DNA of 64,000 bases, taken from assembly GCA_020161435.1 (NCBI GenBank), contig JAIUNV010000005.1:161325-225324 (forward strand). The letters run 5' to 3'. Shown one piece after another: positions 1 through 64,000 of this stretch. The notes beneath the pieces were generated by a model that searched no databases, was not told the DNA's origin, and saw only the letters and a program-made list of their open reading frames with translations. The stretch's first letter is position 1. The number at the start of each line of letters is the position of its first letter. Source of the stretch: Bacteroidota bacterium (GTDB lineage Bacteria > Bacteroidota > Bacteroidia > Chitinophagales > Chitinophagaceae). Position numbers and translations under genes: made by a program.

Positions 1-1425
1 TGCATCCTGGTCGCCCAGAACGTACTTGTCGGCAATGGTAATGCGGCCATCGGGTTTGCCATCAGCGGCACCTGCACGGTCCAGCAATTTAAGTTGGCCG
101 GGTTGGGCTCCAAATCGGGCAGCTTCAGTAGCTTCATTAGACTGCCAAATGCCCAGTTTGTTGTAGTCCCAAATGGCTGTCATGCTATGGCCTACAAAAA
201 GCTGACTACCGGGCTGCTCTGTAATGCTGCCGTTGAGTCTCAGAAGCTTGTTATTATTTACAAACAAGTTGAGATCTGTAGAAAAAGTGAAGCCTGATTT
301 AGATTTTACGTTGAGCGAAGAAAGGCTGAATTCAAAACCATTGTTTTCCATTTGACCAATATTGGTAAGGTAAGAACCTGCAACACCAGAAGTAACGGGC
401 AGGTTGATGCCATACAGAATGTCGTTGGTTTTAGACCAGTATGCTTCAATTGAACCAGAAATACGATTGTTGAAAAATCCGTAGTCAACACCTACGTTGA
501 ACACATTGGTAAATTCCCAGCTCAGGTTGGGGTTGGGCAGGTTTATAATGTTGTAACCCGAAACGATAGTTGGGCCAAAATTATACCGGGTAATACCTGC
601 GTTGCCGCCAATTCCGTTTGAGTTATTTACCAAGCCCAACGACTGATAGGGGTTGATAGCTTGGTTAGAGGTAGTACCATAGCTCAAACGAAGTTTTAGG
701 TTATTGATATTACGGAATCGTTCCATGAAGCGTTCGTCAATAATGTTCCAGCCTACACTGCCTGCCCAATAGTTAAACCACTGGTTGCCCGCTGCAAGGC
801 GTGATGAACCATCACGGCGATAAGTTAAAGTAACCAAATACTTATTGTTGAAAGCGTAATTCAAACGACCCATGTAGGAGATGAGTGCCCAACGATTTTC
901 GCCACCACCCAATGCGGTGTTGTTGGAGTTGATAGGGGTAGACAATGCCAAATTGTAGAACTGCACAAAGTTATCAGCGATAGAATCTTTTTGTACAAAG
1001 TTGTCGAACGATTGATTCTCTTGAATACTGTACAAACCTGTGAAGTTAATTTTGTGTTTGTCTTTAATCAGCTTGTCGTAAGTCAGTAAGTTTTCGAGTG
1101 TATAGCCCCAAGTTTCGCCATTTTGTACAGAGGCAATATTGCCTTGTACAGCCCGGAAAAAGCTTGGTTTGCCGGGCAAATCTTCTGGCTGAAATTGCGC
1201 ATTGTGCTGTTGTGCAAAACTCAAACCCAGATTAGCTCTGTACTTCAATCCTGTCAAAATTTCTACTTCTGCATACACACTATTGAAAGTGCGTAAACGA
1301 CGAACCCTGTCTACCCATTCTGGGTTGTTTGTCTTAAGGTACAGTGGGCTGTAACGGCCACTAGCATTGATGTCATCAATATTTCCCCATGGCGTAGGTA
1401 CAATATTGCCTAATGAATCGTACGG
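1..1425 (-). CDS. SusC/RagA-type TonB-dependent outer-membrane receptor, partial (middle to C-terminal part)
   Basis: The minus strand is open from about 1425 down to the window edge and translates as the beta-barrel half of a SusC-family glycan importer. Recognisable family phrases include SPYDSLGNIVPTPWG near the upstream limit, LTYRRDGSSRL, LKLRLSYGTTSNQ, the PNPNLSWEFTN block and a DGRITIADKYVLG segment close to the left edge. The C-terminus lies outside the window. The N-terminus (signal peptide, carboxypeptidase-like domain, TonB box, plug) is missing: an in-frame stop sits at 1495-1497, and by then the DNA already encodes GH115 on the other strand. No start codon can be assigned. It lies next to xylan enzymes, so xylan-oligosaccharide import is the likely role. 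Family assignment is secure; whether the truncation is real is not. Confidence 0.85.
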
Positions 1426-3349
1426 TGAAACCAAAATTTTATAGTCATGTATTTGAATTGATGTTGAGATTAAAGGCCAACTATCTATGGCCGACTATGT
1501 GGGGTAACGCTTTTTATGATGATGATAGCCTCAATATTAAAGCGGCTGATGAATATGGCATTGTTATAGGTACATCTCATCATGAACCATTGATGAGAGC
1601 TCATGATGAATGGCGGAGGTACGGCAAGGGAAAAAAATGGAATTATGATAGTACAGAAGCAGACTTGAAAGATTTTTGGCGAAAGGGGGTGCAACGTGCC
1701 TGGAATGAAAAAATAATAACCCTGGGCATGCGTGGTGATGGAGATGAACCCATGAGCTGTGAAACTGCAACTGCACTCTTGGAAAAAATTGTAGCCGATC
1801 AACGAGAAATTATTGCTGATGTAAGTGGAAAGCCGGCAATGCAAACACCTCAATTGTGGGCACTGTACAAAGAAGTGCAAGACTATTACGACCAAGGTAT
1901 GCGGGTTCCCGATGATGTAACGTTGTTGTTATGCGATGATAATTGGGGAAACATTCGTCGCCTGCCTTCAACAAATGAAAAAAACGTGCAGGTGGTTATG
2001 GCATCTACTATCATTTCGATTATGTAGGTGGGCCTCGTAATTATAAATGGATAAATACAAATCACATTACCCGTATATGGGAGCAAATGCACCTTGCATG
2101 GGTGTACAATGCCCGCCAAATTTGGATTGTAAATGTCGGCGATATCAAACCCATGGAGTTCCCGATATCCTTTTTTTTGGATTATGCATGGAACCCCGAT
2201 GCCATTGGTGCTGATGATTTACAGCAAAATACCTGCAATTGGAGTGCAGCACAATTTGGTAAATCGCAGGTTTTAGAAATTGGAGCACTTATAGACGGTT
2301 ATACCAAAATGAACAGCCTTCGTAAGCCTGAGTTACTAGATGAAAATACTTTTTCTTTTCATTACAATGAATGGGAGCGAATGGTTTCCAACTATAGTAG
2401 TTTATTGAAGCAGGCAGAGCAGGTTCACTATTTAATAGCTCCTTCTTTAAGAGATGCATACTATCAGTTGGTGCTGCATCCTATAAAGGCTTCTGAAAAC
2501 TTATATCAAATGTATTACGCAGTGGCCCGAAATAAGCAATTGGCAAAGTTGAATGATGTAAAAGCAAATGGCTATGCTACGGAAGCAAAACGTCGCTTTG
2601 AAAATGACTCATTGATTACTGAAGAATACCATCATCTTAAAAATGGAAAGTGGAAACACATGATGAGCCAAACACATATTGGTTACACCTATTGGCAACA
2701 ACCACCTGTGAATAAAATGCCTTTTGTTGAAACAGTATTGGATGAATCGGTGTCTGTTTCTTTAGCAAAACCAAATGATGTCAACGTTCGAAAAGCAAGC
2801 GTACCAGCCGATGTAAGAGGAAGGGCCTTCTATGAGAAGGATGGTGTTGTATCAATTCAGGCAGACCATTTTTCCAGATCAGCCTCGCCGAAAGGTGTAA
2901 GCTGGAAAGTTCTTCCTAACCATGGCAGAGTGGGTAATGCAATAACTACCTTTCCGGTAGCACATGCTTCGTTTTCTATGGCACCGGCTCCAACAGTTGA
3001 GTATGAATTTTATACTTATGATACTGGTAACCTGTGCCTGAATACTTACCTCTCGCCTTCGCTTAATTATTGGCACTTGCCAGAAGGCCTGCAAATTGCA
3101 GTAAGCATAAACAATGAAGTTCCGCAGATAATCAGTATTAACAAAGATGACGCCGTTACAAAAACTTGGGAGAAATGGGTAGCCAATAACATTATAGTGA
3201 AGCAAACACAACACCTTGTAGAAAAAGCCGGAAAGCAAGTTGTGAAATTGAAAGTGCTTCACCCAGGTATTGTTGTGCAACAATTGGTGCTCGACTTCGG
3301 CGGACAGAAACCTTCTTTTCTTGGCCCACCAGAAACAATCAATAATTAA
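1413..3349 (+). pseudogene. GH115 xylan alpha-1,2-glucuronidase, 5'-truncated and frameshifted
   Basis: GH115 enzymes remove (4-O-methyl-)glucuronic acid from glucuronoxylan. The frame starting at 1413 carries the family block FYSHVFELMLRLKANYLWP followed by TMWGNAFYDDD. It runs into a stop at about 2027 because of a one-base loss in the A tract at 1978-1984. With one A restored, the protein reads on as KKRAGGYGIYYHFDYVGGP into the second frame (WIVNVGDIKPMEFPISFFLDYAWNP) and ends at 3349. The C-terminal beta domain typical of GH115 is present (about 2840-3330). Reconstructed, about 645 residues remain; roughly 200 N-terminal residues expected for the family are absent, cut off at the junction with the SusC fragment. 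The ATG at 1413 is probably fortuitous. It leads the xylan gene run and is followed by GH10 27 bases later. Confidence 0.85.
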
Positions 3350-3375
3350 AAACTCACTACTAAAAATATCTTGCT

Positions 3376-4488
3376 ATGAAAATGAGCTTCTGCAGAATCT
3401 TTTTTTTTGCACCTCTTTCAATTATTTTTCTTCAATGCAGTAGCAGCAAAAAAAGCACAAGTGACTCGCTTACTCTGAAGGATGCGTATAAGAATGAATT
3501 TAAGATTGGCGCTGCCTTGAATACAGCTCAGATAGAAGAACGAGATCCAAAGATGACAGCATTAATCAAGCAGCAGTTTAATGCACTTACGCCGGAAAAT
3601 GTAATGAAAAGTGAAGTAATACACCCGGCATGGGATACCTATGACTTTACGGTAGCAGACAAGCTCGTGGCCTTTGCACATAAGAATAAAATGGAGTTAA
3701 ACGGTCATACTTTGATATGGCATAGTCAGCTCTCACCCTTTGCCAGAAAAATAAATAGTGTTGATTCATTTCGCACATTCTTTACGAATTACATTGCAAC
3801 TATTGCGTCCAGATACGATAAAAAAATATTTTCATGGGATGTAGTGAATGAAGCATTGAATGAAGATGGTACTATGCGGAAGTCTGTTTTTTTGGAGAAA
3901 CTTGGCGAAGACTATGTGACGGAGGCATTCAGATTGGCCCAGCAAGCGGCACCCAATACTGAGTTGTATTATAATGATTATAACAATGAGCAACCGGCTA
4001 AACGCAATGGATGCATTCAGCTCATTAAAAAAATTCAGGCAGCAGGTGTTAGAATTGATGGTGTGGGCATTCAAGGACATTGGCATGTTGGAAAAGTGCC
4101 TTTGAAAGAAATTGAAGAAAGTATTGAGGCCTACGCTGCTTTAGGCGTGAAAGTGATGTTTACCGAATTAGATATCGAAGTATTGCCCCGCAATTTTCAA
4201 GGTGCCGATGTAAACCAGCGCATGGCGACAGATCCTTCTCTCAATCCGTATGCAAATGGAATACCAGCAAATGTGTTGGTACAGCAGGCAAAGGATTACG
4301 AGAATTTATTTCGATTGTTTTTAAAGCATAAAGACAAAGTAACCCGCGTTACGCTTTGGGGTGTAGATGATGGGCAAAGTTGGCTAAATGATTGGCCAGT
4401 GAGAGGACGCACAAACTATCCTTTGCTTTTTGATAGAACGCTTACACCCAAACCTGCATTTGAAGCAGTATTATCTCTTAAGCATTAA
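3376..4488 (+). CDS. GH10 endo-beta-1,4-xylanase, lipoprotein
   Basis: A 370-residue protein that cleaves internal beta-1,4-xylosidic bonds. The N-terminus is a lipoprotein signal ending in FLQC with the lipid-accepting cysteine at residue 21, so it should be membrane-anchored and perhaps surface-exposed. The GH10 barrel follows with its standard landmarks: NALTPENVMKSE near residue 70, the GHTLIWHSQ motif near 110, the acid/base glutamate E159 in WDVVNEAL, and the nucleophile E264 in FTELDIEVLP. Length and motif order are normal for a single-domain GH10 with no carbohydrate-binding module. It sits 27 bases after the GH115 remnant and 33 bases before a sugar symporter, in one apparent transcription unit. 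Confidence 0.95.
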   Translation: MKMSFCRIFFFAPLSIIFLQCSSSKKSTSDSLTLKDAYKNEFKIGAALNTAQIEERDPKMTALIKQQFNALTPENVMKSEVIHPAWDTYDFTVADKLVAFAHKNKMELNGHTLIWHSQLSPFARKINSVDSFRTFFTNYIATIASRYDKKIFSWDVVNEALNEDGTMRKSVFLEKLGEDYVTEAFRLAQQAAPNTELYYNDYNNEQPAKRNGCIQLIKKIQAAGVRIDGVGIQGHWHVGKVPLKEIEESIEAYAALGVKVMFTELDIEVLPRNFQGADVNQRMATDPSLNPYANGIPANVLVQQAKDYENLFRLFLKHKDKVTRVTLWGVDDGQSWLNDWPVRGRTNYPLLFDRTLTPKPAFEAVLSLKH

Positions 4489-4521
4489 GTAGCACATTAC
4501 TCCACCTTGTAAAAGCACCAT

Positions 4522-5991
4522 ATGACTGCTCAACCGCAAAAATTGTCCGTACTGGAAAAAATAGGCTATAGCCTTGGAGATTTGGCTGCCAACCTCATCT
4601 TTCAAACACTCATGGCATTTCTGGCTTTTTTCTATACTGATATTTATAAAATCCCTGCATCAAAAGCCAGTATCGTTATGTTGGTGGGAGGTATTGTGGG
4701 TGCTTTTTTCAATATCATCATGGGTGCCATTGCTGATAGAACGAGTACCCGTTGGGGTAAGTTTCGCCCGTGGGTATTGTGGACGGCAATTCCGTTTGGT
4801 ATTATTTCTTTACTGGCATTTTCTACACCTGATTTTGATGAAAGTGGCAAAGTGGTTTATGCTTTAATTACCTATTTGTTGTTGGTGATAATTTATAGCG
4901 CCAACAATCTTCCATACTCTGCATTGAGTGGAGTGCTCACCGGAGATATGAAAGATCGCAACAGCTTATCTTCTTATCGCTTTGTAGCGGTAATGGTAGC
5001 ACAGTTTATCATACAGGTTTTATTGCTGCCTATTGCATTATCAGTAGGCGATGGCGATAAAGCTGCTGGCTTTCAGAAAGTGATGTTGGTGTTTGCCATC
5101 ACTGGTGTTTTTTGTTTTCTGATTACTTTTCTCACCACACGTGAAAGAATTGTGCCGCCGCAAGAACAGAAAACTCCACTTACACAAGACTTGAGTGATT
5201 TATTGCGTAACAAGCCTTGGTTAATAATGCTTGCATTAACCATACTCGTATTTATAACACTTGCACTTAAAGGTGGTATGAATATTTACTTCTTCCGGTA
5301 TTACCTGTCGGAGGAGAGTCAGGTTAGTTTTTTGAACAACATGGGGTTTCAACAACTCATTCATTGGTTAGGTAATGTTTTCACCCCAACTGCATTTGAA
5401 GAGTTTCAAAAGCCGGGCAGTGCTCCGTTTGCTGCTGCCAGTCTTACGGGTGCAGCCAGTACTATTGCCATGATTATTGGCATTCTTTTTTCAAAGTCGT
5501 TGGCTGATAAGCTAGGAAAACGAAATGTGTACGGTATTTTTCTGGCGCTGTCTGCCATGTGCATTTTTGTCATTTATTTCTTTTCAAATACTGCTGTTGC
5601 AGCCGTTTTTGTGGCACAAACAGCGCATGGTTTTATTTACGGCATTACCATCCCTTTGCTATGGGCAATGATTGCAGATGTAGCAGATTACAGTGAGTGG
5701 AAAAATGGACGACGTGCAACAGCAATTATTTTTTCTGCTATGATATTCGGATTAAAAGTAGGTCTTAGTATTGGTGGCGCTATTTCCACTTGGTTGCTCG
5801 ATATTTTCGGTTATGTAGCAGACGCTGAAGCGCAAACCAATGATGCAGTACATGGTATTAAGCTCATGGTAAGTGTAATACCTGCATTTATTTTTATTGT
5901 TGGTGCAGTTTTGTTGTTCGGATATGAAATTAACAAAGCCATGGAAGCTAAAATTGAAAGTGATTTGAAACTGAAAAGAGAAAAAGCCTGA
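4522..5991 (+). CDS. GPH-family (glycoside-pentoside-hexuronide) cation symporter
   Basis: A 489-residue polytopic membrane protein with about 12 hydrophobic segments. The N-terminal motif EKIGYSLGDLAANLIFQ, the following FLAFFYTDIYKIPA and the cytoplasmic loop GAIADRTSTRWGKFRPW are diagnostic of the GPH/XylP-MelB branch of the major facilitator superfamily. Members import xylosides, melibiose or glucuronides with sodium or protons across the inner membrane. Its position between a xylanase and a cytoplasmic GH43 enzyme suggests xylo-oligosaccharide or aldouronate uptake. Substrate is inferred from context only. Residues around 290-310 (between the two six-helix halves) include a longer-than-usual linker rich in Phe, Gln and Gly. 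Confidence 0.9.
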   Translation: MTAQPQKLSVLEKIGYSLGDLAANLIFQTLMAFLAFFYTDIYKIPASKASIVMLVGGIVGAFFNIIMGAIADRTSTRWGKFRPWVLWTAIPFGIISLLAFSTPDFDESGKVVYALITYLLLVIIYSANNLPYSALSGVLTGDMKDRNSLSSYRFVAVMVAQFIIQVLLLPIALSVGDGDKAAGFQKVMLVFAITGVFCFLITFLTTRERIVPPQEQKTPLTQDLSDLLRNKPWLIMLALTILVFITLALKGGMNIYFFRYYLSEESQVSFLNNMGFQQLIHWLGNVFTPTAFEEFQKPGSAPFAAASLTGAASTIAMIIGILFSKSLADKLGKRNVYGIFLALSAMCIFVIYFFSNTAVAAVFVAQTAHGFIYGITIPLLWAMIADVADYSEWKNGRRATAIIFSAMIFGLKVGLSIGGAISTWLLDIFGYVADAEAQTNDAVHGIKLMVSVIPAFIFIVGAVLLFGYEINKAMEAKIESDLKLKREKA

Positions 5992-6014
5992 TTGTATTCA
6001 AGTAAATTTATTTT

Positions 6015-7052
6015 ATGCCAGAAGCAACAATTGATCATATTGATTTTAACAAACTAAATGCTGAAGCAATTTCACAACCAGTCGTGGAGCATATTTTTAC
6101 GGCCGATCCTTCCGCACATGTTTTTAATGGTAGAATTTATATCTATCCTTCGCATGATGTAGAAAACGATATTCCATTTGATGATTTGGGTAGTCATTTT
6201 GCGATGGAAGATTATCATGTGTTGTCCATGGATGATCCGCATGGCAAGGCTACCGATCATGGCGTGGCTTTGCACTTGAAAGATGTGCCGTGGGCTGACA
6301 AACAATTATGGGCACCTGACGCTAATGAAAAGGACGGTGTTTATTATCTTTTTTTTCCTGCAAAAGACAAAGAAGGTATATTCAGAATAGGTGTTGCAAG
6401 GAGTTCTGCGCCTGAAGGCCCATTTGTTGCTGAGCCCTGTCCAATTAAAGGGAGCTATTCAATTGACCCTGCAGTTTTTATTGATGATGATGGAAGTGCG
6501 TATATGTACTTTGGTGGTATTTGGGGTGGTCAGTTGCAGCGTTGGCAAACGGGTGTTTTTTTGTACGAAGTGGCGGGTCCTTTTGCATACTTGCCAAAAG
6601 ATAATGAGCCAGCTTTATGTGGCAAAATTGCCCGGCTTGGTGATGATTTGTTATCATTTGCAGAGCAGCCGAAAGATGTTGTTATTCTTGATGAAAATGG
6701 TACACCCCTTTTGGCTGGCGATAATGAAAGGCGATTCTTTGAAGCTTCATGGATGCACAAATACAACGGCCACTACTATTTTTCTTATTCAACCGGTGAT
6801 ACACATTTGTTGTGTTACACTATTGGTGATAATCCCTACGGCCCGTTTACTTATGCCGGCCGTATTTTGGAACCAGTAGTTGGCTGGACTTCACATCATT
6901 CTATCGTTTCTTTCAATGGTAAGTGGTATTTGTTTTACCATGACAGTATTTTGAGTAAAGGGGTAACACATTTGCGTTGTGTAAAAGTGGCTGAACTACA
7001 GTATGATGAACTTGGCTTTATCAAAACGATTCATCCATACCATAAATCCTGA
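6015..7052 (+). CDS. GH43-family beta-xylosidase/alpha-L-arabinofuranosidase, cytoplasmic
   Basis: A 345-residue five-bladed beta-propeller glycosidase. The three acidic residues of GH43 are visible: the general base D31 in FTADPSAHV, the pKa-modulating D151 in YSIDPAVF and the proton donor E243 in FFEASWMHKY. There is no signal peptide, so it should act inside the cell on oligosaccharides imported by the symporter 24 bases upstream. The length matches a single catalytic domain with no accessory lectin-like module. GH43 specificity (xylose or arabinose) cannot be decided from these motifs. It ends 3 bases before the next start codon, so translational coupling is likely. Confidence 0.9.
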   Translation: MPEATIDHIDFNKLNAEAISQPVVEHIFTADPSAHVFNGRIYIYPSHDVENDIPFDDLGSHFAMEDYHVLSMDDPHGKATDHGVALHLKDVPWADKQLWAPDANEKDGVYYLFFPAKDKEGIFRIGVARSSAPEGPFVAEPCPIKGSYSIDPAVFIDDDGSAYMYFGGIWGGQLQRWQTGVFLYEVAGPFAYLPKDNEPALCGKIARLGDDLLSFAEQPKDVVILDENGTPLLAGDNERRFFEASWMHKYNGHYYFSYSTGDTHLLCYTIGDNPYGPFTYAGRILEPVVGWTSHHSIVSFNGKWYLFYHDSILSKGVTHLRCVKVAELQYDELGFIKTIHPYHKS

Positions 7053-7054
7053 AA

Positions 7055-8983
7055 ATGAAAAAACGATGGTTAATGTTCTTACTGTTTGGTTTTTTTATCT
7101 CAACAGTAAATGCTGCTATTAAACTGCCACGTTTAATTAGCAACAGTATGGTTTTGCAACGAGACGCACCACTCAATATTTGGGGTTGGGCCAATGCAGG
7201 AGAAGCTGTTGCTGTTACTTTCAACAATCGTACATTTCAAACTACTACTAGTGCGGCTGGCAAATGGGAAATAGTATTGCCTGCACAGCAAGCAGGTGGC
7301 CCTTTCAGTATGTATATTAAAGGGGAAAATGAAATTTTGATAAAGGATGTACTCGTAGGCGATGTGTGGTTGTGTATCGGTCAAAGCAATATGGAGCAAA
7401 GCATGAGCGGCCGGTTAAAATACCGGTATGCTCAAGAAATTGCACATGATAGCTTTCCTTTTATTCGCCATTTTTTAGTGCCGGATAACTATGCATTCGA
7501 TAGGCCTTGGAATGATTTTCCAACGGGAAACTGGGTGAGTGCGACGCCTTCACACCTGCAGGAGTTTACTGCTGTCGGGTATTCTTTTGCAAAGTCTTTA
7601 TATCAGCAGTATAATGTGCCTGTTGGCATCATCAATGCCGCAATGGGCGGTACACCTGCAGAAGCATGGATAAGTGAAAATGCACTACAATCTTTTCCAA
7701 ATGCATGGAATGAGTTACAGCAATTTAAAAATGCTTCGTATGTATCAGGGTTAGAACAAAAGGAACAACTGGCTTTACGACAATGGAATGAAGCATTAAC
7801 ACAAGCAGATGAAGGTCTAAAGAATAATTGGCAACATGCTGCAATCAATCATGAATGGAACACGGTTATAGTGCCTGGCTATTGGCATGAAATTATGCCG
7901 GGTAAGTTGCCCGGAGTTGTTTGGTGTAAAAAAGAAATTGAAGTGCCTGCTTCAATGATGGCACAACCATCTAAGCTGGAGTTGGGAAGGATGATAGATG
8001 CTGACTCTGTTTTTGTCAATGGTTTATTTGTTGGAAACACCACCTATCAATATCCTGCAAGGCGGTATGAGCTTCCTGCAAATGTGCTAAGGATTGGTCG
8101 AAATGAAATAACCATAAGGGTGCATTGCAACGGCAAATTAGGGGGCTTTGTGCCTGATAAAGTGTATCAATTAACAACAGCTTATGACACCATAGAACTC
8201 AACGGAGAATGGAAATACAGGATTGGTGCTACAGCATCGCAGCCAGCACCTCCAGTTACTCAGGTTCGTTGGAAGCCCGGTGGTTTATACAATGCAATGA
8301 TAGCACCCTTGCAGCGTTATGGCCTTAAGGGAGTGGTTTGGTATCAAGGAGAAAGTAACGCTTCTGCTTTTGAGCAATATGGTTTGCTGATGAAGGCACT
8401 TATTCATGATTGGAGAAATACATTCAATCACAACAGGCTTCCATTTTTAATTGTACAGTTACCAAATTTCATGGAGGCTGCCGATACTGTACAGCTTCGG
8501 AGTGAATGGGCTGGATTACGACAGCAGCAATTGAATTTGCGAAGCATTGCCCAAACTGCAATGGTTGTTACAATTGACTTAGGTGAATGGAATGATATAC
8601 ATCCGGAGAATAAAGCGGATGTAGGAATACGTTTAGCCTTACAGGCCAGAAAGAACTTTTATCAAGAAAAGCATTTAGTTGCAACAGGCCCATTAATACA
8701 AAAGGCAATTCGAAAAAAGAAAAACATCAGGTTGCAATTTGAGTCTACGGGTAGTGGTTTGTTGTTCAATGGAAATGATTCGCCTCATTTTTTTGTACAA
8801 AGCAAGTCGGGAACAATAACAAAGGCAACGGCTTCTATAGTGGGCAGAAAAGTTGTATTAACAGGTGTAGATGTGAACAATGCCCAAAAGGTTTTTTATG
8901 CCTACGCAGATAATCCAACTGGTGCAGTATTGTATAACAAGGAAGGATTGCCGGCTTCACCGTTTCAAATTGAATTGCAATGA
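7055..8983 (+). CDS. SGNH-fold acetylesterase (sialate O-acetylesterase / acetylxylan esterase type)
   Basis: A 642-residue exported esterase with a Sec signal peptide (cleavage near residue 20, after STVNA). The catalytic serine is S111 in CIGQSNMEQ. A second family block, GVVWYQGESNA, is near residue 427, and the Asp/His pair D514 and H516 lies in NDIHPENK. Between the two halves of the SGNH domain (about residues 265-395) there is an inserted jelly-roll segment like the sugar-binding domain of GH2 enzymes (VVWCKKEIEVP, VNGLFVGNTT, GRNEITIRV). In a xylan locus the likely role is removal of O-acetyl groups from xylan or its oligosaccharides. The stop overlaps the next start by 4 bases (ATGA). 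Confidence 0.85.
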   Translation: MKKRWLMFLLFGFFISTVNAAIKLPRLISNSMVLQRDAPLNIWGWANAGEAVAVTFNNRTFQTTTSAAGKWEIVLPAQQAGGPFSMYIKGENEILIKDVLVGDVWLCIGQSNMEQSMSGRLKYRYAQEIAHDSFPFIRHFLVPDNYAFDRPWNDFPTGNWVSATPSHLQEFTAVGYSFAKSLYQQYNVPVGIINAAMGGTPAEAWISENALQSFPNAWNELQQFKNASYVSGLEQKEQLALRQWNEALTQADEGLKNNWQHAAINHEWNTVIVPGYWHEIMPGKLPGVVWCKKEIEVPASMMAQPSKLELGRMIDADSVFVNGLFVGNTTYQYPARRYELPANVLRIGRNEITIRVHCNGKLGGFVPDKVYQLTTAYDTIELNGEWKYRIGATASQPAPPVTQVRWKPGGLYNAMIAPLQRYGLKGVVWYQGESNASAFEQYGLLMKALIHDWRNTFNHNRLPFLIVQLPNFMEAADTVQLRSEWAGLRQQQLNLRSIAQTAMVVTIDLGEWNDIHPENKADVGIRLALQARKNFYQEKHLVATGPLIQKAIRKKKNIRLQFESTGSGLLFNGNDSPHFFVQSKSGTITKATASIVGRKVVLTGVDVNNAQKVFYAYADNPTGAVLYNKEGLPASPFQIELQ

Positions 8984-9777
8984 ATAAAATGATTGCATTT
9001 TTCAGCATTGTTTGTATAACAATCTTACAATTTCCAGCTGCTTTTGCACAAACTGCATGGAAGGGTAAACGTGCTGCTGTTGTGATTACCTATGATGATG
9101 CAATTGATCAACACCTCGATAATGCATTGCCGGTGTTGGATTCATTAGGGCTGAAGGCAACTTTTTATATAACTGCAGGGTCTGCCTGTGTTGCCAATCG
9201 ACTGCAAGAGTGGAGGCGTGTTGCAAGCACGGGGCACGAACTGGGCAATCATGCATTATTTCATCCTTGTGTAGGCAACACCTCTGGTAGAGAATGGGTG
9301 CCCAAAGAATATGACCTTAGCCAGTATAGCATAAAAAGAATGCAGGACGAACTTCGAATGACCAATACTTTTTTGCATGCCATTGATGGGAAAAAGGAGC
9401 GAACCTTTGCTTTCACTTGTGGCGATATGAAAATTGGCGATTCACTTTTTTTACAAGGAATGCAGCAAGATTTTGTTGCAGCAAGGGCAGTACGGCATGC
9501 TATTCATCCTCTTCATGCAATAGATGTGTACAATATTGATTGCTACATGGTAAATAACCATTCGGCTACTTCAATGAAAGAATGGGTAGATGAAGCCATC
9601 GAAAAACAGGGTTTGCTGGTGATTTTATTTCATGGAGTTGGGGGTGGAAACAACTTAGATGTTTCGTTGCTTGCCCACAGGGAATTTCTCTCGTACCTAA
9701 AGCAACAAGAAAAGCAGTTGTGGGTAGCGCCGCTCATAGAGGTAGCAGCATTTATCAAAAAACAAAATGAGCAGTAA
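8980..9777 (+). CDS. Polysaccharide deacetylase (NodB homology domain, CE4)
   Basis: A 265-residue secreted enzyme with a signal peptide ending near residue 24 (PAAFAQ). The NodB motifs are visible: VVITYDDA with D39/D40 (catalytic base and metal ligand) and the metal-binding GNHALFHP with H91 and H95. A C-terminal LVILFHGVGG block supplies the second catalytic half. CE4 enzymes use a divalent metal to remove N- or O-acetyl groups from chitin, peptidoglycan or xylan. Co-transcription with xylan enzymes (4-base overlap with the esterase) favours acetylxylan, but this is inference. It is the last gene of the run and is followed by a strong bidirectional terminator. Confidence 0.85.
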   Translation: MNKMIAFFSIVCITILQFPAAFAQTAWKGKRAAVVITYDDAIDQHLDNALPVLDSLGLKATFYITAGSACVANRLQEWRRVASTGHELGNHALFHPCVGNTSGREWVPKEYDLSQYSIKRMQDELRMTNTFLHAIDGKKERTFAFTCGDMKIGDSLFLQGMQQDFVAARAVRHAIHPLHAIDVYNIDCYMVNNHSATSMKEWVDEAIEKQGLLVILFHGVGGGNNLDVSLLAHREFLSYLKQQEKQLWVAPLIEVAAFIKKQNEQ

Positions 9778-9832
9778 TACAACTAATAAAACAACCTGAA
9801 ATATGTACGGATAGTCTTAATCACCTAAAAGA

Positions 9833-9863
9833 AAAAAGTCCGTACAAGTAGTACAGACTTTTT
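9833..9863. terminator. Bidirectional terminator between CE4 gene and tRNA-Leu
   Basis: Near-perfect inverted repeat: AAAAAAGTCcGTAC, loop AAGTA, GTACaGACTTTTT. The A and T tracts flank the stem on both sides, so it can terminate the plus-strand xylan unit and the minus-strand tRNA. Confidence 0.75.
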
Positions 9864-9866
9864 ATG

Positions 9867-9950
9867 TGCCCAAGACTGGATTCGAACCAGCACGCCCTTG
9901 CGGGCACCACCACCTCAAAGTGGCTTGTCTACCAATTTCAACACCTGGGC
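9867..9950 (-). tRNA. tRNA-Leu (anticodon GAG)
   Basis: An 84-nt class II tRNA read on the minus strand. The acceptor stem GCCCAGG pairs with CTTGGGC, followed by discriminator A. The anticodon stem CCACT/GGTGG encloses the loop TTGAGGT, giving anticodon GAG for CUC/CUU codons. The long variable arm (GTGCCCGCAAGGGCGT) is typical of leucine tRNAs, and the T arm has the TTCGAAT loop. CCA is not encoded. Confidence 0.95.
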
Positions 9951-10019
9951 AATTCGGGCTGCAAATATCAGTGTAGCCGCAATATCATCCAAAATGATTT
10001 TGCAGAATTTTTTCCGGCA

Positions 10020-11180
10020 TCATTCAGCGAGTCCTTTGGGTAGCACCATCCGAAAAGTGGTGCCAACGCCCGGCTCCGATTGTTTTACGTGCAAATTACC
10101 TTTGTGGTATTGGTCTACTATGCGTTTGCTGAGCGTAAGGCCAAGTCCCCAGCCACGCTTTTTGGTAGTAAAACCCGGGGCAAATACACGGGACAGGTTA
10201 GCCGCACTAATGCCTTTTCCACTATCCGTTACATCAACTATTACTTGCTGCGGTTGCTCTTGTATGTGTACCCGTATGGAGCCTGTACCATCCATGGCAT
10301 CGAGGGCATTTTTCAGCAGGTTTTCCATCACCCAATTGATAAGGGTAGGAGATGCCTGCACTAAAATTTCTTTTGATGGACTAATGAATTCAAACTGCAC
10401 TTTACCCGGGGCCCTGCGTTTCATGTAGCTCACCATTTCTTCCAGCAAAGCCACCAGGTTGGTGGTTTCAAGTTTGGGTTGAGAGCCAATTTTACTGAAA
10501 CGGTCACTCACCAGTTTCAACCGTTCTACATCTTTTTCCAACTCCTGTACCACTTCAGGGTTTACTTCCGATTCTTTCAGCATTTCTACCCAACCCCGCA
10601 AGCTCGTAATAGGCGTGCCCATCTGATGCGCCGTTTCTTTAGCCATGCCGGCCCACAATTGGTTTTGCGTACTGCGGCTGTGCGTATTGAGCAACACCAC
10701 CAATAAAATGATGAATAATGCCACCACCAATAACTGTACCAGTGGATAGTACTGCACTTCATTTAACAAAGCTGTATTGCCGAAGTATACTTTATAAACC
10801 ACTTGCGGGGTATCGCTTATTTCCCAATCAATGGGTAAGTGTTCGGCTTTTAGCTTGGCCAACTGCTGTTTCAGGTAGCCGGGGTTGCGCTGCAGTTGAA
10901 TGGAATCGAGATTTCGATGATCTACAATATTGCCGTTCTCATCTGTTGCAATCAGCGGCATGTCTTCATTGTTGATGATCACCATGTTGGCTAATGCAAT
11001 GGAACCCGGTGCATCGCTTTGCTGCATGGTTCGGTTAGCCTGCACCCATTCTTCTACCCGTTGCCGTTCTTCCAGCAATATTTTATTGGCCAGGTAGCGG
11101 GTGTAAAAAACAGTAACGCCCACAATAACCATGGCTACCACAAAAAAGAAAATGCGCCAATTGAGTAACCGGTTAATCAT
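10020..11180 (-). CDS. Membrane sensor histidine kinase
   Basis: A 386-residue two-component sensor. The N-terminus has one membrane helix (about residues 8-26) and a second helix at about 148-165, enclosing a periplasmic region of about 120 residues. After that come the dimerisation/phosphoacceptor block with H185 in AKETAHQMGTPITSL, and an HATPase domain with the N box around N291 (ENLLKNALDAM), G1 (DSGKGI, about 319) and G2 (GWGLGLTL, about 343). No response regulator is encoded next to it, so it is an orphan within this window. It lies just upstream of tRNA-Leu(GAG) on the same strand. The sensed signal is unknown. Confidence 0.9.
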   Translation of the reverse strand: MINRLLNWRIFFFVVAMVIVGVTVFYTRYLANKILLEERQRVEEWVQANRTMQQSDAPGSIALANMVIINNEDMPLIATDENGNIVDHRNLDSIQLQRNPGYLKQQLAKLKAEHLPIDWEISDTPQVVYKVYFGNTALLNEVQYYPLVQLLVVALFIILLVVLLNTHSRSTQNQLWAGMAKETAHQMGTPITSLRGWVEMLKESEVNPEVVQELEKDVERLKLVSDRFSKIGSQPKLETTNLVALLEEMVSYMKRRAPGKVQFEFISPSKEILVQASPTLINWVMENLLKNALDAMDGTGSIRVHIQEQPQQVIVDVTDSGKGISAANLSRVFAPGFTTKKRGWGLGLTLSKRIVDQYHKGNLHVKQSEPGVGTTFRMVLPKGLAE

Positions 11181-11276
11181 GGGCCTAAGATAATTGTAAA
11201 TGCAGGTGGCACAGGGCTGGAAAATATTTACTGTGCATAAGTGAATATCCTTGTTCGAATTTCACAATCACCCCCT

Positions 11277-11284
11277 TATTTTTG
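11277..11284 (+). promoter_or_regulatory. Bacteroidota-type -7 promoter element
   Basis: TATTTTTG matches TAnnTTTG, with a TTG about 22 bases upstream (11251-11253). It lies 21 bases before the ATG at 11305, which decides that start over the further upstream ATG at 11251. Confidence 0.6.
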
Positions 11285-11304
11285 CAACCGAAATCGAATC
11301 AACT

Positions 11305-11517
11305 ATGGCGCATCACCAAGAGCATCAGGCTTCAAGCGATAAGGAATTTGGTACCAACTGGGTAAAGTCTTCCCGCTTTTTGTTTTACCTGCAAGTAGCA
11401 ACTTTGCTGGCTTTTGTAGCTGGTTGCAGCGGTTATATGTATTCTACAAGTTATAAGGGAAAGCCACGTGTAGAAATTCCTGAAAGCACCCAGTACACGC
11501 CAAAGTATAAGTCGTAA
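11305..11517 (+). CDS. Small single-pass membrane protein of unknown function
   Basis: A 70-residue protein with a hydrophilic, His- and Glu-rich N-terminus (MAHHQEHQASSDKEFG) and one hydrophobic helix of about 20 residues (FLFYLQVATLLAFVAGCSG). A short basic, Pro- and Tyr-containing tail ends in TQYTPKYKS. I do not recognise a named family. A cysteine follows the helix, but the helix is too far from the N-terminus for a normal lipoprotein signal. The start at 11305 is chosen because a good promoter sits at 11277-11284; an ATG at 11251 would place the promoter inside the gene. Codon use resembles the neighbours, so it is probably a real gene. Confidence 0.6.
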   Translation: MAHHQEHQASSDKEFGTNWVKSSRFLFYLQVATLLAFVAGCSGYMYSTSYKGKPRVEIPESTQYTPKYKS

Positions 11518-11547
11518 AAAAAAATTTGGCAGAAATAGTCAGACTCC

Positions 11548-11555
11548 TATTTTTG
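11548..11555 (+). promoter_or_regulatory. Promoter for tRNA-Gly/tRNA-Leu pair
   Basis: TATTTTTG (TAnnTTTG class) with TTTG at 11525-11528, spacing 19 bases. It lies 60 bases upstream of tRNA-Gly, with no other gene between. Confidence 0.65.
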
Positions 11556-11615
11556 CACTCCCAAAAACAACGGGACAGTTCTTAAAAAGCACCTCACGAA
11601 AGTGAAATGCAATAT

Positions 11616-11688
11616 GCGGAAGTAGCTCAGCTGGTAGAGCATCACCTTGCCAAGGTGAGGGTCGCGGGTTCGAATCTCGTCTTCCGCT
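11616..11688 (+). tRNA. tRNA-Gly (anticodon GCC)
   Basis: A 73-nt cloverleaf. The acceptor GCGGAAG pairs with CTTCCGC, the D arm is GCTC/GAGC, the anticodon stem TCACC/GGTGA encloses loop TTGCCAA (anticodon GCC), and the T-arm stem is GCGGG/CTCGT with loop TTCGAAT (one G-T and one mismatch-tolerant pair). Discriminator T. CCA is not encoded. Confidence 0.95.
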
Positions 11689-11697
11689 CTTTTTTTT

Positions 11698-11724
11698 CAC
11701 CTCGCAACTGCGGGGTGTTTTTTT
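11698..11724 (+). terminator. Stem-loop with T tract between the two tRNAs
   Basis: CACCTCGC, loop AACT, GCGGGGTG, followed by eight T. It could end tRNA-Gly transcription or reduce read-through into tRNA-Leu. Confidence 0.6.
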
Positions 11725-11760
11725 TAGCGTACAATTGTACTTCTAAAAAACAAACACCAC

Positions 11761-11846
11761 GCCCTGGTGGTGGAACTGGTAGACACGCAGGACTTAAAAT
11801 CCTGTTCGCCGAAAAGCGAGTACGGGTTCGATTCCCGTCTGGGGCA
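11761..11846 (+). tRNA. tRNA-Leu (anticodon TAA)
   Basis: An 86-nt class II tRNA. The acceptor GCCCTGG pairs with CTGGGGC (two wobble pairs), discriminator A. The anticodon stem CAGGA/TCCTG encloses loop CTTAAAA, anticodon TAA for UUA/UUG codons. The variable arm is GTTCGCCGAAAAGCGAGT. The gene is uninterrupted, unlike the group I intron-containing cyanobacterial tRNA-Leu(UAA). Confidence 0.95.
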
Positions 11847-11853
11847 CAAACGT

Positions 11854-11882
11854 AAAAGCCTTCCATTGTGGAAGGCTTTTTT
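11854..11882 (+). terminator. Rho-independent terminator after tRNA-Leu(TAA)
   Basis: AAAAGCCTTCC, loop ATTGT, GGAAGGCTTTTTT. The stem is perfect and T-rich; it could also serve the converging gene at 11915 on the minus strand. Confidence 0.85.
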
Positions 11883-11914
11883 CGTTTTATACTTATGCTT
11901 TATCTGCAGCATGA

Positions 11915-12481
11915 CTATGCCCAGGCTCTGTCTCCTTTTTTGTAGTCTACACAGCCTTCATATTTGCCGGGCACTGCTATGTAGCGCAATGCTTGGGTTG
12001 CACCAGGTTTGCTGGTGAAAAAGCCGAGAAGGGTCAGTTCTTTCATCATCCGGAAATAATGCGAAGGCGCATCTTTTTCTTTTTTCTCCTGATAGTCTTT
12101 CTGCTCTTTATCCAATGCAGTGAGCAGTGTTGTACGTTGTTCAGGTGTAATTTTCAGGAAGCCATTTTTAAATTCAGCTTCACTTCGTTTTTCAATATCA
12201 GCCAGCCCTTTCACAAATACATCTTGTTGTGCTTTGGTGTAGCAATCTTTCACCATTACTGCCATAAATGCACCTACAGCGGCTTCTTTGGCGCCCGGTG
12301 TATTTGTTTTGGGTAAAATGGTTTCTGCTACTTCATCGAGGTATTTGATCTGCTCATCTGAGAGCAGGGCTCCATCAGTACTTGTGGTTTCAGTTTTGCA
12401 GCCTTGCAAAAACAAACTACCACCTACAATGGTACCACCGAGCAGCAGGGCTACATTTTGAAGGGCTTGTCTTCTGTCCAT
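11915..12481 (-). CDS. Gluconate 2-dehydrogenase subunit 3 family protein (GMC small subunit)
   Basis: A 188-residue member of the small-subunit family found with FAD-dependent gluconate and glucose dehydrogenases. In characterised complexes this subunit carries the export signal and helps mature and translocate the flavin subunit. The N-terminus MDRRQALQNVALLLGG followed by SLFLQGC looks like a twin-arginine signal combined with a lipobox (cysteine at residue 28). The body has the family phrases LDEVAETILPKTNTPGAKEA and LTLLGFFTSKPGATQAL near the C-terminus. It is the last gene of the minus-strand unit and follows the GMC gene at 12521 by about 40 bases, its presumed partner. No catalytic role of its own is expected. 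Confidence 0.88.
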   Translation of the reverse strand: MDRRQALQNVALLLGGTIVGGSLFLQGCKTETTSTDGALLSDEQIKYLDEVAETILPKTNTPGAKEAAVGAFMAVMVKDCYTKAQQDVFVKGLADIEKRSEAEFKNGFLKITPEQRTTLLTALDKEQKDYQEKKEKDAPSHYFRMMKELTLLGFFTSKPGATQALRYIAVPGKYEGCVDYKKGDRAWA

Positions 12482-12520
12482 ATAAAAATTGTTTATTGTT
12501 TTGTAGAGATGAATGTTAAA

Positions 12521-14197
12521 TCAGAGGTTTCCTTTTTTTAATTCTTCAAAGGCATATTTGGCAGCTCTTGCAGTAAGAGCCATGTAAGTGAGTGATGGAT
12601 TTTGGCAGGCACTCGATGTCATAGCTGCGCCATCCGTTACAAATACATTTTTACAGTCCCACACCTGGTTCCATTCGTTGAGCACACTTGTTTTGGCATC
12701 GCGGCCCATGCGGGCTGTACCCATTTCATGTATGCCGTGCCCCATAGCATGACCGTTGTTCCAACCATGTACATTTTTCACTCCGGCTGCTTCCAGCATG
12801 GCCTTGGCCTCTGCTACCATGTCTTTGCGCATGTCCAGCTCATTTTGTTGTACTTCTGCATCCATGGCCAGTACGGGTAAGCCCCATTTATCCTTCTTTT
12901 CTTTATGCAGATAAATGCGGTTGCGGTGGTCGGGCAAAATTTCTCCAAAGCCTGTCATGCCTATGTTCCAGCCACCCGGCTCCAACAATGCCTCTTTAAA
13001 GCCGGCTCCTATGTTGAGCTCCGCTATTTCGCGGCTCCAACCACTGCGGCTGGTGGCACCCTGATAGCCAAAGCCACGCAGATATTTGCGTGTATCGCTG
13101 TTAAGGTTGGTGAAACGGGGAATGTAAAAACCATTGGCTCGTCGGCCATAGTAATATTTGTCTTCGAAGCCTTCTACTGAGCCGCTGGCGCCAAGGTTGT
13201 AATGATGATCCATTACGTTGTGGCCCAGTTCGCCGCTGCTGCTGCCAAGGCCACCGGGCCATACATCAGTAGCTGAGTTAAACAATACCCAAGTACTGTT
13301 TAGTGCCGAAGCACACAGAAATACCAGCTTCGATTTGAACTCAACTGTTTGATTGGTTTCAGCATCCATTACCTCTACACCCGTTGCTTTTTGGGTGTCT
13401 TTATTGTACAGCACTTTGGTTACAATAGACCAAGGCCGCACCGTAAGATTGCCCGTTTTTACAGCAGCAGGAAGGGTAGAAGATTGGGTGGAGAAATAGC
13501 CACCGAATGGGCAGCCTTCCCAGCAACGGTTTCTAAACTGGCATTGTGTACGGCCTTGTATTGGTGCAGTTAAGTTGGCGGTTCTGCCAATGATTAAGTG
13601 GCGGTTGCCTTTGTAAAAATCCTTCAATCTTGAAGCCACGTCTTTCTCTACACAGTTCAGCTCCATGGGAGGTAAAAACTGGCCATCTGGCAAATGCGGC
13701 AGGCCTTCTTTGCTACCGCTAATGCCGGCAAATGTTTCTACATAATCGTACCAGGGGGCAAGGTCTTTGTAACGAATGGGCCAGTCGATGGCAATGCCAT
13801 CTTTGGCGTTGGCTTCAAAGTCTACATCGCTGAGGCGATAACTCTGCCGCCCCCACAAAATCGAACGACCGCCCATTTGGTATGACCGCCACCAGGTAAA
13901 TGGTTTGTCCTCAACATACGGGCAATCTTTTTCATTGGCCCACATATCCATCACTGCTTCCGAAGCAGCCCAGCCTCGATGTAAAACAGGGTAGCCTTCG
14001 CGTTGCTCTTGCGTAGTGCGGCCGCGGTGTTCAAAATCCCATGGGTCTTTATTTGCTGTTTTGTAATCTTCTACATGCTTAAAATCGCGGCCTCTCTCCA
14101 GCAACAATACTTTCAGCCCTTTTTCGCAGAGCTCTTTAGCCGCCCAGCCTCCGCTGATGCCGCTTCCTACTACTATGGCGTCGTATTGTTCTGGCAT
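12521..14197 (-). CDS. GMC-family FAD sugar dehydrogenase with Fe-S cysteine motif
   Basis: A 558-residue flavoprotein of the glucose-methanol-choline family, gluconate/glucose-dehydrogenase branch. The FAD-binding Rossmann motif GSGISGG is at residues 11-17. The C-terminal substrate domain has HEMGTARMG and NPSLTYMALTAR, which hold the usual catalytic His and Asn. Three cysteines C219, C225 and C229 (C-x5-C-x3-C) match the spacing that binds a 3Fe-4S cluster in bacterial FAD glucose dehydrogenase, which implies electron transfer to a cytochrome rather than to oxygen. It has no signal peptide of its own, consistent with co-export with the small subunit at 11915. It is a tandem paralogue of the gene at 14234. 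Substrate (aldose, glycoside or aldonate) is not determinable. Confidence 0.9.
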   Translation of the reverse strand: MPEQYDAIVVGSGISGGWAAKELCEKGLKVLLLERGRDFKHVEDYKTANKDPWDFEHRGRTTQEQREGYPVLHRGWAASEAVMDMWANEKDCPYVEDKPFTWWRSYQMGGRSILWGRQSYRLSDVDFEANAKDGIAIDWPIRYKDLAPWYDYVETFAGISGSKEGLPHLPDGQFLPPMELNCVEKDVASRLKDFYKGNRHLIIGRTANLTAPIQGRTQCQFRNRCWEGCPFGGYFSTQSSTLPAAVKTGNLTVRPWSIVTKVLYNKDTQKATGVEVMDAETNQTVEFKSKLVFLCASALNSTWVLFNSATDVWPGGLGSSSGELGHNVMDHHYNLGASGSVEGFEDKYYYGRRANGFYIPRFTNLNSDTRKYLRGFGYQGATSRSGWSREIAELNIGAGFKEALLEPGGWNIGMTGFGEILPDHRNRIYLHKEKKDKWGLPVLAMDAEVQQNELDMRKDMVAEAKAMLEAAGVKNVHGWNNGHAMGHGIHEMGTARMGRDAKTSVLNEWNQVWDCKNVFVTDGAAMTSSACQNPSLTYMALTARAAKYAFEELKKGNL

Positions 14198-14233
14198 AAA
14201 TGCAAATGAGTGATGAGTATAGAACTTGAATAT

Positions 14234-15913
14234 TTACAGGTTGCCTTTTTTTAGTTCGTTTACAGCAAAGTCAGCAGCACGGGCTGTGAGTGCCATGTAT
14301 GTGAGTGATGGGTTTACACAACCTGCGCTGGTCATACATGCACCATCCGTTACAAACACGTTCTTGGCATCCCATACCTGGTTGTTGCCATTGAGCACAC
14401 TTGTTTTGGGGTCGCGGCCCATGCGGGCTGTACCCATTTCATGTATGCCCATGCCAAAGCCATAATCACCATTGTAGCCTTTTACGTCTTTTACGCCAGC
14501 GGCTTCCAACATTTCTACGGCATCATTTTTCATGTCTTCCCGCATTTTCAATTCGTTTTCTTTCAGCTCAACGTCGAATGCCAATACAGGTAAGCCCCAT
14601 TTGTCTTTCACATTTTTATCGAGGAAAATGCGGTTTTCGTGGTATGGCAAAATTTCTCCGAAGCCACCAATACCCATGCTCCAGTTGCCGGGTTCGCAGA
14701 GTGCATCTTTAAAGGCGGCACCAATGTTGAGTTCGGCCACCTCGCGGCTCCAGCCACTGCGGCTGGCGCCGCCCTGGTAGCCAAAGCCACGCAGGTAAGC
14801 ACGTTTGTCACCATTTACGTTTTGATATCGGGGAACATAAATGCCATTCGGCCTTTTACCAAAATAATATTTATCCTCGTAGCCTTCTACCCGGCCACCG
14901 GCGCCAGCACGTAGGTGATGATCCATTACATTGTGACCAAGTTCTCCACTACTACTGCCAAGGCCGCCCTGCCAAATGTCAGTTGCAGAATTCATGAGTA
15001 TCCAGGTACTGTTAAATGCTGATGCACACACAAAAACAACTTTTGCATAGTACTCATAAGTTTTGTTGGTTTCAGCATCCAGTACTTCTACACCTTTTGC
15101 TTTCTGCGTGTCTTTGTCGTACAAAATGCGGGTAACAATACTGTACGGACGAAGGGTGAGATTGCCCGTTGCCATGGCTGCTGGCAGGGTAGCACTTTGG
15201 GTGCTGAAGTAAGCACCAAACGGACAACCCAGCCAGCATTTGTTGCGATACTGGCAATTGGTGCGATTATTATGTGGCGCCGTGAGGTTAGCACTACGGC
15301 CCATGATAAATGCCCGTTGGCCTTTGTAGTGGTCTTTAATTCTTGCAGCAACGTCTTTTTCTACACAGTTCATTTCCATGGCGGGCAGGTAGTCGCCATC
15401 GGGCAGGGTGTGAAAGCCATCGCGGTTGCCATTAATGCCGGCAAACTTTTCGGCATAGCTGTACCATGGAGCAATGTCTTTGTACCGAATGGGCCAATCA
15501 ACACCATGGCCATCTTTGGCATTGGCTTCAAAATCTAAATCGCCCAGGCGATAGCTCTGGCGGCCCTAGGTAAGAGAACGGCCTCCAACATGATACCCCC
15601 GAAACCAATCGAAACGTTTGATTTCTACATAAGGGCAATCTTTTTCGTTAGCCCAAAAATCGAGGTTCATTTCGTTGAGCGGGTAATCACGTTTTAGCAC
15701 AGGGTAGTTGTCTACCATTTCCTGTGTACGACCACCGCGGTGCGGAAACTCCCACGGATCTTTATTGGTGTTTACATAATCTTTCACGTGTTCCACATTG
15801 CGGCCACGCTCCAACATAATCACTTTTAATCCTTTTTCGGTGAGTTCTTTGGCTGCCCAGCCGCCGCTGATTCCGCTGCCCACTACAATTGCATCGTAGG
15901 TATTTTCTGCCAT
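14234..15913 (-). pseudogene. GMC-family FAD sugar dehydrogenase interrupted by an in-frame amber codon
   Basis: A tandem paralogue of the gene at 12521, 36 bases upstream of it. From the ATG at 15913 (MAENTYDAIVVGSGISGG) the frame runs 115 codons to a TAG at 15568-15566. Without any frame change it then continues as GRQSYRLGDLDFEANAKDG to the normal family C-terminus at 14234 (HEMGTARMG, NPSLTYMALTARAADFA). The paralogue has TGG (Trp) at the equivalent codon, so one base change (C to T at 15567 on the plus strand) accounts for the break. The C-x5-C-x3-C cluster motif is intact (CQYRNKC then LGC). It is either a real nonsense mutation, leaving a 115-residue stub, or a base-call error; the flawless remainder favours a recent event or an error. 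Confidence 0.85.
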
Positions 15914-15963
15914 GTCCGTTTTACTGTTTATGGTTTCTGGATGAGTTTTTCTGATGGATGAGT

Positions 15964-16836
15964 TTACACGTCGCAACGCCGGATGGCGTCTTTCAGCGAA
16001 GCAATTTTATCTGTAGCTACAGGAATGAACTCCTGTGCTACATAGCCTTTGTAACCCGTTTTTACAATGGCTTGCATAATGGCAGGATAGTTCAGTTCCT
16101 GTGTATCGTCAATTTCATGACGGCCCGGTACGCCTGCAGTATGATAATGACCGAAGTAGGGATGGAAGTCCTGAATGGTACGAATGACATCGCCTTCATT
16201 GATTTGCATGTGGTAGATATCGTACAACAGCTTTATGTTTTCGCTGCCAATACGTTTGCACATGTCTACACCCCAGGCGCTTTTGTCGGCCATGTAGTCT
16301 TTGTGGTTGATTTTACTGTTGAACAATTCCAACTGCAACACCACGCCTTTCTTTTCGGCAAGGCCCACAATTTTCTTAAGGCCTTCTACTGTGTTTTGCA
16401 AGCCTGTTTCATCATCCATGCCACGGCGGTTGCCGGTAAAGAAGATGAGGTTTTTGTAACCGGCTTTCGACACCAGTTCAATATGTTCGGTGTAGCTCTG
16501 AATAAGCTTGGCGTGATTGTCTTTATTGTTCCAACCATCTACCAGATTGATTTCGGCACCATTGCACATGCTGCTGTCGAGGCCGTGCTTTTTGAGGATG
16601 TGCCAATCTTTAGGGCCAATCAAATCAATGGCTTTAATACCGATTTCTTTGGCTAGTAGGCACAACTCTTCCAGCGATAAAAAATCATATGTCCAGCGGC
16701 ACACACTGTGGTTGATATTGCCTTTGAGTGGTTGGTCTTCCATGGCTTTGGCCAATGCTTGCTTCGAAGCGCCGAGCAGGCCAATACCTGCCGTGCCGGC
16801 AACAATGTTTTTAATAACAGATCTGCGACTGCTCAT
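15964..16836 (-). CDS. Tat-exported TIM-barrel sugar isomerase/epimerase (hydroxypyruvate isomerase-like)
   Basis: A 290-residue protein of the xylose-isomerase-like TIM-barrel family. The N-terminus MSSRRSVIKNIVAGTAGIG followed by an Ala-rich stretch is a twin-arginine signal, so it should be periplasmic. The core resembles hydroxypyruvate isomerase: SVCRWTYDFLSLEELC, VLQLELFNSKINH (metal-ligand Glu), LLYDIYHMQINEGDVI and YVAQEFIPV (second metal-ligand Glu). It is co-oriented with the GMC genes and the MFS permease (21 bases to the permease). Exported members sit in sugar-oxidation loci, where they may isomerise or eliminate oxidised sugars; that role is inference here. Confidence 0.85.
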   Translation of the reverse strand: MSSRRSVIKNIVAGTAGIGLLGASKQALAKAMEDQPLKGNINHSVCRWTYDFLSLEELCLLAKEIGIKAIDLIGPKDWHILKKHGLDSSMCNGAEINLVDGWNNKDNHAKLIQSYTEHIELVSKAGYKNLIFFTGNRRGMDDETGLQNTVEGLKKIVGLAEKKGVVLQLELFNSKINHKDYMADKSAWGVDMCKRIGSENIKLLYDIYHMQINEGDVIRTIQDFHPYFGHYHTAGVPGRHEIDDTQELNYPAIMQAIVKTGYKGYVAQEFIPVATDKIASLKDAIRRCDV

Positions 16837-16857
16837 GATACAAGATGTTGAAAAAGC

Positions 16858-18126
16858 TTAAGAAAGTGAAGGCTTGCTTTTGCCCCGCATATAAATAAAC
16901 AAGCCTGCAAAAGCAATGACCAGTGCTACTGGAATCATCAAAGTAAGGTTGATGATTTCAGGGCCGGCGGCGGTTTTTGCAGCTACCAATGCATTGGCCA
17001 TTTCACTGCCTGCAGGGGCGGCGGTATAATCGGCGAGGGAACTGCCAGCAGGTAGTTTTTGCAACAACAGGCTGTCGTATTTGCTGCCCATTACCATGGT
17101 ATACATAGATACAGCAAACATGCCGGCGCCACCCATGAGGTTAAGGCCAACAGCTCCTGTTTTGGGTAAATATTCTGCTACAAAACCAAGCATGGTGGGC
17201 CAGAAATAGCAAACACCCATACCAAATACCAAAGCGCCAGCATATACCATGTTACCCGCACTGTGGCCCAGCAAATACAGGCCTGCTGTGGCAAGAATGG
17301 CAGATATGAGCAACACGCCTGTGGGTGATAATTTGTGTACTACAGGTTCGGCCAAGCCGCGGCCCACTACCATTACACCCGAGGTGATGGTGAGAATCAG
17401 TAATGCATTGTCCGTTACGTTTTTCAACAGCACTTCAATCCACTGGCCGGTAAAGAGTTCGGTGATGGCTGTGCCAAGCATGCATACCATCATGAACAAA
17501 AACAACGGATTGAGCAAGGCCTTATACATATCGGCAGTGCTTACGCCACTGGCTACTCTTTCAGTAACAGGGAACTGCAGTTTTGAAAACAGGAAACCAT
17601 ATAATAATGTCGGAATAATCATGAGGCCTACCTGTATGTGCCAACCAATACCCGCTTTGCTAAGGAAGAATACAATGAGGGTGCCAATGACAATGCCACC
17701 AGGAAACCAGAGGTGAAAGTGGTTGAGCTTGGTGGTTTTATTATCGGGGTAAATGGCTGCTACCAGCGGGTTACAGGCTGCTTCTACTGTGCCGTTGGCA
17801 ATGCCAATTAGCAACGTAGAAATGAAGAGACTCCAAAATCCGCCGGCAAAAATGGTTAGCAAAATACCTGCGAGATGAAACACAAAAGCTGCTACCAGCA
17901 ATTTCTTCATGCCAATAATATCTACTACAAAACCACCCACAATTACTGCCAGCGGAAAGCCCCAAAAGGCAGTGGCGGCAATAGTGGAAAGTTCAGATGC
18001 ATTGAGTTGAAACTCGGTACCAAGTTGACCTAAAATACCGGCCCGAATGCCAAAGGATAAAGACGTAACAAGTAATGCTAAACAACTGGCAACAAAAAGT
18101 TGCTGTTTTTGAATGGTGGTAGGCAT
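16858..18126 (-). CDS. MFS sugar permease
   Basis: A 422-residue inner-membrane protein with about 12 helices. Features include an N-terminal FGIRAGILGQLGTEFQL, the loop GGFVVDIIGMKKLL between helices 2 and 3, and a FHLWFPGGIVIG helix that recalls the fucose/hexose FHS-type permeases. It is the first gene of the minus-strand unit that continues into the isomerase, two GMC genes and a small subunit, so it probably imports a sugar or its oxidation product. It is divergent from the GMC gene at 18329, with a 202-base shared regulatory region. A near-consensus TATTTTTA lies at 18164-18171 on its strand. Substrate unknown. Confidence 0.85.
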   Translation of the reverse strand: MPTTIQKQQLFVASCLALLVTSLSFGIRAGILGQLGTEFQLNASELSTIAATAFWGFPLAVIVGGFVVDIIGMKKLLVAAFVFHLAGILLTIFAGGFWSLFISTLLIGIANGTVEAACNPLVAAIYPDNKTTKLNHFHLWFPGGIVIGTLIVFFLSKAGIGWHIQVGLMIIPTLLYGFLFSKLQFPVTERVASGVSTADMYKALLNPLFLFMMVCMLGTAITELFTGQWIEVLLKNVTDNALLILTITSGVMVVGRGLAEPVVHKLSPTGVLLISAILATAGLYLLGHSAGNMVYAGALVFGMGVCYFWPTMLGFVAEYLPKTGAVGLNLMGGAGMFAVSMYTMVMGSKYDSLLLQKLPAGSSLADYTAAPAGSEMANALVAAKTAAGPEIINLTLMIPVALVIAFAGLFIYMRGKSKPSLS

Positions 18127-18328
18127 AATGAATCGTTGCGATGAGATGGAATCGTGAAGTGCTAAAAATAGGGATTATTGAAAACCATCTGTTATGAGCT
18201 TTCCACAGTTTTTTCTGCAAACCTTTTCGGTCCTTCTTTTCTGCCAGCCGCGATAATTAATTTTTTTCGTTAACAATCGGCATTACCCTAAATACCTATT
18301 TTAGTTCGACGATTAATAAACAGAAGCC

Positions 18329-20068
18329 ATGGGAGAATTACAGATTAAGAAATCTGCAAAAGAATATGATGTAGTGATTGTAGGCTCAGGTGCAGGTGGC
18401 GGCATGGCTGCTTATGTGCTGGCCAATGCCGGATTGAAAGTGTGTTTGCTCGAAGCCGGCCCTGATTACGATCCTGCAAAAAATGTAACACAACTCAAGA
18501 ACCCATGGGAGAGTCCACGCCGTGGTGCCAGTACCAAGTTTCGTCCATTCGGCGATTTTGATGCCAGCTACTGGGGTTGGGAAATAGATGGAGAACCCTA
18601 CACAAAAGCCAACGGCACCAGCTGGGACTGGTGGCGGGCCCGCATGGTGGGTGGCCGTACCAATCACTGGGGGCGCATTTCGCTGCGTTTTGGCCCAAGA
18701 GATTTTAAACGAAAAAGCATTGATGGCTTGGGCGATGATTGGCCAATAGGCTACGAAGACGTGAAACCTTTTTACGACAGGATTGATAAACTACTCGGCA
18801 TTTTTGGTACCAACGAAGGTTTGGAAAATGACCCGGATGGTATTTTTCTTCCACCACCGAAACCCCGCCTGCACGAATTGATGCTGAAGAAAGCTGCAGG
18901 TAGTGCAGGCGTGCCGGTTATTCCATCTCGTTTGTCTATCCTCACCAAAAAAGTCAATGACAAGCGTGGTGCCTGTTTTTATTGTGCTCAGTGCAACCGT
19001 GGTTGTACCGTGCATGGAGATTTCTCTTCTTCTTCTGTATTAGTGAAGCCTGCAGTTGAAACAGGCAATGTAGACATGGTGGTAAATGCCATGGCCCGTG
19101 AAGTACTTACTAATAAAGAAGGATTGGCTACGGGCATTAGTTATGTAGACAAAGAAACCTTGCAAGAATATCAGGTGAATGGCCGTGTGGTGATACTCGC
19201 CGCCAGTGCCTGCGAAAGTTCTCGGTTGCTGCTCAACTCTAAAAGCGATCGTCACCCGAATGGCTTGGCCAACAGCAGCGGTGTAGTAGGTCGCTATTTG
19301 CACGATAGTACTGGTGCTGCCATGGGTGGTGTGTTGCCCTCATTGTTTGATCGCAAACGCTACAATGAAGATGGTGTAGGTGGCATGCATGTGTACAGTC
19401 CTTGGTGGGGCGACAACAAGAAGCTTGATTTTCCACGTGGTTATCACATTGAATACTGGGGCGGCATGCAGCAACCCGCATACGGTTTTGGCTTTGGCAT
19501 CGAAGGCATGAACGGAAAATTTGCTGTGAAAGGTGTACAGAAAGAAGCCGGTGGTTATGGCAAAAGTCTGAAAGAAGATTTCCGCTTTTTCTATGGTGCA
19601 GGCGTAGGCATGGCTGGCCGTGGGGAAGCCATTCCACGCTACGACAACTACTGTGAGATAGATAACAGCGTGGTAGATAAATATGGTATTCCCGTATTGA
19701 AGTTTAATGTGAAATGGAGTGAGCATGAAATAAAGCAAGCCAAGCACATGAAGGAAACCTTTAAGGAAATCATGCACAACATGGGTGCTGTGATTACTTG
19801 GGGAGCCGATGACGATGAAAGCAATAATTGGGGTTTGGAAACGCCGGGTAAAATCATTCACGAAGCTGGCACGGCCCGCATGGGTGCAGATGCCAAGAGC
19901 TCTGCGCTGAACAAATGGAACCAGGCACACGATTGTAAAAATCTGTTTGTGGTAGATGGTGCCGCCTTTACCTCACAAGCCGATAAAAACATTACGTGGA
20001 CTATTCTTGCCCTGAGCATGCGGGCCAGCGAATACATTATTGATGAAATGAAAAAGCAAAACCTGTAA
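18329..20068 (+). CDS. GMC-family FAD sugar dehydrogenase with Fe-S cysteine motif
   Basis: A 579-residue flavoprotein, more diverged than the tandem pair on the other strand. The FAD motif [17 protein letters not shown] starts near residue 18. [12 protein letters not shown] block corresponds to the FAD-covering segment. The cysteine motif is [11 protein letters not shown], which contains C-x5-C-x3-C plus one extra cysteine. The C-terminus has [18 protein letters not shown] and a diverged final motif [16 protein letters not shown], where paralogues have NPSLTYMALTARA; Asn is still present. Its small subunit is encoded at 20215, and it heads a plus-strand unit through the isomerase, cytochrome c and DUF1080 genes. 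It should act in the periplasm, donating electrons to cytochrome c. Confidence 0.9.
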
Positions 20069-20214
20069 GCAATTGGCTAATGTGCTAAAGGAATACAGGA
20101 ATTGATTTGATGCATTTGCAAACTTGGAAAACAAGTAAACGAACATCAAGAACGCAAACGCTCAACAACAAACGAAAATCAGACATCAGCCATCCAACAT
20201 CTAACATCAACATC

Positions 20215-20880
20215 ATGGATAGAAGAAAATCACTCAAAGCATTGGCCATTGGTTCGCTGAGCACCGCCGTGCTGATTGATGCCTGCAAGCCTGCTGATAG
20301 AAAAGCAGCGGATAATGCCACTGCCGTAGGCACATTTACCTACGACAGAATGAAGGAAGAAAAGGCACACGATGAACAGCTCATGAAGGAAAAGTTTTTT
20401 ACCGATCATGAGTTGAAAACCATCACGGTGCTGGCCGATATAATTATACCTGCCGATGAAGTAAGCGGCAGTGCATCGCAAGCCGGTGTACCTGCGTTTA
20501 TTGAGTTTATTGTAAAAGACATGCCGCAGCATCAAACGCCCATGCGGGGTGGATTGCGCTGGCTCGATTTGCATTGCCTCAAGACCTATGAAAAACCATT
20601 TGTGGAATGCAGCAGCTCACAACAAATTGAAGTGGTGGATGCCATAGCGTATCCAAACAAAGCCAAACCTGCCATGGCACAAGGGGTAGCATTTTTTAAC
20701 CTGATGCGTAATCTCACAGCTACAGGTTTTTACACTTCTGAAATAGGTGTAAAAGACATTGGCTATGTGGGCAATCAACCCAACCAATGGAATGGCGTAC
20801 CCGACGATGTGTTGAAACAATACGGATTGGCATACACAGAAAAGGAACTCAAAGAGTGCATCAGTTTTACCACAACATAA
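20215..20880 (+). CDS. Gluconate 2-dehydrogenase subunit 3 family protein (GMC small subunit)
   Basis: A 221-residue partner of the GMC enzyme just upstream. The start at 20215 is chosen because MDRRKSLKALAIGSLSTAV, then LIDAC, makes a twin-arginine plus lipobox signal like that of the protein at 11915; a longer frame from 20107 would bury it behind Lys/Thr/Ser-rich translation of the intergenic DNA. The family core is visible as HELKTITVLADIIIPADEVSGSASQAGVPAFIEFIV and FFNLMRNLTATGFYTSEIG. The protein ends in a short Thr tail. It presumably provides export and maturation of the flavin subunit. The 146-base gap before it is rich in repeated ACATC-like words and I see no gene there. Confidence 0.85.
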   Translation: MDRRKSLKALAIGSLSTAVLIDACKPADRKAADNATAVGTFTYDRMKEEKAHDEQLMKEKFFTDHELKTITVLADIIIPADEVSGSASQAGVPAFIEFIVKDMPQHQTPMRGGLRWLDLHCLKTYEKPFVECSSSQQIEVVDAIAYPNKAKPAMAQGVAFFNLMRNLTATGFYTSEIGVKDIGYVGNQPNQWNGVPDDVLKQYGLAYTEKELKECISFTTT

Positions 20881-20925
20881 CAACGATTGTAAATTACATA
20901 ACTCCAAACAGCTTTAAATAACCGC

Positions 20926-22350
20926 ATGTCTTCCAAAAAATCATCCAGAAGAAATTTTATCCGCAACACGGCCGTAGCCGGTGCAGGATTTATGATTGTG
21001 CCTCGTCATGTGCTAGGCCGTGGCTATGTAGCGCCCAGCGATAAACTCAACATTGCCGGCATTGGCGCTGGTGGCAAAGGGGCCAGCGATTTATCTGAGT
21101 TTGCCAAAGGTGGCCGGGCCAACATTGTAGCATTTGCCGATGTAGATGTGAAGCAGGCTGCAGGTTCTGTAAAGCGTTTTCCGCAGGCGAAGTTTTACTT
21201 TGACTACCGAGAAATGCTGGAGAAGGAAGGTAAGAACATTGATGCTGTTTCAGTATCAACACCCGATAATACCCATGCTGTAGCCACCATGGCTGCCATT
21301 AAAATGGGCAAGCATGTATATGTACAAAAGCCATTGACCCATGATATTTACGAAGCCCGTATGCTTACTGAAGCAGCACGTAAATACAAGGTCGTTACAC
21401 AGATGGGTAACCAGGGCGGCAGTGGCGATGGCGTTCGTCGTATGCAGGAAATGTACCAGTCTGGTTTGATAGGAGAGGTAACCAAAGTATATGCCTGGAC
21501 CAACCGTCCTGTGTGGCCACAAGGCATGCCAACACCCAGTGGCAAGCACGATGTACCTGCAGATATGAAATGGGATTTGTGGCTAGGACCTGCTCAGTGG
21601 ACAGACTACAATCCTGCGTATCATCCTTTCAACTGGCGTGGCTGGTGGGCCTTTGGTACCGGTGCTTTGGGCGATATGGCCTGTCATATTCTGGATCCGG
21701 CTTACCGCATTTTGCCCATTCTTTTTCCCAACGAAGTAGAATGCTCCGTGCCCAACCAATTTGTAGATGCATGGAAAGAAGCCGGCTATGTAGATAGCTG
21801 TCCGCCGTCTTCCATCATTCACATCAACTACCCCAGAACAGATGGTAAAGGTGAAATCAAAGTAACCTGGATGGATGGTGGTTTACTGCCAGAAAGACCC
21901 AAAGAATTATTGCCTGATGAACCCATGGGCAACTGGGATGGCGGTATCATTTTCGAAGGCACCAAAGGAAAGATTCTGGCCGATTGTTATGGCGCCAATC
22001 CGCGTTTGTTGCCTACTCAAAAAATGAAAGACATTCAGCTGCCAGCGTCTACCATTGCCCGTGTGCCCGAAGGCCATTATCAACAGTGGGTGAATGCATG
22101 TATTGCGGGCTACGGCAATGCACAAACCAGTTCACATTTCGACTTTGCCGGACCATTTACCGAAAGTGTACTCATTGCCAACCTAGCTATCCGTAGTTGG
22201 ATGATGAAGAACCCTGCTGCCAAAGGTTGGGAAGACAAATACCTCGGCCGCAAGAAATTGCTCTGGGATGCTGCCAATATGCGCATCACCAACTTTGAGC
22301 CAGCCAACCAGTTTGTGAAAAGAGAATACCGTGCCGGCTGGAGTTTATAA
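20926..22350 (+). CDS. Tat-exported Gfo/Idh/MocA-family sugar oxidoreductase
   Basis: A 474-residue NAD(P)-dependent-type oxidoreductase. The N-terminus MSSKKSSRRNFIRNTAVAGAG is a twin-arginine signal. The Rossmann fold follows with IAGIGAGGKGASD and the loop VSTPDNTHAVATMAAIKMGKHVYVQKPLTHD, where the family EKP motif is QKP. The C-terminal alpha/beta substrate domain includes WRGWWAFGTGALGDMACHILDPAYR, typical of the long exported subgroup. These exported members are thought to hold their nucleotide tightly. Together with the DUF1080 and isomerase genes downstream, it suggests oxidation or reduction of a glycoside ring carbon. The next gene starts 34 bases downstream. Confidence 0.88.
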   Translation: MSSKKSSRRNFIRNTAVAGAGFMIVPRHVLGRGYVAPSDKLNIAGIGAGGKGASDLSEFAKGGRANIVAFADVDVKQAAGSVKRFPQAKFYFDYREMLEKEGKNIDAVSVSTPDNTHAVATMAAIKMGKHVYVQKPLTHDIYEARMLTEAARKYKVVTQMGNQGGSGDGVRRMQEMYQSGLIGEVTKVYAWTNRPVWPQGMPTPSGKHDVPADMKWDLWLGPAQWTDYNPAYHPFNWRGWWAFGTGALGDMACHILDPAYRILPILFPNEVECSVPNQFVDAWKEAGYVDSCPPSSIIHINYPRTDGKGEIKVTWMDGGLLPERPKELLPDEPMGNWDGGIIFEGTKGKILADCYGANPRLLPTQKMKDIQLPASTIARVPEGHYQQWVNACIAGYGNAQTSSHFDFAGPFTESVLIANLAIRSWMMKNPAAKGWEDKYLGRKKLLWDAANMRITNFEPANQFVKREYRAGWSL

Positions 22351-22383
22351 GTATAACGTTCATTCATTTAAGCTATCGTAGAT

Positions 22384-23544
22384 ATGAATAGAAAATTAAG
22401 AATGGCCATGATTGGCGGTGGTAAAGATGCCTTTATTGGTGCCGTGCATCGTTTGGCTATGAACATGGATGGTCAGGTGGAGTTAGTTGCGGGTGCTTTG
22501 AGTGTGAATCCAGATGTGGCCATCGAATCGGGTAAAATGCTGTACCTGCAGCCTAATAGAATTTATACCGATTACAAAGTGATGCTGGAAACCGAAGCAG
22601 CCAAAACCGAAGCCGAAGGCCGCATTGATTTTGTGAGCATTGTTACACCCAATTTCGTGCATTTTGATCCCGCCATAATGGCGTTAGAAAAAGGCTTTCA
22701 TGTAGTAATTGAAAAGCCCATCACATTTACGCTGGAACAAGCCAAGCAGCTGCAGCAAAAAGTGCAGGAAACCGGCAAGCGTTTGTTGCTCTGTCATACC
22801 TACACCGGTTATCCTATGGTGAAGCAGGCTCGACAACTGGTGGCCAGTGGCGCTTTGGGTAAAGTGCGTAAAATTTATGTGGAATATCCGCAGGGTTGGC
22901 TGAGTACCTTGCTGGAAAAAACGGGTCAGGCACAAGCCAGCTGGCGTACCGATCCTAAGCGGTCGGGTAAGGCAGGTGCCATGGGCGATATTGGTACCCA
23001 TGCATTCAATTTGGCAGAGTATGTGAGCGGTTTGCAAACCACACATATTTGTGCAGACCTCAACACTTTGGTAGAAGGCCGCTTGTTGGATGATGATGGT
23101 GCCGTGCTGATGAAAATGAACAATGGTGCCAGTGCGGTGCTCATGGCATCGCAGGTGGCTGCCGGCGAAGAAAACGCCGTTAAAATTCGGGTGTATGGTG
23201 AGCTCGGGGGGGTGGAATGGAAACAGGAAGATGCCAATACTTTGCTGGTGAAATGGCTGGATAAACCGGCTGAAATTTACCGTACAGGTGCTGGCTACAA
23301 CGGTAGCTTTGCCAAGCATAACACCCGCATTCCTGCAGGCCATCCGGAAGGCTATCTGGAAGCATTTGCCAACCTCTACCGCAACTTTGCCCTCACCGTG
23401 CAAGCGGATGTGGATGGCGTGACACCAGCTGCAGAATGTCTTGATTTCCCCAGTACTACCGAAGGGGTACGTGGCATGGCTTTCATTGAAAATGTGGTGG
23501 CTTCCTCGCAAAGTGAACAGAAGTGGACGGTGTTTGAAGTGTGA
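22384..23544 (+). CDS. Gfo/Idh/MocA-family oxidoreductase, cytoplasmic
   Basis: A 386-residue cytoplasmic oxidoreductase without a signal peptide. The dinucleotide fold begins MAMIGGGKDAFIGAVHRLA, and the active-site lysine lies in VVIEKPITFTLEQA (EKP motif). DIGTHAFNLAEYVSG in the C-terminal domain holds the conserved His/Asn pair. Typical for myo-inositol- and glucoside-dehydrogenase relatives of about 380 residues. It pairs with the exported homologue upstream, so one partner may oxidise a sugar in the periplasm and the other re-reduce or further convert it inside the cell. The stop is only 26 bases before the inverted repeat of the GxxExxY cassette. Confidence 0.88.
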   Translation: MNRKLRMAMIGGGKDAFIGAVHRLAMNMDGQVELVAGALSVNPDVAIESGKMLYLQPNRIYTDYKVMLETEAAKTEAEGRIDFVSIVTPNFVHFDPAIMALEKGFHVVIEKPITFTLEQAKQLQQKVQETGKRLLLCHTYTGYPMVKQARQLVASGALGKVRKIYVEYPQGWLSTLLEKTGQAQASWRTDPKRSGKAGAMGDIGTHAFNLAEYVSGLQTTHICADLNTLVEGRLLDDDGAVLMKMNNGASAVLMASQVAAGEENAVKIRVYGELGGVEWKQEDANTLLVKWLDKPAEIYRTGAGYNGSFAKHNTRIPAGHPEGYLEAFANLYRNFALTVQADVDGVTPAAECLDFPSTTEGVRGMAFIENVVASSQSEQKWTVFEV

Positions 23545-23570
23545 TGATTTTTCGCACAGAACTTATGTTT

Positions 23571-23587
23571 CGCACAGAGGCACAGAG
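23571..23587 (+). repeat. Left 17-bp inverted repeat of GxxExxY cassette
   Basis: CGCACAGAGGCACAGAG, a perfect inverted copy of 24003-24019. A partial direct copy (CGCACAGA) lies 18 bases upstream at 23553-23560. Confidence 0.8.
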
Positions 23588-23621
23588 TTTTTTTGTATAA
23601 ACACAAACACACAATTAGGTC

Positions 23622-23993
23622 ATGGAAACAAATGATCTTACTGCACTCATCATTGAACAGGCCATAGACATTCATCGAAAAACCGGACCAGGTTTGTTTG
23701 AATCTGTTTACGAAGAGATGTTGTGGTATAAACTCAATCAACTTGGCTTATTTATAGAAAGACAAAAAGAAATTCCTGTTTACTTAGATGGCATAAAAAT
23801 GGGTATTGGATTTAGAGCAGATTTAATTATTGACCAACAAGTGATTGTTGAAATTAAGTCTATCGAAACACTCCTTCCTGTACATGCTAAACAGCTTTTG
23901 ACCTACCTCAAATTGACAAGTATAAATACAGGATTACTCATCAACTTCAATGAAGAACTTTTAAAACAAGGTATCAAGAGGCTCAAGAACTGA
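23622..23993 (+). CDS. GxxExxY family protein
   Basis: A 123-residue protein of the GxxExxY family. The name-giving motif is visible as GPGLFESVYEEML (residues about 23-35). The rest has a PD-(D/E)XK nuclease-like pattern, GFRADLIIDQQVIVEIKS (Asp, then Glu-x-Lys), though nuclease activity is not established for the family. It stands between two genes of a sugar-oxidation unit and is bracketed by perfect 17-bp inverted repeats, so it looks like an inserted cassette rather than a pathway gene. Its A+T content is visibly higher than that of the flanking genes, which supports transfer. Function unknown. Confidence 0.8.
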   Translation: METNDLTALIIEQAIDIHRKTGPGLFESVYEEMLWYKLNQLGLFIERQKEIPVYLDGIKMGIGFRADLIIDQQVIVEIKSIETLLPVHAKQLLTYLKLTSINTGLLINFNEELLKQGIKRLKN

Positions 23994-24002
23994 TAGCAAT
24001 TT

Positions 24003-24019
24003 CTCTGTGCCTCTGTGCG
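24003..24019 (-). repeat. Right 17-bp inverted repeat of GxxExxY cassette
   Basis: CTCTGTGCCTCTGTGCG, the exact reverse complement of 23571-23587. It ends 9 bases before the ATG of the next gene and occupies its ribosome-binding region. Confidence 0.8.
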
Positions 24020-24028
24020 AGAAACTCT

Positions 24029-25084
24029 ATGACAACGATTAAAGGACCGGCCATTTTTCTGGCTCAGTTTATGGGCGATGTGGCGCCGTTTAATGATTTG
24101 AAAAGCATTTGCCAATGGGCAAAAAGTTTGGGTTTTGTGGGCGTACAAATTCCGAGTTGGGATAGCCGTTGTATTGATTTGCAACGAGCTGCCGAAAGCA
24201 AAACCTACGCCGATGAAATCAAGGGGCTTGTAAACGAATGTGGCCTGGAGATTACAGAACTCAGTACGCATTTGCAAGGCCAATTGGTAGCAGTGCATCC
24301 TGCTTATGATGCGATGTTTGATGGCTTTGCACCTGAATCGGTGCGGGGCAACAGCAAAGCCAGAACTGAGTGGGCCATTCAGCAATTGAAATACGCAGCC
24401 AAAGCATCGGCCAATTTAGGGTTGAATGCACATGCCACATTCAGCGGTGCATTGTTGTGGCACACGGTATACCCATGGCCACAACGACCTGCAGGTTTGG
24501 TAGAAACAGGCTTCAAAGAACTGGCCAATCGTTGGCTGCCTATCCTCAACGAGTTTGATGCACAGGGTGTTGATCTCTGCTACGAAATTCATCCGGGTGA
24601 AGATTTGCACGATGGTGTTTCTTATGAAATGTTTTTAGAAGCCACGGGCAATCACCAAAGGGCTTGTTTGCTCTACGATCCGTCGCATTTTGTGTTGCAG
24701 TGTCTCGACTATCTCAGCTATATTGATCACTATCATGAACGCATCAAAATGTTTCATGTGAAAGATGCCGAGTTTAACCCTACCGGTAAGCAAGGCGTAT
24801 ATGGTGGTTATCAAAGCTGGATCAACAGGGCGGGCCGTTTCCGCAGTTTGGGCGATGGTCAGGTTGATTTCAAAAGCATTTTCAGCAAGCTGGCTGCTTA
24901 CGATTACAAAGGCTGGGCAGTAATGGAATGGGAGTGTGCCATCAAGCATCCGGAAGATGGTGCCAGAGAAGGAGCCATCTTTATTCAAGACCATATTATC
25001 CGGGTAACAGATAAAGCCTTTGATGATTTTGCAGGAACCGGTGCCAACGAACAATTAAACCGTTCAATCCTCGGATTGAGTTAA
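24029..25084 (+). CDS. TIM-barrel sugar phosphate isomerase/epimerase family protein, cytoplasmic
   Basis: A 351-residue xylose-isomerase-like barrel without a signal peptide. Metal-binding glutamate and histidine positions are suggested by CYEIHPGEDLHDG, LYDPSHFVLQ, MFHVKDAEFNP and the C-terminal WAVMEWECA. The KDAEF and HPGED phrases are typical of a subgroup encoded next to Gfo/Idh/MocA oxidoreductases. It follows the GxxExxY cassette, whose right repeat lies directly in front of the ATG, so translation initiation here may be affected. Before the insertion this gene probably followed the oxidoreductase at 22384 directly. The specific reaction is unknown. Confidence 0.85.
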   Translation: MTTIKGPAIFLAQFMGDVAPFNDLKSICQWAKSLGFVGVQIPSWDSRCIDLQRAAESKTYADEIKGLVNECGLEITELSTHLQGQLVAVHPAYDAMFDGFAPESVRGNSKARTEWAIQQLKYAAKASANLGLNAHATFSGALLWHTVYPWPQRPAGLVETGFKELANRWLPILNEFDAQGVDLCYEIHPGEDLHDGVSYEMFLEATGNHQRACLLYDPSHFVLQCLDYLSYIDHYHERIKMFHVKDAEFNPTGKQGVYGGYQSWINRAGRFRSLGDGQVDFKSIFSKLAAYDYKGWAVMEWECAIKHPEDGAREGAIFIQDHIIRVTDKAFDDFAGTGANEQLNRSILGLS

Positions 25085-25107
25085 TTTTAAACCCTAAAAA
25101 TTTCACG

Positions 25108-25512
25108 ATGAAAAAAATACTTTTTGTAGCAGGAGTGGCTGCTTTGATGACAGCCTGTGGTGGTAATGAAAACAGCAATACAACAACGACAACCGCTGCA
25201 AAACCCGAAGCTTCAGCTCCTGCGGCCAATGATCTTTCTTCAAATCCCGATTACAAAAACGGTTTGGCTTTGGTGGCAAAATCTGATTGCCTTACCTGTC
25301 ATAAAGTAAGCGAAACATCAACCGGTCCTTCTTACAAAGAAGTAGCTGCAAAATATGCTAATGCTGACGATGCAACCGTAACCATGTTGGCCGAAAAAAT
25401 CATCAAAGGCGGATCGGGTAACTGGGGCCAAATTCCTATGACGCCGCACCCTACCGTTTCAATCGACGATGCCAAGCAGATGGTGAAATACGTACTGCTG
25501 CTCAATAAATAA
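25108..25512 (+). CDS. Monoheme cytochrome c lipoprotein
   Basis: A 134-residue class I cytochrome c. The lipobox LMTAC places the lipidated cysteine at residue 17, and a Thr/Ala/Pro linker (about residues 22-42) precedes the heme domain. Heme attachment is CLTCH (C61, C64, H65), and the distal ligand is probably M111 in GQIPMTPHP. The linker and tether suggest a mobile periplasmic electron carrier. It is encoded 23 bases after the isomerase and 5 bases before the DUF1080 gene, in the unit headed by the GMC dehydrogenase, so it is the natural electron acceptor for that enzyme. Confidence 0.92.
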   Translation: MKKILFVAGVAALMTACGGNENSNTTTTTAAKPEASAPAANDLSSNPDYKNGLALVAKSDCLTCHKVSETSTGPSYKEVAAKYANADDATVTMLAEKIIKGGSGNWGQIPMTPHPTVSIDDAKQMVKYVLLLNK

Positions 25513-25517
25513 ACTAC

Positions 25518-26204
25518 ATGAAAAAAATCACCACCACATTATTCTCTTTGCTGTGCTTGCAGCTGAGTATGTATGCACAACCCAAGGCCGACAAGGGTTT
25601 CAAGCTTTTATTTGATGGCACAACCACCAATGGCTGGCACAAATTCAATAAGCCCGGTACCATTGGCAAAGGCTGGCAAGCAAAAGATGGTGTATTAATG
25701 CTCGACCCTGCTGCAAAAGATGGCGGCGATATTGTTACTGATAATGCTTACGAAAACTTTCACCTCAAACTGGAATGGAAAGTAGCCGAAGGAAGTAATA
25801 GCGGCATTATGTTTTTTGTACAGGAAGGAGAACAGTACAGTCATCCGTGGAAAACGGGGCCTGAAATGCAGGTGCTCGACAACGACCGTCATGCCGATGC
25901 CAAAATTCACAAGCACCGTGCCGGTGATTTGTATGATATGATTGCCTCTTCATCTGAACCGGTAAAAGCAGTAGGCGAGTGGAACCTTGCAGAAATTATT
26001 TGCAACAAAGGCAAACTTACCTTCAAGCTGAATGCTGTGGTAATTGTTGAAACCACATACAATGATGCATCATGGGCACAAATGATTGCGAACAGTAAGT
26101 TTAAAAACATGCCTGGCTTCGGCTCATTTACCCAAGGTAAAATAGGCCTGCAAGACCACGGCGATTTGGTGTGGTTCAGAAATATTCAGATAAGGCAACT
26201 GTAA
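25518..26204 (+). CDS. DUF1080 (3-keto-disaccharide hydrolase-type) secreted protein
   Basis: A 228-residue exported beta-sandwich protein (signal peptide ending near residue 21, LSMYAQ). It has the family phrases GFKLLFDGTTTNGWHKF, the NFHLKLEWKVAEGSNSGIMF block, GPEMQVLDNDRHAD and the C-terminal GKIGLQDHGDLVWFRNIQIR. Characterised members of this fold act on 3-keto-glycosides, cleaving the glycosidic bond after C3 has been oxidised. Here it lies directly downstream of GMC, Gfo/Idh/MocA, isomerase and cytochrome c genes, which is the context expected for such a pathway. It is the last gene before a strong terminator. Confidence 0.85.
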   Translation: MKKITTTLFSLLCLQLSMYAQPKADKGFKLLFDGTTTNGWHKFNKPGTIGKGWQAKDGVLMLDPAAKDGGDIVTDNAYENFHLKLEWKVAEGSNSGIMFFVQEGEQYSHPWKTGPEMQVLDNDRHADAKIHKHRAGDLYDMIASSSEPVKAVGEWNLAEIICNKGKLTFKLNAVVIVETTYNDASWAQMIANSKFKNMPGFGSFTQGKIGLQDHGDLVWFRNIQIRQL

Positions 26205-26224
26205 ATCATCATCGAAATAATTAT

Positions 26225-26258
26225 AAGAGTCTGGCACCGAAGGGCGTCAGACTCTTTT
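26225..26258 (+). terminator. Rho-independent terminator after DUF1080 gene
   Basis: AGAGTCTG and CAGACTCT form the stem, with a 14-nt interior containing a GC/GC pair, followed by TTTT. The remaining 235 bases to the SusC start are AT-rich with a TTGTTG/CAACAA inverted repeat; I find no gene or clear promoter there. Confidence 0.75.
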
Positions 26259-26493
26259 AATATACCTGAAAAAACTTATTTGTATAGCTGTTGTTTATAT
26301 TACTATTCCAATTTGTTACAGATAGTTGTTGACAAACCTGTTTTTTTCAACAATCGTAAGCCGTTCAACGAAAGAAGCTGATTATTAAATCGTCTTAATG
26401 CTTTATTTTGAAGGTTGATGCAATGGCAAAGTAGTGGCATGCTTTGTTTTGTAGTGTGTAGAGAAAATTATCGTTAACCAAAAAATCAAACTT

Positions 26494-29400
26494 ATGAGAA
26501 AGTACCTGGTGCTTCTGTTAGGCTTTGCCATACTTACGGTATCGGCCATAGCACAAAGCAGAACAATTACCGGTAAAGTAACCGGTACAGAAGGTGCACC
26601 CATTGCAGGTGCAACTGTTACAGTTAAAGGAACGAAGGGAGGAACATCGACTGATGCAGAAGGAAACTTTAGCTTAAGTGTTCCTGCAACTGCCAAGACT
26701 ATTGTTATTAGTTCCGTTGGCTTTGCCGATATGGAAGTAAGCCTCGCAGGTAAAGATGCATTTATGGTGACACTGCAAGCACAAACACGTGACCTCGATG
26801 AGGTAGTGGTTGTAGCCTATGGTACCACTAAAAAAGAAGCACTCACAGGTTCTGTAGTTACCATCGGTGCCAAGCAAATTGAACGTCGTCCCATCACCAA
26901 TGCCACTGGTGCTTTGGAAGGCAATGTGCCTGGTTTGATTACTACATCTGCCAATGGTCAGCCCGGTAGCGGTGTAGCCATTCGTGTACGTGGTTTCGGC
27001 TCTTTGTCTGCATCGTCTGATCCATTGTACGTGATTGACGGTGTGCCTTACATTGGCGGTACCAGCAACCTCAACCCCGATGATATTGAAAGCATTTCTG
27101 TATTGAAAGATGCATCATCCACTTCATTGTACGGTTCACGTGCAGCAAATGGTGTAATCATCATTACCACTAAAAAAGGTAAAAAAGGCGCAGCCAAAAT
27201 CAGCCTCCGTGCTATGGAAGGCGTTGCTTCCCGTGGTTTGAAAGAGTATGAAATGGTGAATGCATTTCAGTACTATCCTTTGATGTGGGAATCATACCGT
27301 AACTCCTTAGTTTATCCGGCTACTGGCACTGGTATTTCTGTCGATTCTGCCAGTCGTGTAGCTTCTGGATTAACCAGTCGTACAAGCATTGCCGGTTTGC
27401 TAGCGTACAATCCCTTCAACGTAGCAGCTAACCAAATTGTAGGAACAGATGGTTTGATCAATCCTAACGCATCGCTGATTTATGGCGACGATTTGGATTG
27501 GACCAAAGACCTAATGCGTCGTGGTACCCGTCGGGATTATAGCCTCAATATTAGCGGTGGTGCAGATAAAGCCGATTACCTCGTAAGTATGGGCTATTTG
27601 CGTGAAGACGGTTATACCTTGAAGACAAACTTTGAACGTTACACTCTTCGTGCCAACGTAAATGTGCAGCCGTTGAAGTGGATTAAAACTGGTTTGAACT
27701 TTTCTGGTAACTACACAGAAAGCAACACTGCCCGTGATGATGGAAGCACCAGCTTTGTAAACCCATTCTTCTTTAGCCGCAACATTGGCCCCATCTATCC
27801 GGTATTTGCTCACAACATGACCACAGGTGAATACCTGCTGGATGCAACTGGCAACCGTTTTTGGGATTTGGGTAACCTCGGTAGTAGTGGCTTAGGTATT
27901 CCTAACCGTCCGAGTGGCGGCTTCGCTGGTCGTCATGCATTGGCAGAAACACAATTGAACGATCAGTTCTTCCGTCGTTCTGCTTTCAGTGCCCGTAACT
28001 ATGTAGACATCATCATTACTAAGGACCTGAAGTTTACCAACAACTTTGCGGTGGATTTGCAAAACCAAACTGATGCGTCATTCGACAATACTGTAGTGGG
28101 TGATGGTGCTCCAGCTGGTCGTAGCCGCCGTCAAAGCGGCACCAACTTGGCTGTTGTAGCCAGCCAGTTGCTCAACTACAATAAGCAGTTTGGTGAGCAC
28201 AAAGTAGATGTATTGGCCGGTCATGAAAGCTACAATCAGCAAATAACAGATTTGAACGGATTTAAGCAGGGGCAAAGCCTTTCTGGCAATACTGAATTGA
28301 ACAACTTTACTACTATCAACTCATTGACATCGGCATTTGACCGTTATCGTATCGAAAGTTATTTTTCTCGCTTGTCTTATGACTATGCAGGAAAATATTA
28401 CCTCACTGGTAGCCTCCGCCGCGATGGTAACTCTCGCTTTGCACGTAATGCCCGCTGGGGTACGTTCTGGTCAGTTGGCGGTGGTTGGAACATCAGCCGC
28501 GAAAAATTCATGGCCAACATTACACCGGTAAACAACCTGAAACTCCGTGGATCTTATGGTGTGGTAGGTAATGCAGATGGTATTGGTTACTATGCTTACC
28601 AAGGTTTGTATGTTTTTGCCAATAACGCTAACGAGCCCGGTATTGTGCAAAGCCAAACATCTTTCCTCAATCCAAATTTGACATGGGAAGTAAACAAGCA
28701 ATTTGATCTCGGTCTCGATTTCGGATTGTTTAAAAACCGCATCAGTGGTTCTATCGAATACTACAATCGTGTATCAAGCGACTTGCTGTATGCCGTACCT
28801 CAGCCCTTGAGTAGTGGTGCATTGTCTGTAACGCAGAACACAGCCACCATGGTGAACAAGGGTATTGAATTGCAATTGAATGCCGATGTAATTCGTAAGA
28901 AAGATTTCAACTGGAGTGTGACATTCAACATCACAACCATCAACAATGAAATCACTAAAATGCCAGTTGGTCAAACCGAAATTATTGACGGTACTAAGAA
29001 GTTGATGGCTGGCAAGTCTCGTTATGACTACTGGCTGCGTCAGTACTATGGTGTAGATCCTACTGATGGTTCTGCATTGTACCTGCCTATCAGTACTACT
29101 GGTACACCCGCCAACACCATGCGTTATATTGCTAACAAAAGTGGCGGTGTAGATACCGTAACGACCAACGTAAACAATGCTCGATTGAGTATAGTGGTAC
29201 AGCCGTACCTGATTTCTATGGAAGCTTCAATACCAGCTTTACTTACAAAGGCATTACCCTTAGTGCATTGTTCAGCTATCAGGTTGGTGGCCAAACGTAT
29301 GATCAGCTCTATGCTTCTATTATGAGTGTAAGCAACTACGGTGGTGCATTGCATGTAGATGCGTTGAAGCGTTGGCAGAAGCCCGGCGACGTAACCAATG

Positions 29401-29690
29401 TGCCTCGTATGGATGCAGGCCGTGGTACCGATTTCAATGCAGCTTCTACCCGTTGGTTAACTGATGCTTCTTTCATCAACCTGCGCAACATCAACCTGAG
29501 CTACCAACTGCCCGCATCATTGATGAGCAAAGCAGGAATCTCAAGTGCTACGGTATTTGCAACTGCAGAAAATGTATTCTTCAGCTCGAAGCGTGTAGGT
29601 ATGAACAACCAGCAAGCTTTCAGCGGCGTTACATCTAATGCTTATCCTCCAGCCCGCATCATTTCTGCTGGTATTTCTCTTAACCTCTAA
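26494..29690 (+). pseudogene. SusC/RagA-type TonB-dependent receptor with a one-base frameshift near its 3' end
   Basis: An outer-membrane glycan importer of about 1,065 residues once the frame is corrected. It has a signal peptide (VSAIAQ), a carboxypeptidase-D-like domain (ITGKVTGTEGAPIAGATV), a TonB box (DEVVVVAYG), the plug phrases VRGFGSLSASSDPLYVIDGVP and LKDASSTSLYGSRAANGVIIITTKKG, then the barrel. The first frame ends at 29325 in out-of-frame sequence. Adding one T at 29185-29186 converts the reading to NARFEYSGTAVPDFYGSFN and joins it to the second frame, which ends with ARIISAGISLNL at 29690. It forms a pair with the SusD at 29703. The correction needs only one base in an otherwise intact gene, so a sequencing error is plausible; if real, the last five or so strands and the barrel closure are lost. 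Confidence 0.9.
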
Positions 29691-29702
29691 TTCGTACTGT
29701 AT

Positions 29703-31187
29703 ATGAAACACATGAAATATATAGCTACGGCAGTGCTGGCTGCATCTATTGGCCTCACCGCTTGTAAAAAAGAATACTTGGACACTTTTCCAACTACAGC
29801 AGTAAGTGCTGATGATGCGTTGGCAAGTGTGCAAAACGCCCGAGCTGCTCTCAACGGTATTCACCGCATTATGTATGTGCAGTATGACGCTCAAGGCCAG
29901 GCTGGCGAAGGGTCAAACAACATCTTCCGCGATTTGCTGGGAGAAGACATTGTGTATCCGCTGGCGAATGGATCAACCGGTTTAATCGGTTGGTTGCGTT
30001 GGACGACGCACCGCAATGCCAACGATGGATTCCTGCGTTATGTATATCGTTATTACTACCGTATTATTTCTAACGCCAACGTACTCATCAATGGCATGGA
30101 TCAGGTGCCAGGCGCCGACGTTGATAAGAACCCCATCAAAGGTCAGGCATTGGCCTACCGTGCATGGGCACATTACCAGTTGGTGCAGTTGTGGGGCAAG
30201 CGCTACAATGCGGCAGGTAACAATACTCAACCGGGTGTGCCTTTGTTGCTGACAAACACTTTGGAAGGACAGCCAAGAGCAACTGTTGAAGAAGTGTATA
30301 CACAAATCAATAAAGATTTGAATGATGCTGAAACATTGCTGGCCGGTTATGTTCGTACAGGTTCTGCTGCTAAAAGCAACTTCAATGTAAACGTGGTAAA
30401 AGGTTTAAAAGCCCGTGTTGCCCTTACACAAGGCAAGTGGGCCGAAGCTGCAACAAACGCTGCTGCAGCACGTGTTGGTTTCCCATTGATGACGAATGCT
30501 GAATACTTGTCTGGTTTCAACAATGTAAACAACCAGGAGTGGTTGTGGGGTAGCCGTCAGATAGATGACCACAACACTTTCTTCTACAGCTATTTCGCTT
30601 ACATGAGTGCTAACTTTAATTCTACCGTTTTGCGTACTCAGCCCCGTGCTATCAACGCCAATCTGTGGAACCAAATACCTACCACTGATATTCGTAAGCA
30701 GTGTTGGGATTTGACAGGTGCTACTGTACCTATTCCTCCCGGTGGTGCTCGGGTGCCTTATCAAAATAAAAAGTATCTGGCACAAAGTAGTTCTACCAGC
30801 AATGGCGATGTGGTGTACATGCGTGCCGCTGAAATGTATCTGATCGAAGCAGAGGCACGTGCCCGTGCAGGACAAGACGGACTGGCACAAGATGCATTGT
30901 TCACTCTCGTTAAAAACAGAGATGCAGCCTACGTTAAATCTACCAGTACAGGTCAGACATTGATTGATGAAATCATGTTCAATCGTCGGGTAGAATTGTG
31001 GGGCGAAGGTTTCCGATTTACAGATTTGAAGCGTTTGAATTTGCCTATGAGCCGAGTTGGTATTCCAAACCATTTGATTGCACTGATTCAAATTCAGACA
31101 GTTCCGGTGGGTGATGTACAATGGGAATTTTTGTTCCCTCAGGATGAAATCAATGCCAACAAAGCATTGGAACAAAATCCGTTGTAA
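29703..31187 (+). CDS. SusD/RagB-family surface glycan-binding lipoprotein
   Basis: A 494-residue lipoprotein (lipobox GLTAC, cysteine 21) of the SusD family. It caps the SusC channel and delivers oligosaccharide. Family signatures are present: KKEYLDTFPTTAVS after the lipid anchor, YYRIISNANVLINGMD, GQALAYRAWAHYQLVQLWG in the TPR-like half, and the C-terminal EIMFNRRVELWGEGFRFTDLKRL. It starts 12 bases after SusC. Because the pair follows the sugar-oxidation unit, their substrate may be the glycoside that unit handles, but nothing in the sequence fixes it. Confidence 0.93.
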   Translation: MKHMKYIATAVLAASIGLTACKKEYLDTFPTTAVSADDALASVQNARAALNGIHRIMYVQYDAQGQAGEGSNNIFRDLLGEDIVYPLANGSTGLIGWLRWTTHRNANDGFLRYVYRYYYRIISNANVLINGMDQVPGADVDKNPIKGQALAYRAWAHYQLVQLWGKRYNAAGNNTQPGVPLLLTNTLEGQPRATVEEVYTQINKDLNDAETLLAGYVRTGSAAKSNFNVNVVKGLKARVALTQGKWAEAATNAAAARVGFPLMTNAEYLSGFNNVNNQEWLWGSRQIDDHNTFFYSYFAYMSANFNSTVLRTQPRAINANLWNQIPTTDIRKQCWDLTGATVPIPPGGARVPYQNKKYLAQSSSTSNGDVVYMRAAEMYLIEAEARARAGQDGLAQDALFTLVKNRDAAYVKSTSTGQTLIDEIMFNRRVELWGEGFRFTDLKRLNLPMSRVGIPNHLIALIQIQTVPVGDVQWEFLFPQDEINANKALEQNPL

Positions 31188-31200
31188 TCATTACTTGCAT

Positions 31201-31243
31201 CAACAAAAAAGTGTCGCTCCGTTTGGGGCGACACTTTTTGTTG
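31201..31243. terminator. Bidirectional terminator between SusD and convergent isomerase gene
   Basis: A long inverted repeat CAACAAAAAAGTGTCGCTCC, loop GTTT, GGGGCGACACTTTTTGTTG. It has A/T tracts on both sides and lies between convergent genes. Confidence 0.85.
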
Positions 31244-31262
31244 ATGGAACAAGAAATAAAAA

Positions 31263-32132
31263 CTATTTCACCAGATTGCCTTTTACATAGCGGATGCATT
31301 TTTCTACGCTGTCGTAGGGAGACACGGCGTAGTTTTCTTGCTCTACAAAAAAGTATTCCAATCCCGATTGTTTGGCTTTAGCAAAAATGGCTTTGAAGTC
31401 GATGCTGCCGTTGCCTACTTCGGTTTGTTTGTCTTTGTTGTTTTTGTCCATGTCTTTTACATGCCACATTACATAGCGGCCGGGCTGTGCATCAAACATG
31501 GCAATCGGATCTTTGCCGGCATTTTTCACCCAGTATAAATCGAGCTCCATTTTTACCATGGATGCATCGGTTTCATTCAGGATAATATCATAGCCATTAC
31601 CACCACCGGGCAAAGTGTCAAACTCAAAAGCATGATTGTGGTAGGCAAATTTGAGACCACCTGCTTTGCACAATTCAGCACCACGGTTCAAACGGGCTGC
31701 CAGCTTTTTATAATCATCAGGTGTTTTGCGGTATTGCTCCTCCAGCCAGGGTACTACCAAATAATCGTTGCCAATCAGCTTGGCATCATCCACCGCTTTC
31801 TTCCATACATCGTCGTTGCCTTTATGTAAGAAATCCGCCAGGCCAATGTGTGCACTGGGGCTGGTGACACCATACTTTTTTAGAATGGCAGCAGTGGCTT
31901 TCATGTCGTTGCCAAAATATTTGCCATCATTATAGCCAAACATTTCTATTTGCTGATAACCCATGCCGGCCAGTCTGCCAATCACACTGTCGAGACCAGC
32001 TTTCAACTCATCCCGCACACTGTAGAGTTGAATGCCGATTTTCATTTTTTTAGGGGCAAATGCCAATGCATCAGACAATCCAAAGGCGAAGGATGCCAAC
32101 GCGGTGGTCTGTACAAATTTTCTTCTGTTCAT
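31263..32132 (-). CDS. Tat-exported TIM-barrel sugar isomerase/epimerase
   Basis: A 289-residue barrel protein with a twin-arginine signal (MNRRKFVQTTALASFAFGLS). The mature part begins KKMKIGIQLYSVRDELKAG, the characteristic opening of the exported xylose-isomerase-like family. Metal-site phrases are KFAYHNHAFEFD, MELDLYWVKNAG, MWHVKDMD and YFFVEQENY. It is convergent with the SusD gene and shares its terminator. With the exported barrel at 15964 and the cytoplasmic one at 24029, this is the third member of the superfamily in 16 kb. It may process the product of the periplasmic dehydrogenases, though the reaction is unknown. Confidence 0.85.
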   Translation of the reverse strand: MNRRKFVQTTALASFAFGLSDALAFAPKKMKIGIQLYSVRDELKAGLDSVIGRLAGMGYQQIEMFGYNDGKYFGNDMKATAAILKKYGVTSPSAHIGLADFLHKGNDDVWKKAVDDAKLIGNDYLVVPWLEEQYRKTPDDYKKLAARLNRGAELCKAGGLKFAYHNHAFEFDTLPGGGNGYDIILNETDASMVKMELDLYWVKNAGKDPIAMFDAQPGRYVMWHVKDMDKNNKDKQTEVGNGSIDFKAIFAKAKQSGLEYFFVEQENYAVSPYDSVEKCIRYVKGNLVK

Positions 32133-32198
32133 ATGGCCGTTGTTTTCGAGGTTTTATACTTTTAAAATTAAGGGAGCCACACCGAAGTCACTCAAAAA

Positions 32199-32594
32199 AT
32201 GGAATACAAAGTTTCCTCATACATCGAATCACTGCCCGAAGTGGAGTCTGCATTAGCTGCTGAGCTGCGGTCACTCATCTGTACAGCAATGCCGCAGGTA
32301 CAGGAAAAGTTCAGTTTCAAGATTCCGTTTTATCATTATCACGGCATGTTCTGTTACATCAATTACCTGCGCAAAACCGGTGGCATAGAATTGTGCTTTT
32401 GCCGTGGCAAAGATTTGTTGCTGGCTTATCCGCAACTGCAACAAAACGGCCGCAATATGGTCGCTGGTATTTCCCTGTTTGAGATGAAAGATATTCAACG
32501 CAAGTCGGTGTCAGAAGTGTTGCATGCCGCTGCCGCCTGGCAGGTAGAAGCATGGCAACAAAAGCGCAGTTTTTTACGCAACAAACATTTCTGA
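32199..32594 (+). CDS. DUF1801 family protein
   Basis: A 131-residue cytoplasmic protein resembling the DUF1801/YdhG-like fold: VSSYIESLPEVESALAAELRSLI at the N-terminus, the core EKFSFKIPFYHYHGMFCYINY, then GIELCFCRGKDLL and a basic C-terminal helix. Members are small alpha/beta proteins of uncertain function, often annotated as iron-chaperone-like without direct proof. It is divergent from the isomerase at 32132, with a near-consensus TACTTTTA about 40 bases upstream, and its stop is adjacent to that of the convergent DUF4197 gene. Confidence 0.8.
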   Translation: MEYKVSSYIESLPEVESALAAELRSLICTAMPQVQEKFSFKIPFYHYHGMFCYINYLRKTGGIELCFCRGKDLLLAYPQLQQNGRNMVAGISLFEMKDIQRKSVSEVLHAAAAWQVEAWQQKRSFLRNKHF

Positions 32595-33353
32595 CTATTT
32601 ACTACCAAATACTTTTCGCAACAACTCAGTTGTTCTTGCTGCCGGGTTTTTGCGAATGTCTTTTTCTTCCTGCGCCAGTTGTATGAAAATGCCCCGCAAA
32701 GCCTGTTCGGTTACATACGCTGTGAGGTCGGGATTGATTTTTTTGCTGGCAAATTTGTTGTAGTTGGTAAACAACGTATTCCAATGTTTGGTAGCACCCA
32801 CTTTGTCGATGGATTGTGCAATTACTGGTCGGAATGCTTCCGTTAATGCACTGCTGGTGCTGCCTCGCAGGTAAGCAGTTGCGGCCGTATCGCTGCCTCG
32901 CAATATGCCCCATGCATCTTGCCAGCTCATGTTTACAATGGCCTGTTTAAAAATAGGAGCGGCAGATTTGGCAGCATCTTCTGCGGCACGGTTCATGCTC
33001 AAAATGGCATCGTCGGCCAGCTTGCCCATGCCCAAATTGCGCAATGTTTTTTCCACCTTCCGGGCTTCTTCGGGCAGCAATATTTTTACGGCGGCATTGG
33101 CAAAAAAACCATCTGTTTTACTAAGCAGGTTGCTGCTTTTTTGCGACCCTATTTCCAGTGCTTGTTTCAATCCACTCACCACATCGGTTGTAGTCAGGCT
33201 ATCCTTGCTGCCGGTTACTTTTTTCAGCAGGCTTTCTACCGTTTGTTTGCTGCTGTCACTGGTTGGTTTTTTCAGCAGGTCTTTTAGTTTTTGTGCTGGC
33301 AGTTGTGTACTCACCAAAATGCCCATCATCAACAGTGTCAAAATTTGCCGCAT
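32595..33353 (-). CDS. DUF4197 family secreted protein
   Basis: A 252-residue exported alpha-helical protein with a signal peptide (MRQILTLLMMGILVST, then QLPAQ). It shows the DUF4197 pattern: GLKQALEIGSQKSSNLLSKTDGFFANAAVKILLPEEARKVE, then LGMGKLADDAILSMNRAAEDAAK and the C-terminal GIFIQLAQEEKDIRKNPAARTTELLRKVFG. The start at 33353 is used because the longer frame from 33386 would place MRIFTFQTRKN before a perfect signal peptide. The function of the family is unknown. It is divergent from the FAD oxidoreductase with 74 bases between the start codons. Confidence 0.85.
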   Translation of the reverse strand: MRQILTLLMMGILVSTQLPAQKLKDLLKKPTSDSSKQTVESLLKKVTGSKDSLTTTDVVSGLKQALEIGSQKSSNLLSKTDGFFANAAVKILLPEEARKVEKTLRNLGMGKLADDAILSMNRAAEDAAKSAAPIFKQAIVNMSWQDAWGILRGSDTAATAYLRGSTSSALTEAFRPVIAQSIDKVGATKHWNTLFTNYNKFASKKINPDLTAYVTEQALRGIFIQLAQEEKDIRKNPAARTTELLRKVFGSK

Positions 33354-33427
33354 GTTTTTTCTTGTTTGAAACGTAAATATGCGCATTGGTTTACAGCCTT
33401 GCTGTTACTTTAACGAAATTTGCACGT

Positions 33428-34570
33428 ATGCCACATGCCGTGTCCTTTTGGGAAAAAGATACCTGGTTACAACCAGCCGATGTACTCATTTTGGGTGGTG
33501 GCTTGCTCGGTTTATGGATGGCCATTCAATACAAACAACAGCAACCTGCCAAGCGGGTGATACTCATCGATCATGCTCCCATACCCACTGGTGCCAGCAC
33601 CCGCAATGCCGGTTTTGCCTGCTTTGGCAGCCCCAGCGAAATGCTCTACGATGCGCAACTCAATGGCGCCGATGCCATGCTGCAAGTAGTGGAAATGCGC
33701 TACAAAGGCATACAACATTTGCGCAGTAGACTAGGCGATGAACGCATTGGGCTGGAGCTATGTGGCGGCTTTGAATGCTACACCGAATGGCCCGATGATT
33801 TTGACGACAAACTGCATGAATTGAATGGTTGGCTGGCACCCATCATGGGTACGCCACAAGCTTTTGCACCCATGCACCAACACATGCACAGCATGCAGTT
33901 GCAAGGTTTTGCTGGCATGGCTGGCAACCTGCTGGAAGGGGCGGTCCACAGTGGCAAACTGGTACAAGCCATGCTACAACTGGCGCAAGAAAAAGGCGTT
34001 CAATGTTTGTATGGCCTGCAGCATCAGGGTTGGCAACCCGGGCAGCACAACGTGTTGGAAACAGCCATTGGCAGCATGCCGTTTCATCAATTGGTGATTG
34101 CCACCAACGCGTATTTAAGCAGCATGCTGCCACAGCTGGGCATTAAGCCTGCCCGTGGACAAGTGCTGGTGTCTAAACCATTAGATGGTTTGAAAATGCA
34201 TGGCACCTTCCACTTCGATGAGGGCTTTTATTACTGGCGGCATTTGGGCAATCGCATTTTACTAGGCGGAGCCCGCAATGCCGATTTTGCCGGCGAAGAA
34301 ACCCTCGATACCGGCACCAGTGAGGTCATTCAACAGCAGCTTGAACAATTCCTGATTCGGCATTTACCACAATATTTTACAGCAGAAAATATCCTGTCAC
34401 AAATCGATTACCGTTGGGGTGGACTCATGGCCATGAACGAAAGCAAACAGCCTGTGTTGCAGGCACTGGCACCCAATGTTTGGGGCGCTATGAGTTGCAA
34501 TGGCATGGGCGTGGCTATTACCCCTGTGTTTGCCGCTCAAGTAGTTCGCAGCCTCTTAACAAACGCTTGA
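33428..34570 (+). CDS. FAD-dependent amino-acid oxidase-like (DAO family) oxidoreductase
   Basis: A 380-residue flavoenzyme of the D-amino-acid-oxidase/glycine-oxidase family. The FAD-binding motif VLILGGGLLGLWMAIQY is near residues 19-35. The segment STRNAGFACFG matches the flavin-contacting region of DAO relatives, and the C-terminal YRWGGLMAMNESKQPVLQALAPNVWGAMSCNGMGVAI holds the second FAD loop. There is no signal peptide, so it is cytoplasmic or loosely membrane-bound. The ATG at 33428 is preferred to an upstream one at 33386, which overlaps the divergent promoter region. The substrate, presumably a secondary or D-amino acid, cannot be inferred. Confidence 0.85.
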   Translation: MPHAVSFWEKDTWLQPADVLILGGGLLGLWMAIQYKQQQPAKRVILIDHAPIPTGASTRNAGFACFGSPSEMLYDAQLNGADAMLQVVEMRYKGIQHLRSRLGDERIGLELCGGFECYTEWPDDFDDKLHELNGWLAPIMGTPQAFAPMHQHMHSMQLQGFAGMAGNLLEGAVHSGKLVQAMLQLAQEKGVQCLYGLQHQGWQPGQHNVLETAIGSMPFHQLVIATNAYLSSMLPQLGIKPARGQVLVSKPLDGLKMHGTFHFDEGFYYWRHLGNRILLGGARNADFAGEETLDTGTSEVIQQQLEQFLIRHLPQYFTAENILSQIDYRWGGLMAMNESKQPVLQALAPNVWGAMSCNGMGVAITPVFAAQVVRSLLTNA

Positions 34571-34595
34571 TGCAGCTACTTCTTAATTTTACCAC

Positions 34596-35420
34596 ATGAA
34601 CAATGCTTTCTTTCGTCGTACTACTGCTGCAGCTTTGGTGCTGCTGGCAGCCTGTGCCAACCCCGATGCGAATACCGGCACCAGCACTGAGCCTGCTGTG
34701 GCCGACAATGCGCCAGCCATCATCAACTACCAACTTATCAATACTTATCCGCATGATGCCGGTGCATTTACCCAAGGCCTTGTGTGGTACAATAATCATT
34801 TGGTAGAAGGCACAGGCCAACTCGGCGAAAGCAACATTCGCCATGTAGACCTGGCCACAGGCAAAGTGAGCAAGGAAGTGAAAAATGCCGCCGATATTTT
34901 TGGCGAAGGCATCACCATTCTCAACGGAAAAATTTACCAGCTCACCTGGCAAAACAAGAAAGCGTTTGTGTACGACGTTTCCACCCTCAAGTTGTTGCAA
35001 GAATTTCCGCTCAAAACCGAAGGTTGGGGTATTACCCACAACGGTACCGAGCTTATCGTCAGCGATGGTTCCAGCAATTTGTACTTTCTCAATCCTGCCA
35101 CTTTTCAGGAAACCAAACGCATTGGCGTGGCCGATGCCATGGGGCCCAGGGGAAATCTTAACGAGCTGGAATACATCAATGGCTTTGTGTACGCCAACAT
35201 TTGGCAGACGGATGATATCGTAAAAATTGACCCCAACAGCGGGCAAATTGTGGGCCGGCTCAACTTTTCCGATCTCAAAAGCAAGTCGGGCATTACCAGC
35301 AATCCCATGGATGCAAAGGCCCCCGACGTGCTCAATGGCATCGCTTACGATTCTGCCGGTCAGCGCCTCTTCATCACCGGCAAATACTGGCCCAAGCTCT
35401 TCGAAATCAAATTGCAGTAA
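34596..35420 (+). CDS. Glutaminyl-peptide cyclotransferase (beta-propeller type), lipoprotein
   Basis: A 274-residue lipoprotein (lipobox LLAAC, cysteine 20) of the plant/bacterial glutaminyl cyclase family, which converts N-terminal glutamine to pyroglutamate. The propeller signatures are almost complete: YPHDAGAFTQGLVW, VEGTGQLGES, DIFGEGITI, YQLTWQNKKAFVYD, EGWGITHNGTELIVSDGS, LNELEYINGFVYANIWQTD and DVLNGIAYDSAGQRLFITGKYWPKLFEI. It starts 25 bases after the FAD oxidoreductase and is probably co-transcribed. In Bacteroidota many exported proteins begin with Gln after signal-peptide cleavage, which gives this enzyme plentiful substrate. Confidence 0.92.
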   Translation: MNNAFFRRTTAAALVLLAACANPDANTGTSTEPAVADNAPAIINYQLINTYPHDAGAFTQGLVWYNNHLVEGTGQLGESNIRHVDLATGKVSKEVKNAADIFGEGITILNGKIYQLTWQNKKAFVYDVSTLKLLQEFPLKTEGWGITHNGTELIVSDGSSNLYFLNPATFQETKRIGVADAMGPRGNLNELEYINGFVYANIWQTDDIVKIDPNSGQIVGRLNFSDLKSKSGITSNPMDAKAPDVLNGIAYDSAGQRLFITGKYWPKLFEIKLQ

Positions 35421-35629
35421 GCAGGCGAGGGGCTGTCAGCAACTGTACAAGCATCGGCTACAGTTCCCGCTGTCCGCTTGTAGTGCCCCGCAAGGCAGGT
35501 TTAAGGTGCAATCGTCAGCAGCGGGGCAGCTACCGCTACCATCGGGCAGCCCATCAGCTACTGTATACATCCTGGCATTCCCACACGTTCAATAAATCCG
35601 TGCATCTGCGGCCGCATAAAAAAATGGCC
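35421..35629. other. Intergenic DNA without recognisable gene
   Basis: GC-rich, stop-dense sequence after the cyclotransferase with short repeated words (GGCTACAGTTCC, CAGCTACTG). I see no coding pattern, promoter or RNA gene. It leads into the 217-bp tandem repeat. Confidence 0.5.
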
Positions 35630-36063
35630 TCTGTCGCAGGCCTCCCGGCCTGTGACTATACGTTACTCTATCACAACAAAAGGCTACTGAATTATTATCG
35701 CCCCTTCAGGGCTTTGATGGTTGTGTGATGCATTTATCCCACGGGCTCCACCCGTGGCTGTAATATCGTCGCCCTTTCAGGGCTTTGGAGTATTCATCTT
35801 TTGTATCAAAATCCGTGTTACTCCGTTTTCATCCGCAAAATCCGCGTCTGTCGCAGGCCTCCCGGCCTGTGACGATGAGTTACTCCATTTCTAAAAAAGG
35901 CTACTGAAATTATATCGTTCCTTCAGGGCTTTGATGGTTGTGTGATGCTTTTATCCCACGGGCTCCACCCGCGGCTGTAATATCGTCGCCCTTTCAGGGC
36001 TTTGGAGTATTCATCTTTTGTATCAAAATCCGTGTTACTCCGTTTTCATCCGCAAAATCCGTG
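35630..36063. repeat. Two tandem copies of a 217-bp hairpin-rich repeat
   Basis: Copy 1 spans about 35630-35846 and copy 2 about 35847-36063; matching landmarks (CTGTCGCAGG, ATCCGCAAAATCC) are offset by exactly 217. Each unit contains several perfect or near-perfect palindromes: GTCGCAGGCC/GGCCTGTGAC, CCACGGG-CTCCA-CCCGTGG and GCCCT-TTC-AGGGC. The copies differ most in the 40 bases after the first palindrome and are nearly identical over the last 120 bases. No coding content. It resembles dispersed REP-like intergenic elements of Bacteroidota, but no transposase is present nearby. Confidence 0.85.
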
Positions 36064-36231
36064 TCCCCAACAAAAAATATCTGTGCTCCTCCGTTCCTCT
36101 CTGTGAAAATCCGCGTCCCAATAGCCCCCTTTCAGCAAAATCCATTTTATTTGCACCCGAAACAGCGAAGGCCGTTTCAATAGTTCTTTACAATATGGTC
36201 CGGTAGCTCAGCTGGATAGAGCAACTGCCTT

Positions 36232-36870
36232 TAATGAATAGGAGCCTTACGGTAGGAAACAAAACTCCGTAAGTGGATACCACTGTATCGGTGAACGCTT
36301 CGATGATTCGTCATCATGCCAACCCCGAGGAAACTTGAGTTTCACTTTGTATTTTGGAAAGATGATAACCCATCACACTAAAAACAAAGGCGATCTCGGT
36401 GTATTGAAGGCAAAGCTTGATCTCTTCCTGCAAGGATATCTGGTATTGGTACCCGAAACCGAACATGCACCTTTTGATTTGGCCATTTATAAAAATGGTG
36501 AATTCAAAACGGTTCAGGTGAAGTACAGGGCTGTAAACAAACGAGGAGTTATCGAAATTCCGTTTCGTAATTCTTACAGCACTGCAAAGGGAGTAAATAC
36601 TAAAAAAGTCAATAAAGCATTGGTGTCAATCTATGCCGTTTATTGTCCGCAAACAGATACTTGCTATTATTTCAATCCACTTGAATATGGAGAGTCAATT
36701 GCTTTGAGGGTAAATGCATCTGTGAATCATCAGCAAAAAGGAACACACCTGGCTGATGATTTTAAAAAGGTTCCGTAGAGACTATACGTGGTACACCTGC
36801 AATGGTGAAGATATAGTCCAGACCCCAAACCGCACCCATGGTGTGGGCAGCGAAAGCTGTAGCAGGTAAG
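36232..36870 (+). ncRNA. Self-splicing group I intron in tRNA-Arg(UCU)
   Basis: The 5' exon ends in U and the intron ends in G (36870), as group I chemistry requires. TAGGAG at 36239-36244 is an internal guide. Its GAG pairs with exon CUU, giving the U-G wobble at the splice site (P1), and its UAG pairs with the 3' exon CUA (P10). P2 is CTTACGG/CCGTAAG (36246-36252 and 36267-36273). A GATGA-TTCG-TCATC hairpin lies near 36300. P7 is a perfect 7-bp pairing of GACTATA (36780-36786) with TATAGTC (36812-36818) inside the conserved AAGATATAGTCC. P8-like CACC/GGTG and P9-region hairpins, including CAGC-GAAA-GCTG, follow. An endonuclease gene is carried between the 5' half of the core and P7. Confidence 0.92.
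36362..36778 (+). CDS. Intron-encoded PD-(D/E)XK-type homing endonuclease
   Basis: A 138-residue protein encoded inside the group I intron. The ATG at 36362 has GGAAAG just upstream; an earlier TTG is possible but would start within structured intron RNA. The pattern KGDLGVLKAKLDLFLQGYLV, then PFDLAIYKNGEFKTVQVKY, fits the PD-(D/E)XK fold with D11, D39 and Q52-x-K54, where Gln replaces the usual Glu. The same Q-V-K form occurs in the family of nucleases that includes the endonuclease of the Synechocystis tRNA-fMet intron. A homing role, cutting intronless tRNA-Arg genes at the anticodon, is therefore likely. The stop (36776-36778) abuts the P7 strand, so coding and ribozyme core are packed without a gap. 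Confidence 0.85.
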   Translation: MITHHTKNKGDLGVLKAKLDLFLQGYLVLVPETEHAPFDLAIYKNGEFKTVQVKYRAVNKRGVIEIPFRNSYSTAKGVNTKKVNKALVSIYAVYCPQTDTCYYFNPLEYGESIALRVNASVNHQQKGTHLADDFKKVP

Positions 36871-36919
36871 CTAAGCAGTAGGTCATTGGTTCGAATCCAA
36901 TCCGGATCACATGTTGTAC

Positions 36920-36947
36920 AAAACCACCCCAACCGGGTGGTTTTTTT
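36920..36947 (+). terminator. Terminator after split tRNA-Arg
   Basis: AAAACCACCC, loop CAACC, GGGTGGTTTTTTT, starting 11 bases after the tRNA 3' end. Confidence 0.85.
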
Positions 36948-37012
36948 ATGTCCATGCAGTATCAGCAGCATGGCGTAAATTGCATACTGTACACCTGATA
37001 ATCCTACACCAC

Positions 37013-37615
37013 ATGCTTACACCCAACAAAACAGCTACCGGTAACCGCCGTGTATTTGTGAAACGGTTATCGCTTGGTATTGCAGGCTTAGCCGCAGCAT
37101 GGGGAGGCTTTACGGTTTACCAAATCCGCAAGCATCCCAAACTCTCTTCCATCGATGCGCAAATACCCCTGCTCGATGAGTTAGCCGAAACCATAATTCC
37201 GCAAACAGATACGCCCGGGGCCAAAGCTGCCGGTTGCGGAGCCATCATTGCCATCCTCATCAAAGACTGCACAGATCGTTCATCTCAAAACCGTTTTATC
37301 GATGGGCTCGACGCTTTGAAAGATTACTGCCAAAGCCAATATGATACGCCATTTGAAGCGCTATCGGTAGAAAGAAGAATTGCCGTACTACAGCATTTTG
37401 AAGCCAAGGGTAAACCAGCTGCTGGCATGTTGGGCAAAGCGCAGCGCAAACTCATGGGCGATTCATTTTTTACCACACTCAAAAACCTAACGGTTACGGC
37501 TTGGTGCACTAGCAAAGTTGGTGCCACACAAGGCCTGGCGTACGATTATATTCCCGGAGCTTACATCGCAGATGCACCCTTGCAACCGGGGCAACATTCC
37601 TGGGCTACTCAATAA
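37013..37615 (+). CDS. Gluconate 2-dehydrogenase subunit 3 family protein (GMC small subunit)
   Basis: A 200-residue small subunit. The start at 37013 avoids reading through the tRNA terminator, as a start at 36911 would. The N-terminal RRVFVKRLSLGIAGLAAAWGG is a twin-arginine-like signal, but unlike its two paralogues in this window it has no lipobox cysteine. The core LLDELAETIIPQTDTPGAKAAGCGAIIAILIKDC and C-terminal TVTAWCTSKVGATQGLAYDYIPGAY match the protein at 11915 closely. Its GMC partner follows 6 bases downstream, in the order small subunit then flavin subunit. This is opposite to the order at 18329-20880 but, given the strands, like an inverted copy of neither. Confidence 0.85.
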   Translation: MLTPNKTATGNRRVFVKRLSLGIAGLAAAWGGFTVYQIRKHPKLSSIDAQIPLLDELAETIIPQTDTPGAKAAGCGAIIAILIKDCTDRSSQNRFIDGLDALKDYCQSQYDTPFEALSVERRIAVLQHFEAKGKPAAGMLGKAQRKLMGDSFFTTLKNLTVTAWCTSKVGATQGLAYDYIPGAYIADAPLQPGQHSWATQ

Positions 37616-37621
37616 TTTTTT

Positions 37622-39340
37622 ATGGGCGACACGTTACACATCAATAAAGGCACTGTCAATTCAGACAGGTATTTCGATGCTATTGTGGTTGGCAGCGGCA
37701 TCAGCGGCGGCTGGGCTGCTAAAGAACTGTGCCAAAAAGGATTGCGAACACTCGTACTCGAAAGAGGCCGCGATGTGCAACATATCCGCGATTATTCCAC
37801 TGCTTCCATGAGCCCTTGGGAGTTTACGCACCGGCTCAATTTGACAAACACTGACCGCGAAGAAAATCCCATTCAAAGCGGTCAGTTTGATGAAAGCACC
37901 CGCCAGTTTTTTGTCAACGAAAAAGAGCATCCCTACATTCAGGAAAAGCCATTTCATTGGGTACGGGGCTATCAGGTTGGCGGCCGCAGTATTACCTGGG
38001 GCCGACAGTGCTACCGTCTTAGTGATTTGGACTTTGATGCCAATGCTAAAGATGGCATTGCGGTAGACTGGCCTATTCGCTACAAAGACCTGGCTCCGTG
38101 GTATGATTATGTAGAAGCCTTTGCCGGCATCAGCGGCCAAGCCGAAGGCATTCCACATTTACCCGACGGGGTGTTTTTGCCCGCCATGGAAATGAATGTG
38201 CTGGAAAAACATTTCAAAGCGCAAATACAAAAGCGTTATTCTGAAAGGTTTGTTACCATTGGTCGTAGTGCCAATCTTACCAAAGGTTGGGAAGGCCGCG
38301 GCCCGTGCCAATACCGAAACTTGTGTATGCGGGGTTGTCCTTTTGGAGGCTACTTCAGCAGCAATGCAGCAACGTTACCGGCCGCAGCAGCAACTGGCAA
38401 TTTAACCATGCGCCCCAATGCCATTGTGCAGGAAGTGTTGTATGATACCAAAGCCGGAAAGGCTACCGGCGTTCGCATTATTGATACTGAAACCAACAAA
38501 ACGGAAGCGTTTTTTGCCCGCATTATTTTCCTGAATGCATCAACGATTGCTACTACTGCAATTTTATTGCGTAGCACCAGTGCTGCTTTTCCTACAGGCT
38601 TGGGCAACAGCAGTGGTGTAGTTGGCAAGTATCTAATGGACCATCATTTCAGAGTGGGAGCAGAAGCACAGTTTGATGGTTTTGCAGACCGCTACTACAA
38701 AGGCCGCCGGCCCAACGGTATTTACATACCTCGCTTTCGCAACTTGCCTGACCCCGCTACCAAACATGCTGATTTTATCAGGGGGTACGGCTATCAGGGT
38801 GATGGCGAACGGCAGGGTTGGAAAGACAAACTGCCGGGTTTGCCGGGCTTTGGTGCAGCTTTCAAACAACAACTGAGTACCCCTGGTTTGTGGACCATGT
38901 GGTTGGGGGCTTGGGGCGAAACATTGCCACAAGAAACCAACACCGTGGCTTTGGATAGCACTGAAAAAGACCAGTGGGGTTTGCCATTGGTGCGTATTCA
39001 TTTTGAATTTGGAAGCAATGAGTTGGCCATGCGCAAAGACATGAAGGCGAGTGCAGCAGACATGTTGTCGGCAGCGGGTTTCAAAAACATTCATGAATTT
39101 GATTACAACTCACCCGGTGGTGCTTGTGTGCACGAAATGGGTACGGTACGGATGGGTCGCGATGCCAAAACATCTGCCCTCAATGCATTCAATCAAATGC
39201 ATGATGTACCCAATGTGTTTATCACCGATGGCTCTTGCATGACTTCTTCTGCATGGCAAAACCCATCGCTGACCTACATGGCACTAACGGCACGTGCTTG
39301 CGACTATGCAGTGCAGCAAATGAAGGCCGGAAAGTTGTAA
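37622..39340 (+). CDS. GMC-family FAD sugar dehydrogenase with Fe-S cysteine motif
   Basis: A 572-residue flavin subunit, closest in sequence to the tandem pair at 12521/14234 (shared VVGSGISGGWAAKEL, RLSDLDFDANAKDGIAVDWPIRYKDLAPWYDYVE). It has a 13-residue N-terminal extension before the FAD fold. The tryptophan that is a stop in the gene at 14234 is present here as SITWGRQCYRL. The cluster motif is CQYRNLCMRGC (C-x5-C-x3-C). The C-terminal HEMGTVRMGRDAKTSALN and NPSLTYMALTARA motifs are intact, with a Val replacing Ala in the first. It is translationally close to its small subunit and forms a separate two-gene unit downstream of the split tRNA. Confidence 0.9.
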   Translation: MGDTLHINKGTVNSDRYFDAIVVGSGISGGWAAKELCQKGLRTLVLERGRDVQHIRDYSTASMSPWEFTHRLNLTNTDREENPIQSGQFDESTRQFFVNEKEHPYIQEKPFHWVRGYQVGGRSITWGRQCYRLSDLDFDANAKDGIAVDWPIRYKDLAPWYDYVEAFAGISGQAEGIPHLPDGVFLPAMEMNVLEKHFKAQIQKRYSERFVTIGRSANLTKGWEGRGPCQYRNLCMRGCPFGGYFSSNAATLPAAAATGNLTMRPNAIVQEVLYDTKAGKATGVRIIDTETNKTEAFFARIIFLNASTIATTAILLRSTSAAFPTGLGNSSGVVGKYLMDHHFRVGAEAQFDGFADRYYKGRRPNGIYIPRFRNLPDPATKHADFIRGYGYQGDGERQGWKDKLPGLPGFGAAFKQQLSTPGLWTMWLGAWGETLPQETNTVALDSTEKDQWGLPLVRIHFEFGSNELAMRKDMKASAADMLSAAGFKNIHEFDYNSPGGACVHEMGTVRMGRDAKTSALNAFNQMHDVPNVFITDGSCMTSSAWQNPSLTYMALTARACDYAVQQMKAGKL

Positions 39341-39344
39341 TGCC

Positions 39345-41177
39345 TTAAGCTATCAAATCTGATTTTTCGTGGAGTTGCTGTTGCCGGTACATGTCAGCAT
39401 ATGCGCCATTGTTGTTTAGTAAGTCCTCATGTGTGCCGATTTCCACCACACGGCCATCATCTATTACCACAATTTTATCGAAGCTGAACAGGCTGAATAT
39501 GCGGTGGGTAATGACGATGGCTGTTTTATCTGAAAGATATTGCTGCAGGTTTTGCTGAATAGCTTGTTCAGTGCTGGCATCTACGGCACTCAGGCAGTCA
39601 TCGAGTACAATGAGTGATGCTGGTTTAAGCAATGCTCTGGCAATAGAAATGCGTTGCTTTTGTCCACCACTTAAGGTAACGCCACGTTCGCCAACCACGG
39701 TGTCGTACTGCTTTTCGAAGCGATCAATTTCGGTATCAATCACTGCCATGCGGGCCGCATTTTTCACATCGTCCAGGCTGGCTTCATTGTTGCCAAATCG
39801 AATGTTGTTGGCCACGGTATCGCTAAACAAAAATACTTCCTGCGGCACATAACTGATTTGCTTTCGTAAGGCTTCCAGCGTATAGTCTTTTACATTTTTT
39901 CCATTCAGCAGTACTTCGCCTTCGTTGGCATCAAACATGCGAAACAGCAGCGCCGCCAAACTGCTTTTACCACTTCCTGTTTTGCCAATGATGGCCACTT
40001 TTTCACCAGCTTTAATATGCAGGTTAAATGATTGGATGGCTTGAATGCCGGTATGTTCATAGCGAAAAGAAACATTCTTGAATTCCACATCCACCGCAGC
40101 AGTGGCAATGTTTTCATCATGGCCTTCGGCAATGTTCGATTTGTATTGGAGCAATTCATTCAATCGCTTTTGCGAAGCGGATGCCCGTTGTATCATACTG
40201 GCTACCCAGCCAATGGCACTTACGGGAAACGTGAGCATGTTTACATACAACACAAACTCAACAATGATGCCTACTTCGCTAATTTTTCCGTTGAGGAAAT
40301 ACAAGCCGCCAATCATGATGGTGAGCAAGGTGCTGAGGCCAATGAGCAGTTGAATAGAAGGGTAGTACACGGCTTCCACTTTAGCTAATCCAATGGCCTG
40401 GTCGCGGTACAATTCGCTGTTGCGATTGAAGAAACCTGCCATCTGTTTTTCCTGCACGTAACTCTTGATGACCCGAATGCCGCTGTACGATTGTTGGGCA
40501 TTGCTGGTGAGGTCGCCCAATAGCGATTGTATTTTTTCACTCTTGTTGTGAATGATGGTGTTGACATAATAAATCACAAACGCCAGAATGGGCAGCGGAG
40601 CCAGCGTGTACAAAGTGAGCTCGGCATTTTTGGCCAGCATATTGTACAGCGCAAATACAATAATCGTGATAAGGTTGATGAGGTACATGATAGCCGGCCC
40701 GGTGTACATTCTTACCCGGCTTACGTCTTCGGCCATGCGGCTCATCAGGTCGCCAACTGTATGTTTTTTAAAGAAGCCGGCATCCAGTGTTTGGTAATGT
40801 TGAAACACTTCATTTTTCTGATCAAATTCAATGTGGCGACTCATCACAATGATGGTTTGCCGCATGAAAAACATGAACACACCACGTATGAGTGCCAGCA
40901 CCAAAATGGTGACGCCGCACATGGTGACGATGCTGCCAAAACTCCAGTTAAGCCCTTCCATCCAATCGGTGAAAATGTTGACCAACGGATCGGTTTGGCG
41001 GCTGAGCGGACGGGCCGTAGCACCGGGCAGCAGCAGCTGCACTTTATCTACCACGTACGCCGTAATCTGTGGCGCCAGAATGGCAAAATAGTTGGAAATG
41101 ATGATGAACAGCACACCAGCCAACAATCGGTTGCGGTACTTCCAGAAATATTTATTGACGGCTTTCAGGTGCTTCAT
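39345..41177 (-). CDS. ABC-type exporter half-transporter (permease fused to ATPase)
   Basis: A 610-residue MsbA/MdlA-like protein: six membrane helices in residues 1-330 and a nucleotide-binding domain after about 365. Walker A is GKTGSGKS (398-405), the signature is LSGGQ (502-506), and Walker B is SLIVLDD (521-527). The residue after the Walker B Asp is Asp instead of the catalytic Glu, and the D-loop reads CLSAVD. This form is typical of the degenerate half of heterodimeric exporters (MdlA/BmrC type), yet no partner half-transporter is encoded next to it. It may pair with a product encoded elsewhere, or work as a slow homodimer. Exported substrate unknown. Confidence 0.9.
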   Translation of the reverse strand: MKHLKAVNKYFWKYRNRLLAGVLFIIISNYFAILAPQITAYVVDKVQLLLPGATARPLSRQTDPLVNIFTDWMEGLNWSFGSIVTMCGVTILVLALIRGVFMFFMRQTIIVMSRHIEFDQKNEVFQHYQTLDAGFFKKHTVGDLMSRMAEDVSRVRMYTGPAIMYLINLITIIVFALYNMLAKNAELTLYTLAPLPILAFVIYYVNTIIHNKSEKIQSLLGDLTSNAQQSYSGIRVIKSYVQEKQMAGFFNRNSELYRDQAIGLAKVEAVYYPSIQLLIGLSTLLTIMIGGLYFLNGKISEVGIIVEFVLYVNMLTFPVSAIGWVASMIQRASASQKRLNELLQYKSNIAEGHDENIATAAVDVEFKNVSFRYEHTGIQAIQSFNLHIKAGEKVAIIGKTGSGKSSLAALLFRMFDANEGEVLLNGKNVKDYTLEALRKQISYVPQEVFLFSDTVANNIRFGNNEASLDDVKNAARMAVIDTEIDRFEKQYDTVVGERGVTLSGGQKQRISIARALLKPASLIVLDDCLSAVDASTEQAIQQNLQQYLSDKTAIVITHRIFSLFSFDKIVVIDDGRVVEIGTHEDLLNNNGAYADMYRQQQLHEKSDLIA

Positions 41178-41262
41178 GAGGGCGTAAAGGTATTGGTGCC
41201 GGTGTTAACGATTTGAAAACCCGCTGTGTTCAACCAGCTGCTGCCACTTAGATGCGAAAACC

Positions 41263-41270
41263 TACATTTG
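41263..41270 (+). promoter_or_regulatory. Bacteroidota-type -7 promoter element for the CBS-type enzyme
   Basis: TACATTTG matches TAnnTTTG, 31 bases before the ATG at 41302. No convincing -33 element. Confidence 0.55.
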
Positions 41271-41301
41271 CCCTTCCCTCAGAACGAAAAAATTGCTTGC
41301 T

Positions 41302-42660
41302 ATGGCCTGGAAAAAAAACATTCTCGAAACAATTGGTAATACCCCGATGATTCAGCTGAACAAGGTGGTGAAAGACTTTCCTTGTACGGTGCTGGCCAAG
41401 GTTGATTATTTCAACCCTGGCAACAGTATCAAAGACCGTATGGCATTGAAAATGGTGGAAGATGCCGAAGCCGACGGCCGGCTGAAACCCGGTGGTACCA
41501 TTGTAGAAGGTACCAGTGGCAATACGGGCATGGGCCTTGCTTTGGCCGCTTGTGTAAAAGGATACAAATGCATTTTTGTAACGACTGATAAACAGAGTAA
41601 AGAAAAGGCCGACATTCTAAAGGCAGTTGGCGCCGAAGTAATTGTGTGCCCCACCAATGTGATGCCCGAAGATCCTCGGAGTTATTACAGCGTAGCGAAA
41701 AGATTGGCAACCGAAATCCCCAACAGTGTGTATATGAACCAGTACGATAATTTGTCGAACAGGCAGGCACACTACGAAAGCACCGGCCCCGAAATTTGGG
41801 AACAATCAGAAGGCAAGATTACGCACCTAGTTTGTACAGCAGGTACCGGTGGTACCATCGTGGGTACTGCTAAATATTTAAAAGAAAAGAATCCCAACAT
41901 TCAGATTTGGGCCATTGATGTGTACGGTTCATTGCTTACCAAATATTTCCGCACTGGTGAGGTGGATATGAATGAAGTACATCCGTACATCAGCGAAGGT
42001 TTTGGCGAAGATTTTGTGCCTAAGAACTACGACATGAGTGTGATAGATCACTTTGAGCAGGTGACAGATAAAGACGGTGCCGTGCAAGCCCGCCGACTGG
42101 CACGTGAAGAAGGCTTGTTTTGCGGATACAGTGCCGGCAGTTGCTTTCAGGGCTTGCTGCAATTGAAAGACCGTTTGAAAAAAGATGATTTGGTGGTATG
42201 TATTTTTCATGACCATGGCAGCCGGTATGTGGGTAAAGTGTACAACGATCAGTGGATGATGGAACGTGGTTTCCTGGATGTAAAAACCTTTAAAGACATT
42301 GTAAGTGGCCGTAGCCGCCAGCGTTTGATAACTGTGCATCCAATCGATACTGTTGCTGCAGCTGTAGCGCTGATGCAGCAATACGATATTGAAAATATTC
42401 CTGTGATGGAGAACGACCGTAACATTGGTTCGCTCAGTGAGCAAGGATTGTTCAATAAAATTTTCAGCGATCCCGATTTGAAAAACCAATCTGTTGAGTT
42501 TGTGATGGAGCATCCTTATCCAGAAGTTTCCTATGATACGCCTGTAGAAAGATTGAGTAGTTTAATCACCCGTGAAAACGGTGCTGTATTGTCGAAAGAC
42601 GAAGCGGGTAGCTATCACATCGTTACCAAGTACGATGTCATCAATAGCTTAGCGAAATAA
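41302..42660 (+). CDS. Cystathionine beta-synthase-type PLP enzyme with C-terminal CBS domains
   Basis: A 452-residue enzyme that joins serine (or acetylserine) with a thiol. The PLP-binding lysine is K44 in NPGNSIKDRMAL. The substrate loop EGTSGNTGMGLA and the phosphate-binding GTGGTIVGTAKYL follow. Residues after about 335 form two CBS motifs (LITVHPIDTVAAAVALMQQYDIENIPVM and the C-terminal VIN segment), which makes it CBS-like rather than a plain cysteine synthase. SCFQGLLQ and a YGSLL segment also fit CBS. The ATG at 41302 is used; an upstream TTG adds three residues without benefit. It is a single gene with its own promoter, followed by the convergent tRNA-Arg(ACG). Confidence 0.88.
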   Translation: MAWKKNILETIGNTPMIQLNKVVKDFPCTVLAKVDYFNPGNSIKDRMALKMVEDAEADGRLKPGGTIVEGTSGNTGMGLALAACVKGYKCIFVTTDKQSKEKADILKAVGAEVIVCPTNVMPEDPRSYYSVAKRLATEIPNSVYMNQYDNLSNRQAHYESTGPEIWEQSEGKITHLVCTAGTGGTIVGTAKYLKEKNPNIQIWAIDVYGSLLTKYFRTGEVDMNEVHPYISEGFGEDFVPKNYDMSVIDHFEQVTDKDGAVQARRLAREEGLFCGYSAGSCFQGLLQLKDRLKKDDLVVCIFHDHGSRYVGKVYNDQWMMERGFLDVKTFKDIVSGRSRQRLITVHPIDTVAAAVALMQQYDIENIPVMENDRNIGSLSEQGLFNKIFSDPDLKNQSVEFVMEHPYPEVSYDTPVERLSSLITRENGAVLSKDEAGSYHIVTKYDVINSLAK

Positions 42661-42743
42661 AATTTCTTCATGTATTGGTGTGAAAGCGGGTATTGGAAAA
42701 TATCCGCTTTTTATTTTGCGTGTAGTGGCTTTTGGTCACAAAA

Positions 42744-42768
42744 AAACCACCTGCAAGAGGTGGTTCTT
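42744..42768 (-). terminator. Terminator for tRNA-Arg(ACG), possibly bidirectional
   Basis: On the minus strand: ACCACC, loop TCTTGCA, GGTGGT, then seven T. The flanks (TCACAAA/TTTGTGA) extend the pairing, so it may also stop the upstream plus-strand gene. Confidence 0.75.
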
Positions 42769-42770
42769 TG

Positions 42771-42844
42771 TGACCGCGTTAGGATTCAAACCTAAAACCT
42801 TCTCATCCGTAGTGAGATGCTCTATTCAGTTGAGCTACGCAGCC
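42771..42844 (-). tRNA. tRNA-Arg (anticodon ACG)
   Basis: A 74-nt cloverleaf on the minus strand. The acceptor GGCTGCG pairs with CGCGGTC (two wobble pairs), the D arm is GCTC/GAGC, the anticodon stem TCTCA/TGAGA encloses loop CTACGGA (anticodon ACG, normally edited to ICG), and the T arm is TTAGG-TTTGAAT-CCTAA. Discriminator A. Confidence 0.95.
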
Positions 42845-42969
42845 AATCCCGTTTGGGGTTGCAAAAATAAGGGGTCAACCAAAACAACCAAAAATTAATT
42901 CAAATTTCTGCCGAATCTTTTTTCTGACATTATTGAAAATCAATGCTGGCAGGTGTTTTGGCTCATTTG

Positions 42970-44868
42970 TTAAAAGTGCCAACGTACAAAAGCTTCCATG
43001 GCAGCGTATTGGGTAAGTCCCAATTTGGCATATAAATTGGCCGTGTTGCTGTTTCTTTCTTCGGCCCTTTGCCAAAACTCACGGCTATCACTTCCCTGAA
43101 ATGGCACCATGTCTTTTTGCGACTGATGAATGAAAATGCCAAAGCGTTTTTTCATGACCTGATCGGGGCTCATGGGTATAGCCATTTCAATTTCTGTAAT
43201 GTCCCATTCTTGCCAGGCGCCTTTGTACAACCATACCCAGCAATCGTTTATCCATGCATCTCCTTCGGCCTTAATCCGTTTTAATGATTCGAACACAACA
43301 TCGAGACAAACTTTGTGCGTACCGTGGGGGTCGGCCAGATCGCCGGCGCAAAAAACCTGTTGAGGTTGAATTTTGCGCAGCAATTCCATAGTCAGCAGCA
43401 CATCGGCTTCTCCCATAGGGTTTTTCTGGATGGTGCCGGTTTCATAAAAAGGCAGGTTCTGAAAATGCCATTGTCCTTCCTTTAGTCCTACATAGCGACA
43501 GGTGGCGGCAGCTTCGCAGCGGCGAATCAGTCCCTTAATTTGGCGGATTTCACTAGTATCTGTTTGGCTCGGTTTTTTCTGTGCCAGGTATTGCCGGGCA
43601 TCCTGCATAATGTCTTTCGACTTTTCGCTGTTGATGCCAAACAACTCTTCGAAGCCTACTGCAAAATCTAAAAAGCGGGTTACAAATTCATCGGTTACTG
43701 CTATGTTGCCGCTGGTTTGGTATGCTACGTGTACTTCATGCCCTTGGTCTTGCAGGCGCATAAATGTGCCACCCATGCTAATGATGTCATCATCGGGGTG
43801 GGGCGAAAAAATGAGGCTGCGTTTGGGGTAGGGAGATGAACGTTCAGGATGGTTCGGAATTACCACATTTGGTTTGCCGCCGGGCCATCCGGTAATGCTA
43901 TCGCGGAGTAAATAATACACCTGTAGGTTTATTTCGTAGGCATCGCCTTTTTCTACCAGCAAATCGCCCAGGCCATTTTCGGTATAATCATGATTGGTGA
44001 GACTTAATACAGGTTTGCCCAGTTTAAGGGCCATGTTTATTACCGCACGGCGTATCATTTTAGGCGTCCATTCTACTTCGCCTGTCATCCACGGACTTTT
44101 AATGCGGGTGAGTTCGCTGGCGGCCTGAGCGTCTATCACAAACAGGCAGTCGTTGTGCTGCTGCAGCAGGCTTGCCGGTACTTGCTCTGTTACACCGCCT
44201 TCCACAGAGCGGGCCACAATACCCGCTTTAAAACCCCAAGCCATCAATATGATTTTGCGGGCTTTTAATATGGTACTGATACCCATGGTAATGGCCAGCC
44301 GGGGTACTTTGCTGATGTTTTGAAAGTCTTTGCTGTTGGCAATCCGGGTGCTGTTTTCCAGATTCACCAATCTTGTTTTGCTGTAAATACTAGACCCTGG
44401 TTCGTTAAAACCAATGTGGCCGTTGTTACCAATGCCAAGTATTTGCAAATCAATACCACCAAGGGCATCAATTTGTGCTTCGTAAGCAAGGCAATGTTGC
44501 TTAATGTCTTCTTGTTTCCACTCGCCGTTAGGAATGTGAATGTTTTCGGCAGGTATATCTACATGGTCGAACAGGTTGCGGTGCATGAAGCTCCAGTAGC
44601 TCTGTACGGCTTCTTGCTCCAGCGGGTAGTATTCATCGAGGTTAAACGTAATCACATTGGCAAAGCTTAATCCTTCTTGCTTGTGCAACCTTACCAGTTC
44701 TTTGTACAGTGTAATGGGCGTGGAGCCTGTGGCTAATCCCAATACACACGAAAGCCCGGACTGCTGTTTTTCCCGAATGATTTGAGCTATTTGTGCGGCA
44801 GCAAACACAGAGCCTTGCAAAGGCGTGTCAAAAATGTGAACAGGAACTTTTTCGTAAGAAGTAACCAT
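42970..44868 (-). CDS. nagB: Glucosamine-6-phosphate deaminase fused to a LmbE/PIG-L-like domain
   Basis: A 632-residue two-domain protein of the long Bacteroidota NagB type. Residues 1-270 are the deaminase, converting GlcN6P to Fru6P and ammonia: GLATGSTP (44-51), catalytic-region NLDEYYPL (D78), and GIGNNGHIGFNEPGSS, where an Asn stands at the position of the E. coli catalytic-region Asp141. Residues from about 350 form a LmbE-like zinc deacetylase domain (HPDDD, 357-361), suggesting coupled deacetylation or an amidase role, though the activity of this domain in the fusion is not established here. The gene is divergent from a ROK regulator, which fits control by an amino-sugar signal. Confidence 0.92.
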   Translation of the reverse strand: MVTSYEKVPVHIFDTPLQGSVFAAAQIAQIIREKQQSGLSCVLGLATGSTPITLYKELVRLHKQEGLSFANVITFNLDEYYPLEQEAVQSYWSFMHRNLFDHVDIPAENIHIPNGEWKQEDIKQHCLAYEAQIDALGGIDLQILGIGNNGHIGFNEPGSSIYSKTRLVNLENSTRIANSKDFQNISKVPRLAITMGISTILKARKIILMAWGFKAGIVARSVEGGVTEQVPASLLQQHNDCLFVIDAQAASELTRIKSPWMTGEVEWTPKMIRRAVINMALKLGKPVLSLTNHDYTENGLGDLLVEKGDAYEINLQVYYLLRDSITGWPGGKPNVVIPNHPERSSPYPKRSLIFSPHPDDDIISMGGTFMRLQDQGHEVHVAYQTSGNIAVTDEFVTRFLDFAVGFEELFGINSEKSKDIMQDARQYLAQKKPSQTDTSEIRQIKGLIRRCEAAATCRYVGLKEGQWHFQNLPFYETGTIQKNPMGEADVLLTMELLRKIQPQQVFCAGDLADPHGTHKVCLDVVFESLKRIKAEGDAWINDCWVWLYKGAWQEWDITEIEMAIPMSPDQVMKKRFGIFIHQSQKDMVPFQGSDSREFWQRAEERNSNTANLYAKLGLTQYAAMEAFVRWHF

Positions 44869-44986
44869 AGCAAATGATGATTAAAGTTTCAGCGAACGAT
44901 GTACGCATTATAGCGTCTAATATTTTGAATAGGTTGTTAGCCACACAAATTTGAAAAAAACAGCTGACACTTTACGATAAAATGAA

Positions 44987-45021
44987 TTAATAAAATAATT
45001 TCTTATAAAATAATTTATTAA
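44987..45021. promoter_or_regulatory. Candidate operator between nagB and the ROK regulator
   Basis: An AT-rich region with an 11-bp direct repeat TAAAATAATTT (44991-45001 and 45006-45016, period 15), framed by the perfect inverted pair TTAATAAA (44987-44994) and TTTATTAA (45014-45021). Its place in the divergent intergenic region suggests binding by the ROK protein. Prediction only. Confidence 0.4.
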
Positions 45022-45068
45022 TCAGCCGGTCTTTGATATTATTTTTACAATTATAAAAACGCATTTCA

Positions 45069-46304
45069 TTGGCACCAGTTCGAAACAAAATACTCAGCCA
45101 TTTTAGTGGCAGCCAGCTTAGCGGCGTAGCTTTTAAAGATCATGGCAGGCGTAAGCGCATTATAGCCGAACTCAGTAATGTGCAGGAAATTACGATAAAT
45201 GAAATTGCCGAGTCGCTAAACATTAGTGTGCCCAAGGCTACCGAACTGTTGAATGAACTGGCCGACGAAGGATTTGTGTGCGAAAAAGGAAAACGTTCGG
45301 AAGGCCCGGGAAGAAAAGCCACTTTTTATGGTCTGGCATCCGATAGTTGCTATTTTATTGGGTTGGAAATAAAAAAATACAAGCTCAATATTGGCATTAT
45401 GGGGTTTGATAAAACCATCATTAAAGCCAGTTATGGTATTCCTTTCTTTTTTGAAGAAGCCAACGATGCACTTAACGAAATAGTGCAGCAAGTGCGGCAG
45501 TTTATTCAAATTACCGGTATACCACAAGAAAAAATTATTGGTATGGGCGTTTCCATTTCGGGGCGCATCAACGTTCGCACAGGCGAAATACTTACCATTT
45601 ACCATTTTTCTGATGCGCCTGTAAAGCAGACCCTTGAGCAGGAGTTTGGCATGCCGGTGTATTTGGATAATGACAGCCGAACCATGGCCTATGGTGAATA
45701 TCATTTTGGTAAATATGGTGGCCACTCAGAAGTGCTGGTACTCAACCTCGATTATGGACTGGCACTCGGCATGTTTGTAAATGGAAAGCCCCTTTTTGGT
45801 ACCTCTGGCTATGCAGGCGAGTTGGGCCATATTCCACTGTTCGATAACGAAAAAATTTGTTTCTGTGGCAAAAAAGGCTGCATGGAAACCGAGGCATCGG
45901 GCCGTGCTCTTATTGAATGGCTGGTGGCCGAAATGAAGGCCGGCAGCAACAGCATTCTTACCCGCACATTGGAGCGGAAAAAACTGTTGGAGCTGGAAGA
46001 TGTGGTGGAAGCCATTCAAAAAGGCGACAATCTGGCCATACAAGGCATAGGCAATATTGCCGGTAAAATTGGCCGTGGCCTTGCGGTTACCATCAACCTG
46101 CTCAATCCGCAACTCATAATTTTAAGTGGCAGTCTTAGCCAGGTGGGAGAGTCGTTGTTGCTCCCGGTTAAAACGTCGCTTATTCAGCACTCACTTACAT
46201 TGGTCAATTCCGATACACAGGTGGTACTCAGCGAAATGTTTGAAAAAGCCGGTTTGCAGGGGGCTTGCCTGCTGGTACGCGACAAAATTGTAGGGCTGGT
46301 GTAA
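45069..46304 (+). CDS. ROK-family transcriptional regulator (NagC-like)
   Basis: A 411-residue repressor/activator. The N-terminal winged helix-turn-helix (about residues 22-70: ITINEIAESLNISVPKATELLNELADEGFV) is followed by a ROK sugar-kinase-like domain with ILTIYHFSDAPVKQTLEQEFG, the DNDSRTMAYGEY motif and the zinc site GHIPLFDNEKICFCGKKGCMETEASG. The start appears to be TTG at 45069, because the frame has a stop at 45054-45056 and no ATG before the HTH; ATT at 45063 is the only alternative. It is divergent from nagB and very likely controls it in response to an amino-sugar phosphate or N-acetylated sugar. Confidence 0.88.
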   Translation: MAPVRNKILSHFSGSQLSGVAFKDHGRRKRIIAELSNVQEITINEIAESLNISVPKATELLNELADEGFVCEKGKRSEGPGRKATFYGLASDSCYFIGLEIKKYKLNIGIMGFDKTIIKASYGIPFFFEEANDALNEIVQQVRQFIQITGIPQEKIIGMGVSISGRINVRTGEILTIYHFSDAPVKQTLEQEFGMPVYLDNDSRTMAYGEYHFGKYGGHSEVLVLNLDYGLALGMFVNGKPLFGTSGYAGELGHIPLFDNEKICFCGKKGCMETEASGRALIEWLVAEMKAGSNSILTRTLERKKLLELEDVVEAIQKGDNLAIQGIGNIAGKIGRGLAVTINLLNPQLIILSGSLSQVGESLLLPVKTSLIQHSLTLVNSDTQVVLSEMFEKAGLQGACLLVRDKIVGLV

Positions 46305-46353
46305 TTTTTCCTCATAAGTTAAAAAACAGGATTTCCTGCCTGATGGAAACCGT

Positions 46354-46361
46354 TACTTTTG
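46354..46361 (+). promoter_or_regulatory. Bacteroidota-type -7 promoter element for carA
   Basis: TACTTTTG, 35 bases upstream of the carA ATG. Exact TAnnTTTG match. Confidence 0.6.
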
Positions 46362-46396
46362 CAGCCAATTAATCGCAAGCAAACTTTTCCCTCAAC

Positions 46397-47488
46397 ATGA
46401 GTCATTCTTCACAACCTGCCATCCTTCTGCTGGAAGATGGTCACGTTTTTCATGGCTATGCCTTTGGCAAATTGGGCACCACTTCTGGCGAAATATGCTT
46501 TAATACAGGCATGACCGGCTATCAGGAAGTATTTACTGACCCCAGCTATTACGGCCAGGTGCTCATTATGAATAGTGTACACGTAGGCAACTATGGTGTG
46601 CTCGATACCGATGTGGAAAGCGAAAGCGTAAAAATCAGGGGACTGATTGGACGCAACCTCGAAGAGCTGTTTAGCCGCATGATGGCGCAGGATACTCTGC
46701 AGAGCTATCTCGAAAAAAATAATATTGTAGGTATTGAAGGCGTGGATACCCGTGCATTGGTTACCTACATCCGTACACAAGGCGCCATGAACTGCATTAT
46801 TAGTAGCGATGGCAAATCGGTGGAGGAGTTGAAAGCCATAATGGAAACAGTGCCGCACATGGGTGGCTTGGAGCTTGCTTCAAAAGTTTCTACTGAAGAG
46901 CCATATTTCATTGGCAATCCTGATGCGCCTAAAAAAGTTTCGGTGCTCGACTTTGGTTGCAAGCGAAACATACTTCATTCAATGGCAGAGCGTGGGGTGT
47001 ATGCCAAAGTATTTCCTGCCAAAACCCCGGCTGCCGAAGTGTTGGCCTTTAACCCCGATGGTATTTTTATCAGCAATGGCCCCGGCGACCCTGCTGCAAT
47101 GGACTACGCAATTGATACCATTAAGGAATTGACCAAAGCGGAAAAGCCCATGTTTGGCATTTGCCTTGGTCACCAGTTGCTGGCACTGGCACACGATATT
47201 CCTACGTACAAAATGCACCATGGCCACAGAGGATTGAACCATCCGGTAAAAAATCTGCTAACGGGTAAAAGTGAAATCACGACGCAAAACCACGGCTTTG
47301 GTGTAGACCCCGATGCCGTAAGAAAAGCCGATCATATCGAAATCACCCACGTGAATTTGAACGACGATAGCATTGAAGGTATCCGGGTAAAAAACAAGCC
47401 CTTTTTTAGTGTGCAATATCACCCTGAAGCAACGCCAGGCCCACACGATAGCCGCTACCTGTTCGATGAATTTGTAAGTATGATGTAA
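46397..47488 (+). CDS. carA: Carbamoyl-phosphate synthase small (glutaminase) subunit
   Basis: A 363-residue glutamine amidotransferase subunit that hydrolyses glutamine and passes ammonia to CarB for arginine and pyrimidine synthesis. The N-terminal CarA domain has LLLEDGHVFHGYAFG and GEICFNTGMTGYQEVFTDPSYYGQ. The class I GATase domain has the oxyanion region ISNGPGDPAAMDYA, the nucleophile Cys in FGICLGHQLLAL, and the His-x-Glu in VQYHPEATPGPHD. Length is typical. The large subunit gene is not adjacent; the gene ends at a UUCG-type terminator and is followed by aroQ, so carA and carB are separated in this genome region. Confidence 0.95.
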   Translation: MSHSSQPAILLLEDGHVFHGYAFGKLGTTSGEICFNTGMTGYQEVFTDPSYYGQVLIMNSVHVGNYGVLDTDVESESVKIRGLIGRNLEELFSRMMAQDTLQSYLEKNNIVGIEGVDTRALVTYIRTQGAMNCIISSDGKSVEELKAIMETVPHMGGLELASKVSTEEPYFIGNPDAPKKVSVLDFGCKRNILHSMAERGVYAKVFPAKTPAAEVLAFNPDGIFISNGPGDPAAMDYAIDTIKELTKAEKPMFGICLGHQLLALAHDIPTYKMHHGHRGLNHPVKNLLTGKSEITTQNHGFGVDPDAVRKADHIEITHVNLNDDSIEGIRVKNKPFFSVQYHPEATPGPHDSRYLFDEFVSMM

Positions 47489-47507
47489 CCCCTTCTTTAC
47501 ATACATC

Positions 47508-47536
47508 ATTGACTCCTTCGGGAGTCAATTTTTTTT
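47508..47536 (+). terminator. Terminator after carA
   Basis: ATTGACTCC, loop TTCG, GGAGTCAAT, then seven more T. Perfect 9-bp stem. Confidence 0.85.
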
Positions 47537-47562
47537 ATGCTTATCGCAACTTACATTCGGGC

Positions 47563-47979
47563 ATGCAAATAGCCATCATCAACGGACCAAACCTGAACCT
47601 GCTGGGCAAACGTGAGCCCGGAGTGTACGGAAGCGAAAGTTTCGATTCTTATTTCACTCAGTTGCAAGCTGCATATCCCGGCATTGAGTTGTTGTATTTT
47701 CAAAGCAATGTAGAAGGAGAGCTCATCAATTATTTGCATGAAGTTGGGTTTACTGTGCAAGGTATTGTAATCAACCCCGGTGGCTACACACATACATCGG
47801 TTGCGTTGGGCGATGCTATTGCCGCTATACCTGCCCCTGTGGTAGAGGTACATATCAGCAATACTGCAGCCCGTGAAACTTTCAGGCATATCAGCCATGT
47901 AAGTGCAAAATGTAAAGGCACCATTATTGGCCTTGGTTTAAAAGGGTACGAATTAGCCTTACAATATTTAACCACTTAA
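47563..47979 (+). CDS. aroQ: Type II 3-dehydroquinate dehydratase
   Basis: A 138-residue shikimate-pathway enzyme converting 3-dehydroquinate to 3-dehydroshikimate. The type II motifs are complete: INGPNLNLLGKREPGVYG with the catalytic Tyr and Arg loop, YFQSNVEGELI, VINPGGYTHTSVAL, and EVHISNTAARE. The start at 47563 follows the carA terminator; a longer frame from 47509 would translate the terminator hairpin. Shikimate kinase, a later step, is encoded at 60061, not linked. Confidence 0.95.
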   Translation: MQIAIINGPNLNLLGKREPGVYGSESFDSYFTQLQAAYPGIELLYFQSNVEGELINYLHEVGFTVQGIVINPGGYTHTSVALGDAIAAIPAPVVEVHISNTAARETFRHISHVSAKCKGTIIGLGLKGYELALQYLTT

Positions 47980-48000
47980 ATTTTTCATTGTTCGGGCAAA

Positions 48001-48008
48001 TACTTTTG
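48001..48008 (+). promoter_or_regulatory. Bacteroidota-type -7 promoter element for the diheme cytochrome gene
   Basis: TACTTTTG, 44 bases upstream of the ATG at 48053. Exact TAnnTTTG match; T-rich DNA lies upstream but no clear -33. Confidence 0.5.
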
Positions 48009-48052
48009 GCTGTATATTGACGTGCTTCTAACCTTATCAAAACACCATCATT

Positions 48053-48502
48053 ATGCACCACAAAAAAACGTTGGTTACCTTACTGTTGTTAGTACTGGTA
48101 GCATCGGTAAACCTGCTTGGCCGAAAAGTAACTCCGGCACCTGAGCACAAGAATCTGCAGATTTTGCCCAAAGACATTTCGAAAGAAAACCTGAAAGCCA
48201 TCATGGATGGATTTAATGCAGCTTTGAATGTGAAATGCGGTTACTGCCATGTACGCAACAATGAAACAAAAGAATGGGACTATGCCGCAGATACCAAACA
48301 CAAAAAGAAAGAAGCACGTGATATGATGAAAATGACGAACGATTTAAACAGCAATTATTTTGGGGTGGATATGACGCAGCCTAATCCCAAAGTGGCTATT
48401 ACCTGCTACACCTGCCACCGTGGCGAAGAGCATCCTGTATTTGCGCCCAAACCCGCTGTGCCAGACAGTTTGCAGCGGCCATTGCAAAAAATAGTTCAGT
48501 AG
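48053..48502 (+). CDS. Diheme c-type cytochrome (reaction-centre-cytochrome-like family)
   Basis: A 149-residue exported protein with an N-terminal hydrophobic signal (VTLLLLVLVASVNLLG). It has two heme motifs, CGYCH (C62, C65, H66) and CYTCH (C118, C121, H122). The spacing and the phrases LPKDISKENLKAIMDGFNAALNVKCGYCHV and MTNDLNSNYFG place it with the short cytochromes related to photosynthetic reaction-centre cytochrome subunits, which occur in many non-photosynthetic Bacteroidota. It is a periplasmic electron carrier of unknown partner. The gene is monocistronic, with its own promoter and terminator. Confidence 0.85.
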   Translation: MHHKKTLVTLLLLVLVASVNLLGRKVTPAPEHKNLQILPKDISKENLKAIMDGFNAALNVKCGYCHVRNNETKEWDYAADTKHKKKEARDMMKMTNDLNSNYFGVDMTQPNPKVAITCYTCHRGEEHPVFAPKPAVPDSLQRPLQKIVQ

Positions 48503-48524
48503 CTCCTTTGAATAATAGAATGAT

Positions 48525-48563
48525 AAAAAGCCGGTTTTTGCTTGAAGCAAGGCCGGCTTTTAG
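48525..48563 (+). terminator. Terminator after diheme cytochrome gene
   Basis: AAAAAGCCGG ... CCGGCTTTTA, with an inner TGCTT/AAGCA stem. Confidence 0.8.
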
Positions 48564-48698
48564 TTGATGGCTATCTACTTGTTACAATGCAAATTTTCAG
48601 TTGCAAAATCATGCTACAGTTGTGCTTTGTGCAAAACTATTTTCCTTTTCTTTTTGCCCCGGCTCCGATACATTCGTTGCCCTAAAATTGATTGAATC

Positions 48699-50945
48699 AT
48701 GCTCGAATTTGTTGGGCCGGTGTGTGCCAAACTCAACCTGAAACCCGCCAGTGTAGAAGCCGTGCTCCGCCTGCTGGGCGAGGGGGCTACCATTCCATTC
48801 ATTGCCCGCTACCGCAAAGACCAAACCGGCAATCTGGATGAAGTGCAAATTCAGGCCATTCAGGAAGAAGCCAAGTTTCAAAAGGAGTTTAGCGAACGCA
48901 AAGCCTTTATCATCAAAACCATTGAAGAGCAGGGCAAAATGACTGAACAGCTGATGAAGTCGCTTGACAAAGCCAGCACCCTCAATGAACTGGAAGACAT
49001 TTACCTGCCATATAAACCGAAGCGCAAAACCAAGGCACAAACAGCCCGTGAAAATGGCTTAGAACCTTTGGCCAATTTACTTTTAGCACAAGCCGATGCT
49101 GATATTGAAGCGGAAGCCAATAAGTACATCAACGAAAAAGTGGCTTCCATTGATGAAGCCTTGCAAGGCGCCAGAGATATCATTGCCGAACAGGTAAATG
49201 AAGACGCGGTGGTACGTACCAAAATGCGTCGCTTGTTTGAAACAGATGGCTTGCTCATCAGCAAAGTGGTGAGTGGCAAAGAAACCGAAGCGGCCAAATA
49301 CAAAGATTATTTTGACTACAGCGAACTGGTAACCAAAGTGCCTGCACACCGGGCATTGGCAGTGCTGCGTGGTTTTATGGAAGGCTTCCTCCGCATCAGC
49401 ATTGAACCTGCGGAAGAACAAGCAGTAGAAATGCTGGAACAGCATGTAGTAAAAGGCATGCACAACGAAACCGTGCATGTAAAAAAGGCATTGAAAGATG
49501 CCTGGAAACGCATGCTGCAGCCATCGTTGGAAAGTGAGTTTCGCATGGCCATGAAAACACGCAGCGACGAAGAAGCCATCAATGTGTTTGCTGATAACTT
49601 ACGCCAATTGCTGCTGAGTAGTCCGCTGGGTGGCAAGCATTTGCTGGCCATCGATCCGGGCTATCGTACCGGTTGCAAAACCGTGGTGCTCGACAACAAA
49701 GGCGACCTTAAAACCAACACAGTTATTTACGTACACGAAAACAACCGCCTGTACGATGCAGAACATACTGTACGCCAGTTGGTAGCCAAATACGGCATTG
49801 AAGTGATTGCGATTGGCGATGGCACTGCCGGCCGTGAAACGGAAAAATTCATCAAAGGATTGAACCTTGGCTTGCCCGTGTTTTTGGTAAATGAAGATGG
49901 TGCCAGCGTGTACAGTGCCAGCGAAGTGGCCCGTGAAGAATTTCCGCAGGAAGATGTAACGGTGCGTGGCGCTGTGAGTATTGGCCGCCGCCTGATGGAC
50001 CCACTGGCCGAGCTCGTAAAAATTGATCCGAAAAGCATAGGAGTGGGTCAGTACCAACACGACGTAAACCAAGTACGCCTGAAAGAAAAACTCGATCAGA
50101 CGGTAGAGAGTTGTGTGAACCTGGTGGGTGTGAATTTGAATACCGCATCCCGCCACTTGCTGAGTTACGTAAGTGGTATTGGTGAAACCATTGCCAAAAA
50201 CATTGTGGAGTATCGCTCAGCCAACGGCATGTTTACAAGCCGCAACGAATTGAAGAAAGTTGCCCGCCTGGGAGACAAAGCCTTTGAACAATGTGCCGGT
50301 TTCTTACGCATTCCACAGGCCGATAATCCGCTGGACAATAGTGCCGTGCACCCGGAGAGTTACGAGATTGTCAACAACATTGCCAAAGACCTGAACGTAA
50401 CGGTGAAAGATTTGGTAGGCAATGAATCACTAGTAAAACAAGTGAATGCCAAACAATACGCCAGCTATGGCGAACACCGGGTGAATGATATTTTGAAAGA
50501 GTTGGTGAAGCCTGGTCTCGACCCTCGTTCTACTGCCGAGAGTTTTGAGTTTGCCAACATCTACAGCATTGAAGAAGTGCAGGTAGGCATGGAGTTGCCG
50601 GGCAATGTTACCAACCTTACCAAGTTTGGCGCCTTTGTAGACATTGGTGTAAAGCAAGACGGATTGGTGCACGTAAGTGAAATCGCCAACCGCTACATAA
50701 GCGATCCTTCGGAAGCATTGAAGCTGGGGCAAAAAGTGAAAGTAAAAGTGCTGGAAGTGGACCTGAGCAGAAAGCGCATTGCCTTGAGCATAAAACAAAC
50801 CGAACCGAACAATGGCCCGCAGCAGCGCAGCGGACATACGGGTGGCAACAAGCAACAGCGCCAACCACAGCCACAGCAAAAAGACCTGAGCAGTTTGGAC
50901 ATCAATGATGCATTGGCTGCATTGAAAAACAAGTTCAAGAAATAA
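48699..50945 (+). CDS. tex: Tex-family RNA-binding transcriptional accessory protein
   Basis: A 748-residue Tex protein. Domain order is as usual: N-terminal helical region (EAVLRLLGEGATIPFIARYRKDQTGNLDE), a YqgF-like RNase H fold (LLAIDPGYRTGCKTVVLD), helix-hairpin-helix repeats (LSYVSGIGETIAKNIVEYR, ELKKVARLGDKAFEQCAGFLRI), and an S1 domain (PGNVTNLTKFGAFVDIGVKQDGLVHVSEIA). The C-terminal tail is Gln/Pro-rich. It is thought to act in RNA binding and transcription under stress. It is a single gene followed by a strong terminator. TACATTCG, one mismatch from the -7 consensus, lies about 30 bases upstream. Confidence 0.95.
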   Translation: MLEFVGPVCAKLNLKPASVEAVLRLLGEGATIPFIARYRKDQTGNLDEVQIQAIQEEAKFQKEFSERKAFIIKTIEEQGKMTEQLMKSLDKASTLNELEDIYLPYKPKRKTKAQTARENGLEPLANLLLAQADADIEAEANKYINEKVASIDEALQGARDIIAEQVNEDAVVRTKMRRLFETDGLLISKVVSGKETEAAKYKDYFDYSELVTKVPAHRALAVLRGFMEGFLRISIEPAEEQAVEMLEQHVVKGMHNETVHVKKALKDAWKRMLQPSLESEFRMAMKTRSDEEAINVFADNLRQLLLSSPLGGKHLLAIDPGYRTGCKTVVLDNKGDLKTNTVIYVHENNRLYDAEHTVRQLVAKYGIEVIAIGDGTAGRETEKFIKGLNLGLPVFLVNEDGASVYSASEVAREEFPQEDVTVRGAVSIGRRLMDPLAELVKIDPKSIGVGQYQHDVNQVRLKEKLDQTVESCVNLVGVNLNTASRHLLSYVSGIGETIAKNIVEYRSANGMFTSRNELKKVARLGDKAFEQCAGFLRIPQADNPLDNSAVHPESYEIVNNIAKDLNVTVKDLVGNESLVKQVNAKQYASYGEHRVNDILKELVKPGLDPRSTAESFEFANIYSIEEVQVGMELPGNVTNLTKFGAFVDIGVKQDGLVHVSEIANRYISDPSEALKLGQKVKVKVLEVDLSRKRIALSIKQTEPNNGPQQRSGHTGGNKQQRQPQPQQKDLSSLDINDALAALKNKFKK

Positions 50946-50966
50946 GGATTGATTTCATGCATATTG

Positions 50967-51000
50967 AAAAAGCTGTTGTTACTTACAACAGCTTTTTTTT
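50967..51000 (+). terminator. Terminator after tex
   Basis: AAAAAGCTGTTGT, loop TACTT, ACAACAGC, then eight T. Confidence 0.9.
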
Positions 51001-51137
51001 ACTTATAAGGAAAACTCCGCCTTGGTTTGTGGTACACGAGCCCCAAAAAAAGATACCTTGGTGAAGTGACTTGGTCGCATAAAAAGTTGACATGGCAGAT
51101 GAATAAAAATGCTGATACAATCTGGCATAATTAGAGC

Positions 51138-51173
51138 GGCACAAGTGGCCTGCTGCGCAGAACACTTGCGCCA
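51138..51173 (-). repeat. Left palindromic element of a one-gene cassette
   Basis: Imperfect palindrome. Read on the minus strand it is TGGCGCAAGTGTTCTGCGC continuing AGCAGGCCACTTGTGCC. It is a diverged inverted copy of 51715-51751, with about 31 of 37 positions alike and a compensatory pair change in the stem. The preceding 51001-51137 holds no gene I can recognise. Confidence 0.65.
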
Positions 51174-51211
51174 GACGGGTAATTAAATAATAAACTTAAA
51201 AGAGTGACAAC

Positions 51212-51697
51212 ATGATTTTTGGCGATAAAGAAATATTTGCAATAGAACTGGGAGAAACGAAACATCCCAAAAAGTTTTTCCTCCGGCTTTGGCTGAAAGG
51301 CATGCCCAAAGGTAATTTTAAAAAGTCCGCACCCTTGGCTGACACTATTACAGACTATCAGACTATAGTAAAAAAGAAGGAAAGCCTTTACCTCCCTGTA
51401 TTTGACTTAATGGGTACAGAGGAGGTTTTTGCATACACTACAAAGTTTAATTTCAGGCTTGATGAAGATGAAAGACGGTATGATGAAACGAAGCATTTAG
51501 GAAGACATGCATTTCTTGCACCTCAATTTACAAATACGCAAAGCTCAAGCGTAGTGTTATATAAGGATTCCCAACTTCGCTTAATATGGCGCAACGATTT
51601 TGGGGAGCCTGTGAATGATGCTGTTGTTCCTTTTGATTATTTCTGCAAGGTGTTTGATGAATTTATATGCTATTGCAAGGATAAAGGGGCGGTTTAG
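51212..51697 (+). CDS. Hypothetical protein in a palindrome-flanked cassette
   Basis: A 161-residue soluble protein with no signal peptide or membrane helix. It begins MIFGDKEIFAIELGE, is rich in Lys, Asp and aromatic residues, and ends with an alpha-helical DYFCKVFDEFICYCKDKGAV. The opening recalls small immunity-type proteins that begin with a similar M-I-x-G-D-x-x-F-A-I-E pattern, but I cannot assign a family with confidence. Its A+T content is higher than that of tex upstream and the patatin gene downstream, and it is bracketed by two related palindromes in opposite orientation, so it looks acquired. A weak purine-rich site (AAAAGAG) precedes the ATG. Confidence 0.6.
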   Translation: MIFGDKEIFAIELGETKHPKKFFLRLWLKGMPKGNFKKSAPLADTITDYQTIVKKKESLYLPVFDLMGTEEVFAYTTKFNFRLDEDERRYDETKHLGRHAFLAPQFTNTQSSSVVLYKDSQLRLIWRNDFGEPVNDAVVPFDYFCKVFDEFICYCKDKGAV

Positions 51698-51714
51698 ACA
51701 ATCACTCCCCCCAA

Positions 51715-51751
51715 TGGCGCCAGTGTTCCGCCTCAGCGGGCCACTGGTGTC
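51715..51751 (+). repeat. Right palindromic element of a one-gene cassette
   Basis: TGGCGCCAGTGTTCCGCCTC continuing AGCGGGCCACTGGTGTC. The outer stem GCCAGTG/CACTGGTG uses C-G where the left element uses A-T, so pairing is preserved. A second perfect hairpin CCGGAC-TGT-GTCCGG follows at 51763-51777. Confidence 0.65.
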
Positions 51752-51809
51752 TATTAAATCCGCCGGACTGTGTCCGGACATTTGTGTGCTATTGCCAAAG
51801 CTTTTTTAT

Positions 51810-54059
51810 TTACTTAAACGGAAAGCCAAAGTTGAAATACAATCGTAGTCCTTCAGATTTGGAAGAAGCCATCACACTCAGTTCTGCAGGGCCAATGGGC
51901 GTAAGGTACGCTGCTGTAATGGCGGTGCCATAGAGCCATCCGGCTTTTACTGTTTGTGATGTTTTTTGTACAAAATCATAATGAGCAATAGCACCATTTA
52001 TACTCAGGTAAAAACTACCAAATGGCCGTACCCGGGGGCCAGTGTGTACAGCCACCAAACTCTCAGAGTCTAACTCGCCTTCTCTCAACCCGGCAAACTG
52101 AATTTGATTGCGCATGGTGTTTGTGATGCCACCAGCAACAAATTCATTCAGCAGCGAAATATTCTTGCTGAAGTTGAAGCCTGCCTGCATTTTGGTTACC
52201 CAACTCCAACGCTTGCTCATTTGTGCCGTACTCTGTAGGTTGGCTGTCAGTCTGGGGTAGTTGCCGTAAGTAAACAACGATGGATTTACATCACCAATCA
52301 ATTGCCCGTTGTTGAACGCTTTGATGCGGGGTTGCAATGCAAATACATATCCCAGTTTGAATTCTGCAATCGTTCCTTTATCCGCATACAATGGTTTAAT
52401 CAGGTTGTTGTATTGCCAAAAAGCATAGGCCTGAAAATAGTTGTTGCGGCCGTCGAAATAAGTACCGGTTTCAATTTGTGGTTTGGCCACAATGCTTTCC
52501 CATTGCATGCCGAAACCGCCGGCCGACTTGCGTTTCGCTGACAACTGAAAACGATCATCAATGCTCACGTACTTGTATTTGTACAGTCCAATGCGGCGTA
52601 AATCATTGTATGCTGGCAGGTCTTGAAACTCTGTGTACACCTGCAGCCTGTTGGACCACGGCTGGCGGTATCCAAACATTTGCAGGTGCTCAAACAAGCC
52701 CCTGAAATTATCGCCAATGTTGAGCGATACCATCGTTCGGCTGGAAGGCAACAACTGATTGCGGGTGGTAAGGTTGAGGTTGACTGCAAAGCGGGTAAAA
52801 CTGTTTTCACTCAAACCTACTTTCAGCATGGTGGCGCTTTCCGGTTTTACTTTGTATTGCAGTACATAACTACTGTCTTTGGTTGGCTCCACATCATACA
52901 CAATGCTTTTGTACATGCGGTAGGCAAATGCATCTCTGGTATTGTTTTGCAATTTGCTGTAATTGATGCTTTGCTCATTTCTTCCTTCAATTTGCCGCAA
53001 GAATGTTTCTACACCATGCTTGCCCAAACCTTCCACTTTTACGGCAGCAATTTTGTAAGATGATACATTGGGCAATCTGTTTTTCCGAAACGAATAGTTT
53101 GCATCAATTGCTTTGAGTGAATCTGCCAAATGCTTGAACAAAGGATAATATTTTCTGCCTTCTGTAATGCCCAGTTCAATGATGTCTTCAGCACTGCTAA
53201 AACTGGCGGAGTTGTACGTGCCCATGGGTACGCTTATAAACGACTGACACAGTTCTGCCTGCTCTCTGCTGTCTTTCGCTTCGTTCAAAAACATCACCTG
53301 CGACAACACCTGCACGGCACTATTCAATTCATCAAGGCTTTGTACCGGAGCACTCACCGATACACCAATCATGTACTTCGCACCCAGGTTGATACATTCC
53401 TGCACCGGCAGGTTGCGAATGATACCACCATCCACATACCTACGCCCTTTAATATCAACCGGAGAAAAGGCGCCGGGTATGGCCATGCTGCTACGAATGG
53501 CATTGACAATGCTGCCGGAAGTATGCGCCACAGGTTCGGTGCTCAATAAATCAACCGCTACGCAGGTAAATGGAATGCTTAGTTTTTTGAAATCATGTGT
53601 GGCAGCAACAGGAAAGAAATATTTTTCTAACGTGAGCCATAGTTCCTGGCTTTCTAAAAAGCCGGAAGGCAAGCCAATACTGCCTTTGGTAAATGGCATT
53701 TCGATGGCGTATTTACCAAACTCACTTTTCTCCTCCATGGTGTAGAGGTTCATGGGAATGCTGTTGCTCAGCAAATCTTCCCAGTGAATTGAGCGGGCAA
53801 TTTTTTCAATGGAATCTGCACTATAACCAGCGGCGTACAATCCGCCCACAATGCTGCCCATGCTGGTGCCAGTGAGATAATCAATATTGAGGCCTGCAGA
53901 ATCAATGGCTTTCAGTATGCCAATATGGGCAAGGCCTTTGGCGCCACCACCACTGAGGGTAAGGCCAATGCCGTGATTTTTGTGTTGGGCAAATGAGTAG
54001 TGGGTAACGCACAACAAAGTTGTGAGCAGCAGCATGGCTTTCCTTAAGATTGGTTGCAT
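51810..54059 (-). CDS. Patatin-like phospholipase fused to an outer-membrane beta-barrel
   Basis: A 749-residue exported protein with a signal peptide ending near residue 25 (THYSFAQ). Residues 30-330 are the patatin lipase: oxyanion GGGAKG (37-42), nucleophile S66 in GTSMG, and catalytic D210 in VDGG. The middle region (about 345-420) looks like a single POTRA-type domain (AVKVEGLGKHGVETFLRQIEG), and the remainder is a beta-barrel of the BamA/Omp85 type ending in YFNFGFPFK with the terminal aromatic typical of outer-membrane proteins. This arrangement matches PlpD-like self-transporting lipases. It lies 6 bases after the dipeptide epimerase stop and is probably co-transcribed. Confidence 0.9.
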   Translation of the reverse strand: MQPILRKAMLLLTTLLCVTHYSFAQHKNHGIGLTLSGGGAKGLAHIGILKAIDSAGLNIDYLTGTSMGSIVGGLYAAGYSADSIEKIARSIHWEDLLSNSIPMNLYTMEEKSEFGKYAIEMPFTKGSIGLPSGFLESQELWLTLEKYFFPVAATHDFKKLSIPFTCVAVDLLSTEPVAHTSGSIVNAIRSSMAIPGAFSPVDIKGRRYVDGGIIRNLPVQECINLGAKYMIGVSVSAPVQSLDELNSAVQVLSQVMFLNEAKDSREQAELCQSFISVPMGTYNSASFSSAEDIIELGITEGRKYYPLFKHLADSLKAIDANYSFRKNRLPNVSSYKIAAVKVEGLGKHGVETFLRQIEGRNEQSINYSKLQNNTRDAFAYRMYKSIVYDVEPTKDSSYVLQYKVKPESATMLKVGLSENSFTRFAVNLNLTTRNQLLPSSRTMVSLNIGDNFRGLFEHLQMFGYRQPWSNRLQVYTEFQDLPAYNDLRRIGLYKYKYVSIDDRFQLSAKRKSAGGFGMQWESIVAKPQIETGTYFDGRNNYFQAYAFWQYNNLIKPLYADKGTIAEFKLGYVFALQPRIKAFNNGQLIGDVNPSLFTYGNYPRLTANLQSTAQMSKRWSWVTKMQAGFNFSKNISLLNEFVAGGITNTMRNQIQFAGLREGELDSESLVAVHTGPRVRPFGSFYLSINGAIAHYDFVQKTSQTVKAGWLYGTAITAAYLTPIGPAELSVMASSKSEGLRLYFNFGFPFK

Positions 54060-54065
54060 GTATAG

Positions 54066-55085
54066 TTATTGGAACAAATGGGAAGTTATGCCTAATCCCG
54101 GATTTTGCGGCAGGGCTACTTTACCAAAATTGTACTCCAAACCAGTGGCCAAATCTTCTGCCAGCAGCAGCGGGCCATCTACATCTACATAGTCTACCAG
54201 CGGCATGAGGTGTACGATGGCTGCCGAGCCAATGCTGCATTCATTCATGCTGCCCACCATCACCTGCATGTTGCGGTTGCGGGCATCAGCAATCATGCGG
54301 AGGGCTGGCGTTATGCCTGTGCATTTGGTGAGCTTGATATTAATGCCATGAAAATGGCCTTCGCACAGGGCCACATCTTTTTCAAATACACAAGCTTCGT
54401 CGGCAAACAGTGGGAGCGGACTTTCATTGTACAAACGCTTCATGCCTTCCCAGTCATCTTTGGCCAGCGGTTGTTCAATAAACTCCACATCCATGTCTTT
54501 GAATACATTGATTTTTTCCAAGGCTTCCTCCACGGTCCAACCAGCGTTGGCATCAATGCGAAACTTGGCATCGGTGTGTTTGCGCAGCGCTTCCATAATG
54601 GCGATGTCGTTATCTGTGCCGAGTTTTATTTTGTACACAGGCCATGGCTTCTCCTGCATTTTCTCTACCATTTTTTCAATACTGTCAATGCCAATGGTAT
54701 AATCTGTGAGGGGCATTTTTGTCACTTCCTTCGTCCAGAATTTATACAGTGGCTGGCGTTTCATTTTGCCATACATATCCCATGCGGCAATATCCAGTGC
54801 ACATACCAAAAAACCATTTTGCGGAAACAGGTGATGCAGGTAATGCCAGTAGCGGTCGGGCTCGGTGAAGGCAAACTTTTCTACAAACATTTTTTTCGCC
54901 GTCAGGTCTGCTATCATCTTTTCTACAGGTATGTTGTAGTATGCAATGGCTGGTGCTTCGCCAATGCCCCGGTAGCCTACATGCTCCAGTTGTACAATCA
55001 ATGCCGGCTGATGTGTTTTGGTACCTTTCGAAATGGTAAACGGATATTTAAAAGGCAGGTTTGAAGTGGTAAATTGTACTTTCAT
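54066..55085 (-). CDS. Dipeptide epimerase (enolase superfamily, L-Ala-D/L-Glu type)
   Basis: A 339-residue member of the mandelate-racemase-like enolase superfamily. The KxK catalytic motif is YKIKLG (K152, K154). The metal ligands are D178 (RIDANAGW), E203 (FIEQPL) and D228 (FADEA). The second catalytic lysine lies in INIKLTKCTG (K250), and the DVDGPLLL segment carries the D-x-D substrate motif that marks dipeptide epimerases. The probable role is recycling of cell-wall-derived L-Ala-D-Glu; other dipeptides are possible. It is the first gene of a unit with the patatin-barrel gene. Cytoplasmic. Confidence 0.88.
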   Translation of the reverse strand: MKVQFTTSNLPFKYPFTISKGTKTHQPALIVQLEHVGYRGIGEAPAIAYYNIPVEKMIADLTAKKMFVEKFAFTEPDRYWHYLHHLFPQNGFLVCALDIAAWDMYGKMKRQPLYKFWTKEVTKMPLTDYTIGIDSIEKMVEKMQEKPWPVYKIKLGTDNDIAIMEALRKHTDAKFRIDANAGWTVEEALEKINVFKDMDVEFIEQPLAKDDWEGMKRLYNESPLPLFADEACVFEKDVALCEGHFHGINIKLTKCTGITPALRMIADARNRNMQVMVGSMNECSIGSAAIVHLMPLVDYVDVDGPLLLAEDLATGLEYNFGKVALPQNPGLGITSHLFQ

Positions 55086-55130
55086 CAGTTGGTTATTGAA
55101 GGTTGATGCTTTGACGTAAATGTGTAGTCG

Positions 55131-56552
55131 TTATTTCCCTTTTCCCATCAGGATGATGCGGAAAGTATGTATCATGATTTTGAAATCGAGCAGTAGCGAA
55201 ATGTTTTCCAGATAAATGAGGTCGTACTTCATTCGTTCCACCATGTCATCTACAGAAGTGGCGTAGCCAAACTGCACCATACCCCAGCTGGTAAGGCCAG
55301 GCTTTACACGGGTGATGTATTTGTAGGCCGGCTCACGGGCAGTAATTTGCTCGGCATAAAAACGGCGTTCCGGTCTTGGGCCTACAAGGCTCATTTCTCC
55401 TTTCAAAATGTTCCAGAGCTGTGGCAGTTCATCGAGGCGCCACTTGCGCATGATGCGGCCCCAGCGGGTAATGCGGGGATCGAAATCGTAAGACAGTGCC
55501 GGGCCGTTGGCCTCCGCATCGGCGTACATAGAGCGAAATTTGTAAATGAAAAACGGTTTGCCTTTGTAGCCCATTCTTTCCTGCTTGTAAATGACAGGGC
55601 CGGGAGAAGAAAGTTTCACCCGCAGCGCTACAAAAAGAAATAACGGACTCAGGCCTATGCTGGCCAGCAGCGCAATGGTTACATCAAGAATGCGCTTGAT
55701 GTTTTGCTGCCAGTCGGCTATCAGGCCGGTGTGAATGCTCACAAACGGACCAGAGGACAGGTTGCTGGTTTTGGCCATACCAGTCAGGATGTCAATCACC
55801 TGCGGAATGATGTATACTTCTACATCTTTACCCGCCAGTTTGTCGAGCAACGACTTGGTGAGTGAAGAATCCATTTTACCAAAAGCCAGAATGATTTTTT
55901 CTATCTGATATTGATCGATGATTAGTTCCAGCTCATCAATATGGCCCAACAATGCCGGCGAAAAATTGCTCAACGGTTTGTGGCCTTCGGGCAGCAAATA
56001 ACCACGGAGTTTCCAGCCAATGGTTTTTTCCAATGGTTGCAAGTAGCTGTGGTGTTTGCGTACTTGTTCATCAGTACCAACCAGCAATACATGAAAGCCG
56101 GCTTTACCACTGCGAATCTCTTGTTTCACTTTGGTGAGCAGGAGTGCTCTGCCTGCAAATACAAACACAAACTGCAACAGCAGCAAGCCAGCAAACCCTT
56201 TGTAGTAATAGGAGAGATCAAAAGGGTTGCGGATATCATCAATGAGGAAGCCGAAGAAAATCATGAGTACACCTACAACGCTCAGCATGGCGGTGTTGGT
56301 GAGCTCATTGAGCCGCGACCTTTCGTACAATGTTTTTTGATAGCTACCTGTAGCGCCAAACAACAGCAACCAGCCAACAGGTATAAATGCCATGCCCAAC
56401 CAAAAAGTGGACTCATTGGCCAAGCCTTCTACATCCAGCCGGTGAAACAGATAGAATCGGCGGATGATGTAAAAGGATACCCATGCCACCAGCGAAAAAA
56501 GCCAGTCGGAAAATACATACCAAGCAACCGATATGGGTTTGTGAAACGGCAT
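55131..56552 (-). CDS. Polyprenyl-phosphate sugar-1-phosphate transferase (exopolysaccharide initiation)
   Basis: A 473-residue membrane protein of the WbaP/WcaJ type. It starts polysaccharide assembly by transferring a sugar-1-phosphate to undecaprenyl phosphate. Four N-terminal helices (about residues 10-140) precede a CoA-binding-like domain ([16 protein letters not shown], 155-265), a fifth helix (about 285-310), and the catalytic domain with [50 protein letters not shown] and the C-terminal [17 protein letters not shown]. It starts 6 bases after the Gfo/Idh/MocA gene stop, implying one transcript. No flippase or glycosyltransferase follows within the window. Confidence 0.92.
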
Positions 56553-56558
56553 GACTGC

Positions 56559-57536
56559 TTATCCTTCGAAGACAGTCGTGTTAGAAATGCTATCGAGAAT
56601 TTGCTGCGCCACTTCCATAGCCAGAAATCCATCCACTTCTGAAACAGGCGTTGCTGTATTGTTGATAATGGCGTCGCGGAATGCTTCCAACTCCTGTTTG
56701 ATGGGATTGTTTTCTTCGATAGGAGGATTGGCAATGGCAATGGTTTTCTTTCCCTTGGGCGTTTCCAAATCAAAAGAAAAAGCATTCTCGTCGCTGTCTT
56801 GTTTAATCTTGATGATTTCTGCTTTGCGGGCCAAAAAGTCGATGCCGATGTATGCATCTTTCTGAAACAATCGAATCTTCCGCATTTTCTTCATGCTGAT
56901 GCGGCTGCTGGTAAGGTTGGCCACACAGCCGTTGTTGAATTCAATACGTACGTTGGCAATGTCTGGTGTGTCTGTCATAACCGCTACGCCGCTGGCGTAA
57001 ATATTTTTGACAGGGCTTTTTACCAAACTCAACACAATGTCGAGGTCGTGAATCATGAGGTCGAGAATCACACTTACTTCTGTACCACGTGGGTTGAACT
57101 GTGCCAGGCGATGCACTTCAATAAACATGGGTTGAGTGGTGTACCGGCGGGCAGCCTGGTAGGCGGGGTTGAAGCGTTCTACATGGCCTACCTGCAGTTT
57201 TACTTTGGCTTCTTTTACCAGCTTTACTATTTCTCTCGCTTCATCTATGGTAGCTGCCAGGGGCTTTTCTACAAAAATGTGCTTTTGCCGGCGGAGTGCT
57301 TTGGTACAAAGGTCGTAGTGGAAATTGGTAGGCGCCACAATGTCTACAGCATCCACAGCATCCATGAGTGCTTCTGCATTTGTATATCGCTGCAAACCGT
57401 ACTGACTGATTACAGCAGCTGCTATTTCCTCATTAGGATCATAAAACCCTACCAGTTCCACGCCCTCTATTTCTTTCCAGTTGTTCAAATGAAACTTGCC
57501 CAAATGACCTACTCCAAAAACACCAACCTTTAGCAT
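56559..57536 (-). CDS. Gfo/Idh/MocA-family oxidoreductase
   Basis: A 325-residue cytoplasmic oxidoreductase. The ATG at 57536 begins the Rossmann fold directly (MLKVGVFGVGHLGKFHLNNW) and lies 25 bases after a good promoter; a longer frame from 57590 would overlap it. The nucleotide/active-site segment is HIFVEKPLAATIDEA, and the catalytic-domain motif is LDLMIHDLDIVLSLV. Its coupling to the polysaccharide-initiating transferase suggests a role in making a modified nucleotide sugar, such as a 3-keto or amino sugar precursor, but the substrate is not evident. Confidence 0.88.
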   Translation of the reverse strand: MLKVGVFGVGHLGKFHLNNWKEIEGVELVGFYDPNEEIAAAVISQYGLQRYTNAEALMDAVDAVDIVAPTNFHYDLCTKALRRQKHIFVEKPLAATIDEAREIVKLVKEAKVKLQVGHVERFNPAYQAARRYTTQPMFIEVHRLAQFNPRGTEVSVILDLMIHDLDIVLSLVKSPVKNIYASGVAVMTDTPDIANVRIEFNNGCVANLTSSRISMKKMRKIRLFQKDAYIGIDFLARKAEIIKIKQDSDENAFSFDLETPKGKKTIAIANPPIEENNPIKQELEAFRDAIINNTATPVSEVDGFLAMEVAQQILDSISNTTVFEG

Positions 57537-57560
57537 ACTGCAATATTTAAGTGACAACTG

Positions 57561-57568
57561 CAAAAATA
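57561..57568 (-). promoter_or_regulatory. Bacteroidota-type promoter for the Gfo/Idh-transferase unit
   Basis: On the minus strand: TATTTTTG, with TTG 19 bases further upstream (57588-57590), matching the canonical spacing. The element is 25 bases before the ATG at 57536. Confidence 0.7.
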
Positions 57569-57604
57569 GGCTTCCCTTGCATCTCCCCAATACACGTGGG
57601 TATC

Positions 57605-59794
57605 TTACGATAACCAGGGTTTTAGCCGCCTTTTTTCGGCAGCCAATCCCTTTTTCTCCTGTAAAATGAAGGCATTGTCTTCCAGCTTACCAATTACTTC
57701 GTTCATTTCTGCCTCATTGTTGTACATCATTTTCCTGAAGGTATTGCTATAATCTTTGGCACGGCTGGTTTCAATGCGTTTACACAAGTCAGCTTTTATC
57801 TGCAGGTATTCTTGCACCAGCAGTTTGAAATCTGCTTCTTTCAGGTCTATTATTTTCATGCCGGCCACAGCTTCAAAACTGGCCAGTGCATGCTGCAACT
57901 TGAAAGAAGGATATTTAGCTTTTTGTTCTGCGTAAAAAGCATGTACCTCGTTCCAGTCAGCTACCGTGCCTTTGTGAATGCGTTGAATGAGTAAATCCAG
58001 CTCTTGTGCAGGTATCAGTTGCCCGCCTACATTAATTACGTTGCTGCGTTTCAATTTGCCTTTCCATTGGTTAGCGGCTTTTCTATATGTGCCGGCTTGT
58101 TCAACGGCATTAATTATATGTGAAATGCCATATAGCCTAATCATTTTCCGGTATTGCTGCCATGCTTGAGCGGCCTTTAGGATAATCACTTTTCGTTTAC
58201 TGTTTTCCAGTCCGGTGGCTTCAATACGAAGTACGTTAAGAATCGGATCGTTGTTGTGTAATAGTTGTGCACCATTACGTTGCTGTTGTTTTTCATCGGC
58301 AGCAGTGCCTTTTTGGGCATACCAGGCAGCACCAGTCCATTGCTCTAATAAAGCAATGGCTGTAAACATTTCATTGATGGTATCGGGTGCCAGATAATCG
58401 AACTCGAGGTGTTGGGTTTTATCGATGCGCTTATCACGGTCTGTGTATTTCCAGGCATTGCGGGCCAGGGCATACATATTGTGCATGAACCAATAGGCCG
58501 GCATTATTTGCAATGAATCGGTTGCGGTATTTTGGCTCACCAGCGAAAAGGGCAGAGGAATATCCAACTCAAATTGGTAATCGCCTTTGGCAATCATGGT
58601 AAAACTGGCAAAGCGGCTGTTGTGTTTCAAACTTACACACAAGCCCGGCCAAAAGCCACGGCCAGCCTGCATTTCACCATCGGGGCTGCGGCTGTTGTGG
58701 TTGCTGCCAATGGTGGCGCCGGCAGCCATATTGCTTTGGCCCATTATGGTGGCTGCACACAAAAAGCTGTTGTTGTGGTGCTGTTCATGTGCCGGAAAAA
58801 TGAGTGAGTTCAACACTTCGCAACAACTGATGGTAGAGTTGGGGCCCAAAAATGAATTGATAAGCCGGGCGCCGTATTTTAACTGTGAGTGATTGGATAA
58901 AACGAAGCGAACGGCTTTTACACCATAAAAAATACGGCATCCAAAACCAACAATGCCATTCACCAATTCGCAGCCTTCACCTATTTGTGATGCTGCATTT
59001 TCCTGAGAGTTGATGGTGAGGTTTTTGAGTTTGTTGGCACCTTTCAAATAGGCATCGCTGCCTACCCAAACATCTTTAATGATGGCACAGTTTTTAATGA
59101 CCGTACGGTCGCCAATTTTTCCATAGTAGCCCCGTTTGGTATCGAATCTTTTTTCGGTAAACTCTTGAAATTTTTGCAGCAATACATGGTCGTTGCGGTA
59201 CTTGCTCCACATCCATGCGTCGCCTGCCTGCATACCGTTGAAGGGGAGTACTTTGCGGCCAGCATTTTCATTACAGAGTTCCATCCATATTCTTACCGAT
59301 TCGCTTTCTCCGTCTTTCAGTACCCCATTGCCAAACTTGGCATGCGGTGTTGTCATCAATTCATTTACGTTTACAATAATCACTTCGCTGCCAATAATAT
59401 AATGGCTCAGGTAGTTCACATTATCTATCACTACATTGTCGCCAAAGTCGCAACTGATGATGGTGCTGTTGTAAAGGCCTACGGCAATTTTCAGCTGGCT
59501 GTATTCCAGAAAATAGGGTTCCAGTTTGCCAATGCGTACAAGCCCGTAAAACTTACAGTTTTTAACCAGTTCGGGGTTGAAGGCATCACTCACCAGAAAG
59601 TTATTCCAGTTGTCACAGGTGTTGCGGTTGCGCACCAATACCTCTATTTCGTAGGCACTCAGCTGGCGGTAATTGATGCCGCTCCTGTTTTGTAAATTGC
59701 GCAGGTAGTATTCATCCTGATCCTCGGGCAAGTAGGCGGGTTCAATAAAATCGTAGCCCAATTGCGCCAATGGAATTTTGCGAATTTTGTTCAT
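57605..59794 (-). CDS. DUF4954 family protein (left-handed beta-helix type)
   Basis: A 729-residue protein characteristic of Bacteroidota. Residues about 90-420 contain hexapeptide-like turns (YNSTIISCDFGDNVVIDNVNYLSHYIIGSEVIIV; GDRTVIKNCAIIKDVWVGSDAYLKGANKLKNLTI; GEGCELVNGIVGFGCRIFYGVKAVRF) that predict a left-handed beta-helix as in acyl- or nucleotidyl-transferases. The C-terminal 250 residues are helical. No signal peptide. The biochemical role of the family is unknown, but its place beside a polysaccharide-initiation transferase supports a link to surface-glycan or nucleotide-sugar metabolism. Length is normal for the family. Confidence 0.85.
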   Translation of the reverse strand: MNKIRKIPLAQLGYDFIEPAYLPEDQDEYYLRNLQNRSGINYRQLSAYEIEVLVRNRNTCDNWNNFLVSDAFNPELVKNCKFYGLVRIGKLEPYFLEYSQLKIAVGLYNSTIISCDFGDNVVIDNVNYLSHYIIGSEVIIVNVNELMTTPHAKFGNGVLKDGESESVRIWMELCNENAGRKVLPFNGMQAGDAWMWSKYRNDHVLLQKFQEFTEKRFDTKRGYYGKIGDRTVIKNCAIIKDVWVGSDAYLKGANKLKNLTINSQENAASQIGEGCELVNGIVGFGCRIFYGVKAVRFVLSNHSQLKYGARLINSFLGPNSTISCCEVLNSLIFPAHEQHHNNSFLCAATIMGQSNMAAGATIGSNHNSRSPDGEMQAGRGFWPGLCVSLKHNSRFASFTMIAKGDYQFELDIPLPFSLVSQNTATDSLQIMPAYWFMHNMYALARNAWKYTDRDKRIDKTQHLEFDYLAPDTINEMFTAIALLEQWTGAAWYAQKGTAADEKQQQRNGAQLLHNNDPILNVLRIEATGLENSKRKVIILKAAQAWQQYRKMIRLYGISHIINAVEQAGTYRKAANQWKGKLKRSNVINVGGQLIPAQELDLLIQRIHKGTVADWNEVHAFYAEQKAKYPSFKLQHALASFEAVAGMKIIDLKEADFKLLVQEYLQIKADLCKRIETSRAKDYSNTFRKMMYNNEAEMNEVIGKLEDNAFILQEKKGLAAEKRRLKPWLS

Positions 59795-60060
59795 ATAGCT
59801 ATACGGTTTGCAGTGCCGGTTGCTGGTACTGAAAGTAGTTTTTAAAGAAGTTTCAAAAGTAGTTCTTTAATTATTTTAGAAATAAAAGTGTATTGACAAT
59901 CAGTTCAAAACTTAATGAATACTCCCAGATTCTTGTTTGCATTCCTGAAAAGCATAACCGCTGCATTATATTCTTTTCGCTTCGAAATGCAGCAATGTCC
60001 ACAGTACGTATGTTTGTGCTGCATCAGGCTTGATGCCGCTCTGTAACCCTGCATATTTAC

Positions 60061-60603
60061 ATGAACCGTATTGTTTTTTTTATAGGAATGATGGGCGCTG
60101 GAAAAACAGTGTGGGGTAAGTTATTGGCTGAAGCCATGTCGCTGCGCTTTCAGGATTTAGATGATGAAATTGTAGCTGCAGCCGGTCAATCTATTCCAGC
60201 TGTTTTTGACCAACATGGCGAGCTGTACTTCCGGGAGCTCGAAGCCCGCCAGCTGCGACTTGCCGGCCAGCAAACAAATTTGCTGCTCTCTTGCGGTGGT
60301 GGCACTCCTTGTTTTTTCGACAACATGGCTTGGATGAAACAGCATGGGGTAGTAGTGTGGCTACACCCGCCTGCTGCGGAAATAACAGAACGAATTTGGC
60401 GGGTAAAACACAAACGGCCACTTATTGCCAATGCTGCCAGCAAAGAAGATGCATATAATATTGTAACTACTTTGATGGAAAAGCGAATGCCCTGGTACCA
60501 GCAGGCGCATATTATTATTACAGATTTGGTGCTCGATTTGCCAGCCCTGAGTGCAGCAATTGAGCAACACTGGAAACACATGGAAAACAACCAAACATCA
60601 TGA
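60061..60603 (+). CDS. aroK: Shikimate kinase
   Basis: A 180-residue P-loop kinase that phosphorylates shikimate in aromatic amino acid synthesis. Walker A is GMMGAGKT (residues 9-16). The shikimate-binding Asp is in FQDLDDEI (near 34), followed by the FRELEARQLR arginine region and CGGGTPCF. The LID segment KHKRPLI carries the ATP-contacting Arg. Length and motif order are normal. Its stop overlaps the start of the DUF423 gene by 4 bases (ATGA). Confidence 0.93.
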   Translation: MNRIVFFIGMMGAGKTVWGKLLAEAMSLRFQDLDDEIVAAAGQSIPAVFDQHGELYFRELEARQLRLAGQQTNLLLSCGGGTPCFFDNMAWMKQHGVVVWLHPPAAEITERIWRVKHKRPLIANAASKEDAYNIVTTLMEKRMPWYQQAHIIITDLVLDLPALSAAIEQHWKHMENNQTS

Positions 60604-60986
60604 TAACTAAGACGGTATTTTGGGGAGCTGTGCTGGCTGCATTGGCTGTAGCTTTTGGCGCTTTTGGTGCACACTTTTTAAAACAAAGACTGGAAGCGCC
60701 ACAACTGGCTACCTTTCAAACCGGAGTGCAATATCATATGTATCATGCGCTGGCACTTATAGTAGCAGGCATTTACAATCGAATGAAACCCAACAAACGC
60801 ATTGATAACGCCATCATTGCTTTTTACCTCGGTATCGGGCTGTTTTCGGGTTCATTGTATATCATGACCCTGAGCCATATAACACGTATGAACCTGAGCT
60901 GGCTGGGGGCCATTACACCGGTTGGTGGTATTGCATTTATTATTGGTTGGCTGCAAATAGCCTGGGCATCGGCACTCAAAAAATAA
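60600..60986 (+). CDS. DUF423 family small membrane protein
   Basis: A 128-residue inner-membrane protein with four predicted helices. It has the family signature GAFGAHFLKQRLEAPQLATFQTGVQYHMYHALALI and the later GIGLFSGSLYIMTLS and ITPVGGIAFIIGWLQIA segments. Function of the YgdD/DUF423 family is unknown. Translationally coupled to aroK and followed by a terminator. Confidence 0.9.
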   Translation: MITKTVFWGAVLAALAVAFGAFGAHFLKQRLEAPQLATFQTGVQYHMYHALALIVAGIYNRMKPNKRIDNAIIAFYLGIGLFSGSLYIMTLSHITRMNLSWLGAITPVGGIAFIIGWLQIAWASALKK

Positions 60987-61013
60987 AACCCGACCAAACT
61001 ATGACCGGGTTTT
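60985..61013. terminator. Terminator between DUF423 gene and convergent stress-protein gene
   Basis: AAAACCCG, 13-nt loop, CGGGTTTT. Lies between convergent genes, so it may serve both. Confidence 0.75.
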
Positions 61014-61035
61014 ACCAAACATTATAAACAAACGA

Positions 61036-61863
61036 TTAATCATTTTTGAGAATAAGCACCGGTACGGTAGCTTGCCGTACAAAGTCGTCGGTGTGCTGGT
61101 GCATAAACAGCGAGGCCAGAAATGAATGCGATTTTGGCGTTACAATCAGCATGTCCAGTTCATTGTCGGCGGCATAGTTCAATATGCTTTCTTCAATATA
61201 GCCGCTGTGCAAAAACTGGAACTTGGGTTTTATTTCCTCAAACATGGTTTCCAGCAGCAGGCCTTCCTCCATCACCGAAGGTTCAAATTCGGCATAGTCG
61301 GGGTCTACATGTAATATTTCGAGGCTGGCATTCCATTGCCGCAGTACTTCCAGTATTTTTTTGACTGGCGTACACTTTACTACTTGCTTCAAATCGCTGG
61401 CAAAACCCACTTTAAATGGCTTACGGAAAGCAAAATGTTGTGGAATTACCAGCACCGGACACTTCGATTCGGCAATTACACTTTGGGTAGTGGAGCCCAA
61501 AAAGAAGCGTTCAACACTGCCGGCTCCGTGTGTGCCCATCACAATGCAGTACACCTGATCGGGTTTGCAGCTATGCACCAATTCGTAAACCGGGCTACCC
61601 ACTTTTACTTCGGTATGAATTATGGCCTGGCCTTGGGTGGTTTGTTCCAGAGCCTTTACCAAATCGTCCATTTTTTCTTTGGCTTCCTCCACCAGCGATT
61701 CATATTCTCCCACGGGCATTGGCACATCGCCATACACTACGGGTAATTGTACTACATGTGTGATTACCAATGTTTTATTGAGGGCTGCTGCCAGTTGTGC
61801 TGCATATTGTACGGCATTAATAGAAACATCAGAAAAGTCGACAGGGGCAATTATCTTATTCAT
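61036..61863 (-). CDS. Universal stress protein with two UspA domains
   Basis: A 275-residue tandem UspA protein. The first domain (about 1-145) begins NKIIAPVDFSDVSINAVQYA and has the ATP-binding pattern GTHGAGSVERFFLGSTTQSV (G-x2-G-x9-G-S/T). The second (about 150-275) ends VTPKSHSFLASLFMHQHTDDFVRQATVPVLIL and lacks the second-half glycines, so only the first is likely to bind nucleotide. Such proteins respond to stress or starvation in the cytoplasm. Monocistronic. Confidence 0.9.
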   Translation of the reverse strand: MNKIIAPVDFSDVSINAVQYAAQLAAALNKTLVITHVVQLPVVYGDVPMPVGEYESLVEEAKEKMDDLVKALEQTTQGQAIIHTEVKVGSPVYELVHSCKPDQVYCIVMGTHGAGSVERFFLGSTTQSVIAESKCPVLVIPQHFAFRKPFKVGFASDLKQVVKCTPVKKILEVLRQWNASLEILHVDPDYAEFEPSVMEEGLLLETMFEEIKPKFQFLHSGYIEESILNYAADNELDMLIVTPKSHSFLASLFMHQHTDDFVRQATVPVLILKND

Positions 61864-62187
61864 ATCAAAGCTTTGAAATAGTTGGGATTGCTTGTTGTAT
61901 TAAAGTTAGCACCTTCGCTTGTGTGTCTGCATGACCTTCGTCAGGTTGGTTTTATTTTCATTTAAATAAAATGAGCCATTGAAAGGATGTGGGTACTCTT
62001 ATTTACAGCGTTTCGGGTAGTTGTCAAAGTTTTTTTGGTGAATTAGTTGTTCATAACGCATGGGATGCCTACTTTTGCGGCCCCAAAAAGTTCTTTGTCA
62101 TCCGTCTGTAGTGCAAGCTTCGGCGGATCTTGAATTTGGGAGTATTGGCAATAACGCTGATACGCTATCACCAAAAACGTTTTTAGA
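61864..62187 (+). other. Regulatory region upstream of the ribosomal-protein operon
   Basis: No gene is visible here. The right half carries a promoter (62070-62077) and a possible leader stem ATCCGTC (62100-62106) with GGCGGAT (62123-62129). The left half, next to the stress-protein gene, is AT-rich with no recognised signal. The usual neighbours secE and nusG are absent from this region. Confidence 0.5.
62070..62077 (+). promoter_or_regulatory. Bacteroidota-type promoter of the rplK operon
   Basis: TACTTTTG with TTG 20 bases upstream (62047-62049). It gives a leader of about 105 bases before rplK. Confidence 0.7.
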
Positions 62188-62631
62188 ATGGCTAAAGAAA
62201 TCACCGGCTATGTGAAGCTCCAGTGTAAAGGAGGACAAGCCAACCCTGCGCCGCCAATCGGCCCGGCCCTTGGTTCAAAGGGTCTGAACATCATGGAATT
62301 TTGTAAGCAATTCAACGCCCGTACCCAAGATAAAATGGGTAAGGTGCTGCCCGTGTTGATTACTGTTTACAACGACAAATCTTTTGATTTTGTAATTAAG
62401 ACTGCCCCTGCATCTATCCAACTGATGGAAGCCGCCAAGATTCAGAAAGGATCTAAGGAAAGCAACCGTGTAAAGGCTGGTAAGGTAACCTGGGAACAAG
62501 TGGAGGCAATTGCCAAAGACAAAATGCCAGACCTCAACTGCTTCACTATCGAAAGCGCCATGAAAATGGTAGCCGGTACTGCCCGCAGCATGGGTTTGAA
62601 TGTGGAAGGTAAAGCTCCCTGGGAAAATTAA
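62188..62631 (+). CDS. rplK: 50S ribosomal protein L11
   Basis: A 147-residue L11. The N-terminal domain [38 protein letters not shown] and the C-terminal rRNA-binding domain ([33 protein letters not shown], ending in [18 protein letters not shown]) are complete. L11 forms the GTPase-associated stalk base with 23S rRNA. First gene of the visible operon, 28 bases before rplA. Confidence 0.98.
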
Positions 62632-62659
62632 TTTTCATCAACCTCAAAAGATTTGAATC

Positions 62660-63352
62660 ATGAAATTGACTAAGAAAAGAAAAGTGGCGGAAGCCAAGGT
62701 TGAGAAAAATAAAATTTACAGCCTGAGCGAAGCCGCTGCACTGGTAAAAGAAATTAACTGTACCAAGTTCGATAGCTCTGTTGACCTGCACGTTCGTTTG
62801 GGTGTAGACCCCAAGAAAGCCGATCAGGCTATCCGTGGTACTGTAAGCCTGCCTCATGGTACTGGTAAAACCAAGCGTGTACTGGTGCTTTGCACTCCCG
62901 ATAAGGAAGCAGAAGCTAAAGGCGCTGGTGCCGACCATGTTGGTCTGGATGAGTTCATTCAGAAAATTGAAGGTGGCTGGACCGATATCGACGTTATTGT
63001 GGCCACGCCTTCAGTAATGCCTAAAATTGGTAAGCTGGGTAAAATTCTCGGCCCTCGTAACCTGATGCCAAACCCTAAGACAGGTACTGTAACCAACGAT
63101 GTAGCTGGTGCCGTAAATGATCTGAAAGGTGGTAAAATTGCCTTCAAGGTGGACAAAGCTGGTATCATTCACGCCTCTATCGGTCGTGTGTCTTTCTCTC
63201 CTGAAAAGATTACAGAAAACACCAACGAACTGATTAACGCCCTCATTAAGTTGAAGCCTTCTACTGCCAAAGGAACTTACCTGAAAGGCATTAGCCTGGC
63301 CAGCTCTATGAGCCCCGGCATTCCTGTTGATACTAAAACGTTCATTCACTAA
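62660..63352 (+). CDS. rplA: 50S ribosomal protein L1
   Basis: A 230-residue L1, complete, beginning [22 protein letters not shown]. It has the family signature [17 protein letters not shown] (here [21 protein letters not shown]) and the C-terminal [21 protein letters not shown]1 binds the mobile L1 stalk of 23S rRNA and often represses its own operon by binding the mRNA leader; the stem at 62100-62129 is a candidate site. Confidence 0.98.
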
Positions 63353-63429
63353 GGCCCCTCCGAACCTTCTCCGATAAGGCGGAAGGCCAAAGAGGAGTGT
63401 TGTACAGAAAACACTCAAAACGAATTGAC
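63353..63429 (+). promoter_or_regulatory. rplJ leader region (possible L10 autoregulatory site)
   Basis: The 77 bases between rplA and rplJ contain CCTTC/GAAGG pairing near 63365-63387 and a perfect hairpin GAGTGTT-GTACAGA-AACACTC near 63394-63414. L10-L7/L12 complexes commonly bind such leaders. Structure-based suggestion only. Confidence 0.4.
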
Positions 63430-64000
63430 ATGACTAAAGAACAAAAGAACGACGTGATTGAGGTACTGAAAGACAAGTTCGCTCAGTACAACAACTTCTA
63501 CGTAACCAATACAGAAAGCCTGACTGTTGCCCAGGTTAGCCAGCTGCGTCGCGTATGCTTCGACAAGCAGGTAGAAATGAAAGTGGCAAAAAACACCTTA
63601 ATTAAGAAAGCTCTCGAATCGCTGGATGCTGAAAAGTATGCCGGTGTGTACGAAGCGCTGAACAACGTAACTGCCCTGATGTTCTCTGAGAACCCTAAGG
63701 AGCCAGCCGTTATCATCAGCTCATTCCGCTCTGCTTCTAAAGGCGAAAAGCCCGTATTGAAAGCTGCTTTCATCAACGGTGATATTTATGTAGGCGACAA
63801 CCAACTGGCTGCCCTCACCAAAATCAAGACGAAGAATGAATTGATTGGTGAAGTAATCGGTCTGTTGCAAAGCCCGGCCAAGCGTGTACTCAGCGCATTG
63901 CTCAACAAAGACGAAGCCAACGGCGCTGCTGCTGCCGAAGAAGCTCCTGCCGCTGTTGAAGCTGCTGCTCCTGAAGTTGCACCTGAGGCTCCTGCTGCTG
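63430..64000 (+). CDS. rplJ: 50S ribosomal protein L10, truncated by the window edge
   Basis: At least 190 codons, open to the end of the window. The start MTKEQKNDVIEVLKDKF is followed by the L10 core TVAQVSQLRRVCFDKQVEMKVAKNTLIKKAL, VTALMFSENPKEPAVIISSF, and LIGEVIGLLQSPAKRVLSALL. An Ala/Pro/Glu-rich C-terminal tail, common in Bacteroidota L10, is entered before the edge. L10 anchors the L7/L12 stalk; rplL is expected next. Confidence 0.97.
   Translation, partial: MTKEQKNDVIEVLKDKFAQYNNFYVTNTESLTVAQVSQLRRVCFDKQVEMKVAKNTLIKKALESLDAEKYAGVYEALNNVTALMFSENPKEPAVIISSFRSASKGEKPVLKAAFINGDIYVGDNQLAALTKIKTKNELIGEVIGLLQSPAKRVLSALLNKDEANGAAAAEEAPAAVEAAAPEVAPEAPAA

Follow-up and report, generated by a model that had tools for sequence, protein, structure and literature searches.

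A putatively mobile group IC3 intron with a homing endonuclease gene in the only detected tRNA-Arg(UCU) gene of a Bacteroidota bacterium

A mobile group IC3 intron with a homing endonuclease gene very probably occupies the only tRNA-Arg(UCU) gene detected in this bacterium, as judged from comparative analysis of a 64,000-nt stretch of its DNA (the window). Positions 36197–36231 and 36871–36909 are the halves of one 74-nt tRNA-Arg(UCU), interrupted between U34 and C35. Run on the segment in intron mode, the tRNA finder ARAGORN bore out the original prediction, returning tRNA-Arg(tct) interrupted after nucleotide 35 by an intron of 639 nt; the joined exons were likewise called as tRNA-Arg(tct), and none of 200 dinucleotide shuffles of the segment gave an intron-containing tRNA call. 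As this mode also called two ordinary tRNAs falsely at other places in the window, the weight rests on comparison between genomes: the insertion lies at the identical nucleotide of tRNA-Arg(UCU) in 12 other genomes. The exon coordinates, intron length and U34|C35 site first proposed proved exact. The 5′ exon does end in U (U34) and the intron in G (G36870), as had been read from the sequence, and the terminal G is present in 13 of 13 aligned sequences. Alternative exon joins leave no terminal G on the intron; tRNA-Lys(UUU), which the exons give after a one-base shift, was rejected on this ground. Neither an ordinary tRNA scan nor an Rfam scan at gathering thresholds reported the split tRNA-Arg(UCU) gene. 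Upstream of the tRNA, an exact TAnnTTTG lies within 70 nt in 9 of the 13 aligned loci, the window copy having one mismatch. Weak Rfam matches nearby to leader and snoRNA families were put down to chance or to the downstream terminator.

Table 1. Features of the interrupted tRNA-Arg(UCU) locus (window positions)
Feature	Position	Strand	Evidence
Promoter-like octamer TTTATTTG, Bacteroidota type, weak; consensus TAnnTTTG, one mismatch	36146..36153	+	weak evidence
tRNA-Arg(UCU) 5′ exon, last base U34	36197..36231	+	ARAGORN intron mode; same exon in 12 relatives
P1: exon C32-U33-U34 (36229-36231) with guide GAG (36242-36244)	36229..36244	+	13/13 keep the three pairs
Group I intron, IC3-type, 639 nt, last base omegaG 36870	36232..36870	+	ARAGORN; relatives; pair counts
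P2 hairpin, GAAA-containing loop	36246..36273	+	6/9 pairs changed on both sides
P3 5′ strand UACCAC, partner 36788-36793	36278..36283	+	5/6 pairs changed on both sides; 100% paired
P4 (36288-36292/36324-36328), P5 (36297-36298/36318-36319), short P5a hairpin	36288..36328	+	alignment pair count
P6 (36329-36332/36771-36774), loop = endonuclease gene	36329..36774	+	pairs invariant, 13 sequences
Homing endonuclease gene (putative), 138 aa, ATG start, intact	36362..36778	+	PF11645; fold; dN/dS
P7 (36780-36784/36814-36818), around P3 3′ strand (36788-36793) and P8 (36794-36797/36804-36807)	36780..36818	+	
P9 (36830-36836/36840-36846) and P9a (36848-36851/36856-36859), GNRA loop GAAA	36830..36859	+	P9a: 4/4 pairs changed on both sides
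tRNA-Arg(UCU) 3′ exon, C35 to discriminator A73, no encoded CCA	36871..36909	+	ARAGORN; relatives
Intrinsic terminator-like hairpin and T run, just 3′ of tRNA	36918..36948	+	read from sequence

The insertion has the conserved anatomy of a group I ribozyme. Pairings P1 to P9a were written on an alignment of 13 sequences with the open reading frame removed (A4) and counted, the totals including the tRNA stems: 98.5% of cells were paired, against 85% in shuffles, and 32 pairs were changed on both sides, against 16. The covariation score of 0.39 fell to 0.04–0.06 when one strand was slid. The U34·G wobble at the 5′ splice site is invariant (13/13), and a P10 is possible in which the UAG just 5′ of the guide GAG pairs with exon CUA. 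The P2, P8 and GNRA-capped P9-type hairpins originally described all recur in the 13-sequence alignment, with paired changes in P2, P8 and P9a. Of the ‘perfect 7-bp P7’, the conservation stands and the length does not: the helix is 5 bp (GACUA/UAGUC), and at the sixth position many relatives have C or A facing an invariant A. P7 and P8 are 100% paired, and each shows a paired change in one relative.

Against the Rfam group I model (RF00028), the window copy reaches a non-significant 14.2 bits (E 0.69), because some 430 nt with the endonuclease gene sit in P6. In endonuclease-free relatives the P6 loop is short and the entire introns are 205–283 nt; one such sibling (L044) reaches 40.6 bits (E 4e-9), below the cut-off of 50, and an endonuclease-free Arg(UCU) intron (L077) exceeds it with 57.3 bits. 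The assignment to IC3, read from alignment A4 and the window anatomy, follows from the absence of a P5abc extension, the host site in a tRNA anticodon loop, and the GNRA-capped P2 and P9; P5(a–d) is absent from IC3 introns (PMC11835236). Taken together, the matches of endonuclease-free relatives to RF00028 and the paired changes support the prediction that a Bacteroidota tRNA-Arg(UCU) contains a group I intron. In the proposed mechanism, the intron RNA would fold from P1 to P9a, with the guide UAGGAG pairing with both exons; the ribozyme would bind GTP in P7, cut after U34 and join U34 to C35, so that, as its conserved anatomy implies, the mature UCU anticodon would arise only after self-splicing.

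How much depends on this splicing turns on whether the gene is the only UCU tRNA, as the original prediction had pointed out. In the eight-contig assembly, tRNA scans and BLAST turned up no intact tRNA-Arg(UCU): the scans scored 150 of 170 candidates and gave arginine tRNAs with anticodons CCT, CCG and ACG, and BLAST, on which the absence of a second copy also rests, matched the spliced tRNA to the two halves only. Nor did a sister genome assembled as one contig, with 99% estimated completeness (G583), contain an intact copy. It carries the same intron in the same place, with 16 differences in 713 nt, all outside the exons and the 3′ core, and flanking DNA that differs by 5–8%. AGA accounts for 87 of 16,760 codons in the long open reading frames of the window. 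Because no intact UCU copy was found and AGA is in use, the reading of AGA most likely depends on splicing of the intron. Separately, the fragmented genomes of the same genus (G159, G578–G582 and G584) gave no full-length match to tRNA-Arg(UCU); the one among them that was scanned with the intron model, G159, did not match it, and the rest may carry introns that escaped notice or simply have gaps.

About two-thirds of the intron is taken up by a gene that the original prediction did not include. Its product matches Pfam PDDEXK_5 (PF11645; E 2.5e-29; 102.5 bits against a cut-off of 26.1), and a profile of 13 relatives, searched against solved structures, finds I-Ssp6803I (2OST) as the best match by sequence (E 0.009). 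In a Foldseek search with the AlphaFold2 model of the 138-aa protein (pLDDT 84), 2OST is again the top match (E 1.7e-10, TM 0.75) at about 20% identity. D39, Q52, V53 and K54 are invariant in 13 of 13 sequences and align with the corresponding stretch of 2OST. Between relatives, dN/dS is about 0.07–0.2, indicating purifying selection, and the gene in the window and its counterpart in the sister genome differ by nine synonymous and four nonsynonymous changes. The last codons, GTT CCG TAG, are at the same time the invariant ribozyme core sequence GGTTCCGTAG; the resulting Val-Pro C terminus is found in the aligned set and in the intron copies with an intact gene identified later, and viral relatives end differently. 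By sequence and predicted fold, the P6 protein is a PD-(D/E)XK homing endonuclease of the I-Ssp6803I type, which would be expected to cut DNA.

Homologous insertions in other Bacteroidota, a point on which the original prediction could be checked, were found at the identical site of the same tRNA. One genome per species was searched with the endonuclease as bait, an approach blind to endonuclease-free introns; it gave 12 relatives, in Longitalea, Niastella, Saprospiraceae, other Bacteroidota and one Exiguobacterium (Bacillota). All 12 have tRNA-Arg(UCU) as host, U34|C35 as site, an intron of 621–677 nt and an intact endonuclease gene of 137–138 aa. For a wider survey, whole genomes were scanned with R1, a covariance model of the 3′ core; matches below about 30 bits (also L076) were not relied on. 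R1 matched in 9 of 197 genomes of the family (seven in Arg(UCU), two in tRNA-Leu(UAA)) and in 28 of 395 genomes of the phylum, with 13 genomes assigned to Arg(UCU) and the remaining matches mostly in Leu(UAA) and a CAU-anticodon tRNA resembling fMet. Among Exiguobacterium genomes it matched in 15 of 19, and in the class of this genus in 23 of 300; every Bacilli locus whose exons were joined is Arg(UCU) with site U34|C35. Three loci that ARAGORN in intron mode assigned to Leu(CAA) (L031–L033) were read by hand as Arg(UCU). The window also gave a second intron-model match, at 62449–62580 (25.3 bits), which lies inside an apparent rplK (L11) coding sequence and has no Rfam support; it was discarded as a false positive and serves to calibrate the model.

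The survey also touched other introns. Group I introns in tRNA-Leu(UAA) of Bacteroidota (L051, L059, L060, L062 and others) occupy the cyanobacterial site, one of them (L051, 708 nt) with an HNH-type endonuclease gene between the 5′ exon and the core. In a further group (L063–L072 and L078, with exceptions such as L066 and those of L068 type), group I introns lie just 5′ of the CAU anticodon of an fMet-like tRNA in several Bacteroidota genera, and L068 encodes an endonuclease very like I-Ssp6803I. In one genome (G462) the Arg(UCU) intron L054 is apparently shifted by two nucleotides, to U36|A37, and its guide reads GGA in place of GAG, which still allows P1 to form with a terminal U·G; alternatively, the host reads as tRNA-Arg(UCG) with the site at U34|C35 and a weaker P1. 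Another genome (G753) has an endonuclease-free Arg(UCU) intron (L161) followed about 870 nt away by a second intron-like copy with a frame-broken endonuclease gene.

All stages of a homing cycle occur in Bacteroidota and Bacilli. The endonuclease is intact in the window, the sister genome, the 12 relatives, L047, L052, L053 and L054. It is decayed in L045, a 399-nt intron with an internal deletion that takes out the catalytic residues, and survives as remnants in Exiguobacterium and other Bacilli. It is absent from L044, L049, L055–L058, L066, L073 and L077, the first of these being a 212-nt intron from the same genus as the carrier L043. The site is empty in a same-genus genome (G081), which has an intact tRNA of 99% identity and flanks that do not match. 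Invasion would begin with the endonuclease cutting an intronless tRNA-Arg(UCU) gene at the anticodon arm, whereupon repair would copy the intron in; the endonuclease would later decay and its gene be lost, the corresponding sequence states being seen directly.

Outside introns, the closest relatives of the endonuclease are free-standing phage genes. Six phage records contain one, and in the best two, those of Synechococcus phage Sf-FR1 and Acinetobacter phage Herod, the gene lies just 3′ of an intact tRNA-Arg(UCU). A first viral scan with a single query sequence found no relatives; a profile scan of viral contigs found 24 more. An intact tRNA-Arg(UCU) lies within 90 nt of 15 of the 18 distinct free-standing viral endonucleases, which are usually about 60 nt downstream of it and in a few cases upstream. 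A probable sixteenth case is L169, whose adjoining tRNA ARAGORN called Pyl(CUA); read manually, that tRNA is probably Arg(UCU) with a single mismatch in a stem. By a hand count, those viral stretches contain about 63 other tRNAs, one of which is Arg(UCU) (Fisher p 1.5e-12, a value that is a guide only and too small, as the 18 cases partly share ancestry). A model search found no ribozyme core beside the free-standing viral endonucleases, and no relative of the endonuclease was found on plasmids. The adjacency suggests that the tRNA-Arg(UCU) gene is the target of the endonuclease; most simply, the enzyme would recognise this gene. Phage and intron endonucleases likely share one DNA target. On one viral contig (L168, 1430–2025), the 5′ and 3′ halves of another tRNA flank an endonuclease gene plus a complete tRNA-Arg(UCU), which jointly appear to split it.

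Two other accounts of the locus were weighed against a splicing, mobile intron. The insertion could be dead and the tRNA a pseudogene, with AGA decoded by a different tRNA or an intact copy missing from the assembly. Although the poor RF00028 score of the window copy and the 20 of 170 tRNA candidates left unscored in the genome scan would fit such a state, we consider it very improbable: exons and 3′ core are unchanged from the sister genome across diverged flanks, the core pairs are kept by paired changes, neither this bacterium's assembly nor the single-contig sister yielded an intact UCU tRNA, and AGA codons are in use. Hardly more credible is an intron that splices but whose P6 protein is a maturase or vestigial reading frame, no longer a homing endonuclease. 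A maturase role would also fit a gene that is intact in all 12 relatives found with it as bait and under purifying selection, but introns without the gene (L044, L049 and many in Bacilli) persist at the same site with the core kept, and the protein is therefore unnecessary there for splicing and for keeping the intron; moreover, fold and aligned D39, Q52 and K54 match I-Ssp6803I, and the viral relatives exist without any intron.

The phage association, for its part, could be incidental, with endonucleases gathering in tRNA clusters and the Arg(UCU) neighbour being inherited within one phage lineage. Most viral copies do belong to one related group, so the 18 cases are only partly independent; however, the distant copies L166 (Herod), L185, L191 and L168 also adjoin tRNA-Arg(UCU), with varied spacing and on either side. 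Because distant copies differ in spacing and side, descent of one arrangement is disfavoured, and we regard an incidental link as unlikely.

A shared target of phage and intron endonucleases bears on the origin of the mobile intron. In collaborative homing, a free-standing endonuclease and a naked intron that have one target in common go on to merge (PMC3984707), and a related free-standing endonuclease beside the same gene is what we found in the 15 viral cases. The mobile intron may owe its origin to the entry of such a gene into the P6 loop of an intron that occupied the same site and had no endonuclease. We tentatively entertain a larger scheme, which is open to considerable doubt: phage and intron forms would constitute one target-sharing system, a phage endonuclease that already targeted the anticodon arm of tRNA-Arg(UCU) would have been captured in P6 of a naked IC3 intron there, and phages would have spread both across Bacteroidota and Bacilli. 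In the trees, viral endonucleases fall mostly outside the intron clade, with L168 inside; a topology that unites all viral copies in one clade is not rejected (AU p 0.168), and the trees leave the branching order unsettled.

Introns of this type are known from other bacterial tRNAs. The group IC3 intron of cyanobacterial and plastid tRNA-Leu(UAA) (as in Anabaena) is inserted between nucleotides 34 and 35 and usually has no endonuclease gene. The Arg(UCU) intron shares with it the lack of P5abc and the site in the anticodon loop, but differs in its host tRNA and in having such a gene. Proteobacterial group I introns occur in Azoarcus tRNA-Ile(CAU) and Agrobacterium tRNA-Arg(CCU), the latter also in an arginine tRNA, although with anticodon CCU and not UCU; we know of no endonuclease gene in either. 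The closest parallel is the Synechocystis PCC 6803 tRNA-fMet intron with I-Ssp6803I, a PD-(D/E)XK case of 655 nt and 150 aa (PMC1995217). It too is an anticodon-loop group I intron of similar size, with an endonuclease of the same fold and aligned catalytic residues; the intron described here differs in its host tRNA and phyla, and its endonuclease is only about 20% identical. In the cyanophage psbA system, according to Zeng et al. (2009) as cited in PMC3984707, a free-standing endonuclease targets an intron site. The phage endonucleases resemble it in being free-standing and tied to a gene with a proposed intron-site target; they differ in that the presumed target is a tRNA gene, the enzyme is of the PD-(D/E)XK type, a relative is already inside a bacterial intron, and cleavage is putative. 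Bacterial tRNA group I introns have been described mainly from cyanobacteria and from alpha- and beta-proteobacteria (PMC4033280), and the authors of tRNAscan-SE 2.0, a program not designed to detect them, name group I introns in fMet and Ile2 tRNAs (PMC8450103). In the open-access literature we came across no account of a tRNA-Arg(UCU) with a group I intron; the intron type is known, and it is the host tRNA, the phyla, the spread and the phage link for which that literature yielded no description.

An essential function, the decoding of AGA, apparently relies on a ribozyme in this bacterium and in many related bacteria, through a gene that goes unreported by a standard tRNA scan and at the Rfam gathering threshold used. 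Every life stage of a homing endonuclease is found at one nucleotide of one tRNA in two phyla, together with a phage-borne endonuclease adjoining that tRNA. If the capture reading is true, the free-standing enzyme, the naked intron, the composite and the decayed composite would all survive today. The Arg(UCU) intron family may offer a natural test of collaborative homing, with which the question of how mobile introns are assembled becomes testable.
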